Assembly: GCA_003164135.1 (NCBI GenBank)
Contig: PLSD01000028.1
Span: 102,498-166,497 of the forward strand
Length of the DNA: 64,000 bases
Reading direction: 5' to 3'
DNA from: Acetobacteraceae bacterium
GTDB lineage: Bacteria; Pseudomonadota; Alphaproteobacteria; Acetobacterales; Acetobacteraceae
Shown here: piece after piece, positions 1-64,000 of the stretch
Layout: the number at the start of each line of letters is the position of its first letter
Numbering within the stretch: position 1 is the stretch's first letter
Position numbers and translations under genes: made by a program
The notes under the pieces: model-generated
Told to the model about the DNA's origin: nothing
Databases searched by the model: none
What the model saw: only the letters and a program-made list of their open reading frames with translations

Positions 1-423
1 ACCAAGGACTGGCTAATCAAACCCATCGTCGTGCATGACGTAGCCACCCGCTACGACGCCTTTGCCGCGGCACACGCCGCGCTCACCAAATCCGGCACCT
101 CCACACTGGAACTCGCCATGGCCGGCGTGCCCATGGCGGTGACCTACCGCGTCAATCCAATCAGCGCGATGCTGGCCCGCCGCCTCATCAAGGTAAAACA
201 CGTCGCCATGATCAACCTCCTGGCCGGCGGCGAGCTAGTCCCGGAATTGCTGCAACAGGACTGCACACCCACAAAGCTCAGCGAAACCCTGCATCGCCTC
301 ATCACCACGCCGCAAGCCGCCGCCGCTCAACGCGCCGGGTTCGCTGCCGCGCTGGCAACCCTGCATGCCCCAATCGGCACACCTTCCGCCGCCGCCGCCG
401 CCAGGGTTCTCGCCAATATCTAA
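1..423 (+). CDS. lpxB: lipid-A-disaccharide synthase, C-terminal part (5' truncated by window)
   Basis: Open frame from base 1; motif KSGTSTLELAMAGVPMAVTYRVNPISAMLARRLIKVKHVAMINLLAG typical of LpxB C-terminus. Confidence 0.9.
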   Translation, partial: TKDWLIKPIVVHDVATRYDAFAAAHAALTKSGTSTLELAMAGVPMAVTYRVNPISAMLARRLIKVKHVAMINLLAGGELVPELLQQDCTPTKLSETLHRLITTPQAAAAQRAGFAAALATLHAPIGTPSAAAAARVLANI

Positions 424-2198
424 TCCGCACCGAACCTGGCGGCGATCATCCCCGCGATGTGTTCGGCCACCCGCTTGTAAACCAGCCTGTCAAAGTGAAA
501 ATCATACGGCAGCATAGTACCCGGCTCGACAAAGTCGAGAATATTGACGAGATGCACATCAGGTTTCCCAGCCAGCACCTCGCGGACCCAGTTGTTGAAC
601 CTCATCTCCTTTGGCCTTGGCACCCACTGGCCGGATTTCTCATCCGTCATATATTCCGGCGTGAGCATCACAAAAACCAGCGCCTTGCCCGCCGCCGCCG
701 CAACCATTTTCTCCAATGCCGGGCGCAGCAAACCCTCAAATATCGGACCAATGCCCCAGAAATCCCGCTTCAAGGCTGCATAGTCCCGGTGCTGCTCATC
801 GCTCCCCAGAAAATTCCGCAGACGCTCTTCGCTCAGCGCGGTAACATCGCAAATCGCATGGGGGTCATTTTGCAACAAAAAAGGCGCCGCCACGTCCAGT
901 TGCTTGTGCTTGTATAAATATGCATAGCCATCCGTCCAAAAACTGAACATCCACACATCCCGGCTACCCTCGGCCATCGGCCGCGCCAGGGCTGAAGTCC
1001 AGTCTTCCGGCCGGTAGCCAATGCTCTGCAGCGCCTGCGCATCATCCTCCGGCACCTCGCCAAAAACATGGTTCAGGAACATCGCGTTGTCGGTCCGGAA
1101 CTGCCGGCCGCCGCGCCCGCGGTTCATCTCCTCAAAATATTCCCCAGTCAGCGGCTTCAAATAATGCGACATCGCGCTCAGATCGCAGCCGCCGCGCAAC
1201 ACCAGCCGGTCCATCAGCCGCCCCGCGCCAGCCCCCCCCACCTCGCCGCCGGTTTCGGTAATCCAGTCGATCTCCCGCCTATCCTGCGTCACATCATGCA
1301 CCGCGCCAGGCGCCACGCGCAGCGGCGGCCGCCCCAGCCAGTTGTAAGTCCAGGTCTCGACCCCCATGCTCAGCAACCGGCAGGAAAAACAAAAATACTT
1401 CAGATCGATATAGTGATGTTCTCGCTGCCGTAGGAAAAACCCGGCATATCCGTAATCGCCATAACGGTCGCTTACCTTGATAAACCCGCAGAACACATGG
1501 AACTGCCGCACCAGCCCCCGCAATTCCTCGCGCGCGGCATTCATATCCTCGGGCAGCCGGTTCTTGGTAAAATTAAGCTGATTGGTCCGGTTAATCAGCT
1601 CGATCGCGCGGTCCAAGTTCGCCTCGACATCGTAATCAAAACTCACCTGAATCCCGCTGGCACGCAAAAACTCCAGGTTATCGCCACCCAGCACCGCCGC
1701 ATCCGCCTGCCGTGCCTCCAGCACTTTATACTGCGCCAGCCGTGAGAGTTCCGGATCAGCCTTACCGGCCAAGCGCGGATCGTCGAGCAGCGCCGGAATA
1801 ATCGTCTCGGCCGCAGTTTGCAGCCCCGGCACGTAGTACAGCGCCTCGGCCAAATTCGCCGGCTCATCGTCAATGAACAGCACCGTCCCGGGCCGCAATT
1901 GCGCCGCCTCAATCAGTGCAGCAATCCGCGGTCCTTTCGCTTCCCAGTTGATGCTCGGAAAAATAAAATGGTCCCAGATTTCATAACCTTCCAGCAGCGG
2001 CTTTATCCGCGCCGGATCGTTCTTCGAGCAGATGGAACTCATAATGCCCCGCCGGGCCAGCTCCACGACAATATTGTGGCATCGCACCACATATTGCATG
2101 GTTCCTTCGGCAAAATTACCCCGCCAAAATGTACCGTCGAGATCCCAGATAACCAGCCGGACAGGTTCCACCGCGTCTTCCCCATTTTCGCGCATCAC
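420..2198 (-). CDS. HAD-IIIC / FkbH-like protein with GNAT-like middle and SGNH-like C-terminal region
   Basis: WDLDGTFWRG HAD motif I, ICSKND, VLFIDDEPANLAEA, NRTNQLNFTKNR (FkbH signature); C-terminal MLTPEYM...FDRLVYKRVAEHI. Confidence 0.8.
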   Translation of the reverse strand: MMRENGEDAVEPVRLVIWDLDGTFWRGNFAEGTMQYVVRCHNIVVELARRGIMSSICSKNDPARIKPLLEGYEIWDHFIFPSINWEAKGPRIAALIEAAQLRPGTVLFIDDEPANLAEALYYVPGLQTAAETIIPALLDDPRLAGKADPELSRLAQYKVLEARQADAAVLGGDNLEFLRASGIQVSFDYDVEANLDRAIELINRTNQLNFTKNRLPEDMNAAREELRGLVRQFHVFCGFIKVSDRYGDYGYAGFFLRQREHHYIDLKYFCFSCRLLSMGVETWTYNWLGRPPLRVAPGAVHDVTQDRREIDWITETGGEVGGAGAGRLMDRLVLRGGCDLSAMSHYLKPLTGEYFEEMNRGRGGRQFRTDNAMFLNHVFGEVPEDDAQALQSIGYRPEDWTSALARPMAEGSRDVWMFSFWTDGYAYLYKHKQLDVAAPFLLQNDPHAICDVTALSEERLRNFLGSDEQHRDYAALKRDFWGIGPIFEGLLRPALEKMVAAAAGKALVFVMLTPEYMTDEKSGQWVPRPKEMRFNNWVREVLAGKPDVHLVNILDFVEPGTMLPYDFHFDRLVYKRVAEHIAGMIAARFGAD

Positions 2199-2231
2199 CA
2201 GGGAGTTCCCTGCCCGCCGAGACTATCGCGT

Positions 2232-3803
2232 CTAACTGCACCCCGCCAGATTATACCCTGGCACCGGCAGGCCCTCCACGCAGCCCACACTCACCCCATC
2301 ACCAGGATTCGCCGGGTCGTAAAGCGCGATCAATATCCGGTTACCCGCCACTTGCATCATGCTTGGTGTACCCAGCGCCTGCGTCTCGGCAAAAAAGCTC
2401 AAAAGCGCCTTGGAATCTCCGCTTTGCCCGGCATGGCCATAAACCGCCCACACCCGCTTACCCTGCCTCATCGCCTGTTTGGCGTGGTTCAAATCACCGG
2501 CGGAATCATTCAGCACCACGGTCTGCGTGCCTGGCGGCAAATACACGCGCAAAATCGGCAACGCCCCGCTATCGTACAGATACACCACGTCGCCTGGCGC
2601 CACGTCCTGCGCCAGCAACTTCGCCGCAATGTCCCAGCGCGGTTTGGTTTCAGCATTGTAGTACGGCACCAAATTCGCAAACAGCAGCAACGCAACCCCG
2701 CCCACCACAATGGCGCGCACCCGCGGCGAGGTATGGTCCAGCAACGCGGAAGCCCCGATACCGGCCAAAATCGCGAACGGCGCCGCACTCCATAGAATAT
2801 ACCGCGGCAGCAAAATCGGCCGCCAGATGGAAATAACCGTGAACATCAGGGGCAGGAACACAAAGGAAATACCCAGCACTGCAAGCATCGCGGGGCGGCG
2901 GCGCAGCACCCAAGCGGCGGTGCCCACGGCCACGGCCAGTGCTGCATCGATCAGGTAGATCAGCGCGAACGGCGTCGGCACATCCATGAAGCGGAAGGTC
3001 ACGGAATCGGCCACCCGCATAAAATAAACCGAACCCAAATTGTACCACAGCCGCTCGCTGGTCAGCGGCGGAATCCACATCACGCTGTTAATGTAGCCCT
3101 GGCCCTGATACATCGTCATCGCCGCATAAAACGGCGCGCAACATACCGCGACGATCAGGTCCGCGATGATAAAATTGCGCAGCAACTGCCCCCGGTTGGG
3201 CGATTGCACCAGCAGCGTGGCGCCTATCAGGTTACCAATCAGCAGCCAGGGCAAACCATCCCCCAGCACATCCAGCGCCGCCACTGAGCCCAGAATGAAT
3301 GCCGCCCAGCCCCCCCGCGCCACCGGATTACGCAGCGGCTGGGAAGCACCGGGAATGTCCAGCGCCAGCCTGGTCAGGCCGTAAAGTGCTACCAGGATCA
3401 GGCACATTTCCAGCATGTAGGAGCGCGCCTCCTGGCTGAATGCCAGTGCCACCGGTGAAAGCCCGATAATCAGCGCCGCGATAATCCCGGCCGTGCGCCC
3501 GGCGACACGGTAAGCGATCATGAACACCAGCATCACCGCAACCGCGCCAAACACCGCCGAGGGCAGCCGCAGCCAATATTGCGGATTCCCCAGCCCCACC
3601 AGCGGCGAAAGCAGCAAGAAAAAGCTCGGCATGTGGTGATTGAGGAATGAATCGGCCACCAGCGCCGCCGGCGCCAGCGAGGCGCGTTGCAGCGTAAACA
3701 CCTCATCCAGCCAGAGCGGTCTTGCCCCCAGGAAACTCAGCCGTGGCAGCAGCGCCAGCACGAAGGCCGCGAACGGCCAACGCAAATAACGCAACCTGTT
3801 CAC
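2232..3803 (-). CDS. GT39/ArnT-like integral membrane glycosyltransferase family protein
   Basis: Multi-TM ORF; N-terminal RPLWLDEVFTLQRAS motif and ALAFSQEARSYMLEM typical of PMT/ArnT-like proteins. Confidence 0.75.
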   Translation of the reverse strand: MNRLRYLRWPFAAFVLALLPRLSFLGARPLWLDEVFTLQRASLAPAALVADSFLNHHMPSFFLLLSPLVGLGNPQYWLRLPSAVFGAVAVMLVFMIAYRVAGRTAGIIAALIIGLSPVALAFSQEARSYMLEMCLILVALYGLTRLALDIPGASQPLRNPVARGGWAAFILGSVAALDVLGDGLPWLLIGNLIGATLLVQSPNRGQLLRNFIIADLIVAVCCAPFYAAMTMYQGQGYINSVMWIPPLTSERLWYNLGSVYFMRVADSVTFRFMDVPTPFALIYLIDAALAVAVGTAAWVLRRRPAMLAVLGISFVFLPLMFTVISIWRPILLPRYILWSAAPFAILAGIGASALLDHTSPRVRAIVVGGVALLLFANLVPYYNAETKPRWDIAAKLLAQDVAPGDVVYLYDSGALPILRVYLPPGTQTVVLNDSAGDLNHAKQAMRQGKRVWAVYGHAGQSGDSKALLSFFAETQALGTPSMMQVAGNRILIALYDPANPGDGVSVGCVEGLPVPGYNLAGCS

Positions 3804-4840
3804 GCAACCGCCTCAGCCGGTCCCTGCGTCTGGGATTGCGACTGCCCGCCGACAGGCGCCGGCTCAGCCGGCTGCCAGTCGCGGAAAAACGCCCGGCCAA
3901 TCGCGGCGGCAAGTTTCTGGATATGGATTTGCACAATGTCCAGATACTCATGCAGCCCTGCAGCAAGAATATGACCAATCGGCATTTCCAGCAGCAGCTC
4001 GCGCAAATATTCCGCCAGCTCAATCGCCTCGCCCGCCGCCGAAAGCCCGTAAATCCTGCGCAGATCATCCAGATGCGACTCCGCCCGGCGCACACACAGC
4101 AATGCTGAACGCGGTGAGGAGGGATCGCGCAGCAGGAAATGCACCACGTCCTCGCTTGAAAAACTCGCCCGGGTGCGCCGCTTGAAGGCGTGATACCCGG
4201 CAGCCGCCCGCAAAATCGCGTTCCACTGCGTCAACTCGGCGACACGCTTTTCCTCGCGCCCCTGCGGCAGCAGCGCGGTATATTTAATATCCAGCATACG
4301 CGTGGTCTGGTCGGCGCGCTCGATCAACCGGCCGAGTTCATAAAAATACCAGCCCTGGTCGCGGTACAGCGTGCCCTCGGTAATCCCGGTATGCGCCTGC
4401 ACACCGTCCTTCAACTTGGTGCACAGCCGCGAGAGCGCATCCCCCTCCAGATCCTCCGGCGTAATCCGCCCGACAAAACGGTGGAATACGTTAATCTGGC
4501 GCCACATCTCAGTGCTCATCAGCGGCCGCAGCGTGCGCGCGTTGGTCCGCGCATCCTCCAAATTTCCCGGCACCGAGGTCGGGTTGCCACGATCGAGTAA
4601 ATAAAACCGCTTCACATGTGTCGCATCCGGCGAGAACCCGCGCGCCTTGAAGTTCTTTTCATCCGCATTGATACGGATCAGCCCGAACCAGGCGTCCGTC
4701 TCAAACCCCGGGCTCTCAAAACTCTGCGTCACGTCGATCAACCGCGCCAGGTTTTCCACCCGCTCCAGGTAGCGCGCCATCCAGAACAACCCCTCGGCAT
4801 CGCGCGCGAGCAGCACGGCATCGAATCGCATCTGGTTCAT
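3800..4840 (-). CDS. alpha-E domain-containing protein (DUF403)
   Basis: MLLARDAEGLFWMARYLERVENLARLIDVTQ...; YELGRLIERADQTTRMLDIKY; 4-bp overlap with upstream ATP-grasp gene. Confidence 0.9.
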   Translation of the reverse strand: MNQMRFDAVLLARDAEGLFWMARYLERVENLARLIDVTQSFESPGFETDAWFGLIRINADEKNFKARGFSPDATHVKRFYLLDRGNPTSVPGNLEDARTNARTLRPLMSTEMWRQINVFHRFVGRITPEDLEGDALSRLCTKLKDGVQAHTGITEGTLYRDQGWYFYELGRLIERADQTTRMLDIKYTALLPQGREEKRVAELTQWNAILRAAAGYHAFKRRTRASFSSEDVVHFLLRDPSSPRSALLCVRRAESHLDDLRRIYGLSAAGEAIELAEYLRELLLEMPIGHILAAGLHEYLDIVQIHIQKLAAAIGRAFFRDWQPAEPAPVGGQSQSQTQGPAEAVA

Positions 4841-6312
4841 GCCCCGTCTCCTTGCCCGAAATCATCGGCCAGCACCCAGGTATCTTTCGACCCACCACCC
4901 TGGCTGGAGTTCACAATCAAACTGCCGCGCTTCATCGCCACCCGGGTCAATCCGCCGGGCAGCACCCAGCTTTCCTTGCCGGTAACAATAAACGGCCGCA
5001 AATCCAGATGCCGCGGCCCGATCCCCTCCTCTGCCAGCGTCGGCGCCACGGAAAGCCCGATCATCGGCTGGCTGATCCAGTTGCCTGGATCGGCCAGGAT
5101 GGAAGCCCGCGCCACATCCAGCTCTTCCTTGCTCGCACGCGGCCCAATGGTAATGCCGTAGCCACCGGATTCACCCACCGGCTTGGTCACGAGCTTGTGC
5201 AGATTATCCAGCGTATATTGCAGCCCCTCCGCCTCGCGGCAGATATGGGTCTCAACATTCTGAATCAACGCCTCTTCGCCCAGGTAGTATTTGATAATGC
5301 GCGGCATATACGCATACACCGCCTTGTCATCCGCAACACCCGTACCAACCGCGTTGGCAATCGCCACGTTCCCCGCCTTCCATGCGCTGATCAACCCGCG
5401 CACGCCCAGCATGGAATCCGGACGGAACACCGCCGGGTCGAGGAAGTCATCGTTCAAGCGCCGGTAAATCGTATGCACCCGCCGCAGCCCGGAAATCGTG
5501 CGCATGTACACACGCTCGTTTTCCACCACCAGGTCAGCACCCACCACCAGCGGCACGCCCATTTCACGCGCCAGGAACACGTGTTCAAAATACGCCGAAT
5601 TATAAATGCCAGGCGAGAGCAGCACGACCTGCGGATCATCATCCCCGCCCGGCGCAATCTCCGTCATCGCCGCGCGCAGCCGCCGGCCATAATCATCAAC
5701 CGGCAGCAGCTTTATCCCCGCCATCAAATCGGGGAAGGTCCGCAGCATCAAATGCCGGTTCTCAATGACGTAGGACACACCAGATGGTGTACGCGCATTA
5801 TCTTCCAGCACGCGGAAATCGCCGAACTCATCGCGGATAATGTCGATGCCGCAAACATGCACATAAGTGCCGTGCGGCACCGGAAAATCCTTCATCTCCG
5901 GCCGGTAGTTGGAATTGCCGTACACCAGCTCGGCCGGGATAACCCCGTCGCGCACAATATGCCCCGGCCCGTAAATATCCCCCAGGAACGCATTCAACGC
6001 CGCGACGCGCTGAATGCACGCCCGCTCCAACAGGTCCCATTCACCCGCCGTCAACACCCGCGGAATACAGTCAAACGGCAAAATCCGGTCAATCGCGGTG
6101 GCGTCGGAGTACACGGTAAACGTCACGCCAAGGTCAATCAGCTCCGTCTCCGCGGCCGAGGCCCGCGCGCGCAACGCGTCCAACCCGATTCTACCGAGTC
6201 GTTGGATCAACCAATCCGGCACGGGCCCGGCGCCGGGCCGCTTGCGTGTCAGTTCACAAAAATATCGGCCCGGATCGTAATCCGGCCAGGTGTTGCGAAA
6301 AATATCGTTCAA
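4837..6312 (-). CDS. circularly permuted type 2 ATP-grasp protein (amidoligase-like)
   Basis: PFDCIPRVLTAGEWDLLERACIQRVAALNAFLGDIYG...VLEDNARTPSGVSYVIENRHLM...KPVGESGGYGITIGPRAS. Confidence 0.9.
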   Translation of the reverse strand: MNDIFRNTWPDYDPGRYFCELTRKRPGAGPVPDWLIQRLGRIGLDALRARASAAETELIDLGVTFTVYSDATAIDRILPFDCIPRVLTAGEWDLLERACIQRVAALNAFLGDIYGPGHIVRDGVIPAELVYGNSNYRPEMKDFPVPHGTYVHVCGIDIIRDEFGDFRVLEDNARTPSGVSYVIENRHLMLRTFPDLMAGIKLLPVDDYGRRLRAAMTEIAPGGDDDPQVVLLSPGIYNSAYFEHVFLAREMGVPLVVGADLVVENERVYMRTISGLRRVHTIYRRLNDDFLDPAVFRPDSMLGVRGLISAWKAGNVAIANAVGTGVADDKAVYAYMPRIIKYYLGEEALIQNVETHICREAEGLQYTLDNLHKLVTKPVGESGGYGITIGPRASKEELDVARASILADPGNWISQPMIGLSVAPTLAEEGIGPRHLDLRPFIVTGKESWVLPGGLTRVAMKRGSLIVNSSQGGGSKDTWVLADDFGQGDGA

Positions 6313-6623
6313 ACCAACGGCTCCGATCGGAAATAGTCCTGGCCGGCCAACGGCACCAACCCCGGAACGGTCATATCCTGGTCACAAACTGCGCAAATCC
6401 GCGCCAAAGTATAAAAAACCACGAAGGAATTCATCAATTATTAACCATCCAACAGCATTTTCTCACCATCGTCCCCCAACAGGCTGCCCCCAAAATCGGT
6501 ACGGCCGCAAGCCCCCCGTGCTGACAATGCAAACCCCGGACCAACCGCATGATTATGACACCCGTGTTGCGGCGCAACCGATTCCCCGTAGCCCACTGCC
6601 GATCAGTCTGTTAACCAGGAAAA

Positions 6624-8834
6624 ATGTATGCCGTGGCTTCCAGCGATGAAATGATCGACCGGTCCGGCCGGATCCGGGCCTCCTGGGTTCCGGTCATGGA
6701 GGCCGTGCGCGATATCGGGCATGACGAATTGGCCCGCCGCTCCGCCGCACTGAACCGGCAGATGCGCCTCGCAGCCCCCTTCGGCGCCTCGCCGGTCCGC
6801 CACTATGACCCCCTGCCCGCGCCGCTTACCGCGGTAGAATTCTCCTGGCTTGAGGCCGGGCTGCTGCAACGCGCCAAACTGCTCAACGCCGCGCTGGAGG
6901 ACCTCTACGGCCCACAAACCCTGCTGCACGACGGCAGCCTCCCCCCGGCACTGGTGCTGGGCAACGAGCATTTCCTGCGCAGCCTGCACACCGGCGGCCT
7001 CCTCCGCTTCCCCCGCCTAACTTTCTACGCGGCGGATGTCGTGCGTGGATCAGACGGCCGCTTCCAGGTCCTGCGCGACCACACCGGCGTCATCCCCGGC
7101 CTCGGCCACGCGCTTTCGCTCCGCCGCATGGCCTCCAGCACGGTCCCGGAACTCTTCCGCGCCGGCGGCCTGCGCAGCCTGCGCCCGGTGCGGGAAATGC
7201 TGGTCGACCATTTGCAACGCTCGGCCGCGGGCGGCCTGGTCGCCGTGCTCTCCGCCGGCGCCGCCAGCCCCGCTTTGGCGCAGGACGCCATGGACGACGC
7301 CCTCCTCGCCCGCGCGCTCGGCGTCCTGCTCATCGAGCCCGGCGACCTCGCCACCCGCAACGGCGGCCTACACATGAAAACCCTGAGCGGCCTGCTGCCC
7401 GTCTCCAGCCTCATCCGCGGCCTTTCGGGCATAGACCTGGACCCGCTGGAGCAAGGCGGGCGCCCCGGTGCAGGCATCCCCGGCGCGTTCGGCGCCATCC
7501 GCTCCGGCGCCCTCGCCATGCACAACGCCCCCGGCAGCGCCCTCATCGAAGCGCCCGAACTTGCGGGATATATCGAGCCGCTGTTCCAGCGCCTGCTCGG
7601 CGAGGCCCCCCTCCTGGCCAAGGCCTCCGGCGACCCGGTGACCAACGCCTCCAAAGCCCCCTTCGTCAACGGCACCAACCTGGTCTCCACCCCCATCCTG
7701 TTCCGGATGTACTCCTGGCACGACGGCAACACCTGGCAGGTTCTCCCCGGCGGCCTCGGCTTCGGCCTGGAACAGAACAGCGCCGCGCAGGGCATGGTCG
7801 TCACCGGCATGAAGGACGTCTGGATTCTCGACGCCGACGAGCCGCATTTCATCACCGGCGCCACGCATAGCGACCCGCCAACCCGCACCAAATTCCTCGC
7901 CGCCGCGCATCTACCCTCGCGCGTCGCCGACAATCTGTTCTGGCTCGGCCGCTCGGTGGAACGCCTGGAATCCGCCTCCCGCCTGCTCATGCTGGCCCTG
8001 CCCCGCCTGGAATCCGGCACTTCACTCCCGCGCGACCTCGCCGAGCGCGGCCTCATCGCCAAATGCCTGGCCCAGGCCGGGCTGCTCCCGGCGGACCTCG
8101 CGGGCGGCGCCCTTTCCGGCCGGCAGCTGCGCAGCACGCTGGCGCGGCGCAAACCCATCGCCGGTCTGGTCAAGGAGGTCGCCCGCCTGATCAACGCCGC
8201 CAGTGAACGTTTGAGCCCCAGTATGCTCGCCACCGTGCGCTTTGCCCTGCATCAGGCCAACGAATCCCTGCCCAACGAGGAAACCGCCCTCCCCTCCATG
8301 CTCAGCTTCGCCGCCACCTTCGCCGGCATCGCGGCGGAGAACATGTCGCGCGACGGCGGCTGGCTGTTCCTCGAAATGGGCCGCCGCCTGGAGCGCGCCG
8401 AAACTTTAGCCGAAACCCTCGCCATCCTGCTCAACGCCGCGCCGGAGCGCCTGGAACCCGGCATGGCCCTGGGCATCGAGCTTGCCGACTCCGTGCTGAG
8501 CTACGATCTGCGCCACGCCGGCATTCTTTCCCCCGGCCCGGTGCTGGAAATGCTGCTGGCCGATACCGGCAACCCGCGCAGCCTCGCCTACCAGTGCATC
8601 GTGCTGCGCAACTGCCTGTCGTACCTCGGCGCCGAGGACGACGCAGAATCCCTGAAACTGCTGCAACAGGAAGTGGTGAACCTCAGCGGCGAAGTCTCCG
8701 GCCTGTCCAAACCGCTCACCGCCATCGGCGCCCGCCTGCGCCTGCTCTCAGACCACGTACACCGCCGCTTCTTCACCCTGCTGCCCGAGGCGCATCAGCT
8801 CGAAGACGAACAGGAGCTGGAAGCCGCGCAATGA
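6624..8834 (+). CDS. fusion protein: circularly permuted ATP-grasp + alpha-E domain
   Basis: N-terminal half ATP-grasp-like (VLRDHTGVIPGLGHALSLRR, LLNAALEDLYGPQTLL); C-terminal half SRVADNLFWLGRSVERLESASRLL and LEMGRRLERAETLAETL. Confidence 0.9.
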   Translation: MYAVASSDEMIDRSGRIRASWVPVMEAVRDIGHDELARRSAALNRQMRLAAPFGASPVRHYDPLPAPLTAVEFSWLEAGLLQRAKLLNAALEDLYGPQTLLHDGSLPPALVLGNEHFLRSLHTGGLLRFPRLTFYAADVVRGSDGRFQVLRDHTGVIPGLGHALSLRRMASSTVPELFRAGGLRSLRPVREMLVDHLQRSAAGGLVAVLSAGAASPALAQDAMDDALLARALGVLLIEPGDLATRNGGLHMKTLSGLLPVSSLIRGLSGIDLDPLEQGGRPGAGIPGAFGAIRSGALAMHNAPGSALIEAPELAGYIEPLFQRLLGEAPLLAKASGDPVTNASKAPFVNGTNLVSTPILFRMYSWHDGNTWQVLPGGLGFGLEQNSAAQGMVVTGMKDVWILDADEPHFITGATHSDPPTRTKFLAAAHLPSRVADNLFWLGRSVERLESASRLLMLALPRLESGTSLPRDLAERGLIAKCLAQAGLLPADLAGGALSGRQLRSTLARRKPIAGLVKEVARLINAASERLSPSMLATVRFALHQANESLPNEETALPSMLSFAATFAGIAAENMSRDGGWLFLEMGRRLERAETLAETLAILLNAAPERLEPGMALGIELADSVLSYDLRHAGILSPGPVLEMLLADTGNPRSLAYQCIVLRNCLSYLGAEDDAESLKLLQQEVVNLSGEVSGLSKPLTAIGARLRLLSDHVHRRFFTLLPEAHQLEDEQELEAAQ

Positions 8835-8910
8835 TTATTTGCACCATGTGCAGCCGCGCAATGATATTTCCCCTAATGCGCCACCGCGAAATGAAGTATC
8901 ACCTCTCCGC

Positions 8911-9777
8911 ATGATCTACCGCCTGCACCACGCCACCACCTATGACTACGCCAAAGCCGTCGTCCTCGGCACGCATTTCATGCATTTGCTGCCGCGCGAC
9001 CGCCCCGGCCAGTCGATCCGCGAGGCCGAGCTGAGCGTATCCCCCCAACCGGAAACGCGGCGCGACGAGACCGATCACTTCGGCAACACCACCACCACCG
9101 TCTCGCTCACCGGGCCACACCGCCAGTTTGTCGTCGCCCTAAGCGCCACCGTGGACGTCGAACAACCCGCCCCGCCGCCGCCCGCGCAAACCCCGCGCTG
9201 GGAGGCCATCGCCGTGCGCGGCCTTAAAGACCCCGACGTCGCCGAATTCTGCCTGCCCAGCGCATTGGCCAAACCCACCGGGGAAATTGCCGACTACACC
9301 GCCGTCAGCTTCCCCCCCGGCCGCACCATCCTCACCGGCCTGCTGGAGCTGAACCTGCGCATCTGGACGGACATGACCTACACCTCAGGTGTCACCAATA
9401 ATTCCACCACCGCCGCGCAGGTCTTCAAAACCCGCGCGGGCGTCTGCCAGGACTACGCGCATTTCATGCTCGCCTGCCTGCGCTCGCTTGGTCTGCCGGG
9501 GCGCTACGTCTCCGGCTACCTGCGCACCTCGCCCCCCGCCGGCCAAACCAAACGCCGCGGCGCCGACCAATCCCACGCCTGGGTCTCCGCCTGGCTCGGC
9601 CAGGACATCGGCTGGGTCGACTTCGACCCCACCAACAACCTGCTGGTCTCCAATGAACACGTAACATTAGCCTGGGGCCGCAACTTTCAGGACGTGAGCC
9701 CCCTGCGCGGCATCATTCTGGGCGGCGGCCGGCATACCTTGCGCGTAAATGTCGATCTGGACCCGGTGCTGACCTGA
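8911..9777 (+). CDS. transglutaminase family protein (N-terminal bacterial transglutaminase-like domain)
   Basis: MIYRLHHATTYDYAKAV...; core GVCQDYAHFMLACLRSLGLPGRYVSGYL...SHAWVSAWLG...DFDPTNN; start chosen at 8911 rather than 8839. Confidence 0.93.
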   Translation: MIYRLHHATTYDYAKAVVLGTHFMHLLPRDRPGQSIREAELSVSPQPETRRDETDHFGNTTTTVSLTGPHRQFVVALSATVDVEQPAPPPPAQTPRWEAIAVRGLKDPDVAEFCLPSALAKPTGEIADYTAVSFPPGRTILTGLLELNLRIWTDMTYTSGVTNNSTTAAQVFKTRAGVCQDYAHFMLACLRSLGLPGRYVSGYLRTSPPAGQTKRRGADQSHAWVSAWLGQDIGWVDFDPTNNLLVSNEHVTLAWGRNFQDVSPLRGIILGGGRHTLRVNVDLDPVLT

Positions 9778-9951
9778 TTTTTGCGGTTCCATTATTTGCG
9801 GCTTTCAACGTCCGCACCATCAACGCAGTCATCCCGGCTTCATCGCGCCATACGGTATTTCATTGTTTTTTCGACACAAACCCGCACAGATTGGGGTGCA
9901 AGCTATTTCTTTAGCTTTACAATCAATCCACTACAAAGCGTTCTTCACAAG

Positions 9952-9967
9952 TGTTCCACGTGGAACA
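9952..9967. promoter_or_regulatory. candidate parS (ParB-binding) palindrome TGTTCCACGTGGAACA
   Basis: Perfect 16-bp palindrome identical to a known bacterial parS variant. Confidence 0.75.
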
Positions 9968-9973
9968 CCCCGC

Positions 9974-10207
9974 CTACCGTCCCTGCAACTTCATGAACAC
10001 AAATCCCGCCAGCCCAAGCAGCACCAGCACCGGGATCACAAACACGGCGGTCCAGAACATCACCCAGACCATCACACCAGCTACACACAAAAACAGCCCG
10101 AACATTATCAGCCGGAGCAATATCGCCCCCAGCGTGGGTTTGGGCGGCTCGATGAAATTGCCGTCCGGCGTCATGTCGATAACCGGACCATTTGAATTTG
10201 CCATCAC
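9974..10207 (-). CDS. small two-TM membrane protein
   Basis: 77 aa, two hydrophobic segments (LRLIMFGLFLCVAGVMVWVMFWTAVFVIPVLVLLGLAGFVF). Confidence 0.6.
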   Translation of the reverse strand: MMANSNGPVIDMTPDGNFIEPPKPTLGAILLRLIMFGLFLCVAGVMVWVMFWTAVFVIPVLVLLGLAGFVFMKLQGR

Positions 10208-10234
10208 CCCAATATAGCCCCCGGCCGCCGCAAT

Positions 10235-11101
10235 TCAACCAAGCCTCGCCAGCACCGCCTCAAACCGCGCCAGATTCTCCGCCGTATAAGCCTTGTAGTC
10301 AAAATTCAGCCCCGAGGTGACCTCCGAAACCGCGCTCCACAGCGTCTCGCGCAATAGCGAGGCGCATTGGCTCACCCGGAACGCATCCCAAACCCGCCCC
10401 CCCGGCGCCTCACCAAAATACGCCTCCAGCAGCACCGCGTCGTGTTCAGGTTCAAACCCGTTGTTCGAGGCCAAGTTCGCCAGGTCAAACAGGGAGCTAT
10501 TGAACCCCGCATAATCCCAGTCCAGCAGCCAAAGCCGCTCACCGTCATCGAACACATTCCCCGGCAGCAGGTCATTATGCGAAAACACCACCTCCACCGG
10601 CCCCATCCGCCGCTCCAGCATGTCATTCACGTCCAGCAGCCGCGCCAGTTCAGCCTCCAAGCTGGAACTATTGACCAGCAGCGCCGCGCCGTAGGAGCGG
10701 TTAATGTGAAACACCCAGAACGCCAGCACTGGCCCCTGCAAATACGGCCCCAACCCGGTGTGGCACTGCTTTATCAACGCCGCCACGCGCGGCAGATTCT
10801 CCGGCCGCCGTATCTCTTCGGGCGTCAGAGTTCGCCCCGGCAACAGCCGGCTCACCATCACCCCAGGTGCCGTGTAATAAATCTCCGGTGAAAGCCCCGC
10901 CCGCGCCGCCGCCCTGGCCGCCGCCTGCTCATTAAAGCGCATCACCCCATGTTCAGGAATATCCTTGCCCAGCCGCACCGCAAAGTGCTGCCCATCCTCC
11001 TGCTCCACGCCATAGTTGCGGTTGGTAATCCCCCCGGTAAGCGGCCAGATTTTAATCTTCCCGGTCCAGAACGGCAGCGCCTCAACCTCAGCCTCGCTCA
11101 T
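10235..11101 (-). CDS. choline/ethanolamine kinase-like phosphotransferase
   Basis: GGITNRNYGVE; VFSHNDLLPGNVFDDGERLWLLDWDYAGFNSSLFDLANLASN (APH/choline kinase motifs). Confidence 0.85.
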   Translation of the reverse strand: MSEAEVEALPFWTGKIKIWPLTGGITNRNYGVEQEDGQHFAVRLGKDIPEHGVMRFNEQAAARAAARAGLSPEIYYTAPGVMVSRLLPGRTLTPEEIRRPENLPRVAALIKQCHTGLGPYLQGPVLAFWVFHINRSYGAALLVNSSSLEAELARLLDVNDMLERRMGPVEVVFSHNDLLPGNVFDDGERLWLLDWDYAGFNSSLFDLANLASNNGFEPEHDAVLLEAYFGEAPGGRVWDAFRVSQCASLLRETLWSAVSEVTSGLNFDYKAYTAENLARFEAVLARLG

Positions 11102-11167
11102 TTAGCCCCCAAGGTGGAATGTTGCGGTCAGGTTTCCACATTCCCCCGTCCCCCGCAATGCAACCCG

Positions 11168-12040
11168 CTAGGGCGCGGGAGCATGCTTCACCGAGCGCTT
11201 CCACTCCCGGTCCATCGCCGCGTTCACCTCGGCGCCAAACAGCACCACATAGGCCGACAAATAGAACCACATCATCAGGCCGATCAGTGTGGAGAGCGGA
11301 CCATAGGTCACGTTGTAAACCGCGAAATGCCCGACATAAAAGCCAAACGCCCAGGACACCAGCAACCACAACACCGTCGCAATTCCCGCCCCCGGCGCAT
11401 AGAATATCCGGTTCCCCCCCGCCGGTCCAAACCGATACACCAGCCCCAGCGCCATCAGCACAAAAAAGATCATTGCAGCCGAGCTGAGCAAGTTAACGAA
11501 CAACTTCGTATCCCCAGGTACCCCAAGGAACGCCAGCGCAAAGGGAATGAACACCAGCAACCCAACCGCCATCGCCGCGCCGATCACCGCCACCAGCGTC
11601 ATGCCCAGCGAGATCAACTGGAACTTAACAATCCCGCGCTCCTCTCGTTCATGATACGCCATTGAAAGCGCGTTCAGGACCGATTTCGTCCCCGTCGTGG
11701 CCGACCAGAACGAGATCACCAGACTGATGACAAAACTCAGCCCCAACCCCTGCGCCGGCGCCTCCACCAGGCTCTGAATCCGGTCCGAGATCAGCGAAAA
11801 CACGGCCGGCGGCATAAAAGTCTGCAAATACTGCAACTGCGGCTGCACCGTGTCCGGGTTGTACAGCAGGCCGTAGAAAGAAATCAGCATGGTAATGGTG
11901 GGAAACAGCGCCAGAGTCGCATAAAACGCGCAGCCCGCCGCCACCAGCGATACCCGCTGCGATGCCGTCGCCTGCCCCGCCGCCACCATGGCCCGCCGTA
12001 TCAGCGGCAGGTGGTGCTTATGCATTAATTTCATCAGCAT
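11168..12040 (-). CDS. YihY/BrkB family inner membrane protein
   Basis: ASQRVSLVAAGCAFYATLALFPTITMLISFYGL...; TYGPLSTLIGLMMWFYLSAYVVLFGAEVNAAMD. Confidence 0.9.
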   Translation of the reverse strand: MLMKLMHKHHLPLIRRAMVAAGQATASQRVSLVAAGCAFYATLALFPTITMLISFYGLLYNPDTVQPQLQYLQTFMPPAVFSLISDRIQSLVEAPAQGLGLSFVISLVISFWSATTGTKSVLNALSMAYHEREERGIVKFQLISLGMTLVAVIGAAMAVGLLVFIPFALAFLGVPGDTKLFVNLLSSAAMIFFVLMALGLVYRFGPAGGNRIFYAPGAGIATVLWLLVSWAFGFYVGHFAVYNVTYGPLSTLIGLMMWFYLSAYVVLFGAEVNAAMDREWKRSVKHAPAP

Positions 12041-12096
12041 GTTTTAATCCTACGGCTTTTTCCGCGCCGGGCAAACACGCCACAAAACCGTAACAA

Positions 12097-12948
12097 CTAC
12101 CCGCGCAGCAAAAACGCCCGCACCGCCGCAATCGCCGGCGCATCCATCAACGCCGGCGCATGCCCGGCGTCCGCCACCACATAGCCGTGGGCACCGGATT
12201 TCTGCATCCGCTCAAACGTTTCGGGCAACAGCAAATCGCTGGAAGCCCCGCGCACCGCCAGTATCGGCATTTTCAGCATGTCCCACAGCGGCCACATATC
12301 CACATCCAGCGCCACGGTGTTGCGCACCGGCTCGGCGATTTTCGGGTCGTAATGCAGCGCAAACGCGCCCTGCCCGGTCTGGTCCGCCACCACCCGTGCG
12401 GAAAACCGTGCCAGATGCGCCCATTGCTTGTCAGTCAACTTGCCAAACGGCGCATAAATTTCCCGCAAATGCACCTCCAGCGCCGCCAGGCTGGCAAAGC
12501 GCTCATTCGGCGTGGTCAGCGTACCGCCAATCCGCTTGAGCGACGCCGCGGGAATATGCGGGCCAATATCATTGAGCACCAGCTTGGTAATCGGCGTATT
12601 CCCCGCCGCCGCGATCATCATGCCGCAGATGCCGCCCAGCGAGGTTCCCACCCACGCCACCGGCTTGTTCAGCGCCGCAAGTAAGTGCGCCAGCGCCACC
12701 ACGTAGCTCGGCGGCTGATACGCCATGGCATCGGGCAGCCAATCGGACTTTCCGCGCCCCGGCAGATCCGGGCAGATCACATGGAACCGGTCCGCAAGCC
12801 CTTCCGCCAAGGGGTCGAAGTCGCGCCCGTTGCGTGAGAGCCCATGCACGCACACCACCGCCGGCGCCGCCGGGTTGCCGAATTCAACATAGGCCATTTT
12901 GTGGAATTTCGTGCCGAGCAGATAGTTAACCGAATTCGCCCGCGCCAT
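12097..12948 (-). CDS. alpha/beta hydrolase
   Basis: VCVHGLSRNGRDFDPLAEGL; VGTSLGGICGMMIAA nucleophile elbow; DAGHAPALMD. Confidence 0.88.
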   Translation of the reverse strand: MARANSVNYLLGTKFHKMAYVEFGNPAAPAVVCVHGLSRNGRDFDPLAEGLADRFHVICPDLPGRGKSDWLPDAMAYQPPSYVVALAHLLAALNKPVAWVGTSLGGICGMMIAAAGNTPITKLVLNDIGPHIPAASLKRIGGTLTTPNERFASLAALEVHLREIYAPFGKLTDKQWAHLARFSARVVADQTGQGAFALHYDPKIAEPVRNTVALDVDMWPLWDMLKMPILAVRGASSDLLLPETFERMQKSGAHGYVVADAGHAPALMDAPAIAAVRAFLLRG

Positions 12949-13011
12949 GATTTACTCCTCACAAATTCCCGCGCGGGCATCGACCGCCCCGCACGGCTCC
13001 GTTAGGCTTAA

Positions 13012-14187
13012 ATGATGCCGACGCCCGCCACAACCAGCCCACGCAACCTCATCATCGCCGTGGTCGTCGCCGCCTGCGCCGCGCTCAACCTCGCGGTACT
13101 TGCAATCTGCCTGCTCCACCCCCCCGGGCTGAACAGCGATTTCATGGCGTTCTGGTCGTTCCCGCGCTTCGCCGCCACGCATCCCATCGCCCAGATTTAT
13201 GACGCTGCCACCCTGCAAAGCTTCCAGCAGACACTCTATCCGGGCTTCCATAGCTTCTACCCCTACCTCTACCCGCCGACCTTCCTGCTCCCCAGCTGGT
13301 GGCTCAAATTCTTCTCCTTCACCGCCGCGCAATGGCTCTGGACGCTCTCCGGCCTCGCCCTGTTCACCGCCGCCACGTTCGCGTTCTTCCCGCGGCGGCG
13401 CTGGCTCATGCTGCTCGCCCTGCTGGCCAGCCCCGCCTCGCTGCTCTGCGGCGTTACCGGGGAGACCGCCTATTTCACCTCGGCTTTGCTGTTGTTCGGC
13501 TTTGCCGCGCTACCCACGCGCCCGCTGCTTGCAGGCCTCGCATTCGGCCTGCTCACGCTCAAACCTCAGCTTGGCGTGCTCATCCCCTTCTTCCTGCTCG
13601 CACGCGGCGACTGGCGCGCCATCCTCGCCGCCAGCGCCACCGCGCTTGGCCTCGTCGCACTCTCCTGCCTCGCTTTTCCGCCAAGCCTGTGGCTGCTCTG
13701 GGCACACACGCTCCCCACCTACCAGACACAATATTTCACCGGCCACGGCCTCAACCTGAACATCATCGTCACCCCCGCCGCCAACCTCGTCACGCTCGGC
13801 GTGGCCCCCGCCAAGGCGTGGCTGGTGCAGACGCTTTGCAGCATCGTCATCGCCGCGCTGGTGTTCCTCACCGCCCGGCGGCGGGCATCTTACCCGCTGG
13901 CGGTGGCCGTGCTGCTCACCGGCAGCTTCCTCGCCGTGCCGCACGCCTATGCGTATGACAGCATTACCCTCACCGCCGCCATGGCGCTTTGCCTGACGAC
14001 CAAAACCCCGCTCTGGCAGGTGCTACTGGGCTGCCTGGTCTACCTCGCGCCGTTGATGCTACTCTCCCCGGCCGCGCATTGGTTCCTCTATTCCCTGCCC
14101 GAAACCCTGCTTTTCGCCAGCATCGTGGCCCTCGCGCTGCGTTCATCTGCCAGCAACCACAAATCAGTTATTGACGCAGGCTCCTGA
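13012..14187 (+). CDS. GT87 (DUF2029)-like integral membrane protein
   Basis: Multi-TM; DFMAFWSFPRFAATHPIAQIYD and FLLPSWWLKFFSF... pattern of GT87 family. Confidence 0.65.
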   Translation: MMPTPATTSPRNLIIAVVVAACAALNLAVLAICLLHPPGLNSDFMAFWSFPRFAATHPIAQIYDAATLQSFQQTLYPGFHSFYPYLYPPTFLLPSWWLKFFSFTAAQWLWTLSGLALFTAATFAFFPRRRWLMLLALLASPASLLCGVTGETAYFTSALLLFGFAALPTRPLLAGLAFGLLTLKPQLGVLIPFFLLARGDWRAILAASATALGLVALSCLAFPPSLWLLWAHTLPTYQTQYFTGHGLNLNIIVTPAANLVTLGVAPAKAWLVQTLCSIVIAALVFLTARRRASYPLAVAVLLTGSFLAVPHAYAYDSITLTAAMALCLTTKTPLWQVLLGCLVYLAPLMLLSPAAHWFLYSLPETLLFASIVALALRSSASNHKSVIDAGS

Positions 14188-14206
14188 ACGCCCAAACATA
14201 CACATA

Positions 14207-14974
14207 ATGAGCTTCAAGCCCGCCCGCCGCCCGCATTTCTTCTACACCACGGCACCCCTGCCGTGCCCCTATGTGGCTGGCCGCACCGAGCGCAAGGTGG
14301 TGACGGAGCTTGCCGGCGTCTCGGCCGAAACCCTGCACGACCGCCTCTCACGCGGCGGCTTCCGCCGTAGCCATAACATCGCCTACGCGCCAGTCTGCCC
14401 CAACTGCAACGCCTGCATACCCATCCGCATCCGCGCGCGGGATTTTGCCCCCAACCGCACGCAAAAACGCATCGCCCGCGTGAATGCCGACCTTGTGGTG
14501 CAGGAAATTCCGCCCCGCGCCACCACCGAGCAATACCAGCTTTTTCAGCGCTACCAGCAGGCCCGCCACGGCGAGGGCGACATGGCGACCATGAGTTTTT
14601 ACGACTACCGCGCCATGGTGGAAGACACGCCGATCGAAACCTCGATCGTCGAATTCCGCACCCCCCAAGGCACCCTGCTCGGCGCCTGCCTCACCGACCG
14701 CCTGGGCGACGGACTCTCCGCCGTCTACAGCTTCTTCGAGGTCGGCATGGACGAACGCTCGCTAGGGACCTACGCCGTCATCTGGCTGGTCTCCCGCGCG
14801 GTGGAGTTGGGGCTGCCATTCGTCTACCTCGGCTACTGGGTCGAGGAGAGCCGCAAAATGGCCTACAAAGCTAAGTTCAAGCCCAGCGAAGTGCTAAAGC
14901 ACGGGCAGTGGGTGCCTCTGGTGGAGCAGCGGGCGCACCAACCGGCGGTTGCAGCGTTGGTGACGGCCGAGTAA
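14207..14974 (+). CDS. bpt: aspartate/glutamate leucyltransferase (arginyltransferase family)
   Basis: FRRSHNIAYAPVCPNCNACIPIRI; FQRYQQARHGEGDMATMSFYDYRAMVED; LGYWVEESRKMAYKAKFKPSEVL. Confidence 0.93.
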   Translation: MSFKPARRPHFFYTTAPLPCPYVAGRTERKVVTELAGVSAETLHDRLSRGGFRRSHNIAYAPVCPNCNACIPIRIRARDFAPNRTQKRIARVNADLVVQEIPPRATTEQYQLFQRYQQARHGEGDMATMSFYDYRAMVEDTPIETSIVEFRTPQGTLLGACLTDRLGDGLSAVYSFFEVGMDERSLGTYAVIWLVSRAVELGLPFVYLGYWVEESRKMAYKAKFKPSEVLKHGQWVPLVEQRAHQPAVAALVTAE

Positions 14975-15023
14975 TGTTCGGCATGGTCTGAGTTCCGCCG
15001 AGGCGGTCGCCTTGGGAGTAAAG

Positions 15024-15776
15024 ATGATCCGCCTGATTAAAAGCCTACCACTGGTGCCTCTCCTGCTTGCAACGGCATGGCCGTCAGCATGGGCCCAAAC
15101 GGCCACAACTGAAAAAGTCCCTTTCGTCGGCTGCGATTCCGACGGGCAAATGGATCAGCGCGCTGCCCCCGCTGACACTGGACGAGCCCCATTGGTTCCT
15201 GAACCGGCCGCTTCTTCCTTGGCCTATTACGTTGCCTCGCAGGGGGCTGGCGTGCTTGCGCCGCACGGCTGGTATTGCTTTGGCTATTATGGTTCGAGCG
15301 GAAGTGACCTCGTGTTATCCCCAGACCCGGCGACGGGGAAAGATATGTTGTTAAATGAACCGGCTATGTCCGGCCCAGGCATCCAGATCAGCTTTTCAGA
15401 TAGTGGTACATCGGGAAGATTTGACGTGGCCCGGGTAGCTGCCCGCCTCTTTCCTACGCACCGGGCATTCGCGCAAAGAGTAATCGCCGAAGGACTTTTA
15501 CCAGCCAGCAATTTTCCTTTCGACCCTTACCCCGCCGACGCCCTGAGGCGCTACAACGACAACGATGTTGGCTTTGTAACGCCGGCGAACAAGGACGGCA
15601 TGGGAACCGCGTTCTCCAAATTTATCAAGAATGATGACCCGATCATGGGCGAAGCAATCATGGTCGACGAAGGCTTGGTTCTGCTCACCGTCCGGTTGCC
15701 GCCAAAGCTCCATTATCTCGCGCCCGTCATTTTCAACACGACACGGCAGAAGTATCCCGCTTCAAGCAACCAATGA
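15024..15776 (+). CDS. secreted conserved hypothetical protein
   Basis: Signal peptide MIRLIKSLPLVPLLLATAWPSAWAQ; mature VPFVGCDSDGQ... Confidence 0.6.
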   Translation: MIRLIKSLPLVPLLLATAWPSAWAQTATTEKVPFVGCDSDGQMDQRAAPADTGRAPLVPEPAASSLAYYVASQGAGVLAPHGWYCFGYYGSSGSDLVLSPDPATGKDMLLNEPAMSGPGIQISFSDSGTSGRFDVARVAARLFPTHRAFAQRVIAEGLLPASNFPFDPYPADALRRYNDNDVGFVTPANKDGMGTAFSKFIKNDDPIMGEAIMVDEGLVLLTVRLPPKLHYLAPVIFNTTRQKYPASSNQ

Positions 15777-15777
15777 T

Positions 15778-17664
15778 TCAAAACCCAAACATATGGTCAA
15801 ACGAAAACCCGCCCGCGCCATCATCCACGCCATGAAACCCAAACAACCGGCAGGTGGTATCGCGGATCAGCACATACCCGCTCTCCCCCGCCACATTTAA
15901 TTCCTCCGCGGCAAAATACTTAGCCGGATACACAATCGCCGACCCGGAACACGCAATCCGCAACCCCGCCGTCGCCACCAGCACCCCGGCGGCATCGTAA
16001 AGTTCCAGCGCCGTGCTGGAAAAATCCACCCACGGCCCGGAGGCCGGATAGATCAGCACGCAAAAACTCTCCCGCCCGCCAAAGCCCAGTTTCAAGAACA
16101 ACCGCGTGGAAAGCCCCGGCGCCTTGCCGGTATAGCTTTGCGGCTCGTTCTTATACGTCATGATCGTATTGAAAATATGCCCGCCAAAACTGCTTTCCGC
16201 CGCATGGCCGCTCGCCCGGTCCTCGAAGCGGAACAGCGCATGCAGCCACCCGTTCGCCTCGCCGCCCTTGCGAAAATCGTAGACCAGTTCGGCATGTCCG
16301 CCATCCGCCAGCACGCCGGGGCGCAGCACATCGTCCAGATCCACCGCCAGACCATGGTCGCGCGGCAGCACGCCCAGAAACCGCTCGACAACCTTCGCAC
16401 CGTCGGGCGCAAACACATCCAGCCGCAGCGGCATGTTATGCTCAAGCACCGCCATCGGCGTCGGCTGCACCAAAGTTTTAAAGCGCCCACGCGGCAGCAC
16501 CGGGAAGGGGAGCAAAAACCCGCGCCCCAGCTCCGCATGCAGCGTCTTTATCCCAACATCGTCGCGCAAATCGCCGCGCTCGACATTCACATGCGCAATG
16601 CGCGTGCGCCCGCCGCGCACAACCTCATAACGCGGCCGCACCACATGCCGCCCGGCGCGCAATTCCACCTGCGCCGGCCAAGCAACTCCGGGCAGCACCG
16701 CCGCCACATCCACCGCCAGCGTCGCAAACGGCGCAATCACTTGCGCAATCGCCACCGGCTTTTCCGCGCCCATGCGGTCCAGCGCCAGCGCCCCGGCGGG
16801 GATCGGCACGGCGTGGCTGTTCTGCACCCACAATATCACCCGCTCATCGGCACGCGGCGCCGGCAATCCGGCAAAGCGTTCCGAGGGCCACGCATTCGCA
16901 TCATGCGTGCAGGAGAGCGACGCCCCGTTGTCGGAGGCGTAGGTATCCAGCGCATATTTCACCACATCATGCCCCGCCACGCCGATGGCGTGCATGAACA
17001 ACTGCCCGGTGAATGGCCCCAGGCCGAAGCGCGCGCGCACCACCGCACTATCCAGCACAAACCCGCCCGCACCTGCCGGAGCCGCGTCTTCCCACTCGGC
17101 CAGCACCTCACCCGCCGCGCCATACAGGCGGCAGAAAAACCGCACCGCCTTCGCGCCATAGCCGGCCCAGTAATTCGCCGTCGTCAGCCGCGTGGAAAAA
17201 TGCCCGTCCTCGCGGAAAAACACAAAATTGGTGGCAAAATTCACCGCGTCCAGATAGCGCGCCGCATTGGTCAGCATCGCCTCCGGCAGTTTCGCCCCGT
17301 CCAGCGTCAGCACCTGCGCCCCCGCCGCGATAAAGCGGGCCAGCCGCTCCACCACCCGCCCGGCATCAAACGCGGCGATCAGCACACTATCCACCTTGGC
17401 TGCACGCAAGCAGGTGAGTGCCCGCGCCGCATGCCCGCCGCGCACCTGGCCGACTGCCAGACTGTCCTGCACATACACACCCTCGACATCCAACCCAGGG
17501 CACAGCGCCAGCAGCGGCCCGGCGATACCGTCGGGGTCAAATATCGCCACCCGCCCGGCCCGGCTCGCCAGCGCCGCCAGCGAAGCCGCCGCCACCGGAT
17601 GCGCCAGCGCCTTATAGGCCACGTTGCCGCCACGCAGATTATCGAAGGTCTCAATATCCAGCAT
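15778..17664 (-). CDS. conserved hypothetical protein of unknown function (~628 aa)
   Basis: Long continuous ORF with MLDIETFDNLRGGNVAYKAL start; 2-bp stop/start neighbourhood with ELM1-like gene. Confidence 0.65.
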   Translation of the reverse strand: MLDIETFDNLRGGNVAYKALAHPVAAASLAALASRAGRVAIFDPDGIAGPLLALCPGLDVEGVYVQDSLAVGQVRGGHAARALTCLRAAKVDSVLIAAFDAGRVVERLARFIAAGAQVLTLDGAKLPEAMLTNAARYLDAVNFATNFVFFREDGHFSTRLTTANYWAGYGAKAVRFFCRLYGAAGEVLAEWEDAAPAGAGGFVLDSAVVRARFGLGPFTGQLFMHAIGVAGHDVVKYALDTYASDNGASLSCTHDANAWPSERFAGLPAPRADERVILWVQNSHAVPIPAGALALDRMGAEKPVAIAQVIAPFATLAVDVAAVLPGVAWPAQVELRAGRHVVRPRYEVVRGGRTRIAHVNVERGDLRDDVGIKTLHAELGRGFLLPFPVLPRGRFKTLVQPTPMAVLEHNMPLRLDVFAPDGAKVVERFLGVLPRDHGLAVDLDDVLRPGVLADGGHAELVYDFRKGGEANGWLHALFRFEDRASGHAAESSFGGHIFNTIMTYKNEPQSYTGKAPGLSTRLFLKLGFGGRESFCVLIYPASGPWVDFSSTALELYDAAGVLVATAGLRIACSGSAIVYPAKYFAAEELNVAGESGYVLIRDTTCRLFGFHGVDDGAGGFSFDHMFGF

Positions 17665-17666
17665 TG

Positions 17667-18599
17667 TTACAATCCCAATCTGCGCCGCATTTCGGCTGCC
17701 GCCCACGGCGTGTCATCCAGTGGTTGCGTATCCCACAGCTCCAGTTTTCCGGCAAAATCGCGCACACGGCCGTCGGCCACCAGCCCGTCCATGAACGCGC
17801 CAATCCGCGTGGATTTCCCCGGCAGCCGCAGCAAATACACCGGCGCGGAGGTCGCCACCGCCTCGGAGGCCATGGAGACCGAATCCGCCGTGCAGAGAAT
17901 CGCATCGGCGCAGGCCAGCATGCCGAAATACGGGTTGTCACCGGTGCCGTCCCATATCCAGGCGCCCAGTGGCTCCAGCGTCTCGCGCAGAATTTTTACC
18001 ACCTCCGGCCCGGTGCGGCGGGAGGGCGTAATCACCACCCCGATTTTGTCACGCCGCATCAGCACCGCCAGTTGTTCGGCCAGCGCGACGCCCTGCGCGT
18101 GCTCAAACCGGTAGCGGCCGTTGCTGCCGCCCAGCAGCACCGCCAGCAACGGCCGCTTGTGCGGGGCGAACACCGGGGCCCATGCCTCCCGCTGCGCAGC
18201 GAGCCGCGCCTGCGTCACCCGGTGCAGCGCCGTGCGGGTCACGATCACATTCTCGCCGGTAATCCCATCGTGCCGCGCGGCCAGCACCAGGTCGAACTTC
18301 CGCAGGCTCATGCGCGGGTCCTGAATGGCCACCACCTTCACCCCCGGCCCGCGCAGGCTCGCCGCCACCCGCGCGCCGGCCCCGCCGCAGCCAATCACCA
18401 CGGCGGGCAGCGGCGGTGCATAGGCGTTTTCCCGCACGGCCCAGCGGATATTCGGCCACAACGTGACCGGCACCCGGTCCCACGGCGGGATAAACTCCAG
18501 CGTGCGCATATCCGGCACCATGGCGGCAGCCTCGGCCAGCCCCAGCGCCTGCGAGCGCAGTCCGGCGATATCAGTGCAAATAATTCTAGCAGTTACCAT
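17667..18599 (-). CDS. ELM1/GtrOC1-like (DUF1022) family protein
   Basis: VVIGCGGAGARVAASLRGPGVKVVAIQDPRMSLRKFDLVLAARHDG; TPSRRTGPEVVKILRETLEP; FGMLACADAILCTADSVSMASEAVATSAPVYL. Confidence 0.87.
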   Translation of the reverse strand: MVTARIICTDIAGLRSQALGLAEAAAMVPDMRTLEFIPPWDRVPVTLWPNIRWAVRENAYAPPLPAVVIGCGGAGARVAASLRGPGVKVVAIQDPRMSLRKFDLVLAARHDGITGENVIVTRTALHRVTQARLAAQREAWAPVFAPHKRPLLAVLLGGSNGRYRFEHAQGVALAEQLAVLMRRDKIGVVITPSRRTGPEVVKILRETLEPLGAWIWDGTGDNPYFGMLACADAILCTADSVSMASEAVATSAPVYLLRLPGKSTRIGAFMDGLVADGRVRDFAGKLELWDTQPLDDTPWAAAEMRRRLGL

Positions 18600-18702
18600 G
18601 CGGCGGCTTTGCTGCGCGGCCGCGTCTGCGTCAATCCCGTGCAGCCCTGGCCCGCACAACCCTGGCGATTGCACCTTGCCGCAACATCGTTACACTGCCC
18701 CC

Positions 18703-19674
18703 ATGACTCCTGGCCCCACGCCGGCTGCTTTTGCCCTGAGTGACTCCGCCCTTCCCGCGGACGTGCCGGTATTTCCTGTCCATATCGAGACCCCGGACAT
18801 CTCCGCGTTCCGCGCGGGCAACACCGGCATCCCCGGCTTCACTACGCGGGACTCCGGCCAGCCCGGCCCGCATGTGGTCATCGTCAGCCTCATCCATGGC
18901 AACGAGATTGCCGGGGCGGCCATTCTCGCCGAGCTGCTGGCCGAAAATTTTATGCCGCTCGTTGGCAGTGTGACCTTCGGCTTCGCCAACCTCGCGGCGT
19001 TTGACCGTTTTGACCCGGCCAACCCGCTCACCTCGCGCTACGTTGAGGAGGATATGAACCGCGTCTGGGACGATATTCAGCTGTTCGGCGTGCGCCGCTC
19101 GCTGGAGCTGGACCGCGCGCGGGAAATCCGCCCGCTTATCGACACGGCCGATATCCTGCTGGACCTGCACACCATGCTCTGGCCCTCAGCCCCGGTGCTG
19201 CTCTGCGGCCCCACTGCCCAGGGGCGCGACCTCGCGTTGAGTCTGGCCACCCCGCCCACCGTGATCGCAGATTGCGGCCATGCCGGCGGCAAACGCCTGA
19301 TCGACTACGGCCGCTTCACCGAGGCCACCGGCATACTGGCCGAGACCGGCCAGCACTGGGAGCCCGCCGCCCTGCTGCAAACCCGCGCCACCGTGCGCGC
19401 CCTGTTACGCCAGACCGGCATGGAACTGGCGCCAACCCCCGCCCCCGCGCCGGTCACCTTTGCGCAGGTCACTCACACGATCACCGCGCGCACCAACCGC
19501 TTTGTGTTTCTCCAGGATTTTTGTGGCGGCGAGATCATCCCCGCTACGGACACGCTCATCGCGCATGATGGCGACGAGGAAATCCGCACCCCTTACGACA
19601 ACTGCATGCTGGTCATGCCCAGCCTGCGCGTCAGCCACGGTCACACTGCCGTGCGGTTGGCGCGGCTCGGTTAA
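18703..19674 (+). CDS. succinylglutamate desuccinylase/aspartoacylase family protein
   Basis: HVVIVSLIHGNEIAGAAILAELL; DTADILLDLHTMLWPSAPVLLC. Confidence 0.88.
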   Translation: MTPGPTPAAFALSDSALPADVPVFPVHIETPDISAFRAGNTGIPGFTTRDSGQPGPHVVIVSLIHGNEIAGAAILAELLAENFMPLVGSVTFGFANLAAFDRFDPANPLTSRYVEEDMNRVWDDIQLFGVRRSLELDRAREIRPLIDTADILLDLHTMLWPSAPVLLCGPTAQGRDLALSLATPPTVIADCGHAGGKRLIDYGRFTEATGILAETGQHWEPAALLQTRATVRALLRQTGMELAPTPAPAPVTFAQVTHTITARTNRFVFLQDFCGGEIIPATDTLIAHDGDEEIRTPYDNCMLVMPSLRVSHGHTAVRLARLG

Positions 19675-20429
19675 CCCTCGGCTTCCACGCGCAGCAACAC
19701 GTCGTCCAGTTCGTCGGGCATCTCCAGCGCCTCGCCGATCAGCACGATCACCGGCCCGGTGGCCTTCGCGCCCAGCACCAGCCCCGGCAGCGTGCCGATG
19801 GTGCCGCGCAAAACCCGCTGCCCTTCCAGGCTGGCACTTTCCACCGCCACCGCTGGCATATCCGGCGCCATCCCCGCCTCGATGAAATGCGCCGCCAGGC
19901 CGGGCAACGTCTGCCCGCCCATATACACCACCAGCGTGCCTCCGGATTTGGTCAGCGAGACCCAGTCATGTGCCGGCAGGCCACTTTCCGCGCCGTGCCC
20001 GGCGAGGAAATGCAGCGAACGCGCCACCTCCCGCTTGGTCAGCGAGCATTGCAGCACCGCCGCCGCGGCCGTCGCGGCCGTCACACCCGGCACCACTTCA
20101 AAGCTGATGCCAGCTCCGTGCAGCGCGTCCATTTCTTCAGTGGCGCGGCCAAAAACCATCGGGTCGCCGCCCTTCAGCCGCACCACATTCCTACCAGTAT
20201 GCGCCTGCGCCACCAGCAGCCGGCAAATCTCCATCTGGCTGGCCGAATGCTTGCCACAGCGCTTGCCGACATCGATGAGTTTCGCGCCGTGCCTGGCCAT
20301 TGCCACCACGCGTGGGTCCACCAGGCTGTCATACAGCACCACATCCGCCGCCGCGATCACCCGCGCGGCCTTCAACGTCAGCAATTCCGGATCACCGGGG
20401 CCAGCCCCCACCAGAAACACGCGCGTCAT
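19671..20429 (-). CDS. cobA: uroporphyrinogen-III C-methyltransferase
   Basis: MTRVFLVGAGPGDPELLTLKAARVIAAADVVLYDSLVDPRVV; VVRLKGGDPMVFGRATEEMDALHGAGISFEVVPGVTA. Confidence 0.92.
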   Translation of the reverse strand: MTRVFLVGAGPGDPELLTLKAARVIAAADVVLYDSLVDPRVVAMARHGAKLIDVGKRCGKHSASQMEICRLLVAQAHTGRNVVRLKGGDPMVFGRATEEMDALHGAGISFEVVPGVTAATAAAAVLQCSLTKREVARSLHFLAGHGAESGLPAHDWVSLTKSGGTLVVYMGGQTLPGLAAHFIEAGMAPDMPAVAVESASLEGQRVLRGTIGTLPGLVLGAKATGPVIVLIGEALEMPDELDDVLLRVEAEG

Positions 20430-20496
20430 CTCACACTCCAGCATTTTCCCGCCATATAGTGCGGGCGCGGCTAAAGCGTGAGTCCTAAAAGCGGGC

Positions 20497-21342
20497 CTAG
20501 GCCACCAGGGACAATTTCGCCGGCGGCAGTTTAATGGCGCTGACCAGCGCGCGCACCTCAGTCCGGGCCGCAATATGCGAAAGCCCCATGGCGATGCCGA
20601 TATTTGCCTCGCGCACGTCCATCAGCGTCAGCCCTTGCAGGTAGAGCTCCCGGAAAATCACGCGTTCGCCAAAGCCTTTCAACGTGCGGAAGCCGATCCG
20701 CTTGGCCAGCAGTTCCAGCGTCGCCCCCACGTCGCGCTTGTTACGCGCCTCGGAGGCGGCCAGCCGGTTGCGCATCACAATCCAGTCGATCTTGCCGCGG
20801 TCACGCGAAAAGCGGTTTTTGCGCGCCTCCCACACCATTTCCGAATAGATGCTGGGGTTAACGATGTCGTGGTTGTCCGGGTCCACTTTCGCCAGCATCG
20901 AAAAATCCACGAAACTGTCGTTGATCGGGGTAATCAGCGTGTCGGCATGCGAATGCCCGTAGCGGGAGAGATACGTATCCGCCCCCGGGCAATCGATCAC
21001 CACCACATCCATTCCTGAAAACTCACCCGCCGCGGCATCAAAGCGCTCCCGCTCCTCGGCCTCGGCCTCCACCCGGTTGTCCAGGCTGGAGCGATGCACG
21101 GAGCGGAACTCCGGCAATGGCAGGTCTATCCCCTTGCTCTCCACAAAATGCTTGCGCGCCGCCAGCGTGCCGGCCAGCGTGCCCTGGCGCGCATCCAAAT
21201 CCATGGCGCCAACGCGGTAGCCCTCGCGCAGTAGCGCCACGATAATGTGGATGGAACTGGTAGACTTGCCCGAGCCGCCTTTCTCATTGCCAAGCACAAT
21301 GACATAAGGACGCGATTGGGCAGACACGCTGGCCATAGGCAA
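20497..21342 (-). CDS. mipZ: division-plane positioning ATPase MipZ (ParA superfamily)
   Basis: VIVLGNEKGGSGKSTSSIHIIVALLREGYRVGAMDLDARQGTLAGTLAAR; DVVVIDCPGADTYLSRYGHSHADTLITPINDSFVDF. Confidence 0.92.
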   Translation of the reverse strand: MPMASVSAQSRPYVIVLGNEKGGSGKSTSSIHIIVALLREGYRVGAMDLDARQGTLAGTLAARKHFVESKGIDLPLPEFRSVHRSSLDNRVEAEAEERERFDAAAGEFSGMDVVVIDCPGADTYLSRYGHSHADTLITPINDSFVDFSMLAKVDPDNHDIVNPSIYSEMVWEARKNRFSRDRGKIDWIVMRNRLAASEARNKRDVGATLELLAKRIGFRTLKGFGERVIFRELYLQGLTLMDVREANIGIAMGLSHIAARTEVRALVSAIKLPPAKLSLVA

Positions 21343-21348
21343 CTCTCC

Positions 21349-21401
21349 GACTCGGGTTCAACCCCTGTTTACCCGAGTCACCCGATTCGAACCAAGGATT
21401 C
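21349..21401 (-). promoter_or_regulatory. cluster of four GANTC (CcrM) sites in mipZ upstream region
   Basis: GACTC 21349-21353, GAGTC 21375-21379, GATTC 21384-21388, GATTC 21397-21401; also 9-bp inverted repeat GACTCGGGT/ACCCGAGTC. Confidence 0.6.
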
Positions 21402-21456
21402 GTTGTAAGCGCGCGCGACGCCTGACTATAAGGTAGGCAAAAGGGAGACCAAACAA

Positions 21457-22065
21457 ATGCAGCCCTACCGCCTTACCGGCGCCGCCTCCGCCTGGTTCGC
21501 CGTGCTGGCCCAGTACGGTATCAGCATTTCGCAATCCGGCCTGGTGCCCGGCACCGTCATTTATTTCGCCTTCTTCACCATGCTGGGCAACATCCTGGTC
21601 GCCCTGGCCTTCACGGCACCCTTGCTGCCCGCCGGCCACCGCCCGGCGTTCTTCCTGCGCCCGGGCGTGCGTAGCGCCATCGGCGTGTACATCCTGGTCG
21701 TCGCCGTCATCTTCTATCTGCTGCTACGTAAAATCTATCACCCGTCCGGGCTCGGCTGGTTCGTCAACATCCAGCTCCACTACATCAACCCGCCGCTCTA
21801 TTTGCTGGACTGGGCGCTATTCGTGCCCAAGCGGGAGTTGCGTTTTGTACACATCCCGTTCTGGCTGATCTTCCCAGTCGCCTACGCCAGCTACACCATG
21901 CTGCACGGCGCATTCAGCGGCTTCTACCCCTACCCGTTCCTCAACGCCGCGACGCTCGGCTACACCCATGTGGGCATCAACATCGGCGGTCTCACCTTGC
22001 TGTTCGCCGGCGCCTCGGCCGGGTTCGTGGCGACTGGGAGGTACCTGCTTGCCGCTACTGACTGA
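21457..22065 (+). CDS. Pr6Pr/FAR-17a-like multi-TM membrane protein
   Basis: MQPYRLTGAASAWFAVLAQY...; LHYINPPLYLLDWALFVPKRELRF; HGAFSGFYPYPFLN. Confidence 0.75.
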   Translation: MQPYRLTGAASAWFAVLAQYGISISQSGLVPGTVIYFAFFTMLGNILVALAFTAPLLPAGHRPAFFLRPGVRSAIGVYILVVAVIFYLLLRKIYHPSGLGWFVNIQLHYINPPLYLLDWALFVPKRELRFVHIPFWLIFPVAYASYTMLHGAFSGFYPYPFLNAATLGYTHVGINIGGLTLLFAGASAGFVATGRYLLAATD

Positions 22066-22447
22066 ATCCCGCGCCCGCCAAACAAATCCCCAGTAGCAGC
22101 GTCACGCCCATGTACAGGATAAAAAACCGATCATATCGCAGCGCCTCAAAAAATCGGCGCAGCATGGAGCTTGGCATTAGCAGCAGCATCGCCCCCTTCG
22201 CGGCAATCACCCAGCCAACCACGGTGACCGCTATGGGCAACACCCCGCCAGTCCATACATTATGGCCGAGTACCATCGCGATGCCGCCCATCAGGGCGAT
22301 CACCCCGGCGATCATGATCATCCCGGGATCATCCACCATGGCGTTGATCGTGCGAATGGTCTCGCGACGCCGCAGCAGCATCGCTGCGGCAATCACGACA
22401 CAATAAATTCCGATTAATTTAGCGAGAAAAACAGTAAGAAACGGCAT
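22055..22447 (-). CDS. small multi-TM membrane protein
   Basis: 130 aa, four predicted hydrophobic segments. Confidence 0.6.
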   Translation of the reverse strand: MPFLTVFLAKLIGIYCVVIAAAMLLRRRETIRTINAMVDDPGMIMIAGVIALMGGIAMVLGHNVWTGGVLPIAVTVVGWVIAAKGAMLLLMPSSMLRRFFEALRYDRFFILYMGVTLLLGICLAGAGFSQ

Positions 22448-22533
22448 GGCACGCTCCCTTATCAGGCAACCTGCCTATACCGCCCCCAAAGCCCGGCTGT
22501 CATTGATTTTACGCAAGACAGTCGGAGTGGCAG

Positions 22534-23949
22534 CTATTTGCCGGTGAGAAGCCGCGCCACCAGTTCGCGCACGGTCGGGATGAAGCCGTTGGAGTAGAAC
22601 GGGTCCGTGCCGAACCGGCAGGCGTTATGCCCGGCGAACATCAAATTATTATCCAGCGCCGCTGCGTCATCCGGCGCGGCATGGGCAATGTCCTGCAAAG
22701 TCTTCTGGATGCAGAAGCTGCGCGGATCGGCTTTTTTGCCGTTGTCATAATCAGGCGGCGTCTGGCTCCAGTTGGAAAAGCGGCACTGGCTCAGGCAGGC
22801 CATGCAGTTCACCTGGTCGGTGTGGATTTCCTCGGCCTTCGCCGGGGTCACGAAGATCAGCGTGGAATCGGGGGTCCGCAGCGCATCAACAAAGCCCGCG
22901 GCTTCCCACTCCTTCACCCGGGCATAGTCAGGTGCGGTGAGGTACACGGAGCGCTTGCGCGCGCCCACGCCGTATTCCACCACATGTTCGCCAACCGGCT
23001 CGTGCGAATACGCCACCTGGCGCTCGTTACGGCCACGGAGTTCCTGAATGAAGCTGTTGTTCACGGCGGAGGAATAAAACCCGGTGGGGGAAAATTTATT
23101 CAGAAACACATCGCCCGGCTTCAATCTGCGCAGGCGCTCTTTCCAACTGTCTGGAATCGGGCTTTCCTTGGTCAGCAGCGGGCGGCTGCCGAACTGGAAG
23201 GCGATCGGCCCCAGCTCCGGGTTGCCAATCCAGTCTTCCCATTCCTCCAGCGCCCACACGCCGCCAGCCATGATAATTGGCGTCTCGCCGAGGCCGAACT
23301 CACGCATGATCTTGCGCAGCGCCAGCACGCGTGGAAACGGCGTCTCGGGGTTGTTCGGGTCTTCGCTGTTGGAAAGCCCGTTGTGCCCGCCGGCCAGCCA
23401 GGGGTCCTCGTACACCACGCCGCCGAGCAGGTCCGCGAATTTGGAATAGGCCCGCTTCCACAAGGCAGCGAACGCGCGGCCGGAGGAGACGATGGGGTAA
23501 TAATGCACGTTGAACTTGGCCGCGATTTCCCCCAGCCGGTAGGGCATTCCAGCGCCGCAGGTAATGCCGTTCACAATGCCTTTGGTGCGCTCCAGAATCC
23601 CGGTGACAACCCGCTCCGCGCCGCCCATTTCCCAAAGAACATTGGTATGGATGCGCCCCTTGCCGCCGGAAATGTCATAGGCGCGCTCCGCCTGGGCCAC
23701 GCCGCCGTCGATTGCGTAGGTAATCAGCTCCTCGTGCCGGTCACGCCGGGTTTTGCCGTGATATATTTGCGGGATCACCCGCCCCTGCGCATCGTAGCTG
23801 TCCGGGTTCACGCCGGAGAACGTCCCGGCCCCGCCGGCCGCGGCCCAATGGCCGGCAGTCACCCCGTTGGAGACCGCAACGCCCTTGCCCCCTTCTACCA
23901 GGGGCAGAATTTCAGTCCCGCCCATGCGGATGGCATTGATAAGCTTCAT
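22534..23949 (-). CDS. nitronate monooxygenase (2-nitropropane dioxygenase) family protein
   Basis: GAGMPYRLGEIAAKFNVHYYPIVSSGRAF; PIIMAGGVWALEEW; PIAFQFGSRPLLTKES. Confidence 0.8.
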   Translation of the reverse strand: MKLINAIRMGGTEILPLVEGGKGVAVSNGVTAGHWAAAGGAGTFSGVNPDSYDAQGRVIPQIYHGKTRRDRHEELITYAIDGGVAQAERAYDISGGKGRIHTNVLWEMGGAERVVTGILERTKGIVNGITCGAGMPYRLGEIAAKFNVHYYPIVSSGRAFAALWKRAYSKFADLLGGVVYEDPWLAGGHNGLSNSEDPNNPETPFPRVLALRKIMREFGLGETPIIMAGGVWALEEWEDWIGNPELGPIAFQFGSRPLLTKESPIPDSWKERLRRLKPGDVFLNKFSPTGFYSSAVNNSFIQELRGRNERQVAYSHEPVGEHVVEYGVGARKRSVYLTAPDYARVKEWEAAGFVDALRTPDSTLIFVTPAKAEEIHTDQVNCMACLSQCRFSNWSQTPPDYDNGKKADPRSFCIQKTLQDIAHAAPDDAAALDNNLMFAGHNACRFGTDPFYSNGFIPTVRELVARLLTGK

Positions 23950-24062
23950 TATCCGAAAACCTCGTCCTGGCTATTAGTCCATCCCCTTGGAGGACGCGCC
24001 TACATATTCAGCCCTTCTATTACCAGATTGACACACGGCGTGAAGTGGGGGCACCCATTTAG

Positions 24063-25427
<1,365 letters not shown>

Positions 25428-25448
25428 TTTCTCGCTTCACCACAATCG

Positions 25449-25482
25449 CAAAAGCCCCGGTGGTCCGTCGCCGGGGCTTTTA
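25449..25482 (+). terminator. rho-independent terminator downstream of eno
   Basis: AAAAGCCCCGG-TGGTCCGTCG-CCGGGGCTTTTATTTT hairpin followed by T-rich tract. Confidence 0.88.
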
Positions 25483-25559
25483 TTTTGCCCGGCACTTCGT
25501 TGACAAGGCATCATGCACCCCAGCACAGTCGCGTACTCGCGGCGGAAAGCATTCAGCCT

Positions 25560-26444
25560 ATGTCAAAAGCGGCCATCACTTTTCTTCTTCTCGCCGGGTT
25601 GAGCGTTTCGCCTCTCACCGGCTTTTGCGCGATGGCAGAACAGCCCGGTAGTGCCGGTGTATTTCCCTGGAAAGCCGGAGACCGGCCGCCGCTCGTCGAT
25701 GGCCTGCAACTCGGCGAGCCGGAGGCCAAGGTTAAAGCGCAGATTGGTCAACCCGATGAGACACTGCCCATCGGCGACACGCCCGATGATGGCTATTTTC
25801 TTAAATACCCGGCTAAAGGCATGTCCCTTTCAATCACCCCATCGGATGGCCTCTCCATCATCAGCCTCGACAAGCCCAATTCCGGCGAGATCGGCGGCAT
25901 CGCCGTGGGTGAAAATGTAAATGACCTTGTTGCCGCATGGGGGCAGCCGCAAACAATTAACGGCACCACCGGCAGTTATAGCGCGGGTGACTGGGGCGTC
26001 GTGGTCAATCTGGACAGCACGAGCACAAGCGTCGTGAGCCTGATTCTCGGCTACAACCAGAATAAGTTCGCCATGCCGGTCAATCCACTGCCATCCTCGG
26101 CCAGAATTCTGCCAAACAACGAGACCTCCAGCACCGTGCAGCATGTGCTCCCCTTCACGGCCGCGCAAAATGCCGATGGCGCTCGCTGGGTCTGGTTTAT
26201 TGTCAACCAGGAGGTTCATGTTCCCTATGTCGCCGCCGCGGATTTTCCTAAAAGTCCTAACTGGCGGGCGGTACCGCCGGGCAGCGCGCCACAGGACGGC
26301 GATGTGGCATGGTGGCCGGGTTACGTGACAATCTATGCCGCCGAAAAAAATGCCTACTATTCAGCGGAAGGCACAATTCCGGCTGCCACGCTCAACGCGC
26401 ATCGTGGCGTCCCAGTTTTCTACCGGCTCTGGGGCAATCACTAA
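25560..26444 (+). CDS. secreted hypothetical protein
   Basis: Signal peptide MSKAAITFLLLAGLSVSPLTGFCAMA; no family recognised. Confidence 0.6.
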   Translation: MSKAAITFLLLAGLSVSPLTGFCAMAEQPGSAGVFPWKAGDRPPLVDGLQLGEPEAKVKAQIGQPDETLPIGDTPDDGYFLKYPAKGMSLSITPSDGLSIISLDKPNSGEIGGIAVGENVNDLVAAWGQPQTINGTTGSYSAGDWGVVVNLDSTSTSVVSLILGYNQNKFAMPVNPLPSSARILPNNETSSTVQHVLPFTAAQNADGARWVWFIVNQEVHVPYVAAADFPKSPNWRAVPPGSAPQDGDVAWWPGYVTIYAAEKNAYYSAEGTIPAATLNAHRGVPVFYRLWGNH

Positions 26445-26575
26445 CCCCTAAATTCCTTCATTGCGCCGCGCCACAAAAACCCGGTAGACTAGGAGTCGTG
26501 GTGGAGAAACGCTCCCGGCACTAGGGCTAGAGTCGTCTCCTCCCGCTTGGACCACCTCTGGATCAGGAGACTCCC

Positions 26576-27082
26576 ATGCCGAGCCTCGCTCTTTCCTTCG
26601 AAAACGCCTCTGTTGCCAACCCGCTTGACCTGGTCGAGCAGGTCATCTCCGCCAATGACTGGGCTTTCGACCGCCGTTCCGACTCCGACATGGCCGCCGA
26701 AGCCCCCGGCAAATGGTGTGACTACAGCCTGTATTTCTGCTGGTCGGACGAAATTTCCGTCATGCATTTCTCCTGTGCCTTCGAGCTGAAATCCCCGGTA
26801 AAACGCCGCGGCGCGCTGTACGAGTTGCTGGCCAAAGCTAACGAACGCCTGTGGATCGGCCATTTCGGCATGGACGAGGATACCGGCATGCCGATTTACC
26901 GCCATTCGGTACTGCTGCGCGGCACCCCTAGCGCCTCGGAGGAATCCATCGAGGATTTGGTCGACATCGCCATCACCGAATGCGAGCGCTTCTTCCCCGC
27001 TTTCCAGTTCACGCTCTGGGAAGGAAAATCTCCCAGCGACGCCCTGGAAGCCGCCATGCTGGAATGTGCCGGCGAGGCGTGA
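26576..27082 (+). CDS. YbjN domain-containing protein
   Basis: NPLDLVEQVISANDWAFDRRSDSDMAAEAPGKWCDYSLYFCWSDEISVMHFSCAFELKSP. Confidence 0.88.
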   Translation: MPSLALSFENASVANPLDLVEQVISANDWAFDRRSDSDMAAEAPGKWCDYSLYFCWSDEISVMHFSCAFELKSPVKRRGALYELLAKANERLWIGHFGMDEDTGMPIYRHSVLLRGTPSASEESIEDLVDIAITECERFFPAFQFTLWEGKSPSDALEAAMLECAGEA

Positions 27083-27095
27083 TACCCCGCCACGC

Positions 27096-27905
27096 ATGAC
27101 CGGCACACTCCCCTCGCTTCTCCTCGTCGGCGGCGGCCGCATGGGCTCCGCTTTACTCTCCGGCTGGCGCGAGCGTGGGCTTTCCACCGCGCTCATCGTC
27201 GACCCCTCGCCCGAGGCCGCCAAGCTGGCCGGGCCGAATGTCACCGTGGTGGCTTCGGCGGCTGACATCCCGCAGGGCTTCGTCCCCGCCGCCGTCATCC
27301 TGGCGGTCAAGCCGCAAATGGCCGCACAGGCCCTGCCCGCCTACGCCCGCTTTGGCGGTCACGCGGTGTTCATTTCCATCATGGCCGGCAAAACCCTCAA
27401 CGCCATTGCCGCCATGCTTGGCGTAAAGGCCGCCGTGGTGCGCGCCATGCCCAACACCCCGGCCGCCGTGCGCCAGGGCATCACCGTCGCGGTGGCCGGC
27501 AGCCACGTCACCCCGGTGCAAAAATCCCTGGCCAATGATCTGCTCGCCGCCACCGGCCTGATCTCCTGGGTAGAGGTCGAGGACATGCTCGACCCCGTTA
27601 CCGCCATTTCCGGCGGCGGCCCCGCCTATGTGTTCCTGCTCGCCGAGCTGATGGAGCAGGCCGGGCTGGACCAAGGCCTGCCGCCCGAGCTTGCCCGCCG
27701 GATGGCCCGCCAAACCGTCATCGGCTCCGCCGCTTTGCTCGCCGCCGGCGATGAAGACGCGGCAGCCCTGCGTATCGCCGTCACCTCACCCGGCGGCACC
27801 ACCGAGCGGGCCCTGGCAGTGTTGCGCGCGGATGACGCCTGGCCGGAAATTTTCACAAAAGCGATTCAAGCTGCCACGGAACGGTCACGAGAACTCTCCA
27901 GTTAA
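27096..27905 (+). CDS. proC: pyrroline-5-carboxylate reductase
   Basis: LLVGGGRMGSALLSGWRERGL; VVRAMPNTPAAVRQGIT; DPVTAISGGGPAYVFLLAELMEQAG; VTSPGGTTERAL. Confidence 0.95.
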   Translation: MTGTLPSLLLVGGGRMGSALLSGWRERGLSTALIVDPSPEAAKLAGPNVTVVASAADIPQGFVPAAVILAVKPQMAAQALPAYARFGGHAVFISIMAGKTLNAIAAMLGVKAAVVRAMPNTPAAVRQGITVAVAGSHVTPVQKSLANDLLAATGLISWVEVEDMLDPVTAISGGGPAYVFLLAELMEQAGLDQGLPPELARRMARQTVIGSAALLAAGDEDAAALRIAVTSPGGTTERALAVLRADDAWPEIFTKAIQAATERSRELSS

Positions 27906-27974
27906 TGGACATTACCCCCCCCGGTTGCTAAACCGCGCCCAAGTTAAATTTTAGCCAGACCGGAAAGCCATTTC

Positions 27975-28907
27975 ATGAAAATTGTTGCCTGCAACAGCAA
28001 CCGCCCGCTGGCCGAAGCTGTCGCCGCCGGTTTGAACATCCCGCTCGCCAAAGCCTCCATCCGCCGTTTCGCCGATATGGAAGTTTTTGTGGAAATTCAT
28101 GAGAATGTGCGCGGCGAGGACGTCTTCGTCATCCAGTCCACCTCCTACCCGACCAACGACAACCTGATGGAACTGCTGATTACCTGCGACGCCCTGCGCC
28201 GCGGTTCGGCCCGCCGCATCACCCCGGTCATCCCCTATTTCGGCTACGCCCGCCAGGATCGCAAATCCGGCCCGCGCACGCCCATTTCCGCCAAACTGGT
28301 CGCCAACCTCATCACCGAGGCCGGCGCCAACCGCGTGCTGACCATGGACCTGCACGCCGGGCAGATCCAAGGCTTCTTCGACATTCCGGTGGATAACCTT
28401 CCCGCAGCACCACTGTTTTCAGCCGACATCAAGGAACGTTTCGCCGGCCGCGACCCGATGATCGTCTCCCCGGACGTCGGCGGCGTGCTGCGCGCCCGCA
28501 TCATCGCCCAGCGCCTCAACACCGACCTCGCGATTATCGACAAGCGCCGCGAGCGCGCCGGTGTCTCCGAAGTGATGAACATCATCGGCGAGGTTGAAGG
28601 CCGTGATTGCATCATCATCGACGACATCGTGGATTCTGGCGGCACGCTGTGCAACGCCGCCGAAGCGCTGATTGCCGAGGGCGCGCGCTCCGTCAGCGTC
28701 TACGTCAGCCACGGCGTGCTTTCCGGCGGCGCCGTCGCCCGCATCGCCGCCTCCAAAATCGAGATGCTGACCATCACCGACTCCATCGCCGCCACCGAGG
28801 CCGTGCGTCTGGCGCATAACGTGCGCCAGCTCTCCATCGCCCCGCTGCTGGCCGAGGCGATGCGCCGCATTTCCACCGAAAGTTCCGTCAGCTCGCTGTT
28901 CGACTAA
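27975..28907 (+). CDS. prs: ribose-phosphate pyrophosphokinase
   Basis: [80 protein letters not shown]. Confidence 0.97.
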
Positions 28908-28931
28908 ACTTTCCAGCCCCAAGGAGCAGGC

Positions 28932-29549
28932 ATGAAACTCTTCTACTCGCCCAACGCCTGCTCGCTTGGCATCCACATCCTGCTCCGGGAAATCGGCCAG
29001 CCGTTCGAACTGGTTAAAACCGACCTGCACCAAGGCGCACAGCACACGCCCGAATTCCTGGCCGTGAACCCTAAAGCCAAGGTGCCGGTGCTGCAACGTG
29101 ACGACGGCGGCATCCTCACCGAATTCCCCGCCATCGCTTTCTACCTGGCGCGCACCAACCCGCAAATGCACCTGCTGCCCACGGACCTTGAAGGCGAGGT
29201 TCGCGCGCTGGAACGGCTGGACTACATGGTCGCCACCATCCACATGCGCGGCTTCACCCGCCTGCTGCGTCCCAGTCTATTCAGCACCACGCCGGGCGAC
29301 GAGGACAAGGTGCGGCAAGTGGGCCGTGACATTGTGCTGCAGGGTTTTGCCAACCTCGCGCCCTTGCTCGGCGACAATCCCTACATCATGGGCGATTTCT
29401 CGGTGGTCGATTGCGCGCTGTTCTACCTGGAATTCTGGGCGCGTACCCGCACGGATATCACCGTGCCCGAACATCTGGACGCGCATTTAAACCGCATGCT
29501 CACCCGCCCCGCCGTGCAGCAGGCGCTGGCCGCCGAAGGTCTGGCGTAA
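28932..29549 (+). CDS. glutathione S-transferase family protein
   Basis: MKLFYSPNACSLGIHILLREIGQPFELVK; VNPKAKVPVLQRDDGGILTEFPAIAFYLAR. Confidence 0.93.
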   Translation: MKLFYSPNACSLGIHILLREIGQPFELVKTDLHQGAQHTPEFLAVNPKAKVPVLQRDDGGILTEFPAIAFYLARTNPQMHLLPTDLEGEVRALERLDYMVATIHMRGFTRLLRPSLFSTTPGDEDKVRQVGRDIVLQGFANLAPLLGDNPYIMGDFSVVDCALFYLEFWARTRTDITVPEHLDAHLNRMLTRPAVQQALAAEGLA

Positions 29550-29550
29550 A

Positions 29551-30099
29551 ATGCCCCTGCCCGCCACCCCATTCTGGTTCCTCCGCCACGGCGAAACCGA
29601 CTACAACGCCGCCGGCCTCAGCCAGGGCGCGCTGGACATTTCACTGAACGCCACCGGCCGCGCCCAGGCGGAAGTCGCCGGGCCGCTGCTCGCCGGCCAA
29701 GGCATTACCGCCATCATCTCCTCTCCCATGATCCGCACCCGCGAGACCACCGAAATCATCAACGAATTCCTGCGCCTGCCGGTGAGCTTCGAGGCGGACC
29801 TGCGCGAGGTGATTTTTGGCGGCATGGAGGGCAAACCCCTGCAACCCTGGTTCCCCGAATGGATGGAAGGCCGCTTCACCCCCGAAGGAGCTGAGACCTT
29901 TGCCCAGCTCACCGTGCGCGCCCGCGGGGCCATGGGCCGCGTGCTCGCCCACCCCGGCCCGGTGCTGGTCGTCGCCCACGGCGGCATTTTCCGCGCCCTG
30001 CGCGACCTCATGGGCCTGACGAAAGAAGGTTTGACCCCCAACGCCGTGCCGCTGTTCTGTGAACCCACGGACGATGGCTGGAAAATTCGTACCCCTTAA
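29551..30099 (+). CDS. histidine phosphatase (phosphoglycerate mutase) family protein
   Basis: FWFLRHGETDYNAAGLSQGALDISLNATGRAQA; VVAHGGIFRALRD. Confidence 0.93.
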   Translation: MPLPATPFWFLRHGETDYNAAGLSQGALDISLNATGRAQAEVAGPLLAGQGITAIISSPMIRTRETTEIINEFLRLPVSFEADLREVIFGGMEGKPLQPWFPEWMEGRFTPEGAETFAQLTVRARGAMGRVLAHPGPVLVVAHGGIFRALRDLMGLTKEGLTPNAVPLFCEPTDDGWKIRTP

Positions 30100-30590
30100 C
30101 GCGCGGCGACTGCCTCCAGCTCCACCAGCCAGCCCGGATTCACCAGCCCGACCACCTGCAACCGCGTGCGCGCCACCAGTTGTGGATTCTCCGCCGTACC
30201 AAAAAACTCCGCATAGGCGCGGGAAAACCCCTCGCTATCCATCCGCCCGCCGCAAGCCGCATCGCCCACCAGCAAGGCGCGCAACTGCACCAAATTACCA
30301 AACCCCAACCCCAGCGAGGCCAGCGACGCGCCCAATTCCCGCAACGCGCCAACCGTCTGTGTATACGTATCGCCAAACGCCGCCACGCTATCGGGGAGTG
30401 CCGCGACATTCATCACCGGCGGCGTATGCCCACTGAAAATCACCAGTTCCTTACCCGCCGGCACCGCCACCGCGCGCAGAAACGGCAGCGCCCCGCCCGC
30501 CTGCAACCGCGCATCGCCGGACTGCGGCCCCTGGCCATGCGCCGCCTCGGGAAATTTATACCGCGTCACGCCAGCCGGATCATTCGTCAT
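30096..30590 (-). CDS. RidA family (YjgF-like) protein
   Basis: VIFSGHTPPVMNVAALPDSVAAFGDTYTQTVGALRELGASLASLGLGFGNLVQLRALLVGD. Confidence 0.78.
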   Translation of the reverse strand: MTNDPAGVTRYKFPEAAHGQGPQSGDARLQAGGALPFLRAVAVPAGKELVIFSGHTPPVMNVAALPDSVAAFGDTYTQTVGALRELGASLASLGLGFGNLVQLRALLVGDAACGGRMDSEGFSRAYAEFFGTAENPQLVARTRLQVVGLVNPGWLVELEAVAAR

Positions 30591-30686
30591 TGCACACCTC
30601 TTTCGGCGCACAAGGTAACCCGCGCCGTTGCGATTTGCCACCAGGCGCAAACTCCGCTTTGTTCCGCGCAACACCGGAGACACCAA

Positions 30687-31889
30687 ATGCGCAAACTCGC
30701 CACCCTGCTCGCTCTCTCCCTGCTTGCCGCCCCCGCGCATGCGCAGGATATAGCGCCGCCGCTGGTACAGGCGGAAAACGCTTTTGCCATCGACCTTTAC
30801 GGACAACTCCGCCAGCAGCCGGGCAATCTGTTCTTCTCACCCTCCAGCATCAGCACCGCGCTCAGCATGGTCTACGTCGGCGCCAAAGGCGGCACGGCGG
30901 CGGAAATCGCGCAGGTGCTGCATCTGCCGCCCAAATGGTCGCAGGCGGATTTTCTAAAAGCCGTGCCACAGCCGGTGACGTCCGCGCGAAGCGATGCGTT
31001 CCAACTCCACGCCGCCAACGCGCTCTGGGGCGCGCAAGGCTACAACTTCCACCACGCCTACATCGCCAGCATCAAAACCAATTTTGGCGGCGCGCTGTAC
31101 CCCACAAATTTCAACAACCCCGATGCCGCCGCGGGCAAAATCAACGCCTGGGTTTCCGATCAGACCCAAGGCAAAATCCCCAATCTGATAAGTCCCGGTG
31201 CCCTCACTCCGGCCACCCGCCTGGTCCTGACCAACGCCATTTATTTCAAGGCCGCCTGGAACCAGCCGTTCGATAAATCCGCGACGGATCAGCAAGCATT
31301 TCATCTGGCACCTGGCAACGACACCCCAGTGCGCATGATGCACATGACCTCCCGTTTCCCGCTTGCCCAAGCGGACGGCGCGCAAATCCTCACGCTGCCC
31401 TATCGCGGCGATGCCTCAATGGTGATCATCTTGCCCACGCACATCGATGGTCTCGCAGCGCTCGCAACAAGCCTGAGCACGGACGAACTCAACGACTGGT
31501 CCGCCAACAGCCCCCAGACACTGGTCGAGCTTTCCCTTCCCAAATTCACCAGCACCAGCAATTTCAACCTGAATGACGTGCTACAAAAACTGGGCATGAA
31601 AGACTCTTTCGCCCCCGGCACGGCGGATTTCTCCGGCATCGCCACCGACCCGGTGCATCCCCTCTATATCGGTGCAGTGATCCATAATGCGTATATCGGC
31701 GTCGACGAAAGCAAGACCGAAGCCGCGGCCGCCACGGGCATAATCATGGTCGCCACCGCGTCTGCTCCAGAGGCGCCAGTCACCCCCGTCCCCTTCACCG
31801 CCGACCACCCGTTCCTCTACCTCATCCGCGACAACGCTACCGGCGCCATCCTCTTCATGGGCCGTGTCGAAAATCCGTCAGAGCCGTAA
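30687..31889 (+). CDS. secreted serpin family protease inhibitor
   Basis: Signal peptide MRKLATLLALSLLAAPAHAQ; NLFFSPSSISTALSMVYVGAKGGTAAEIAQVLH; ATRLVLTNAIYFKAAWNQPFD; reactive-loop hinge TEAAAATGIIMVATASAPEAP; ADHPFLYLIRDNATGAILFMGRVENP. Confidence 0.95.
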   Translation: MRKLATLLALSLLAAPAHAQDIAPPLVQAENAFAIDLYGQLRQQPGNLFFSPSSISTALSMVYVGAKGGTAAEIAQVLHLPPKWSQADFLKAVPQPVTSARSDAFQLHAANALWGAQGYNFHHAYIASIKTNFGGALYPTNFNNPDAAAGKINAWVSDQTQGKIPNLISPGALTPATRLVLTNAIYFKAAWNQPFDKSATDQQAFHLAPGNDTPVRMMHMTSRFPLAQADGAQILTLPYRGDASMVIILPTHIDGLAALATSLSTDELNDWSANSPQTLVELSLPKFTSTSNFNLNDVLQKLGMKDSFAPGTADFSGIATDPVHPLYIGAVIHNAYIGVDESKTEAAAATGIIMVATASAPEAPVTPVPFTADHPFLYLIRDNATGAILFMGRVENPSEP

Positions 31890-32678
31890 CGTCACGCTCA
31901 CCGGCACATGGTCGGAGGGCTGCTCCCAGTTGCGCGCCTCTTGCAGAATTTTATACCCCGTCAACCCAGCCTCCAGGTCGCGGCTCACCCACACATGGTC
32001 CAGCCGCCGCCCCCGGTTGGAGGCCTCCCAGTCACGGTTGCGGTACGACCACCACGTGTAGAGCTTTTGCTCCGGCGGCACAAAATGCCGCAGCGCATCG
32101 ACAAACCCTTCGCCCATCCACGCATTCAGCCCCGCGGTTTCCACCGGCGTGTGGCTAACAATCCCCAATAACTGCTTATGGTTCCACACATCGTTTTCCA
32201 GCGGGGCGATGTTCAAATCCCCCACCAGCACAGCCCGCGCCGGCGGATAAGTGGCAAAATGCGCCCGCGCCTCGGCGATGAAATCCAGCTTATGCCCAAA
32301 TTTAACGTTTTGTTCCCGGTCTGGAATATCGCCGCCCGCGGGCACATAAAAATTATGTAACGTTATCGGCGCGCCACCGGTTTCCACCCGCGCGGAAACA
32401 TGCCGGCAGTCGTTCCTGCCACACCAGTCCGGCGTATTTTCCACTAACACAATCGGCAAACGTGACAATATCGCAACCCCGTTATAGCCCTTCATGCCGC
32501 GCTTAAGCACGTGGGCAAACCCGATTTCCCCGGCAATTGCCTCAGGAAACAACTCATCGGGCACTTTGGTTTCCTGCAAACAAATCACATCCGGCTGCAA
32601 TCCTGCCATAAGTTTATGCAACAAACCCTGGCGCAGCCGTAATGAATTGATATTCCAGGTAGCGATCGTAAGATCCAT
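31878..32678 (-). CDS. xth: exodeoxyribonuclease III
   Basis: IATWNINSLRLRQGLLHKLM; DVICLQETKVPDELFP; YTWWSYRNRDWEASNRGRRLDHVWVS; PSDHVPVSVTL. Confidence 0.94.
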   Translation of the reverse strand: MDLTIATWNINSLRLRQGLLHKLMAGLQPDVICLQETKVPDELFPEAIAGEIGFAHVLKRGMKGYNGVAILSRLPIVLVENTPDWCGRNDCRHVSARVETGGAPITLHNFYVPAGGDIPDREQNVKFGHKLDFIAEARAHFATYPPARAVLVGDLNIAPLENDVWNHKQLLGIVSHTPVETAGLNAWMGEGFVDALRHFVPPEQKLYTWWSYRNRDWEASNRGRRLDHVWVSRDLEAGLTGYKILQEARNWEQPSDHVPVSVTLRL

Positions 32679-32684
32679 GAGACT

Positions 32685-33392
32685 CTAGCCGCCGGACTGA
32701 ATCGGCGAACTGCCTGTATTATATTGAAAAAGTGAATCCGGATACGGCCCGCCGGGCACAACATCATACAGGCTCACCCGCGTCTGCCGCCCTTGCGCGT
32801 CCACCACCACCCATTGCCGCAGTTCCAGCGGATTGGTGCCGAACACCAGCGTCAGGCTGCCGGCGCCGGCTTTATCCTTGCGGATTAAAGTAATGTCATC
32901 TTCCCCCGGCTGGACCTGCATATTTGTCACCACCACGCCGGCGGAATTCAAATTCACATGCTCTGCCAGAAGAATCCCCAACGGCGTGCTGCCGAGCGGA
33001 ATATTCGTCGTCTGGTCCAACTGCGGATCGTAATATACCAGCAGCCCAAACCCGGCCACGAGCAGTTGCTTGTCCGGCGGATCATACTCAAACCGCATTT
33101 TCCCCGGCCGTTCCAGCCAGGCCTTGCCGGTGCGCGTCGATCCATCCGCCGCCACTTGCAGAAAATTTGCGGTCAACCCGGTCTGCTTGTTGAGGTAAGT
33201 TTCAACCTGCGAAATCAGTGTTTGATCAGCGGGCGTTAACACAAACGGAGAACTCTGCGCCATTGCAGGCGCAGAGTTCATCAGAAACAATCCTAGAATC
33301 GCTGCCAAAGCAACGCGGCAGCGGGGGGAAGTCACGGCCTTAAGTCGCGCTACGGCGGCTTGCGGCTTCGGTTTTGTTCGAGGAAAGGGCAT
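32685..33392 (-). CDS. lolA: outer-membrane lipoprotein carrier LolA-like protein
   Basis: VETYLNKQTGLTANFLQVAADGSTRTGKAWLERPGKMRFEYDPPDKQLLVAGFGLLVYYDPQLDQTTNIPLGSTPLGILL. Confidence 0.88.
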   Translation of the reverse strand: MPFPRTKPKPQAAVARLKAVTSPRCRVALAAILGLFLMNSAPAMAQSSPFVLTPADQTLISQVETYLNKQTGLTANFLQVAADGSTRTGKAWLERPGKMRFEYDPPDKQLLVAGFGLLVYYDPQLDQTTNIPLGSTPLGILLAEHVNLNSAGVVVTNMQVQPGEDDITLIRKDKAGAGSLTLVFGTNPLELRQWVVVDAQGRQTRVSLYDVVPGGPYPDSLFQYNTGSSPIQSGG

Positions 33393-33747
33393 CAGTCATA
33401 ATATGCCGGGTTTCCCGCAAAAATGCAGCCCCCTTCACCGTGCGCTGTACGAGCACGCTGCGGCGGTCCGCCGGGTCCACCTTGCGGCGAACGAAATCCA
33501 ACTCCGTCAACCGATCCAACGCACGGGTGATCGCAGGCTTGGAAACATTCAGATCCTGCGCCAGACCGCGCACGGTATGTCCGCCATCGTTCAGGTAGCA
33601 GGTGAGAAACACACCGAGCTGCCGGGCCGAAAGATCCACGCCCTCGCGCCGTACCAGGGAAACAATTGTATCACGAAGAATTCCAACCAACTGGTCGGAA
33701 GAAAGTTGTGCCGCCATAAACTTCAGATCCTTAACTAAAAAGTGCAA
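33340..33747 (-). CDS. MarR family transcriptional regulator
   Basis: LSARQLGVFLTCYLNDGGHTVRGLAQDLNVSKPAITRALDRLTELDFVRRKVDPADRRSVLVQRTVKG; real start may be 33717. Confidence 0.88.
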   Translation of the reverse strand: MHFLVKDLKFMAAQLSSDQLVGILRDTIVSLVRREGVDLSARQLGVFLTCYLNDGGHTVRGLAQDLNVSKPAITRALDRLTELDFVRRKVDPADRRSVLVQRTVKGAAFLRETRHIMTDALSSNKTEAASRRSAT

Positions 33748-34020
33748 AAGCCGTCTTATTTTAACTTTTTAAACTGTGGCCTTATATCGGAACGGCTGAA
33801 GACCAGCACGCCGTTCAAACGAACATAGCTGACAATCGGCCGAACCGGGAGCCACTCCCCGCTTGCTCCACTGCGCGGGAAACCCAAACTCGGCACCATC
33901 GCGCAATCAAACAAGCATGATTGCAATTAAGCATTGTTCCGCAATAGTTCAAGCCAATAAACATATATTCAGGTCAATAAAAGCATTAAATCATTGCAAC
34001 TTCATCGCGCCGCCGCGGGC

Positions 34021-35451
34021 TTATTCATCTCGTGATTGTAATCGCTGCTCCATGCCCGCAAGTGTTTCAACCGCCGCGAGAAGGGCCCGCAGCGTCTGCG
34101 CTTCGCCGCCTTCCGGCCGGCCCGGGCGGCTGGAATCGTTCCACGCATATACATCCACATGCGCCCAGGCAATCCGTGCAGGAACAAAACGTTGCAGGAA
34201 CAGTGCCGCAACAATCGCACCGGCCATCGGCTTGGCAGAGACGGTGTTAAGGTCGGCAACCGGGCTGTCCAGCCACGCCGCATAGCCATCAAATAACGGC
34301 AGGCGCCAGAGTGGATCATTGGCCAATTGACCCGCCGCCAGAATTGTTTCCGCCAGTTGATCATTGTTACAGAACAACGCCGGCAGATCCGGCCCCAGCG
34401 CCGCGCGCGCCGCACCCGTCAACGTTGCAGCGTCTATCAACCAATCAGGTGATTCGCGCGCCGCCTCGGCAAGCAGATCACACAACACCAGCCGCCCTTC
34501 CGCGTCGGTATTGCCAACTTCAACGCTCAATCCAGCAACAGTTTGTAACACGTCGGACGGGCGCATGGCATGGCCCGAAACACTGTTCTCCACGCAGCCA
34601 ATGCGTAACTGCAACCGCAACGGCAAATCCAGCGCCATCACCGCCTGCGCAAGCCCCAACAAAATTGCAGCCCCGCCCATATCTTTTTTCATACGAAGCA
34701 TCGCCGAGCTGGGCTTGAGATCATAGCCGCCGGTGTCGAAACACACGCCCTTGCCGCAGAGCGAGAGCAGCGGGGCGTGCGCGTCTGTCTGTGATCCTTG
34801 CCATGTCAGCACTACTGTCTCAGCGCCACGGTCCGAGCCCGCTCCCACCGCCGCCAGTGCTGGATAGCGCGTAGCCAGCGCCTCCCCCCGCACCCGCACC
34901 GCCTGCGCGCCAAACCGTTCGCCAACCGCCAGCACCGCCTGCGCCAACTCGGCCGGTCCCAATAGGTTAGCCGGTGTGTTGATCAAGTCCCGCGCCAGGC
35001 AAACCGCCTGCGCAATCACCCGCACCCGCAACGGAACCTGGCCAGGTGTTAGTTGCGCCGGCAATTTTTTGTTCTGGGTTTTTAGCTGGTCGAACCGGTA
35101 GGCCCCCAGCAGAAAACCAAGTGCGGCCTCTTCGGCGGCAAACTCCCCCGGCTCAATCCGCCACACCTTGCCGCTGGGTAACGCCCCCGCCGCCGCGCCA
35201 AAACCATGCAGCGCAGGCCCCGTGCCCAAGCCGAGCAAAGCCGCTTGCAATCCCTCGCTACCGGGCAGCAGCACAACCGCACCCGCCTGCGCGGTAAAGC
35301 CTTGCACCCGGACAATAGCGGCGTGCGCAGGGTCAAGCCGCGCTAACAAACCGGCCACTCCGTCCGGCCTTACGCCATAAAGCGGCAGCGCCGCCTTGCC
35401 ATCCACAGCTAGCCCCGCCAGTTCCTGCTCCATGCCCGACTCCATCTTCAT
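34021..35451 (-). CDS. leucyl aminopeptidase family (M17) protein
   Basis: LCGKGVCFDTGGYDLKPSSAMLRMKKDMGGAAILLGLAQA; NTDAEGRLVLCDLLAEA; DAATLTGAARAALG. Confidence 0.95.
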   Translation of the reverse strand: MKMESGMEQELAGLAVDGKAALPLYGVRPDGVAGLLARLDPAHAAIVRVQGFTAQAGAVVLLPGSEGLQAALLGLGTGPALHGFGAAAGALPSGKVWRIEPGEFAAEEAALGFLLGAYRFDQLKTQNKKLPAQLTPGQVPLRVRVIAQAVCLARDLINTPANLLGPAELAQAVLAVGERFGAQAVRVRGEALATRYPALAAVGAGSDRGAETVVLTWQGSQTDAHAPLLSLCGKGVCFDTGGYDLKPSSAMLRMKKDMGGAAILLGLAQAVMALDLPLRLQLRIGCVENSVSGHAMRPSDVLQTVAGLSVEVGNTDAEGRLVLCDLLAEAARESPDWLIDAATLTGAARAALGPDLPALFCNNDQLAETILAAGQLANDPLWRLPLFDGYAAWLDSPVADLNTVSAKPMAGAIVAALFLQRFVPARIAWAHVDVYAWNDSSRPGRPEGGEAQTLRALLAAVETLAGMEQRLQSRDE

Positions 35452-35496
35452 CGGGCTGTTATATCAGGCGGCGGGGCGCAGGGGGATGCTGGCTAT

Positions 35497-35742
35497 CTAA
35501 TGCAGCCGCTCAATCCCCACGGCAGCCACGCGCCCCTCGCGTTGCTGCAAGGCAAAGCGCACGCGCTCTCCCTCGTTCAGCTTGCGCAGGCCGGCATGCT
35601 GTACCGCGCTGATATGGACGAAAATATCGTCCCCGCCGGCATCCGGCGCTATAAAACCATAGCCCTTTCCGGGGTTGAACCATTTGACAATTCCCGTGAG
35701 GGCGGATTGCTGGCCTACATTGTCATCCTGCATCGTTTCCAT
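35497..35742 (-). CDS. cold-shock domain protein
   Basis: TGIVKWFNPGKGYGFIAPDAGGDDIFVHISAVQHAGL. Confidence 0.96.
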   Translation of the reverse strand: METMQDDNVGQQSALTGIVKWFNPGKGYGFIAPDAGGDDIFVHISAVQHAGLRKLNEGERVRFALQQREGRVAAVGIERLH

Positions 35743-35848
35743 ATCGACACCTTTCTTACACCGGAACTTAACCGGGCGTGGGTCATTATGCCGGTCACGT
35801 CCGCCGGCATCGTCAGACTACGCGCATTAATCAGGAATTATCAAATGG

Positions 35849-35875
35849 AACATGTGCTGCAACGCAGCACATGTT
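35849..35875. promoter_or_regulatory. 12-bp-arm perfect hairpin between gcrA and cold-shock gene
   Basis: AACATGTGCTGC-AAC-GCAGCACATGTT. Confidence 0.6.
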
Positions 35876-35993
35876 TTAACACACGCACGAAAAACCGGAC
35901 CGTCCGGGGCGATACGCTCGATGCGATGCAACCCCGGACAATCCGGCTCTCAAAGGCTCAAACTTTCCCCCGGCTCGGCGCCGGAGAACAAAA

Positions 35994-36443
35994 TCAGGCA
36001 GCATCCTCGCGGCGGTCACGCACCCGCACGTAGGCAATGGCCGCATGTTCTTCGCAATAGGGTTTCCCCGTTACGGCGGAGGCATTGCAGAAGTGGAAAC
36101 TCGGCTTGCCGGGTTCCCCGATCGGCCAGCAGCACGGTGTCGCGCGCTGGCTGTACTTCGCCGCCGGCATCATCGCCCGCAAGGCCGGCAACGGCGCGGA
36201 CATGGCAGCCGAGAGCGGCGGCAGTGTCGCCCCCTGCACCCGTTTGGGCACCGCTGCGCGTGGAGCCGCGGCCTCACCCTCATGGCGGCGGATCGGCGAC
36301 GGGCGCGGCGGCAGGCTCAGACGATGAGCTTTCCCGACGACCGCATTTTTCGAAATATTTAACCTACGACCAATTTCAGCGGTCGAAAGCCCTTCGGCCC
36401 ACAAGCTCCGCAATTTAGCAATTGCCTCTTCCGTCCACTCCAT
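35994..36443 (-). CDS. gcrA: GcrA cell-cycle regulator
   Basis: MEWTEEAIAKLRSLWAEGLSTAEIGRRLNISKNAVVGKAHRLSLPPRPSPIRR; C-terminal CCWPIGEPGKPSFHFCNASAVTGKPYCEEHAAIAYVR. Confidence 0.95.
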   Translation of the reverse strand: MEWTEEAIAKLRSLWAEGLSTAEIGRRLNISKNAVVGKAHRLSLPPRPSPIRRHEGEAAAPRAAVPKRVQGATLPPLSAAMSAPLPALRAMMPAAKYSQRATPCCWPIGEPGKPSFHFCNASAVTGKPYCEEHAAIAYVRVRDRREDAA

Positions 36444-36549
36444 ATTGTGGCTCTCCTCACTCCAACTACAAAATACAGTAGAGAGAGCGAGGCTGACCCG
36501 CAATATCTAGCGGGGCATTCCCGAGTCCTTTTCTGTGGAAAACTTTATT

Positions 36550-37074
36550 TTACTTAACAGCCTCACCAGGGAAGACTCCCCAGAAATCCTCGCGCGCCAG
36601 GTAGCCGGTGTACTGCCCCACCGCCACCTTGCAGAAATCCGACGCCGGAGCGCAGGTAACCAGTATGCCGCTGACACCGTTCTGCAAATACGCGACGGCC
36701 GCCGCCCCATGGTCCGCGGCCGCGCGCAGCACCGCCTGCTGGGCCGTGATGTAGAAGGTCCGGCGCGCGCGCACTGTTGCCTCATGCACCCAGCCGGTGC
36801 CGCCGTCCGGCGCGCGCAACTGCCGCCACACGTCAAACTCGCCGATAATTTCCACCGGCAACCCGTCGCGCTGGTAAACCCAGGTAACAGGGTATTGGAA
36901 CCCCGGCCCTGCGCGGAAATTCACCTCGTTGGTGCGCAGCGACACAAAACGCGGCACCGGCAGCTTGGTCACCTGCCCCACCCCCGGCCCCGGGCCGGTG
37001 CCTTCGGGCACGGTGGTCCAGCCGCAGAGCAGCAATAACGCGAGGGCAAAGCCCCTCAACCACATACGGGGCAT
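36550..37074 (-). CDS. SH3-like domain protein with signal peptide
   Basis: MPRMWLRGFALALLLLCGW; RTNEVNFRAGPGFQYPVTWVYQRDGLPVEIIGEFDVWRQL. Confidence 0.87.
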   Translation of the reverse strand: MPRMWLRGFALALLLLCGWTTVPEGTGPGPGVGQVTKLPVPRFVSLRTNEVNFRAGPGFQYPVTWVYQRDGLPVEIIGEFDVWRQLRAPDGGTGWVHEATVRARRTFYITAQQAVLRAAADHGAAAVAYLQNGVSGILVTCAPASDFCKVAVGQYTGYLAREDFWGVFPGEAVK

Positions 37075-37817
37075 GCCGGATCCTTCCGCAACCTTATTTT
37101 CCTGAATTCCGCCGCCAGCGCGTCCCACACCAGCAGCCAGCCCGACATCGAGGTGCCGATGCCCATGATTTCCTTGAGCACTTCGGTCGCCTGCAAGGTG
37201 CCCATCACCCCGGTCACCGCGCCCAGCACCCCGGCCTCGGAGCAGCTCGGCACCAGCCCTTCGGGCGGCGGTTGCGGGTACAGGCAGCGATAGCATGGTC
37301 CCTCTGGGTCAGCGTGCGGTTTGAACGTGGAAAGCTGGCCTTCGAAGCGCAGCACCGCCGCGGTTACCAGCGTGCGCCGGGCCGCCACGCAGGCATCGGC
37401 GAGCAGGAAGCGCGTGGCGAAATTATCCGTGCCGTCGCAGACGATATCGTAACCTTCCACCAGTCCCGCCACGTTGGCCGCGTCCAGACGGTGGTTGTAG
37501 GTATTCACCTGCACCAGCGGGTTGATCCGCCGCATCGACTCGGCGGCCGACTCGACTTTCGGCCGGCCCAGATTTGGCATGCCATGCGCGATCTGGCGTT
37601 GCAGGTTGGAAAGCTCCAGCACATCGCCATCCACCAGGCCCATGGTGCCCACCCCGGCGGCGGCCAGGTACAAGGCCAGTGGCGAGCCCAGCCCGCCGGC
37701 GCCCACGATCAGCACTTTGGCAGCTTTCAGCCGCGCCTGCCCCACCCCGCCGACCTCGCGCAGTAGAATATGCCGCGCGTAGCGCTGAATTTCGTCCTCG
37801 GAAAAATTCAAATCCAT
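37056..37817 (-). CDS. moeB: HesA/MoeB/ThiF family adenylyltransferase
   Basis: RYARHILLREVGGVGQARLKAAKVLIVGAGGLGSPLALYLAAAGVGTMGLVDGDVLELSNLQRQIAH. Confidence 0.9.
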   Translation of the reverse strand: MDLNFSEDEIQRYARHILLREVGGVGQARLKAAKVLIVGAGGLGSPLALYLAAAGVGTMGLVDGDVLELSNLQRQIAHGMPNLGRPKVESAAESMRRINPLVQVNTYNHRLDAANVAGLVEGYDIVCDGTDNFATRFLLADACVAARRTLVTAAVLRFEGQLSTFKPHADPEGPCYRCLYPQPPPEGLVPSCSEAGVLGAVTGVMGTLQATEVLKEIMGIGTSMSGWLLVWDALAAEFRKIRLRKDPACPVCG

Positions 37818-37884
37818 GAGTCGTTATATGACGCCCCGCCCGGACGGCAAATTGCCGGGACCCAGCAAATTTTAATCCGCGGAT

Positions 37885-37899
37885 TTAATCGGGGCTTAA
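37885..37899. promoter_or_regulatory. candidate CtrA-type site TTAA-N7-TTAA
   Basis: TTAATCGGGGCTTAA upstream of the globin-coupled chemoreceptor. Confidence 0.4.
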
Positions 37900-37952
37900 G
37901 CTCCAGCCGGCCAGATTAGACCACCTGTTCTCACCCCCAAAAAGAAAGTCCC

Positions 37953-39473
37953 GTGATGCTGGATGCGAACCCGCTGGCCGATCGTCTCAACTTTATCAAC
38001 ATGAACGCGAAGGCGCTGGCACGGCTGAGGGGGATAAAAACCGTGATCCGCCAAGCGCTACCCACGGCGCTGCAAGCCTTCTATGCCAAGGCCGGGTCGG
38101 AGCCGGAGACCTCCGCCTTCTTCCCCAGCCAGGAGATGATGAAGCACGTCCAGGCACGGCAGATCGCGCATTGGAGCACCATCACCGAAGGCGATTTCGA
38201 CCAGAAATATCTGGAGGCGGTAACAAAAGTGGGCGAAATCCATGCCCGCATCGGGCTGGAGCCGCGTTGGTATATCGGCGGCTATGCGTTGATCCTGGAA
38301 CCGCTGATCGCCGCCGTGGTTGCGGCGCGCTGGCCCAAACGCCGGTTCTGGCAACGCCAGGAAGATGCCCAGGAGCTGAGCGCCGAATTGGCCGTGCTGG
38401 TGAAAGCAACGTTCCTGGATATGGACCTCGCCGTCTCGGTCTATCTAGGCGCCTCCGAGACAGCGCGCCTCGCCGCCGAATCCCGCGCCCAAACTTCCAT
38501 CCGAGAAACCGTTATGCAGACCGTGGGCACGGCCCTGAGCGCCCTGGCGGCTGGCGACCTCACACACCGCATCGGTGACGGCCTGCCCGAAGAGTACGCC
38601 GGGCTGCGCGAGGATTTTAACAGCGCGCTGGAGCGGCTAGCCGGTACACTTTCGGGTATTCAGGTAGCGACCAGCGTCATTAACAGCAGCATCGACGAAA
38701 TCTCCCGGGCGACGGACGATCTGGCGCGGCGGACCGAGCAGCAGGCTGCCAGTTTGCTGGAAACAACCACCGCGCTGACCGAGCTGACCGAGGGCGTGAA
38801 GCGCACTGCCAGTGGCGCGGCGCAGGCGCACGTCGCGGTGGGGGCGGCTAATTCCGGCGCCGCCAATTCGCGTAGCGTGGTGACGGAAGCGGGCGATGCG
38901 ATGAACAAGATCGAGGCGTCATCGCAGGAAATCAGTCAGATTATTGGACTGATCGACGATATTGCCTTCCAGACCAATCTGCTGGCGCTGAACGCCGGGG
39001 TGGAGGCGGCGCGGGCCGGGGATGCGGGGCGCGGGTTTGCCGTGGTGGCCTCGGAAGTGCGGGCCTTGGCGCAGCGCTCGGCGGAGGCGGCGAAGGCAAT
39101 TAAATCGCTGATTTCCACCTCGTCCTCGCAGGTGGTGCAGGGCGTGGAGCTGGTGCGTAAGACCGGGACGTCGCTGGAGAGTATCGGCACCAATGTGGCG
39201 CAGATCGAGGGGCTGGTTTCGGGTATTGCCCGCGCGGCGCAGCACCAGTCCGGCGGACTGAATCAGGTGAGCGAGGTGGTGAGCCAGATGAATATGGTGG
39301 TGCAGCAGAATGCCGCCATGGTGGAGGAAGCCTCCGCCGCGGTGCATTCACTGAAGAGTGAAATCAATGAGCTGAACCGCTCGATTTCCACATTCAAGAT
39401 CACCCGCACATCCCAGAGCGCGCCCAGGGCAGTGCCAGCGAGCAAGCTGCGGCGGCTGGCGGCGGTGGATTAG
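37953..39473 (+). CDS. globin-coupled sensor methyl-accepting chemotaxis protein
   Basis: N-terminal protoglobin-like region ([17 protein letters not shown]...[22 protein letters not shown]), HAMP-like linker, C-terminal MCP domain [54 protein letters not shown]. Confidence 0.93.
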
Positions 39474-40159
39474 CGGGATTTGCCGGTGTTTGGGCCGTAG
39501 ACCTGGGCAAATTGAGCGAGGGCATCGGCGACTTGCGCATCGGTAAGTAGCGCGGGGCCGCCGGCGGCGAGCGAGAGCAGGTATTGCTGGGCGAGGGTTT
39601 CCAGCTCGGTGGCGGCACTCAACGCGGCTTCGATGGTTTTGCCGGTGGCGATGCCGCCGTGGCTGGCCATGAGGCAGGCGGTGCGGTCTTCCAGCGCTTG
39701 CAGCACATGGGCGGAAAGTTCCGCCGTGCCGAACAAGGCGTAGGGGGCGCAGCGGACGGGAGCGCCGCCGAAGCGGGCGATCATGTAATGGCAGGCGGGA
39801 ATTTCGCGCCGGGCCATGGAGAGCGCGGTGCAATAGGGCGCGTGATGGTGCACCACGCCGCCGACCTGCGGGCGGGCGAGGTAGATGTCCAGGTGGAAGC
39901 GCCATTCCGAGGAGGGGCGGTAGTCGCCATCGTAAGCGCCGTATTCACCGTCCAGACGGATGAGGGGGAGCATTTCCGGCGTTAGCTGGTCGTAGGGGAT
40001 GGCGGAGGGGGTGATGAGGATGCCTTGCTCGGTGCGGCAGGACAGATTGCCGGAGGTGCCTTGCGCGAGACCACGCGCGGCCATGGCTCGGGCGGCGGCG
40101 ATGAGGGCGGTGCGGTCGTGCATCATGCTTGCTCGTAACACGGGGGGCGGCGGGGTCAA
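39470..40159 (-). CDS. class II aldolase/adducin family protein
   Basis: [86 protein letters not shown]. Confidence 0.92.
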
Positions 40160-40196
40160 TCTGGCGCTATTTTAAGTTGCATAATATATAGAGTGT

Positions 40197-40769
40197 ATGA
40201 ACCTGAGGCGGCGGGATATTTTTGGCGGTTTGCTGGTGGCGTTGAGTGGGTGCGCCACGCTGGAGGCACCTGGGGCCGGCTTGCCTGCGTTGCCGCCCCC
40301 ACCTGGGGGCCCGTACCAGTTGGGGGCGGGGGATACGCTGAGTATCAGGATTTATAACCAGGCGCAGCTTTCCGGGACGTATCAGGTGGATGACAGCGGC
40401 ATGGTGGATTTGCCGTTGCTGGGGCTGGTGAAGGCCGCGGGGCGGAGTACCGACGGGTTGAGTGCGGCCATTGCCATGGGGTTGGAGGATGGCGGGTTGA
40501 TCCTGCACCCGAGCGTGGCGGTGGAGGTTTCCACCTACCGGCCGTTTTATATTCTGGGTGAGGTGAATACGCCGGGGCAGTATCCATTCCGTCCGGGCAT
40601 GACTGTTCTGACGGCTGTTTCCATTGCTGGAGGCTTCACTTACCGGGCGGAGCAAGGCTATGCCGGAGTTACCCGCGTGACGGGCGGCACCCCTGCCCCG
40701 TATCGCGCAACTCTGTTTGCATTGGCGCAGCCTGGCGATGTCATCACTGTCTACGAGCGCCGGTTCTAG
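40197..40769 (+). CDS. polysaccharide biosynthesis/export (Wza/OPX-like) protein
   Basis: LSGCATLEAP lipobox; YQLGAGDTLSIRIYNQAQLSGTYQVDDSGMVDLPLLGLVKAAGRSTDGLSAAIAMGL; PFYILGEVNTPGQYPFRPGMTVLTAVSIAGGFTYRA. Confidence 0.92.
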   Translation: MNLRRRDIFGGLLVALSGCATLEAPGAGLPALPPPPGGPYQLGAGDTLSIRIYNQAQLSGTYQVDDSGMVDLPLLGLVKAAGRSTDGLSAAIAMGLEDGGLILHPSVAVEVSTYRPFYILGEVNTPGQYPFRPGMTVLTAVSIAGGFTYRAEQGYAGVTRVTGGTPAPYRATLFALAQPGDVITVYERRF

Positions 40770-41913
40770 TGCGCGGCTGAATCTGGCGGCGTTTGCCGGA
40801 GGTTTTGCGACGTTTATCAACATGTGGTGCACGCAGGCGCTGTTGCCGGTGCTGGCGGCGAATTTTCATGTCTCCGAGGCGCAGACGGGGTTGACGGTGA
40901 CGGCGCCGCTGGTGGCAACGGCGATGGCGGCACCGGTGGTTGGGCTGATTTCCGACCGGTTTGGGCGGAAGAAATTCATAGTGGGAGCGGCGGTTTTGCT
41001 GCTGGTGCCGACCATTTTGGCGGCTACCGCGGGAAGTTTTGATGCGCTGGTGCTGTGGCGGTTTGCGCAGGGGCTGCTGCTGCCGTTTATTTTCACCATC
41101 ACCATTGCTTACATTGGCGAGGAGACCAGCGGACCCACGGCGGCGCGGTTGGCGGGGACTTATATGTCCGGCGCGATTTTTGGCGGGTTTTGCGGGCGGT
41201 TGCTGGCGGGGTTGATGACCGCCGGGTTTGGCTGGCGGGCGGCGTTTTGGGCGATTGCGGCGCTGACGCTGGTGTTGGCTGGGGTGATTGCCTGGATGTT
41301 GCCGAAGGAGACCCATTTTAGGCCGCAGTATGGTTTGCGGCGGGCGTTGCGGGCGTTTCCGCTGCATCTGACCAACAAGCGGCTGCTGGCGACTTATGCC
41401 GTGGGGTTTGGGGTGCTGTTTAATCTGGTGGCGATTTTTACGTTTATTAATTTCCGGTTGGCGGCGGCACCGTATTTTTTGGGGCCGGCGGCGCTGGGTG
41501 GGATTTTTGTAGTGTACCTGGGCGGGGTGGTGATGAGCCCGCTGGCGGCGCGGCTGGCCAACCGGTTTGGGCGGCGGCGGGTGATGGCGGTGGCGGCACC
41601 GGTGTGCTGGGCGGGGCTGGGGTTGACGCTGGCAGCACCTTTGTGGGCGATTGGGTTGGGATTGTTGCTGCTGAGTTCAGGGATTTTTATGCAGCAGACG
41701 CTGGGGACGGCGTTTGTGAGCGTGGCGGCGCGGGAGGCGAAATCCACCGCCGTGGGGCTGTATGTGGGGATTTATTATATCGGCGGGAGTGCCGGGGGGA
41801 TGGTGCCGGGCGGGCTGTGGCATGCGTATGGCTGGCCGGGATGCGTGGCGATTGCGTGCGTGGTGCAGGTGGCGATGCTGGGGTGCGCGTTGCGGTATTG
41901 GAAGGTGGCGTAG
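40738..41913 (+). CDS. MFS transporter
   Basis: 12-TM-like; LISDRFGRKKFIVGAAVLLLVPTILA; overlaps upstream gene by 32 bp. Confidence 0.88.
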   Translation: MSSLSTSAGSSARLNLAAFAGGFATFINMWCTQALLPVLAANFHVSEAQTGLTVTAPLVATAMAAPVVGLISDRFGRKKFIVGAAVLLLVPTILAATAGSFDALVLWRFAQGLLLPFIFTITIAYIGEETSGPTAARLAGTYMSGAIFGGFCGRLLAGLMTAGFGWRAAFWAIAALTLVLAGVIAWMLPKETHFRPQYGLRRALRAFPLHLTNKRLLATYAVGFGVLFNLVAIFTFINFRLAAAPYFLGPAALGGIFVVYLGGVVMSPLAARLANRFGRRRVMAVAAPVCWAGLGLTLAAPLWAIGLGLLLLSSGIFMQQTLGTAFVSVAAREAKSTAVGLYVGIYYIGGSAGGMVPGGLWHAYGWPGCVAIACVVQVAMLGCALRYWKVA

Positions 41914-41916
41914 GGG

Positions 41917-41932
41917 TGCTCCACGTGGAGCA
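41917..41932. promoter_or_regulatory. parS-like palindrome variant TGCTCCACGTGGAGCA
   Basis: Perfect 16-bp palindrome differing from TGTTCCACGTGGAACA by one symmetrical pair. Confidence 0.55.
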
Positions 41933-42082
41933 TTTGTGAGGGTTGTGTTATAACGCGTTGTTAGTATAGCTTTATTTTTTGCTTGCACCCCAATTTGTGC
42001 GGGTTTGTGTCGGAAAAGGAATGAGTTGGCGGTTTTGGGGAGGGAGGGGCGGCTTGCGCTGAGCTTATCCGCCCCTCCAAGA

Positions 42083-44242
42083 CTAAAAATTCAACGAATG
42101 TGATGTCTCTTTTAGTTCCGTCCTTGCTAAAGATAGATGTTTAAAAATCTCATTGGCCAGTTCGGCGTAGACATGACGAGCAAAATGTGGCCCACCAAAG
42201 TGGCCGTCATTTGCCAGGTCACCCTCGTTATGAATGAATTTAGTAACCTCAATATAAGCGAAGCCATACTCGTCAACGAGCGGTTTCACAATCCGGTTCA
42301 CTTTGTCAAAGAAATCTAAAATATACGTGTCACGGCCGACGCTATCATTAAGTCCGATAATGATGACTGGCTTACCGTGGCTTTTCAGAAGCGTGAACAT
42401 ATCATGTACGTCACTCATGAAAAGCGCAGGATTAAAACCGCCTATGGAGTCGAATTCAGCGGCAATGTATGCCCATTGTTCGCGGCTGGTGCCTGCGCTG
42501 ACGATCTTGCTCACCTCATCATACGGCATTTTTGTATAGTCTGGTTTTGCATCAGCATGAGCCCAAGGATTCACGTTAGCATGTCGTAACGGCAATATCA
42601 TGCCCGTTGTTTTAGAACGAAAATAGCCACTAAATGACTCCTGAGAAAGAGAAATGACGTAGGCGTCGGCCGTACCGTTGATAACGTCAGAATCAAATCG
42701 TGTTGTCGGCATGCCAGGTAGATGTTTGATGATCTCCTGATTTTCAGGCGTCTTTATTTCATCGCGTAGCGCGATGATGCGTGGTAGGGAACATATCTCC
42801 CAGCCGTGATAAGCATAGTTGAATTCTTCGATGGTTTTAACCTTTGTACGCAGATATTGCGATGTTACCATCAAGTCGCAGGCTCCTCGGATGCATACGG
42901 TGAGCATCTCATCGCTTGGCACTGCGGCATTATTTTCGTCGGCATCATCAACTACCCTTATCCAGTCGACGTCCATATCGAGATCTGAAACAATAGGCCC
43001 TTTGATGTTCAGACTTGGCCGGCCAATTGTTTTCCAGGCAAATTGCTCAACACCCATATTCAGGGCGCGGCAGGAAAACAGGAAATGCCTAAGATTATCT
43101 TCGTCCCGGCGCCCCGCTATATAGCCGCAAATGCCATAATTTCCAAAGCGATCTGAAACTTTTATGTACTGGGCAAAGGCACCAAAGCGGTTGATTTCTT
43201 TCTGAAATTGAGTTTTTGCTTCCTCAGTATCCTCAGGCCAGCGGTTTTTTGTGAAATTAAGCTGATTGGTGCGGTTAACGAGATCGTGGATACGGGGAAA
43301 CTCATCTTCGATGTCATCGTGAAAACTAATGCGAATGTCACTATTGCGCAAAAATTCCTCGTTATCACCGTTTGCGGCAGATTTCTCGGAGAGCTTTGCC
43401 TCCAGTATCTTGTACCGAGCGAGGCGAGATTTCTTCAGATCAGGCTTGCCGGTAAATTTTGGGTCATCCAACAACGTCGGTAGAATGTCCGGTTCTGCCG
43501 TTTTAAGTTTTGGAACGTAATGCAATGCCTCGTTCAGGTTTAATTTGTTGTCATCGATGAATAAAATAGTTTCTGGGCGTAGCTGGGCGTTTTTGATGAT
43601 ATTTTTGATCATCGCGCCTTTTGGTGAAAATGAAATTTCCGGAAAAACAAAGCTGTCCCAAATCCCAAGTTCAACTAAAGCTTGCTTGGCTTCCTCAAAA
43701 TGATTCTTCGAGCAAATTGCGTTAACAATGCCGCGACTATTTAGCGTTTCGATCATATCTATATTGGATTGGATTGGCGTAATGCCGCCTTCAGTCAAAG
43801 TACCGTTCCAAAAAGTTTCATCCAAATCCCAGATGACAAGGCGGATTCCCTCTTCCTCACCCCCCTCAGCAGCACCTTCAGCAGCACCTTCAGCAGAGAG
43901 ATCAATTTCGTCAACCTGAAGTTTAGTTTCTGCGCGGTACTCGGTCAGAGAAAACCACCAGTCAGGAACATCAACATTCCGCCCAATCAAGGCCAAGCGA
44001 TCGTCAACCTGGATTACGGTATCGAAAAGCCAAAATGGTTGAGCTTTATCATTAAAAATGCGTAGCTTACCCTCTCTAAAAGACCAAGTATGCTCGTGCT
44101 CCGTCCTATAAACTTTTATATTTCCATCGGCACCAAAGTATAATGATTTGCTGAATATTTTCCCTGTGGAGTCTGCCCAAACCCACCTGGAATTCAGAAG
44201 CTTCTCTACGGTAAGAAGCTCATTTGTCGCTTTTATCTGCAT
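42083..44242 (-). CDS. HAD-IIIC / FkbH-like protein with N-terminal extension and SGNH-like C-terminal region
   Basis: RLVIWDLDETFWNGTLTEGG, AICSKNHFEEA, ILFIDDNKLNLNEALHYVPKL, NRTNQLNFTKNRWPED; paralogous to ORF 420-2198. Confidence 0.87.
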   Translation of the reverse strand: MQIKATNELLTVEKLLNSRWVWADSTGKIFSKSLYFGADGNIKVYRTEHEHTWSFREGKLRIFNDKAQPFWLFDTVIQVDDRLALIGRNVDVPDWWFSLTEYRAETKLQVDEIDLSAEGAAEGAAEGGEEEGIRLVIWDLDETFWNGTLTEGGITPIQSNIDMIETLNSRGIVNAICSKNHFEEAKQALVELGIWDSFVFPEISFSPKGAMIKNIIKNAQLRPETILFIDDNKLNLNEALHYVPKLKTAEPDILPTLLDDPKFTGKPDLKKSRLARYKILEAKLSEKSAANGDNEEFLRNSDIRISFHDDIEDEFPRIHDLVNRTNQLNFTKNRWPEDTEEAKTQFQKEINRFGAFAQYIKVSDRFGNYGICGYIAGRRDEDNLRHFLFSCRALNMGVEQFAWKTIGRPSLNIKGPIVSDLDMDVDWIRVVDDADENNAAVPSDEMLTVCIRGACDLMVTSQYLRTKVKTIEEFNYAYHGWEICSLPRIIALRDEIKTPENQEIIKHLPGMPTTRFDSDVINGTADAYVISLSQESFSGYFRSKTTGMILPLRHANVNPWAHADAKPDYTKMPYDEVSKIVSAGTSREQWAYIAAEFDSIGGFNPALFMSDVHDMFTLLKSHGKPVIIIGLNDSVGRDTYILDFFDKVNRIVKPLVDEYGFAYIEVTKFIHNEGDLANDGHFGGPHFARHVYAELANEIFKHLSLARTELKETSHSLNF

Positions 44243-44298
44243 AAAATACCCTTTGGGATTGCCCGATTTAGAATAGTTATTAAATGCACCGGAATGCC

Positions 44299-44493
44299 TT
44301 AAGCTCCGATGCTAATATCTGCTGGCGCTTCACATATTTCTTCCGCCGCGAGAAGATATAGGCGCTTGCCATCTAATTCCTCAGACAGCGTAAAACCTGA
44401 TTTGGAATAAGCATCGCGGCACGGGGTATTGTCCGGCATATACTTAAGCGAGGCTGTTACGATACTGGCGGCATTACCTCTGATCACGGACAT
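44299..44493 (-). pseudogene. possible remnant of FkbH/GNAT C-terminal tail (64 aa)
   Basis: ASIVTASLKYMPDNTPCRDAYSKSGFTLSEELDGKRLYLL resembles the Y-x-P-x-x-x-N-x-x-x-x-x-x-x-x-x-GF tail of FkbH GNAT domains. Confidence 0.4.
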
Positions 44494-44648
44494 CGTTACT
44501 TCCTCGAAAACCGCATATTATAGCCTCCCCACGCCGGGACCGGGAATATAGCTTCCCGTCATGACAAGTATATAACAACACCTGCTGCGGTGCAAAAAAC
44601 TTCTTCTTTACCTGCCGTTTGGCTTGCGGTCACCCTCTATGTCCCCTT

Positions 44649-44795
44649 AACCCGCAGCCGGTCCGCGAAAACCTTCCGCAGTTTTGTAACTTTTGGCGCG
44701 ATGACGGCGTTGCAGTAGCCGGAATAGGGGTTGCGGGCGAAGTATTTGGTCGTGCTCGGGCTAGGCGCGGTAGAATTTGAGGGCGGGGGTGGGGA
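44649..44795 (-). pseudogene. duplicated, frameshifted msrA 3' fragment
   Basis: 44700-44795 nearly identical to 45062-45155 inside intact msrA, with a 1-nt T insertion; encoded tail [33 protein letters not shown]. Confidence 0.75.
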
Positions 44796-44805
44796 GAAGA
44801 AAGAC

Positions 44806-44977
44806 GTGGATACCGGCGTTCGCCGGCATGATGGTGGGGGTGTGGGAGGGCCGGGGGAGATGCCAGCTTGCGCTAGCATGACGGTTGGGGCGGGGGGGGG
44901 TGTGACGGTGGGGATGTGGATGGGGTGATGGTGGGGAGAAGGAAGGCGTGGATGCCCCGCTTTCGCGGGGCATGACG
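44806..44977. repeat. three dispersed palindromic (PAKAGIH-type) intergenic repeats in G-rich context
   Basis: GTGGATACCGGCGTTCGCCGGCATGATGG (44806-44834), GAGATGCCAGCTTGCGCTAGCATGACGG (44857-44884), GTGGATGCCCCGCTTTCGCGGGGCATGACGG (44948-44977). Confidence 0.75.
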
Positions 44978-45001
44978 GTGGGGGATGGGGGTGGGTTGGG
45001 G

Positions 45002-45541
45002 TTAGGCGGGTTTGCGGAGGCGGGCGGAGAAGAGTTTGCGGAGTTTGGTGATTTTTGGGGTGATGACGGCGTTGCAGTAGCCGGAATAGGGGTTGCGGGC
45101 GAAGTATTGGTCGTGCTCGGGCTCGGCGCGGTAGAATTTGGGGGCGGGGGAGAGTTCGGTGACGATTTTTTGGCCCCAGGCGCCGGAGGATTCGAATTCG
45201 GCGATGATTTTTTCGGCTGACAGTTTTTGGGCGGGGGATTCGTAGAAGATGACGGAGCGGTACTGGGTGCCGATGTCCGCGCCCTGGCGGTTGAGGGTGG
45301 TGGGGTCGTGGATGGTGAAGAAGACTCGGAGGAGGTCCTCGTAGGGGAGGATTGCGGGGCGATAAGTGACTTGCACGACTTCGGCGTGGCCGGTGGTGCC
45401 GGTGCAGATTTGGCGGTAGCTAGGGTTTTCGAGGTGGCCGCCGGCGTAACCAGATTGGACGGCGGTGACGCCGGAGAGCTCGGTGAAGGCGGCTTCGGTG
45501 CACCAGAAGCAGCCGCCGCCCAGGATTGCAGTCTCGGTCAT
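45002..45541 (-). CDS. msrA: peptide-methionine (S)-S-oxide reductase
   Basis: [54 protein letters not shown]. Confidence 0.97.
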
Positions 45542-45951
45542 TTAACACCTCCCAAAGCACAGAGTTGCGCCCAGTGCTCGGCGCTCACCGGGGCGACGGA
45601 GAGACGGGAGAGACGGACCAGGGCGAGGTCCTTAAACCTGGGGTCGGATTTGATGGTTGCAAGGGAGACCGGGTGGGGGAGCGGTTTGACGGCCTGCATG
45701 TCGACGCAGACCCAGCCGCCGCTCTCGGCCGTGGGGTCGGGGTAGGCCTCGGTGGCGACTTTGACGATGCCGACGATCTCCTTGCCCACGTTGGAGTGGT
45801 AGAAAAAGGCCAGGTCGCCCTTTTTCATGGCTTTCAGGTTGAGCTTGGCGCTGTGGTTGCGCACGCCGGTCCAGGGTTCCACGCGGTTTTGGACCTGCTG
45901 GTCCCAGGAGAAGGCGTCGGGTTCGGATTTTACCAGCCAATAGTTTGTCAT
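45538..45951 (-). CDS. EVE domain-containing protein
   Basis: YWLVKSEPDAFSWDQQV...WTGVRNHSAKLNLKAMKKGDLAFFYHSNVGKEIVGIVKV. Confidence 0.95.
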   Translation of the reverse strand: MTNYWLVKSEPDAFSWDQQVQNRVEPWTGVRNHSAKLNLKAMKKGDLAFFYHSNVGKEIVGIVKVATEAYPDPTAESGGWVCVDMQAVKPLPHPVSLATIKSDPRFKDLALVRLSRLSVAPVSAEHWAQLCALGGVK

Positions 45952-46015
45952 GGGGGGAGATTATACGGAATCCGTGCGGCTTCAAATCCGGGCGGCAGTA
46001 GCCTATTAGGTAGGC

Positions 46016-46792
46016 ATGAGTGAAAATACTTTGACGGCCGGCCGCATGAGCAAGACCGGGGCCTGGTTGCATTATTTCGCCAATCCGGGGCGGTTTTTGC
46101 GGTTTGTGCGCCCTGCCCTGCCCTGGGCGGCGGCGGTTTCCATGGCGCTGACGGTGGCGGGCTTAGTGTGGGGCTATGTGTTTGCGCCGGCGGACTGGGA
46201 GCAAGGGGACGCGGCGCGGATTATGTACGTGCATGTGCCGGCGGCTTGGGTGGCGATGTCCGGCTATGCCATGCTGGCGGGGGTTTCGTTTTTTTCGGTG
46301 GTGTGGCGGCATCCGCTGGCGGATCTGGCTGCGGAGGAGATTGGGCCCGTGGGGGCCGGGTTTACGTTTGTGTGCCTGGTGTCGGGCTCGCTTTGGGGCA
46401 AGCCGATGTGGGGGGCGTATTGGGTTTGGGATGCGCGGCTGACCTCGGTGCTGGTGCTGTTCTTTTTGTACCTGGGGCATATCGCGCTGATACGGGCGTT
46501 TGATAACCCGGCGCATGGGTACCGGGCGGCGGCGATTTTGGCGCTGGTGGGGGCGATTAATCTGCCGATTATCGTGTTCTCGGTGCAGTGGTGGAATACG
46601 CTGCATCAGGGCAATACGATTTCGGTTTCCGGCGGGGCGAAGATTTATATCACCATGCTGTATCCGCTGCTGGTGGCGACGCTGGGGTTTTATTTGAGCT
46701 TTTTGACGCTGGTGTGCGCGCGGATGTGTGCCGCGATTATGGAGCGGCGGACGCGGACGCTGCTGGTGGCGGCGGCGGAGCGCGGGGCATGA
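46016..46792 (+). CDS. ccmC: heme ABC transporter permease CcmC
   Basis: EQGDAARIMYVHVPAAWVAMSGY; GKPMWGAYWVWDARLTSVLVLFFLYLG; VQWWNTLHQGNTIS. Confidence 0.96.
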   Translation: MSENTLTAGRMSKTGAWLHYFANPGRFLRFVRPALPWAAAVSMALTVAGLVWGYVFAPADWEQGDAARIMYVHVPAAWVAMSGYAMLAGVSFFSVVWRHPLADLAAEEIGPVGAGFTFVCLVSGSLWGKPMWGAYWVWDARLTSVLVLFFLYLGHIALIRAFDNPAHGYRAAAILALVGAINLPIIVFSVQWWNTLHQGNTISVSGGAKIYITMLYPLLVATLGFYLSFLTLVCARMCAAIMERRTRTLLVAAAERGA

Positions 46793-46917
46793 AGTACGCG
46801 GGGTTTATCGACGGCAGCTACGGCGTGACGGTGGTGTTTTTGCTGGGCATTGGGTGGCTGACGTTTGCGCGCTACCGGCGGGCGGCGAAGCGGCTGCGCG
46901 CCGTGGAGACACGCTGA
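46789..46917 (+). CDS. ccmD: heme exporter protein CcmD
   Basis: MKYAGFIDGSYGVTVVFLLGIGWLTFARYRRAAKRLRAVETR, positioned between ccmC and ccmE. Confidence 0.87.
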   Translation: MKYAGFIDGSYGVTVVFLLGIGWLTFARYRRAAKRLRAVETR

Positions 46918-47423
46918 TGCGGGCTCCTAAGAAGCGGCGGTTGTATCTGGTGCTGGCGGTGGGGGTGTGTTTGAGCGCTGCAGTGGGGCTGTCGCTGGCG
47001 GCGTTTTCCTCGACGCTGACGTTTTTTTTGTCGCCGCGGGAAGTGGTGGCGAAGGGGCCGGCGGTGGGGTTGAGTTTTAGGCTGGGTGGGGTTGTGCAGG
47101 TGGGGACGGTGGCGACCGTGATTACGGCGGGGATTCCGGTGACGAGTTTCCGGGTGACGGATGGGCAGGCCTCGGTGCCCGTGGTGTTTAGCGGTGTGCT
47201 GCCGGATTTGTTCCGCGAGGGACAGGGCGTGGTGGCGATTGGCGCGATGAACGCGGATGGGCAGTTTGCGGCCGATGAGGTGCTGGCGAAGCATGGGTCA
47301 TCGTACATGCCGAAGGATGTTGAAGAGTCGCTGAAGGATGCGGGCAAGTGGAACCCGGCGTATGGGCCGCCGCCGGATGCGAGTACGTGGAATACCATGC
47401 AGGTGAAGGGGAGCGGCTCGTGA
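46917..47423 (+). CDS. ccmE: cytochrome c maturation protein CcmE
   Basis: KKRRLYLVLAVGVCLSAAVGLSLAAFSSTLTFFLSPREV; VVFSGVLPDLFREGQGVVAIG; ADEVLAKHGSSYMPKDV. Confidence 0.95.
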   Translation: MRAPKKRRLYLVLAVGVCLSAAVGLSLAAFSSTLTFFLSPREVVAKGPAVGLSFRLGGVVQVGTVATVITAGIPVTSFRVTDGQASVPVVFSGVLPDLFREGQGVVAIGAMNADGQFAADEVLAKHGSSYMPKDVEESLKDAGKWNPAYGPPPDASTWNTMQVKGSGS

Positions 47424-49384
47424 TACCGGAACTTGGGCATTTTGCGTTGGCGTTGGCGGTGGCTTTGGCGTTTGCGCAGGGGGTGATTGGGATTTTTGCG
47501 CCGGGGTTGCGCGATGCACGGGCGATGCGGGCGGCGCCGGCGTTGGCGTTGAGTCATTTTTTGGCGATTGGGGCGGCGTTCCTGGCGTTGATTTATGCGG
47601 GCGTGGTTTCTGATTTTACCGTGGAGAATGTGGCGGATTTTTCGTCGTCGATCGTGCCGCTGATGTACCGGATTTCGGGCACTTGGGGGAACCATGATGG
47701 GTCCATGGTGTTGTGGTGCTTTATATTGTCGCTGTGCGGGGCGACGGTGGCGGCGTTTGGGAGTGGGTTGCCGGCTTCGTTGCGGGCGCGGGTGCTGGGT
47801 GTGCTGGGGTTGGTTTCGGGCGGGTTTTTGTTGTTTACGCTGACGGTGTCTGATCCGTTTACCAGGCTGTGGCCGCCGCCGCTGGATGGGGCGGGGGTGA
47901 ATCCGATTTTGCAGGACCCTGGTTTGGCGTTTCATCCGCCGGTTTTGTACACGGGGTATGTTGGGTTTTCGGTGGCGTTTGCGTTTGCGATCGCGGCGCT
48001 GATCGAGGGGCGGATTGATGCGGCTTGGGGGCGCTGGGTAAGGCCTTGGGCGCTGCTCTCGTGGTGCTTTTTGACGGCGGGAATCACGCTGGGAAGCTGG
48101 TGGAGTTATTATACGCTGGGCTGGGGCGGGTATTGGTTTTGGGACCCGGTGGAGAATGCGGCGCTGCTGCCGTGGCTGACGGGGACGGCGTTGTTGCATT
48201 GCGCGATTGTGGTGGAGAAGCGCGAGGCGTTGAAGGCGTGGACGGTGCTGTTGGCGATTGCGACGTTCTCGTTAAGTTTGTCCGGGACATTTTTGGTGCG
48301 GTCGGGGATTTTGAACTCGGTGCATTCGTTTGCCGCGGCGCCGGACCAGGGGTTGTTTATTCTGGCGTTGCTGGGGATCACGATTGGCGGGTCGCTGCTG
48401 TTGTTTGCGATTAGGGCACCGGTGCTGGCGGCGACGGGGATTTATGCGCCGTTGAGCCGTGAGAGCGCGCTGGTGTTGAATAATATATTTTTGTGCTCGA
48501 TTGCGGCGGTGGTGTTTACCGGGACGCTGTATCCGCCGTTTGTGAATTTGCTGTTTGGGGTTCAGCTTTCCATTGGGGCGCCGTTTTTTAACCAGGTGGT
48601 GCTGCCGCTGACGGGGCCAATTATTCTGGCGATGGGCGTGGGGCCGCTGCTGGCGTGGAAGCGGGCGGCGTTGCTGCCGGTGTTGCAGCAGTTGTGGCTG
48701 GCGGCTGGCGTGGCGCTGGTGGTGTTTCTGGTGGTGGCGGCGGACCGGCATGTGATCGCGGCGATGGGGCTGGCGGGCGGCGTTTGGGTTGTGCTTGCGG
48801 CACTCACGGATATTGCGGGGCGGGTGCGGTTGTTCAGGGTATCGGCGGCTGGTTCGGTGGCGCGGTTGTTTGCGTTGCCGCGGGCGGCGATTGGCGCGAC
48901 GCTGGGGCATATTGGGTTTGGCGTGATGGTGCTGGGCATTGCCGGCATGACGCTGGCGACGCAGAAAGTGATTGTGCTGACACCGGGGCAGTCGACCGAA
49001 TTGGGCGGGTATACCTGGACGCTGAATGATATTCATGATGCGCCAGGGCCGAATTTTTCGCAGCGGGTGGCGGATGTTTCGTTGAGCGAAAATGGAGCGG
49101 TATTTTTGACGCTGCATCCGGCGCGGCGGTATTTTGCGGCGCAGAAGGTGGTGACGAATACGGCGGCGATTAAGACCAATGGGTTCCAGGATATTTACGC
49201 GGTGTTTGCCAGCGAACCGGCGGGCACGGGCGGGGCGGAGTTGCGGTTGAACCGGCATCCGCTGGCGCCTGAGATATGGCTGGGCGGGCTGATTATGGCG
49301 TTGGGGGGTGGGATTTCGCTCTCTGACAGAAGGCTGCGCGTTGGGGCGCCTTCCCGGAAAAAGCCGGCTGGGGCGGTGGCGTGA
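47420..49384 (+). CDS. ccmF: heme lyase CcmF
   Basis: GTG start MIPELGHFALALAVALA; RISGTWGNHDGSMVLWCFILSLCGA; GWGGYWFWDPVENAALLPWLTGTALLH. Confidence 0.96.
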   Translation: MIPELGHFALALAVALAFAQGVIGIFAPGLRDARAMRAAPALALSHFLAIGAAFLALIYAGVVSDFTVENVADFSSSIVPLMYRISGTWGNHDGSMVLWCFILSLCGATVAAFGSGLPASLRARVLGVLGLVSGGFLLFTLTVSDPFTRLWPPPLDGAGVNPILQDPGLAFHPPVLYTGYVGFSVAFAFAIAALIEGRIDAAWGRWVRPWALLSWCFLTAGITLGSWWSYYTLGWGGYWFWDPVENAALLPWLTGTALLHCAIVVEKREALKAWTVLLAIATFSLSLSGTFLVRSGILNSVHSFAAAPDQGLFILALLGITIGGSLLLFAIRAPVLAATGIYAPLSRESALVLNNIFLCSIAAVVFTGTLYPPFVNLLFGVQLSIGAPFFNQVVLPLTGPIILAMGVGPLLAWKRAALLPVLQQLWLAAGVALVVFLVVAADRHVIAAMGLAGGVWVVLAALTDIAGRVRLFRVSAAGSVARLFALPRAAIGATLGHIGFGVMVLGIAGMTLATQKVIVLTPGQSTELGGYTWTLNDIHDAPGPNFSQRVADVSLSENGAVFLTLHPARRYFAAQKVVTNTAAIKTNGFQDIYAVFASEPAGTGGAELRLNRHPLAPEIWLGGLIMALGGGISLSDRRLRVGAPSRKKPAGAVA

Positions 49385-49941
49385 TGTCGCCTTTGCGTAG
49401 ACGGTTGATGTTTGGGATTCCGCTGGCTGTGGTGGTGGTTGGCGGTGCGGGGTTTTATACGATTTTAAGGCGGATGCAGGAGAATGCTTATGATCCGCAT
49501 GCGCTGCCCTCGCCGTTGATTGGTAAGAAGCTGCCGGTGTTTGCGTTGCCGGGGGCCGATGGTGGACAGGGGTTTGCCAATACGGATTTGTTGAGCCTGC
49601 CCAAGCCGGTGCTGGTGAACTGGTTTGCCTCCTGGTGCGTGCCGTGTTTGCAGGAGGCGCCGATGCTGGCGAAACTTGCCAAGGCAGGGCTGGAGATTTG
49701 GGGGATTGCTTACCAGGACCAGCCGGGGGATTTGGCGAATTTTATTGCGGCGAACGGGAACCCTTATACGCGGCTGGCGGCGGATGCGTCCGGGCTGACG
49801 GCGATAAACTGGGGGGTTTATGGCGTGCCGGAGACGTATCTGGTGGACAGGACCGGGGTGGTGCGCTGGCGTTATGCGGGAGCGCTGACTGATGACGTGG
49901 TAAGCGGGACGTTGCAGCCATTGTTGCAGCAATACGCATGA
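49381..49941 (+). CDS. ccmG: thiol:disulfide interchange protein DsbE/CcmG
   Basis: PVLVNWFASWCVPCLQEAPMLAKL; NWGVYGVPETYLVDRTGVVRWRYAGALT. Confidence 0.95.
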   Translation: MMSPLRRRLMFGIPLAVVVVGGAGFYTILRRMQENAYDPHALPSPLIGKKLPVFALPGADGGQGFANTDLLSLPKPVLVNWFASWCVPCLQEAPMLAKLAKAGLEIWGIAYQDQPGDLANFIAANGNPYTRLAADASGLTAINWGVYGVPETYLVDRTGVVRWRYAGALTDDVVSGTLQPLLQQYA

Positions 49942-50381
49942 GAAAACTGGTATTTGTGCTGGCGTTGGTGCCCGTGCTGGCGTACGCGCAGGAGGTGACG
50001 CGCGATGGCGTGACGCTAAGCCAAGCGCAGGAGACGCGGGCGGAGGATATTGGCAGCCAGTTGCGCTGCCTGGTGTGCCAGAATGAAAGCATCGAGGGGT
50101 CATCAGCCGCTTTGGCGAAGCAGTTGCGGGTGATTATCCGCCAGCAGGTGGTGGCGGGGGATTCCAGCAAGAGCATTCTGGATTACATGGTGCAGCGCTA
50201 TGGGATTTTCGTGCTGCTGAAGCCGCCGTTCATGCCGCTGACATGGGCGTTGTATGCGTCGCCGTTTGTGGCGCTGCTGCTTGGGGTTTTTGGGTTTTGG
50301 ATGGCACGGCGCGGGAAGGTGGCGGCCCCTGCCCCGCTCTCTGACGCCGATGCCAAACGGCTGGATGAATTGTTGAAATGA
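49938..50381 (+). CDS. ccmH: cytochrome c maturation protein CcmH
   Basis: LRCLVCQNESIEGSSAALAKQLRVIIRQQVVAGDSSKSILDYMVQRYGIFVLLKPPF. Confidence 0.95.
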   Translation: MRKLVFVLALVPVLAYAQEVTRDGVTLSQAQETRAEDIGSQLRCLVCQNESIEGSSAALAKQLRVIIRQQVVAGDSSKSILDYMVQRYGIFVLLKPPFMPLTWALYASPFVALLLGVFGFWMARRGKVAAPAPLSDADAKRLDELLK

Positions 50382-51004
50382 TATTTTTATGGATGCTGGG
50401 CCTGGCGGTGGTGTTGATGCTGCCGTTGCTGGTGGTGTTTGCGGGGCCACGGGGTTTGCAGGGGCGGCGCGAGGTGGCACTGGCGTTGCACAAGGCACAG
50501 TTGGATGAACTGGCGCGGGATTCGGCCGAGGGGCGGATTGGGCCGGCGGAATATAGTGCCGCGAAGCTGGAGGTGGAGCGGCGGTTGCTGGCCGCCGATG
50601 GGTTTGTGGAGCCGGTGTGGAATGGCAATGCGAAACTGCTGCTGATTGCGACCGTGCTGGCCGTACCTGTGGCGGGGTTTGCACTGTATCTGCCGGGCAG
50701 CACGCCGAACATACCATCGGAGCCGCACGCGCAGTGGCAGGCCAAGCAGGAGGCGGCGCAGGCGCAGTTGACGGTATTTATAGGCGAGTTACGGACCAGA
50801 CTGGCCACCGAGGATCCGAACTCAGCGGATGCCAGCCAGGGCGAGGCGTATCTGGGTGAGGCGCTGGCTGAGCAGGCCGGGGAAATTACACCCGAGGCGC
50901 TGGGGTATTTTAAGCAATCACTGGCCAATGCGCCGCAAAGTGCCTCCTGGCGGCCGTTGGATGAGCAGCGGATTGCCGAGGCGGCGCAGGCGGCTGCCCA
51001 ATAA
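50378..51004 (+). CDS. ccmI: CcmI-like c-type cytochrome biogenesis protein
   Basis: REVALALHKAQLDELARDSAEGRIGPAEYSAAKLEVERRLLA following ccmH with 4-bp overlap. Confidence 0.87.
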   Translation: MIFLWMLGLAVVLMLPLLVVFAGPRGLQGRREVALALHKAQLDELARDSAEGRIGPAEYSAAKLEVERRLLAADGFVEPVWNGNAKLLLIATVLAVPVAGFALYLPGSTPNIPSEPHAQWQAKQEAAQAQLTVFIGELRTRLATEDPNSADASQGEAYLGEALAEQAGEITPEALGYFKQSLANAPQSASWRPLDEQRIAEAAQAAAQ

Positions 51005-51052
51005 TTAACGTGCGTGTCACTTGTGAAACCATTACATAACTCCCATGTTACA

Positions 51053-51202
51053 ATGATGAGAAACGAAGAAAAAACTCCCACGACCAAGCCGGAAGACAAG
51101 AAAACCGAGCCAAAGCTGGTGCCCGAGATTGGCGGACAGAAGGGGCCGGAGCCAACGCGCTATGGCGATTGGGAGAAGAACGGACGTTGTACGGACTTTT
51201 GA
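51053..51202 (+). CDS. DUF1674 / SDHAF4-like protein
   Basis: [26 protein letters not shown] is the family signature. Confidence 0.9.
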
Positions 51203-51220
51203 AATTTAAGGATTTTTAAT

Positions 51221-51505
51221 ATGAGATATGTTCTTGGTGTGTTCATTGTGGCTGTCGTGGTGTTTTTTGCCGTACCCGTTTTTATGGGTGGCAATGCGAA
51301 TATCTGCCAGGGGCTGGAACAGTATAACGTGCGCACGTCGGCGGCCAATATCGCCGGTGGAACTACCGGGCCCGTTTATGGCGTGATTAACGGTGTTGGC
51401 CAATCGGTTGCGACCGGGCAGGCGACCACCACGACTGAGGCAAATGAGCACCCGAATACGCCGACCCCGATTAGCTGTGCCATTTCGTTCTGGAAGACGC
51501 TATAA
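51221..51505 (+). CDS. small secreted/membrane-anchored hypothetical protein
   Basis: MRYVLGVFIVAVVVFFAVPVFMGG N-terminal hydrophobic segment. Confidence 0.55.
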   Translation: MRYVLGVFIVAVVVFFAVPVFMGGNANICQGLEQYNVRTSAANIAGGTTGPVYGVINGVGQSVATGQATTTTEANEHPNTPTPISCAISFWKTL

Positions 51506-51529
51506 CGGGGCGAGTGCCGGATAAGTTGC

Positions 51530-52192
51530 ATGGTGTTAAGGCATACTATACGCAAGTTGCACTTATCCGCCTTGAACTTGCCACTCCCATGGGGAGATAT
51601 GCCGTTGTTGCGATTTGATAGAGTTTTGATGCCGATGCGGCGGATTGTGTTGGCTGCGGCACTTGCGGCGTGTGGCCTCGGGCCTGCAGGCGCGGCGCAG
51701 GTGGCGGGTGTTACCTTGGCCGACACGACGACCGTGGGGACAACGCGGCTGGTGCTTAACGGGATTGGGTTGCGGACGTACTCGATGTTAAGCATCCATA
51801 TTTACGTCGCGGGTCTGTATTTGCAGCAGCCAAGTCACAATGGGGATGCTATCCTTGCCTCCCCCGGGATTAAGCTGGTGCAGATGCATTTTGTGCATGA
51901 TGTGGGCGCGGATTCCATGCGCGGGACGTGGCGCAAGGGGCTGACGCGAAATTGTGTGGCGCCTTGCGTGCTTTCGCAAACGTTGCTGACGCAGTTTTTG
52001 ACGGCGTTGCGGCCGGTGAAGGCGGGAGAGAATGTGACGCTGGTGTTCCGGCCGCAGGGCGCGGATGCTTATTACGATGGAAAACCCGTGGGGCACATTG
52101 CGGATGTGCAGTTTGCCAAACTGATGCTGGCGGTTTTTATTGGGCAGAACGCGGCCGTGCCGGCATTGAAGCAGGAACTGCTAGGGAATTAG
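51530..52192 (+). CDS. chalcone isomerase-like domain protein
   Basis: LVLNGIGLRTYSMLSIHIYVAGLYLQQPS...KLVQMHFVHDVGADSMRGTWRKGL; true start may be internal (51602-51636). Confidence 0.87.
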   Translation: MVLRHTIRKLHLSALNLPLPWGDMPLLRFDRVLMPMRRIVLAAALAACGLGPAGAAQVAGVTLADTTTVGTTRLVLNGIGLRTYSMLSIHIYVAGLYLQQPSHNGDAILASPGIKLVQMHFVHDVGADSMRGTWRKGLTRNCVAPCVLSQTLLTQFLTALRPVKAGENVTLVFRPQGADAYYDGKPVGHIADVQFAKLMLAVFIGQNAAVPALKQELLGN

Positions 52193-52256
52193 CGGGATGA
52201 TGGGGGCGGTTAATCGCCCTGTGCCGGCCGCGGTTGTTTAACCGGGGGGAAGCGGA

Positions 52257-52802
52257 ATGGACGTCGTTACGTCAACCGAGGTTGTCCGGTTCTGGCGCAA
52301 TGCGGGGCCTGAGCGCTGGTTCGGCAAGGACGAAATTTTTGACCTGGGGATCAGGGGGCGGTTTCTGGCAGTGCACGAGGCGGCGGCGCGCGGTGAACTG
52401 GCGGGGTGGGAGGAAAGTGCCGAAAGCGCACTGGCGCTGGTGATTTTGCTCGACCAGTTTCCACGCAATATGTTTCGCGGCAGTGCGCATGCCTTTGCGA
52501 CCGACGGCGTGGCGCGGGGCGTGGCTGGGCGGGCGATTGCGCGCGGGTTTGATGCGGCGACCGAGGTGTTGATGCGGCCGTTTTTTTATCTGCCGTTCAT
52601 GCATTCCGAGGCGTTAGCGGACCAGGAGCGTGCGGTGCAGCTTTATACGGCGCTGGGTGATGCGGAGTTGTTGAAATATACGGTGATGCACCGGGATATT
52701 ATTGCGCGGTTTGGGCGCTTTCCGCATCGGAATGGGGCGATGGGACGGGAGACGACGGCCGAGGAGCGGGCGTTTTTGGAGGCGGGTGGGTTTGCGGGGT
52801 GA
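52257..52802 (+). CDS. DUF924 family protein
   Basis: VVRFWRNAGPERWFGKDEIFDLGIRGRF; ALVILLDQFPRNMFRGSAHAFATD; FFYLPFMHSEALADQERAVQLY. Confidence 0.94.
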   Translation: MDVVTSTEVVRFWRNAGPERWFGKDEIFDLGIRGRFLAVHEAAARGELAGWEESAESALALVILLDQFPRNMFRGSAHAFATDGVARGVAGRAIARGFDAATEVLMRPFFYLPFMHSEALADQERAVQLYTALGDAELLKYTVMHRDIIARFGRFPHRNGAMGRETTAEERAFLEAGGFAG

Positions 52803-52880
52803 TGGAAGCGGGCCACGCTGCGCTCACCCCTCCTACCGGGGCTGAAGCCAAAATGGCGGATTACGCGACGCTCATCCGCC

Positions 52881-55800
52881 CTACGCGGCTTGCTCCAAAT
52901 TGGCCAGTTTTACCAAATTTCCTAGTACGTCTCGGGCGATGGCGACGCGGGCGGAGACGTCCATGTCGCGGGCTACGACGAGTTTTTGGTCGGGGCGGAT
53001 TTTTAGGGTGGCGCCGCGCGAGGTGATCCAGGCGATGAGGCCGGGGGGGTTGGCGAAGTCGTTTTTGCGGAAGGCGATGACCATGCCTTTGGGGCCGGCG
53101 TCCAGCTTTTCCACGCCGGCGGCGCGGCAGGCGCGTTTGAGGGCGACGGTTTCGAGCAGGTTCTCGACTTCGGCGGGGAGTTTGCCGAAGCGGTCGACGA
53201 GTTCGGCGGCGAGTGCCTCGCTTTCGGCATCCGAGGTGAGCGCGCCGATGCGGCGGTACAGGCCGAGGCGAACCGGGAGATCGGAGACGTAGGTTTCCGG
53301 GATGAGGACGGGCAGGCCGAGGTTGATGTTGGGGGTCCAGTCGCGGTCTTCGGCTTTTTTGCCACGGCCTTCGGCGCGGATGGCGTTGACGGCGTCCTCC
53401 AGCATTTGCTGGTAGAGTTCGATGCCGACTTCGCGGATGTGGCCGGATTGTTCGTCGCCCAGGAGGTTGCCGGCGCCGCGCAGGTCAAGGTCGTGTGAGG
53501 CGAGGGTGAAGCCGGCGCCGAGCTGGTCGAGGGTTTGCATGACCTCCAGGCGTTTTTGCGCGGCGGCGGAGAGGCGGTGGTGGACCGGCCAGGTGAGGTA
53601 GGCGTAGCCGCGCTGCTTGCCGCGACCGACGCGGCCGCGAAGCTGGTACAAACTGGCGAGACCAAACATGTCTGCGCGGTAGATGATGAGGGTGTTGACG
53701 GCAGGCATGTCCAGCCCGGATTCCACGATGTTGGTGGCGAGCAGGATGTCGTATTTGCCCTCGCCGAATTCGGTCATCACGCGCTCCAGCTCGGTGGGGG
53801 CGAGGCGGCCGTTCGCGACAATGGTTTTGATGTCGGGGACGATTTCGCGCAGGCGGGCGGCCATGGGGTCGAGGTCCTCGATGCGCGGGACGACGCAGAA
53901 GATTTGGCCGCCGCGGAATTTTTCGCGGGCGATGGCTTCTTTGATGATGAGGCTGTCGAACGGCATGATGAAGGTGCGGACGGCGAGACGGTCAACCGGC
54001 GGGGTGGTGATGAGGGAGAGGTCGCGCACGCCCGTTAGCGCCAGTTGCAGGGTGCGCGGGATGGGGGTGGCGGTGAGGGTGAGGACGTGGACGTCGGCTT
54101 TGAGCTGCTTCAGGCGCTCTTTGTGGGCGACGCCAAAATGTTGTTCTTCATCGACGATGAGCAGGCCGAGGTCCGCGAAGGCCACGGATTTAGCCATGAG
54201 CGCGTGCGTGCCGATGACGATGCTGATGCTGCCATCGGCCAGACCGGCGCGGACGGCGCTGGCCTCCTTGGGCGTGACCATGCGCGAGAGCTGCGCAACT
54301 TTGACGGGCAAGCCTTCAAAGCGCGTGGAGAAGACGCGAAAGTGCTGGCGGGCGAGCAAAGTGGTGGGGACGACGACGGCGACCTGGGTGCCGGACATGG
54401 CGGCGACGAAGGCGGCGCGCAGGGCGACCTCGGTTTTGCCGAAGCCGACGTCGCCGCAGATCAGGCGGTCCATGGGGCGGCCGGCGGCGAAATCTTCCAG
54501 AACGTCGGAGATGGCTTTGGCCTGGTCCTCGGTCTCGGTGTAGGGGAAGCGGGCGCAGAATTCGGCGAAGGCGCCTTCATCGGCGGTGAGCATGGGGGCG
54601 TCGCGCATCTGGCGCTCGGCGGCGAGGCGGATGAGGCCGGCGGCCATGTCCTGGATGCGGTTTTTGGCTTTGGCCTTGCGGGCCTGCCAGGAGGCGCCGC
54701 CGAGTTTGTCCAGCGAGACGCCGTCGGTTTCCTGGCCGAAGCGGGACAGCAGGTCGATGTTTTCGACGGGGAGGAAGAGTTTGTCGCCGCCGTCATAGAG
54801 GATGCGCAGGCAGTCATGCGCGGCGCCGTTGACGGTGACGGCCTCTAAGCCGTCATAGCGGCCGATGCCGTGGTCCTGGTGGACGACGAGGTCGCCGGCG
54901 GCGATTTCCGTGGCGTCGGCGATGAACTGGTCGGCGCGTTTGCGGCGTTTCGGCGGGCGGGCGATGCGCTGCCCGAGGAGGTCCTGCTCGGCGACCAGGG
55001 CCATGCGGTCCATGAGGAAGCCGCGCTCGATGGCAAGCACCGCCAGGGCGATGGTGCCTTTGGGCAGGGCGCGGGCTTCATCGGCGCTGGCGACGGGGCG
55101 GATGTCCTGGATGCCGTGTTCGCGCAGCATGAGGGCGAGGCGCTCGCGGGAGCCGGCACTCCATGCGGCGAGGATGATTGTGCGGCCGGTGGCTGCCCAT
55201 TTGGTGCGCAGTTCGGCAAAGCCGTCGAACGCAGCCATGGGCTGGCCGGCGAGGATGGGGCCGGGGCGGCCGCCGATGTCGACACCTTGGGCGCCGTCCG
55301 GCTTGCCGAAGGGGGAGAATTCGAAGCAGGGGGCGCTGGCAAGTTGGGCGTCGAAGGCTTGGCGGTCCAGATACAGCATGCCCGGCGGGATGGGACGGTA
55401 GGGTTGCTCGCCGGTGCGGGCGGGGCCGCGACGCTCGGCGTAGTGGTCGGCGATGAGCTCTAAGCGGGCTTCCAGCGCGTTCTCGGCCTGATAGTCGAGG
55501 CTGATGGAGGCGTTGGGGAGGTAGTCGAAAATGGTCTCCATGCTCTCGGCGAAGAGTGGCGCGTAGTGCTCGATGCCGGGGTGGCGGTGGCCCGCGGTGA
55601 CGGAGTGGTAGAGCGGGTCTTCGACGGCTTTGGGGCCGAACAGCTCGCGCCAGTTGGTACGGAAGCGGGCGATGGAGGCGGCGTCGAACGCGACTTCGGA
55701 GGCGGGGTGGAAGTCCAGCACTTGGACCGCCTCGCCGCTGCGCTGGGTTTCTGGGTCGAAGCGGCGGATGCTCTCGATGGTGTCGCCAAACAGGTCGAGG

Positions 55801-56306
55801 CGGACGGGGAGTGCTTCGCCGGCTGGGAAGACGTCAATGATGCCGCCGCGCAGCGAGAATTCGCCGGCTTCCATGACCGTGCCGGTGCGGTTGTAGCCGT
55901 CGGCGTCGAGGAAGGCGGCGAGGTCGTCCGGGGCGATGGTGTCACCGACCGAGAGGCGCATGCCGGCGCCGGCGAGGGCGGAACGGGGCGTGACCTTTTG
56001 CAGGGCGGCGTTGACGGTGGTGAGGACGATGCGCTTTTTGCCGGGTTCGGCTTGCAGGCGGCTCAGGGCGGCGATGCGCTCGGCGATGACGGCGCCGTTG
56101 GGGGAGACGCGGTCGTACGGCAGACAATCCCAGGCCGGGAAGGCGATGACTTCTACCTCCGGGCCGAAAAAAGCGATGGCCTCGGCGAGGACGGCGAGGC
56201 GCGTGTCGTCGCGGGCGATGTGCAGGACGGGGCCGGTGTGCTCCGCCCAGCGGCGGACGAGGACCAGGGCGTCAACGCCCTCCGGTGCGCCGTGGACGGG
56301 GACCAT
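52881..56306 (-). CDS. mfd: transcription-repair coupling factor
   Basis: 1141 aa; DRLICGDVGFGKTEVALRAAFVAAMSGTQVAVVVPTTLLARQH; IVDEEQHFGVAHKERLK; LTLTATPIPRTLQLALTGVRDLSLI. Confidence 0.98.
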   Translation of the reverse strand: MVPVHGAPEGVDALVLVRRWAEHTGPVLHIARDDTRLAVLAEAIAFFGPEVEVIAFPAWDCLPYDRVSPNGAVIAERIAALSRLQAEPGKKRIVLTTVNAALQKVTPRSALAGAGMRLSVGDTIAPDDLAAFLDADGYNRTGTVMEAGEFSLRGGIIDVFPAGEALPVRLDLFGDTIESIRRFDPETQRSGEAVQVLDFHPASEVAFDAASIARFRTNWRELFGPKAVEDPLYHSVTAGHRHPGIEHYAPLFAESMETIFDYLPNASISLDYQAENALEARLELIADHYAERRGPARTGEQPYRPIPPGMLYLDRQAFDAQLASAPCFEFSPFGKPDGAQGVDIGGRPGPILAGQPMAAFDGFAELRTKWAATGRTIILAAWSAGSRERLALMLREHGIQDIRPVASADEARALPKGTIALAVLAIERGFLMDRMALVAEQDLLGQRIARPPKRRKRADQFIADATEIAAGDLVVHQDHGIGRYDGLEAVTVNGAAHDCLRILYDGGDKLFLPVENIDLLSRFGQETDGVSLDKLGGASWQARKAKAKNRIQDMAAGLIRLAAERQMRDAPMLTADEGAFAEFCARFPYTETEDQAKAISDVLEDFAAGRPMDRLICGDVGFGKTEVALRAAFVAAMSGTQVAVVVPTTLLARQHFRVFSTRFEGLPVKVAQLSRMVTPKEASAVRAGLADGSISIVIGTHALMAKSVAFADLGLLIVDEEQHFGVAHKERLKQLKADVHVLTLTATPIPRTLQLALTGVRDLSLITTPPVDRLAVRTFIMPFDSLIIKEAIAREKFRGGQIFCVVPRIEDLDPMAARLREIVPDIKTIVANGRLAPTELERVMTEFGEGKYDILLATNIVESGLDMPAVNTLIIYRADMFGLASLYQLRGRVGRGKQRGYAYLTWPVHHRLSAAAQKRLEVMQTLDQLGAGFTLASHDLDLRGAGNLLGDEQSGHIREVGIELYQQMLEDAVNAIRAEGRGKKAEDRDWTPNINLGLPVLIPETYVSDLPVRLGLYRRIGALTSDAESEALAAELVDRFGKLPAEVENLLETVALKRACRAAGVEKLDAGPKGMVIAFRKNDFANPPGLIAWITSRGATLKIRPDQKLVVARDMDVSARVAIARDVLGNLVKLANLEQAA

Positions 56307-56593
56307 CAGAACCGCGCTAGTGCCGCGGCGCGGACGCGTTGGAGCATGGGGCTGTCGGCATGGGGGGGGATCGGTAGGCGGCCGGTGAGCCAGTCGGCTA
56401 GTTCGGCGTCGGGGAATTCCATGACGGCTTCGATTTCGTCGAGTTCGGTCTCGGACATGGTGGCGATTCGGGCGGTTACGAAGTCGCCTATGAGGAGATC
56501 ATTCTCATAAGTGCCCCGGTGCTGGGCGCGGTAGATCAACCGGCGGCGGCGGTTGTCCAAGGGTTGTGGGGGCGGATTTTCAAAGTCAGTCAT
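56306..56593 (-). CDS. sdhE: FAD assembly factor SdhE (SDHAF2)
   Basis: RRRRLIYRAQHRGTYENDLLIGDFVTARIATMSETELDEIEAVMEFPDAELADWLTGRLPIP; start chosen at ATG 56593. Confidence 0.92.
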   Translation of the reverse strand: MTDFENPPPQPLDNRRRRLIYRAQHRGTYENDLLIGDFVTARIATMSETELDEIEAVMEFPDAELADWLTGRLPIPPHADSPMLQRVRAAALARF

Positions 56594-56635
56594 ATTGGGT
56601 TGCGGTATAGGCGCGGTTTGGCCAAGAGTCAGCAT

Positions 56636-58690
56636 GTGACCCTTGAGATTCTTGAGCCCCTGCGCGCGCCGATATCGTCCCTGCCGGGGCTGGGGCCGAA
56701 GCTGTCGGCTTTGCTGGCGCGGCTGGTGGGGGGTGAGACGGTGCGGGATGTGCTGTTTCATCTGCCGGTGGATTTTTTGGACCGGCGGGCGGCGCCGAAG
56801 ATACGCGACGCCAAGCCGGGGATGATTGCAACGTTGCGGATTGAGGTGATCCGCCATGAGGTGCCGGCGAAGAAGACGCAGCCGCACCGGGTGGTGATTG
56901 GCGATGAGACCGGGTTTGCCGAGGTGGTGCTGTTTCATGCGGCGCGGCTGGTGCAGTTTCCGATTGGGGCGAAGCTCGTGGTTTCCGGCAAGTTGGAGGA
57001 GTTTGGCGGGCGGCTGGTGATGGCGCATCCGGATTATGTGGTGTCGCAACTGCAGGAGCGGGATTTCCCGTGGATTGAGCCGGTGTGGCCGCTCAGCGCT
57101 GGGGTGGTGCCACGGGTGATGCGGCGGGCGGCGCTGGGGGGACTGGCGCGGCTGCCTGAGCTGCCGGAGTGGCAGGATGCAAGTGTGCTGCGCAAGCGCA
57201 AGTGGCCGGGGTTTGGCGAGGCGCTGCGGGCGTTGCACGCGCCGGTGGAGGTGCCCGATGACCGGCCGGGTGAACGGCTGGCGTATGACGAGCTGCTGGC
57301 GCGGCATTTGGCGTTTGCGATGGTGCGGGCGCGGCGGCGCAAGCGGCCGGGGCGGGTGCTGACGGGCGATGGCCGGTTGCGGGCGGAGGCGCTGAAACGG
57401 TTTGGCCATGCGCTGACTTCGGGGCAGTTGCAGGCGCTGGGGGAGATTGATGCGGATTTGGCCGCGCCGCACCAGATGTTGCGGCTGCTGCAGGGCGATG
57501 TGGGGGCGGGTAAGACTCTGGTGGCGTTGCTGGCGATGTTGCGCGCGGTGGAGGCGGGTGCGCAGGCGGCATTGCTGGCGCCGACGGAGATTCTGGCCAA
57601 GCAGCATTATGCGAATTTTCAGAAATTATGCCCGGTGCCGGTGGCGTTGCTGACGGGCAATGTGAAGGGGGCCGAGCGGCGGCGGATTATGGCGGCGATG
57701 GCTGATGGTACGTTGCCGATTGTGATTGGTACGCATGCGATATTTCAGAAAGAGGTGGAGTTTAGGGATCTGGCGCTGGCGGTGATTGATGAGCAGCACA
57801 GGTTTGGTGTGGACCAGCGGCTGGCGTTGAGTGCGAAGGGGGCGGCGACGGATTTGCTGGTGATGACGGCGACGCCGATTCCGCGCACGCTATTGCTGAC
57901 GCATTGGGCGGAGATGGAGGTGAGCCGGATTACCGACAAGCCCGCCGGGCGGCAGAGAATTACCACGACACTGCACAAGCTGACCGATCTGGCGAAGGTG
58001 CTGGACGCGATTGCGCGGGCGATTGCGGCCGGAGGGCGGGTGTATTGGGTGTGCCCGCTGGTGGTGGAGTCCGAGGTTTTGGACCTTACCGCGACGGAAG
58101 TGCGGTTTGCGCAGTTGCGGGAGCGGTTTGGTGATACGGTGACGCTGGCGCATGGCCAGCAGGATGCAGCGGTGCGCGATAAGGCGTTGTTCGACTTTGC
58201 AGCCGGGCATTGCAAGATATTGGTTGCGACCACGGTCATTGAGGTCGGCATGGATGTGCGTGAGGCGAATATTATGGTGATTGAGCATGCCGAGCGGTTT
58301 GGCCTGGCGCAGTTGCACCAGTTGCGCGGGCGGGTTGGCCGGGGGATTGCGAAAAGCTACTGCCTGCTGCTGCATGATAATAAAATTGGCGTGACGGCGC
58401 GCAAACGGCTGGCGTTGCTGCGCGATACCGAGGATGGGTTCGTGATTGCCGATGAGGATTTCAGGCTGCGCGGCTCTGGGGATTATCTGGGGACTCGGCA
58501 GTCCGGGTTGCCGGGGTACCGGCTGGCAGATGCGGAGAAGCATGAAGGTTTATTGCCGATGGCGCGGCAGGATGCGGTGCTGCTGTTGCAGCGCGACCCG
58601 AAGCTGGAGAGCGAGCGCGGGCGGGCGGTGCGGGTGCTGTTGAATTTGTTTGATCAGCGCGATGCTATTTTGACGGTGCGGGCGGGATGA
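56636..58690 (+). CDS. recG: ATP-dependent DNA helicase RecG
   Basis: PISSLPGLGPKLSALLARLVGGETVRDVLFHLPVDFLDRR; RLLQGDVGAGKTLVALLAML; IDEQHRFGVDQRLAL; TATPIPRTLLLTHWAEMEVSRI; start GTG 56636. Confidence 0.97.
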   Translation: MTLEILEPLRAPISSLPGLGPKLSALLARLVGGETVRDVLFHLPVDFLDRRAAPKIRDAKPGMIATLRIEVIRHEVPAKKTQPHRVVIGDETGFAEVVLFHAARLVQFPIGAKLVVSGKLEEFGGRLVMAHPDYVVSQLQERDFPWIEPVWPLSAGVVPRVMRRAALGGLARLPELPEWQDASVLRKRKWPGFGEALRALHAPVEVPDDRPGERLAYDELLARHLAFAMVRARRRKRPGRVLTGDGRLRAEALKRFGHALTSGQLQALGEIDADLAAPHQMLRLLQGDVGAGKTLVALLAMLRAVEAGAQAALLAPTEILAKQHYANFQKLCPVPVALLTGNVKGAERRRIMAAMADGTLPIVIGTHAIFQKEVEFRDLALAVIDEQHRFGVDQRLALSAKGAATDLLVMTATPIPRTLLLTHWAEMEVSRITDKPAGRQRITTTLHKLTDLAKVLDAIARAIAAGGRVYWVCPLVVESEVLDLTATEVRFAQLRERFGDTVTLAHGQQDAAVRDKALFDFAAGHCKILVATTVIEVGMDVREANIMVIEHAERFGLAQLHQLRGRVGRGIAKSYCLLLHDNKIGVTARKRLALLRDTEDGFVIADEDFRLRGSGDYLGTRQSGLPGYRLADAEKHEGLLPMARQDAVLLLQRDPKLESERGRAVRVLLNLFDQRDAILTVRAG

Positions 58691-58705
58691 GCGGGGAGAG
58701 GCGGG

Positions 58706-59188
58706 TTATTCACGCAACTGCTGCTGAACCGCCGATGTGAATTTGGGCGCGGCGGGGCTGGTGAGGCTGGAGAACCAGGTTTCCAGGCCGCCGTTTTTGT
58801 TGATCAGATATTTGAAGAAGTTCCAGCGCGGTTTGGCGAGGAAACCGCCCTGCCCCGCCGCCCATTGGAAGAAGGGATGGGCGTCCGGGCCTTTGACGTG
58901 GACTTTGGCCATCATGGGGAAATCGACACCGTAGTTGAGTTCGCAGAAGCTGGCGATTTGCTCGTGGGTGCCGGGTTCCTGGCCGCCGAAGTCGTTGCAG
59001 GGGACGCCGATGACGACGAGGCCCTTGGCTTTGTTGGCCTGCCAGAGGGCTTCCAGCGCTTTGTATTGCGGGGTAAAACCGCATTTGGAGGCGGTGTTGA
59101 CGATGAGCAATGGCCGCCCGGCGAGGTCTTTTAAGGGGTAAGGTTTGCCCTGGAGGGTCTCGAAGGAAAAATCATAGGCGCTGGCCAT
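58706..59188 (-). CDS. glutathione peroxidase family protein
   Basis: PLLIVNTASKCGFTPQYKALEALWQ; VIGVPCNDFGGQEPGTHEQI; KPRWNFFKYLINKNG (Cys catalytic, not Sec). Confidence 0.96.
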   Translation of the reverse strand: MASAYDFSFETLQGKPYPLKDLAGRPLLIVNTASKCGFTPQYKALEALWQANKAKGLVVIGVPCNDFGGQEPGTHEQIASFCELNYGVDFPMMAKVHVKGPDAHPFFQWAAGQGGFLAKPRWNFFKYLINKNGGLETWFSSLTSPAAPKFTSAVQQQLRE

Positions 59189-59317
59189 TTGCGGCTCCCG
59201 AAATTACACTCTGCTGATGAACACTGAATTGATAAGCGCTGAATTGATAAACACTGAAGCACTGAACAACGCCAACGGCAACGCCCTGCCCTGTTTGCCG
59301 CTGCCTGACTTCATCGG

Positions 59318-59743
59318 ATGAGACGCTACCCTGAACATCCGCGCGTTGGCATTGGGGTTGTGCTGTTGCGGGGCGAGGACGTGCTGCTGATACGGCGCGG
59401 GCGGCCGCCGGCGGTGGGGGCGTGGTCTCTGCCCGGTGGAGGGTTGGAGTTGGGGGAGCGCGCGGAGGATTGCGCGCGGCGGGAATTGTTGGAGGAGACG
59501 GGGCTGGAGTCCGGGGCGCTACGGCTGATCGGGCATGTGGATGCAATTCATTACGATGATGAACAGCGGATTGAGTATCACTACACCATTCTGGATTTTG
59601 GCGCGCTTTATGTGGGCGGCGAGGCGGTGGCCGGGGATGATGTGACGGAGGTCGCCTGGGTGCGGGAGGATGAATTTAATGCGTACGGGCTGTGGGATGA
59701 GGCGCGGCGGATGATTGCGCAGGCGCGGGTCGTGCTGGGGTAG
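59318..59743 (+). CDS. NUDIX hydrolase
   Basis: [32 protein letters not shown] (Nudix box). Confidence 0.95.
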
Positions 59744-59845
59744 TGGTTGGCCGCGGCGGCGTGGTAGCGCGCACCGCGCCGCAGCCCAAGCCGGGAGCAC
59801 AACCGGACGCTGGCCATTTGCGGCGGGTGAACTTACAACTTGCGC

Positions 59846-60634
59846 ATGACCAATGAAACGCCCGTGCAAAAGCTCGTAGATGTCATGGCAGCGCTCCGGC
59901 ACCCGGTTTCCGGCTGCCCGTGGGACAAGGAGCAGGATTTTTCGACCATTGCGCCTTATACCATCGAGGAGGCCTATGAGGTGCGGGCGGCGATAGAATC
60001 CGGCGACCCTGGGCAGTTGCAGGATGAGCTGGGGGATCTGCTGTTCCAGGTGGTGTACCACGCGCAACTGGCCAGCGAGCGCGGCTGGTTCAGCTTTGAC
60101 GATGTGGCGGCGGGGATTGCGAACAAGATGATCCGGCGGCACCCGCACGTGTTTGGCGAGGCGGAAGCACGCGATGCCGGGGCGCAGACGGCCGCTTGGG
60201 AGGCTCAGAAGGCGCAGGAGCGGTTGGAGAAGGCGGAGACCGGCGTGTTGGGCGGGGTGGCGGCCGCCCTGCCCGCTTTGGCGCGGGCACATAAGTTTTG
60301 CGCGCGGGCGGCGCGGGTGGGGTTTGACTGGCCGAACCCGGATGCGGTGCTGGACAAGCTGGAGGAGGAGGTGCGCGAGTTGCGGGCCGAACTGCCCGAG
60401 GCCACGCCGGCGCGGATGGAGGATGAGCTGGGGGATATGCTGTTTGTGATGGCGAACCTGGCGCGCAAACTGGGACTGAACGCGGAGGCGTGCCTGACAG
60501 GGGCGAATGCAAAATTTGCCCGGCGGTTTGGCTTTGTGGAAAATGCCCTGGCGCGGGAGGGAAAGACGCCAGGTATGTCAGACTTGGCGGAGATGGATGC
60601 GCTGTGGATTAAAGCCAAGGAGGCCGGGCTGTGA
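59846..60634 (+). CDS. mazG: nucleoside triphosphate pyrophosphohydrolase
   Basis: LRHPVSGCPWDKEQDFSTIAPYTIEEAYEVRAAIESGDPGQLQDELGDLLFQVVYHAQLA; second MazG repeat ARMEDELGDMLFVMANLARKLG. Confidence 0.96.
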   Translation: MTNETPVQKLVDVMAALRHPVSGCPWDKEQDFSTIAPYTIEEAYEVRAAIESGDPGQLQDELGDLLFQVVYHAQLASERGWFSFDDVAAGIANKMIRRHPHVFGEAEARDAGAQTAAWEAQKAQERLEKAETGVLGGVAAALPALARAHKFCARAARVGFDWPNPDAVLDKLEEEVRELRAELPEATPARMEDELGDMLFVMANLARKLGLNAEACLTGANAKFARRFGFVENALAREGKTPGMSDLAEMDALWIKAKEAGL

Positions 60635-61230
60635 AGACATTGATGGACGGTTATGCGCGGTTCCGCAAAGGGTATTGGCGCCGGCATAAGGCGCTGTTTT
60701 CGGAGCTGGCGCGCGATGGGCAGTCTCCGCCGGCGATGGTGATTGCCTGCGCGGATTCGCGGGTGGCGCCGGAGGTGATTTTTGACTGCGCGCCGGGCGA
60801 GATATTCGTGGTGCGTAACGTGAGCGCGCTGGTGCCGCCTTATGCACCTGATACGGGCAACCACGGTACGTCCGCGGCGCTGGAATTTGCCGTGACGGCG
60901 CTGAAAGTGCGCAGCATTGTGGTGATGGGGCATAGCCAGTGCGGCGGTATCCGCACGCTGATGAAGGGGCCGGGCGGCGACCAAGGGGATTTTATCGAAT
61001 CCTGGATGGCGATTGCGCATAAGGCGCGCCAGCGGGTGTGCGATTCACCCGAGGCCGAAGGGGCGGATTTCGATACGCTTTGTTATGCGTGCGAGCATGA
61101 GTCGATCCGTGATTCACTGACGAACTTGATGACGTTTCCCTGGATTTCGGCACGCGTGGCGGAAGGTAGCCTGACGCTGGCGGGGATGCATTTTAACGTG
61201 TTGTCCGGCACGTTGGAGACGGTCGTTTAA
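60631..61230 (+). CDS. beta-carbonic anhydrase
   Basis: MVIACADSRVAPEVIFDCAPGEIFVVRNVSALVPPY; IVVMGHSQCGGIRTLM. Confidence 0.95.
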   Translation: MKTLMDGYARFRKGYWRRHKALFSELARDGQSPPAMVIACADSRVAPEVIFDCAPGEIFVVRNVSALVPPYAPDTGNHGTSAALEFAVTALKVRSIVVMGHSQCGGIRTLMKGPGGDQGDFIESWMAIAHKARQRVCDSPEAEGADFDTLCYACEHESIRDSLTNLMTFPWISARVAEGSLTLAGMHFNVLSGTLETVV

Positions 61231-61310
61231 GTTATTCCCTATAAGACTTGTAGATATTTAATGCCTATGCGATGATAACCATGAAGCAATAAACATTCAG
61301 GAGCATACAC

Positions 61311-62606
61311 ATGGCCGTTAACTCGAAGCACCCCGAAACCTTGGCGCTGCATGCCGGTTGGCGCGCTGATGCCACCACCGGGTCGGTCGCGGTGCCGATT
61401 CACCAGACGACTTCGTACCAGTTTAAATCTCCCGAACATGCGGCGAATTTGTTTGCGCTGAAGGAATTCGGGAATATTTACACCCGCATTATGAACCCGA
61501 CGACGGACGTGCTGGAGCAGCGGTTGGCGGCGTTGGAGGGGGGCGTGGCGGCGCTGGCGGTGGCGTCGGGCCAGGCGGCTTCGGCGTATTCGATCCAGAA
61601 TTTGGCGCGGGCTGGGGATAATGTGGTGTCCTCCACCGATTTGTATGGCGGGACGTGGAATTTGTTCGCCAATACGTTGAAGGACCAGGGGATTGAGGTG
61701 CGCTTTGTGGACCCGGCGGACCCGGAAGCGTTTGCGCGGGCGACGGATGACCGCACCCGGGCGTATTATGCCGAGACGCTGCCGAACCCGAAGCTGCGGG
61801 TGTTCCCGATTGCGGAAGTTGCCGCGATTGGGCGGCGGTATGGGATTCCGTTGATTGTGGACAACACCGCGGCGCCGTTGCTGACGCGCCCGTTCGACCA
61901 TGGCGCGGCGATTGTGGTGTATTCGACGACCAAATACATCGGCGGGCATGGCACCAGCATTGGCGGCGTGATTATTGACGGCGGGAATTTTGACTGGTCG
62001 GCCTACCCGGTGCGGCAGCCGCTGCTGAATACGCCGGACCCGAGCTACCATGGCGCGGTGTGGGCGGAGGCGGTGAAGCCGTTGGGGCCGATTGCGTATA
62101 TTATCCGCGCGCGGGTGGTGCTGTTGCGCGATTTGGGCGCGGCGCTGTCGCCGTTCAATGCGTTCCAGATTATCCAGGGCATTGAGACGCTGCCGTTGCG
62201 GATTGCGCGGCATTCGGAAAATGCGCTGGCAGTGGTGAAGTTTTTGAGCGAGCGGGCGGATGTAGTGAAAGTGATTCATCCAAGCCTCGCCACGGGGATT
62301 GATAAAGAGCGGGCGGATAAGTATCTGGCCGGTGGGCTTGGAGGGCTGGTTGGGTTTGAGCTGCCGGGCGGGCGCGAGGCGGGCGCGAAGTTTATTTCGG
62401 CGCTGCAGATGTTTTATCATGTGGCGAATATTGGGGATGCTCGGAGTTTGGCGATTCATCCGGCGAGTACGACGCATAGCCAGCTTTCCGCCGAGGACCA
62501 GGTAGCGACGGGGGTTTCCGAGGGGTATGTGCGGCTCTCGGTCGGGCTGGAGCATATTGAGGATATTCTGGCCGATCTGGCGCAGGCGCTCGACGCGGCG
62601 AAGTAA
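61311..62606 (+). CDS. metY: O-acetylhomoserine aminocarboxypropyltransferase / sulfhydrylase
   Basis: HPETLALHAGWRADATTGSVAVPIHQTTSYQF; YTRIMNPTTDVLEQRLAALEGGVAALAVASGQAA; HPASTTHSQLSAEDQVATGVSEGYVRLSVGLEHIEDI. Confidence 0.95.
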   Translation: MAVNSKHPETLALHAGWRADATTGSVAVPIHQTTSYQFKSPEHAANLFALKEFGNIYTRIMNPTTDVLEQRLAALEGGVAALAVASGQAASAYSIQNLARAGDNVVSSTDLYGGTWNLFANTLKDQGIEVRFVDPADPEAFARATDDRTRAYYAETLPNPKLRVFPIAEVAAIGRRYGIPLIVDNTAAPLLTRPFDHGAAIVVYSTTKYIGGHGTSIGGVIIDGGNFDWSAYPVRQPLLNTPDPSYHGAVWAEAVKPLGPIAYIIRARVVLLRDLGAALSPFNAFQIIQGIETLPLRIARHSENALAVVKFLSERADVVKVIHPSLATGIDKERADKYLAGGLGGLVGFELPGGREAGAKFISALQMFYHVANIGDARSLAIHPASTTHSQLSAEDQVATGVSEGYVRLSVGLEHIEDILADLAQALDAAK

Positions 62607-62613
62607 CACGCGG

Positions 62614-62651
62614 ATTCCGGCCTGGGTTGCATCCCCGGCCCAGGCTGGAAT
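62614..62651 (+). terminator. hairpin downstream of metY (terminator-like, no strong T-tract)
   Basis: ATTCCGGCCTGGG-N12-CCCAGGCTGGAAT. Confidence 0.5.
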
Positions 62652-62654
62652 AGT

Positions 62655-62676
62655 GTTTTGACAAGACTGTCAAAAC
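62655..62676. promoter_or_regulatory. operator-like palindrome upstream of SDR gene
   Basis: GTTTTGACA-AGAC-TGTCAAAAC, perfect 9-bp arms containing a TTGACA. Confidence 0.5.
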
Positions 62677-62696
62677 ATAATGAGTGGGAGCGTGGC

Positions 62697-63436
62697 ATGG
62701 GACGTGTAGCGGGCAAGGTTGCGATTGTGACTGGCGGGAGCCGCGGGCTGGGTGCCGCGATGGCGCGGGATCTGGCGGCGGAGGGGGCGCATGTGGTGCT
62801 GACCGCTGGGCGCTCGACGGAAGCTGGTGAAAAACTGGCGGCGGAGATTGGCGGCACGGCGTGTTTTATGCAGCAGGATGTGGGCAAGGCCGAGGATTGG
62901 GCGCGGGTGGTGGCAGAGACCGAGCGGCGGTTTGGGCCGGTTACGGTGCTGGTGAATAATGCGGGGATCGTGATTCCGGCGACAACCTTGACGCAGACCG
63001 AGGCGCAGTACCGGGAGATTTTTGAGGTTAACCAGCTTGGGCCGTTTTTGGGCATGCAGGCGGTTATTCCCTCGATGCGGCGGGCCGGGGGTGGGTCGAT
63101 TATCAATATCGCCTCGGTGGCCGGGTTGCGCGCGAGCGTGTCCTCGATTGCGTATGGCGGGACCAATACGCGCTGCGCGGCATGACGAAGACGGCGGCGG
63201 TGGAGTTTGCGCCGGAGGGGATCCGGGTGAATGTGGTGTTTCCGGGGTTTTATGAGACCGAGATGATGCTGAATGCCTCGCCGGAGATGCGGGCGCGGTT
63301 GATCGGCTCGGTGCCGATGGGGCGGATTGGCGAGCCGGAGGAGCTGTCCTCGATTGTAGTGTTTCTGGCGTCCGATGAGTCGCGGTATACGACGGGGGCG
63401 GAGATTGCGGCGGACGGGGGGCTGACTTCGAAGTAG
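62697..63436 (+). pseudogene. short-chain dehydrogenase/reductase, interrupted by -1 frameshift
   Basis: GRVAGKVAIVTGGSRGLGAAMARDLAAEGAHVV...NNAGIV...SVSSIAYGGT then frame change to MTKTAAVEFAPEGIRVNVVFPGFYETEMM (frames 62697-63185 and 63182-63436). Confidence 0.85.
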
Positions 63437-63449
63437 GGGGTTTAAGGGG

Positions 63450-63611
63450 ATGGCGCCGGGGGACAAGGATTTGGAGTTGCCGGCGCCCTCGCCTGCCCGG
63501 CCGGTAACGGTGCTGGAGGCGTGGGTGCGGGAGAATGAGGCGGCGGTGGAAGAGTGGAATGAGTATGTGGAGCGGTGCGGGGTGCCGCTGGGGGCGTTTC
63601 GGTTGTTTTGA
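63450..63611 (+). CDS. CcdA-like type II antitoxin
   Basis: VTVLEAWVRENEAAVEEWNEYVERCGVPLGAFRLF resembles CcdA C-terminus (W-x-x-EN-x-x-A-I-x-x-x-N-x-x-VE-x-x-G-x-x-L-x-x-x-R-x-F). Confidence 0.55.
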   Translation: MAPGDKDLELPAPSPARPVTVLEAWVRENEAAVEEWNEYVERCGVPLGAFRLF

Positions 63612-63657
63612 TGGGCAACGCGAGGAAGGCAATTCGTTTAGTGCCGTTTTTACCCAC

Positions 63658-64000
63658 CTAGTGGATAGAATCCAACACTTGGTGCCCTCGTTTTACGGCG
63701 GCTAAAATTTTTCTGGGTTTTTTTGTCCACTGGAACGGTCGCGGGTCTTGGTTGGTCTCGCCCAGAAATCGCTCGATTGCGTCTTTGAGTTCTTCGACGG
63801 AGTGAAACACGCCGCGTGCAAGCCTGCGCTTCGTCAGCTTAGCAAAGAAGCCCTCGACGGCGTTGAGCCAGGAGGCTGATGTTGACGTGAAGTGGAAGGT
63901 CCACCAAGGATGGGCAGTCAGCCATTCGCGCACCTTCGGATGTTTGTGGGTGGCGTAGTTGTCCACGATCGCATAGACATGCTTGCCGGCCGGTAAGGTT
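63658..64000 (-). mobile_element. IS630-family transposase, C-terminal part (runs off window)
   Basis: YAIVDNYATHKHPKVREWLTAHPWWTFHFTSTSASWLNAVEGFFAKLTKRRLARGVFHSVEELKDAIERFLGETNQDPRPFQWTK. Confidence 0.93.

Follow-up and report, generated by a model that had tools for sequence, protein, structure and literature searches.

Most of the chromosomal parS sites mapped in other bacteria fall within the origin domain (PMC7022226, PMC7333895), which counts against any reading in which such sites are scattered. Why parS clusters near the origin, and what follows where it does not, is an open question in chromosome segregation. Ectopic parS can be harmful. In Bacillus and relatives, many sites along the chromosome, of the NBS type (TATTTCCCGGGAAATA), serve Noc, a protein of the ParB family. 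Pseudomonas aeruginosa ParB binds many half-parS sites genome-wide, and a ParB reservoir has been proposed (PMC10419367). Short extragenic repeats that bear palindromes and lie at gene 3' ends, such as ERIC, REP, and RIME, form a further class of comparable sequences.

We analyzed a stretch of 64,000 nucleotides (the window), which comes from contig 31 of a draft Acidocella genome of 4.4 Mb (G000, the window genome), and compared the element found there with these systems. The element shares with chromosomal parS the 16-bp palindrome class TGTTNCACGTGAAACA, the variant present beside parB, and a single canonical ParB with parS-type residues. It differs in being dispersed in about 16 to 36 copies at gene 3' ends, at a fixed spacing to a second dyad and a box, both of which are lacking at the parB-adjacent parS. 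As with Noc, sites are many and chromosome-wide, but they are parS rather than NBS, they are accompanied by extra conserved blocks, and the window genome encodes no second ParB paralogue (one HTH_ParB match). The P. aeruginosa half-sites resemble it in that ParB would likewise sit at many places distant from the origin; however, those are common 7-mers, whereas the Acidocella sites are full palindromes within a dedicated, selected element. Unlike ERIC, REP, and RIME, the element shows block-wise purifying selection, retention at orthologous genes, and a parS core that tracks the parB-adjacent parS. We found no account of it in the open-access literature, which also held nothing relevant on Acidocella repeats or Acetobacteraceae parS; subscription journals were mostly outside that search.

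A composite element with two copies in the window

Each of the two copies joins a 32-bp box to a parS-type palindrome across a gap of 48 nt (Table 1). In copy 2 the gap (41933-41980) holds an A/T tract and a TAAC-N5-GTTA dyad; copy 1 has the same layout, with the dyad degenerate. The first-pass annotation had given the coordinates and sequences of copy 2 exactly, and its description of two oppositely oriented copies with the same box and identical spacing was borne out. At up to three mismatches, the box matched twice in the window (0 expected from 100 shuffles) and the palindrome four times (0.73 expected), the two additional palindrome matches (at 47209 and 60042) having three mismatches each and no box. 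A REP-like inverted repeat, GGCGGCTTGCGCTGAGCTTATCCGCC, was seen near 42050-42076, between the copy 2 element and the adjoining cassette.

Table 1. Features of the two element copies and their neighbors in the window
Feature	Sequence	Position	Strand	Remark
parS-type palindrome, copy 2	TGCTCCACGTGGAGCA	41917..41932	.	variant class of the parB-adjacent parS of close relatives
TAAC-N5-GTTA dyad, copy 2	TAACGCGTTGTTA	41951..41963	.	18 nt from the palindrome
32-bp box, copy 2	CGACACAAACCCGCACAAATTGGGGTGCAAGC	41981..42012	minus (42012-41981)	
Outer end motif, copy 2	TCATTCCTTTTC	42013..42024	minus	conserved across the profile of 92 copies
Entire element, copy 2 (from palindrome to outer end motif)		41917..42024	minus	covariance model match, 133.7 bits
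Gene A of copy 2, MFS transporter gene (PF07690)		40717..41913	+	stop codon 3 nt before the palindrome
719-aa gene		42083..44242	minus	low GC (0.45); faces the copy 2 box end
Entire element, copy 1		9860..9967	+	
32-bp box, copy 1		9872..9903	+	one substitution
parS-type palindrome, copy 1	TGTTCCACGTGGAACA	9952..9967	.	

Across the window genome, the box (up to three mismatches) was found 33 times, against 0 for a reversed control pattern. A covariance model recovered 36 full or end-truncated elements on about 27 contigs, and the recurrence of box and palindrome at the same spacing in these roughly 36 copies supports the earlier view of them as one composite element. Five congeners, including A. 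aquatica, had 16 to 20 copies each by the same model, those of A. aquatica being spread over about 16 contigs with a total length above 2.5 Mb. Copies sharing a contig were never less than 20 kb apart (P about 0.008, with the threshold picked after the data were seen). In the GTDB collection, the exact box core occurred in 50 contig stretches, every one of them from A. aquatica NBRC 112502, from MAGs assigned to Acidocella sp., or from two MAGs that carry just the label Proteobacteria. The full element was present in 6 of 38 Acidocella genomes, and six more had one to four weak partial matches; none of 386 other genomes sampled across the class had an element match at E 1e-4. ParB identity to that of the window genome was 91-94% in the other element-bearing species and at most 69% in other Acidocella. 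On these ParB identities, the six element-bearing species form one group.

The element is about 110 bp long and has a fixed order, namely parS palindrome, 18 nt, TAAC-N5-GTTA dyad, A/T tract, 32-bp box, and a 12-bp end motif, which takes the alternative form TCGTTGTTTTTT in other copies. In total, 92 copies align without gaps over 118 columns, the box core GCACAAATTGGGGTGCAAG being the most conserved stretch. Between orthologous copies, identity was 98.2% in the box core, 93.5% in the A/T tract, 93.0% in the palindrome, and 91.7% in the end motif, compared with 69-77% in the spacers and 59% in the flank outside the element. Because the box core and palindrome are so much more alike than spacers and flank, the element is under purifying selection, in blocks. 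The palindrome, for which conservation in relatives had been proposed as a check, is conserved. Changes in its arms are frequently paired (C-G 64 and T-A 18 at one position pair, 52 and 28 at another), and such compensated changes exceed expectation within genomes, in keeping with the selection on the dyad symmetry that the first-pass annotation had deduced from the two window copies. The TAAC-N5-GTTA dyad also covaries within genomes. Copies of the window genome are more alike among themselves (0.80) than are orthologous pairs that include this genome (0.73-0.76). A decaying copy downstream of the MFS gene in A. aquatica (L259) has a broken palindrome; its dyad, TAAC-TATCC-GTTA, is still visible, as is a hairpin in the box whose G-C pairs are compensated.

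The palindrome as a probable parS, and two classes of site

The 16-bp palindrome matches the parS consensus. In all six species of the clade, parB has a palindrome about 15 bp from its stop codon, and in all six this site is also the commonest variant among the scattered palindromes: TGTTTC (TGTTTCACGTGAAACA) in the window genome, TGCTTC (TGCTTCACGTGAAGCA) in A. aquatica, and TGCTCC (as in copy 2) in the other four. The sole HTH_ParB protein of the window genome carries R173, N178, and G201, which are the parS-type specificity residues in the numbering of Jalal et al. 2020 (PMC7383237). Given this agreement between scattered and parB-adjacent sites, together with the retained specificity residues, the palindrome most probably functions as a parS, and its original description as a parS variant stands. 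The scattered palindromes of the window genome are mixed, however, with about half TGTTTC and the remainder other variants, and since its copies are homogenized, the match to the parB-adjacent site could stem in part from gene conversion or from shared mutation bias. Six aligned copies in other species have the center CCCGTG instead of CACGTG, which may weaken ParB binding. The recognition helix of ParB also differs among the clade species (VHINNT, GHINNT, GHIGNV, and GHIGNT), in approximate parallel to the parS variant, over few independent changes.

The parB-adjacent parS and the scattered elements both have the outer motif AAAAAACAACGA, at a similar distance from parS (about 82 versus 80 nt), and the covariance model matches the parB-adjacent site weakly (E 0.006-0.01). 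It is possible that the two are of common origin, the parB-adjacent site perhaps being the ancestor of the element.

Outside the element-bearing clade, TAAC-N5-GTTA was found near 21 of 28 scattered parS-like Acidocella sites, most often 20 nt off, and beside none of the 26 parB-adjacent sites; its background rate was 0.003 per window of equal size. In 854 kb of the window genome, only 2 of 29 such dyads fell outside elements, with truncated and variant copies counted as elements. Because the dyad accompanies scattered sites and never the parB-adjacent ones, scattered parS and segregation parS are two classes. On the sequence comparison, the dyad is genus-wide and the 32-bp box is an addition made by the element-bearing clade. 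In two copies (L021, at C27:11097 of the window genome, and L106 of A. aquatica), the palindrome is extended to a near-perfect dyad of about 30 bp, CTCACAAGTGTTTCACGTGAAACACTTGTGAG.

Gene ends and the proposed chromosome-wide role

The gene on the palindrome side (gene A) runs into the element in 83 of the 92 copies that have a called gene there, its stop codon being 3-20 nt away from the palindrome as a rule. On the box side, the neighbor is most often a convergent gene (57 cases); these directions come from our own simple gene calls, so that exceptions may be miscalls. For most copies, gene A is orthologous across species. The genes are functionally diverse and of housekeeping type, including rpsO, glmS, recR, cmk, dut, a kdsA-like gene, amtB, and a SpoU methylase, and this diversity argues against a regulon. 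We accordingly rejected a regulon of adjacent genes, as the genes A had no common function. At the MFS gene of copy 2, orthologous loci have kept the element in three relatives (G011, G016, and G023), the A. aquatica copy is degraded, and the more distant Acidocella lack it. A gain is seen at ettA, where only the window genome, among the relatives compared, has a copy; the relatives lack the element there, their whole intergenic region differs, and neither a clean empty site nor a target duplication was found. The idea that neighbors changed through recombination between copies was unsupported, as box-side genes of the window genome almost never recur on the box side of other copies.

We place roughly even odds (a probability of about 0.5) on the following interpretation: the sequences form a parS-centered nucleoprotein element, scattered over the chromosome at gene 3' ends and mostly between convergent genes. 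The sole ParB of the cell would nucleate on each scattered palindrome, and two further putative DNA-binding factors would join it, a genus-wide one on the dyad and a clade-specific one on the box, such that each copy would hold a defined protein assembly. The elements may thereby hold or load ParB, and perhaps SMC, which is present in the window genome, at intervals along the whole chromosome. The purpose might be nucleoid organization or division control, as with Noc but using ParB itself. Gene ends would perhaps be favored in that a stable assembly there leaves promoters undisturbed.

A fuller version, which we advance tentatively as possible rather than probable, is that a centromere site has been turned chromosome-wide, with ParB, a dyad partner, and a box factor assembled at gene ends roughly every 120 kb, as a system, Noc-like or SMC-loading, that lacks a duplicated ParB and would, in one species, also mark the storage of defense genes. 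If true, Acidocella would be a natural case of full parS sites selected chromosome-wide, with partner motifs separating them from segregation parS, in which ParB loading, SMC loading, and nucleoid organization could be studied apart from origin segregation. The low-GC defense genes at the element could also link chromosome architecture to the settlement of foreign genes.

Transcripts, cassettes, repeats, and the origin

The position next to gene A would also suit an RNA element, in which the palindrome folds into a stable hairpin (tetraloop ACGU) and the box into another (CUUGCAC/GUGCGGG), and the hairpins end, protect, or process the gene A mRNA, ParB being irrelevant. We regard this as unlikely, although several features agree with it. 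In most copies the palindrome follows the 3' end of gene A, 3-20 nt from the stop codon; stems extend outward in many copies; a few changes in the box hairpin are compensated (L113 and L259); and the center sometimes reads CACGG on the gene A strand, as expected of a loop. Of 19 inner-pair cases in imperfect palindromes on that strand, 18 had G-U and one had A-C, but a mutation bias of about 3:1 (C-to-T over G-to-A), estimated by hand from spacer column counts on the gene A strand, predicts most of this excess and leaves a residual P of a few per cent, so that the strand test is no longer decisive. An intrinsic terminator has a GC-rich hairpin followed directly by a U-run; no U-run follows either hairpin and there was no terminator match. 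Folding was not clearly better than that of shuffled sequences (z -0.7 to -1.8), covariation in the box hairpin was not significant, and Rfam gave no gathering match in the window and one chance match at a relaxed threshold. The RNA reading also leaves the match of the scattered variants to the parB-adjacent parS unexplained.

In the window genome, 13 of 32 copies had low-GC DNA, often with defense-related genes, within the first 2 kb outside the box (window 42083-44242, L289, L292, L294, L299, L301, L302, L308-L312, and L320). Among 1-kb bins drawn from the box side, palindrome side, and farther DNA of element copies only, those below 0.52 GC numbered 20 of 64, 0 of 68, and 5 of 364, respectively (P 5e-14). 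The cargo included a type IIG restriction-modification enzyme with specificity subunit, an Mrr nuclease, an AriA/GajA-like ATPase, a GmrSD/NsnA-like protein, a D12 methylase, and several unknowns. The 719-aa gene beside copy 2, apparently an insertion, had weak HAD-like similarity and no PADLOC match. At several genes, relatives carry the element without a cassette, which indicates that the element preceded the cassette. These observations would fit a site-specific landing site, at which a recombinase or transposase recognizes the box and cassettes of 1-3 kb, with many restriction genes and further defense genes, insert at the box end. We think this quite improbable: cassettes were absent in four of the five relatives and occurred only twice in A. 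aquatica, neither an integrase nor a common cassette end motif was found, and the box is no less intact beside a cassette than where none is present. Moreover, as the palindrome abuts a stop codon, insertion would be possible on the box side only, and the far ends of several cassettes have REP-like palindromes instead of a shared end. These palindromes (CCGTCATGCCGGCGTTCGCCGGCATCCACG and CCCCACCGTCATGCCCCGCGAAAGCGGGGCATCC) were observed in the window at about 44.8-45.0 kb, which is 2.8-2.96 kb past the copy 2 box end, and at L295, L298, L302, L308, L310, L311, and L319.

We give little credence to the reading of the element as an extragenic repeat (ERIC-, REP-, or MITE-like), dispersed by transposition in the past, whose parS-like palindrome is incidental. 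Many extragenic copies at gene 3' ends, a copy number that varies between species, the copy at ettA in the window genome only, and the homogenization of copies within that genome are what such a family would produce. A decaying repeat, however, would diverge evenly along its length, and here divergence was uneven (98%, 93%, and 69-77% identity in box core, parS, and spacers), with conserved blocks amid diverged spacers and flank. Copies are retained at orthologous genes, and the palindrome variant follows the parB-adjacent parS, both of which speak against it. At ettA, where the whole intergenic region differs, neither a clean empty site nor a target duplication was found.

Copies that are ordinary origin-proximal parS sites, as the first-pass annotation implied, can practically be dismissed, as a parS-variant sequence and the window's skew change are outweighed by the spread of about 36 copies over some 27 contigs (about 16 contigs and more than 2.5 Mb in A. 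aquatica), the distance of the window from parB, and dispersed copies whose clade-specific box exceeds an ordinary parS. The annotation had taken an inversion of GC skew as a candidate origin with the boxes arranged divergently around it. The sign change near 38-39 kb is real; as a mark of the origin it failed, since parB, its parS, and the DnaA-box-like sites of this genome are on another contig, C55. That contig matches a 370-kb parB contig of A. aquatica (G009 C67, L270-L288), to which no part of the window matched over 400 bp or more (E <= 1e-30). Along the 370-kb contig the sign of the skew switches about five times, and the change in the window is therefore no evidence of an origin; skew seems to follow blocks of gene direction, not replication alone. 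We rejected the element as an origin marker on the same grounds, with skew flipping often and the window not near parB. The divergent arrangement likewise lost its footing, as element orientation follows the upstream gene, whose 3' end points toward the palindrome. Gene A was on the skew-defined leading strand in 26 of 35 copies, a count that says little because skew follows gene blocks. The parB-adjacent parS is followed by the DnaA-box-like sites TTATCCACA, TTATGCACA, and TTGTCCACA (L040 on C55 of the window genome; L239, L240, L241, and L243), and this region is perhaps oriC.
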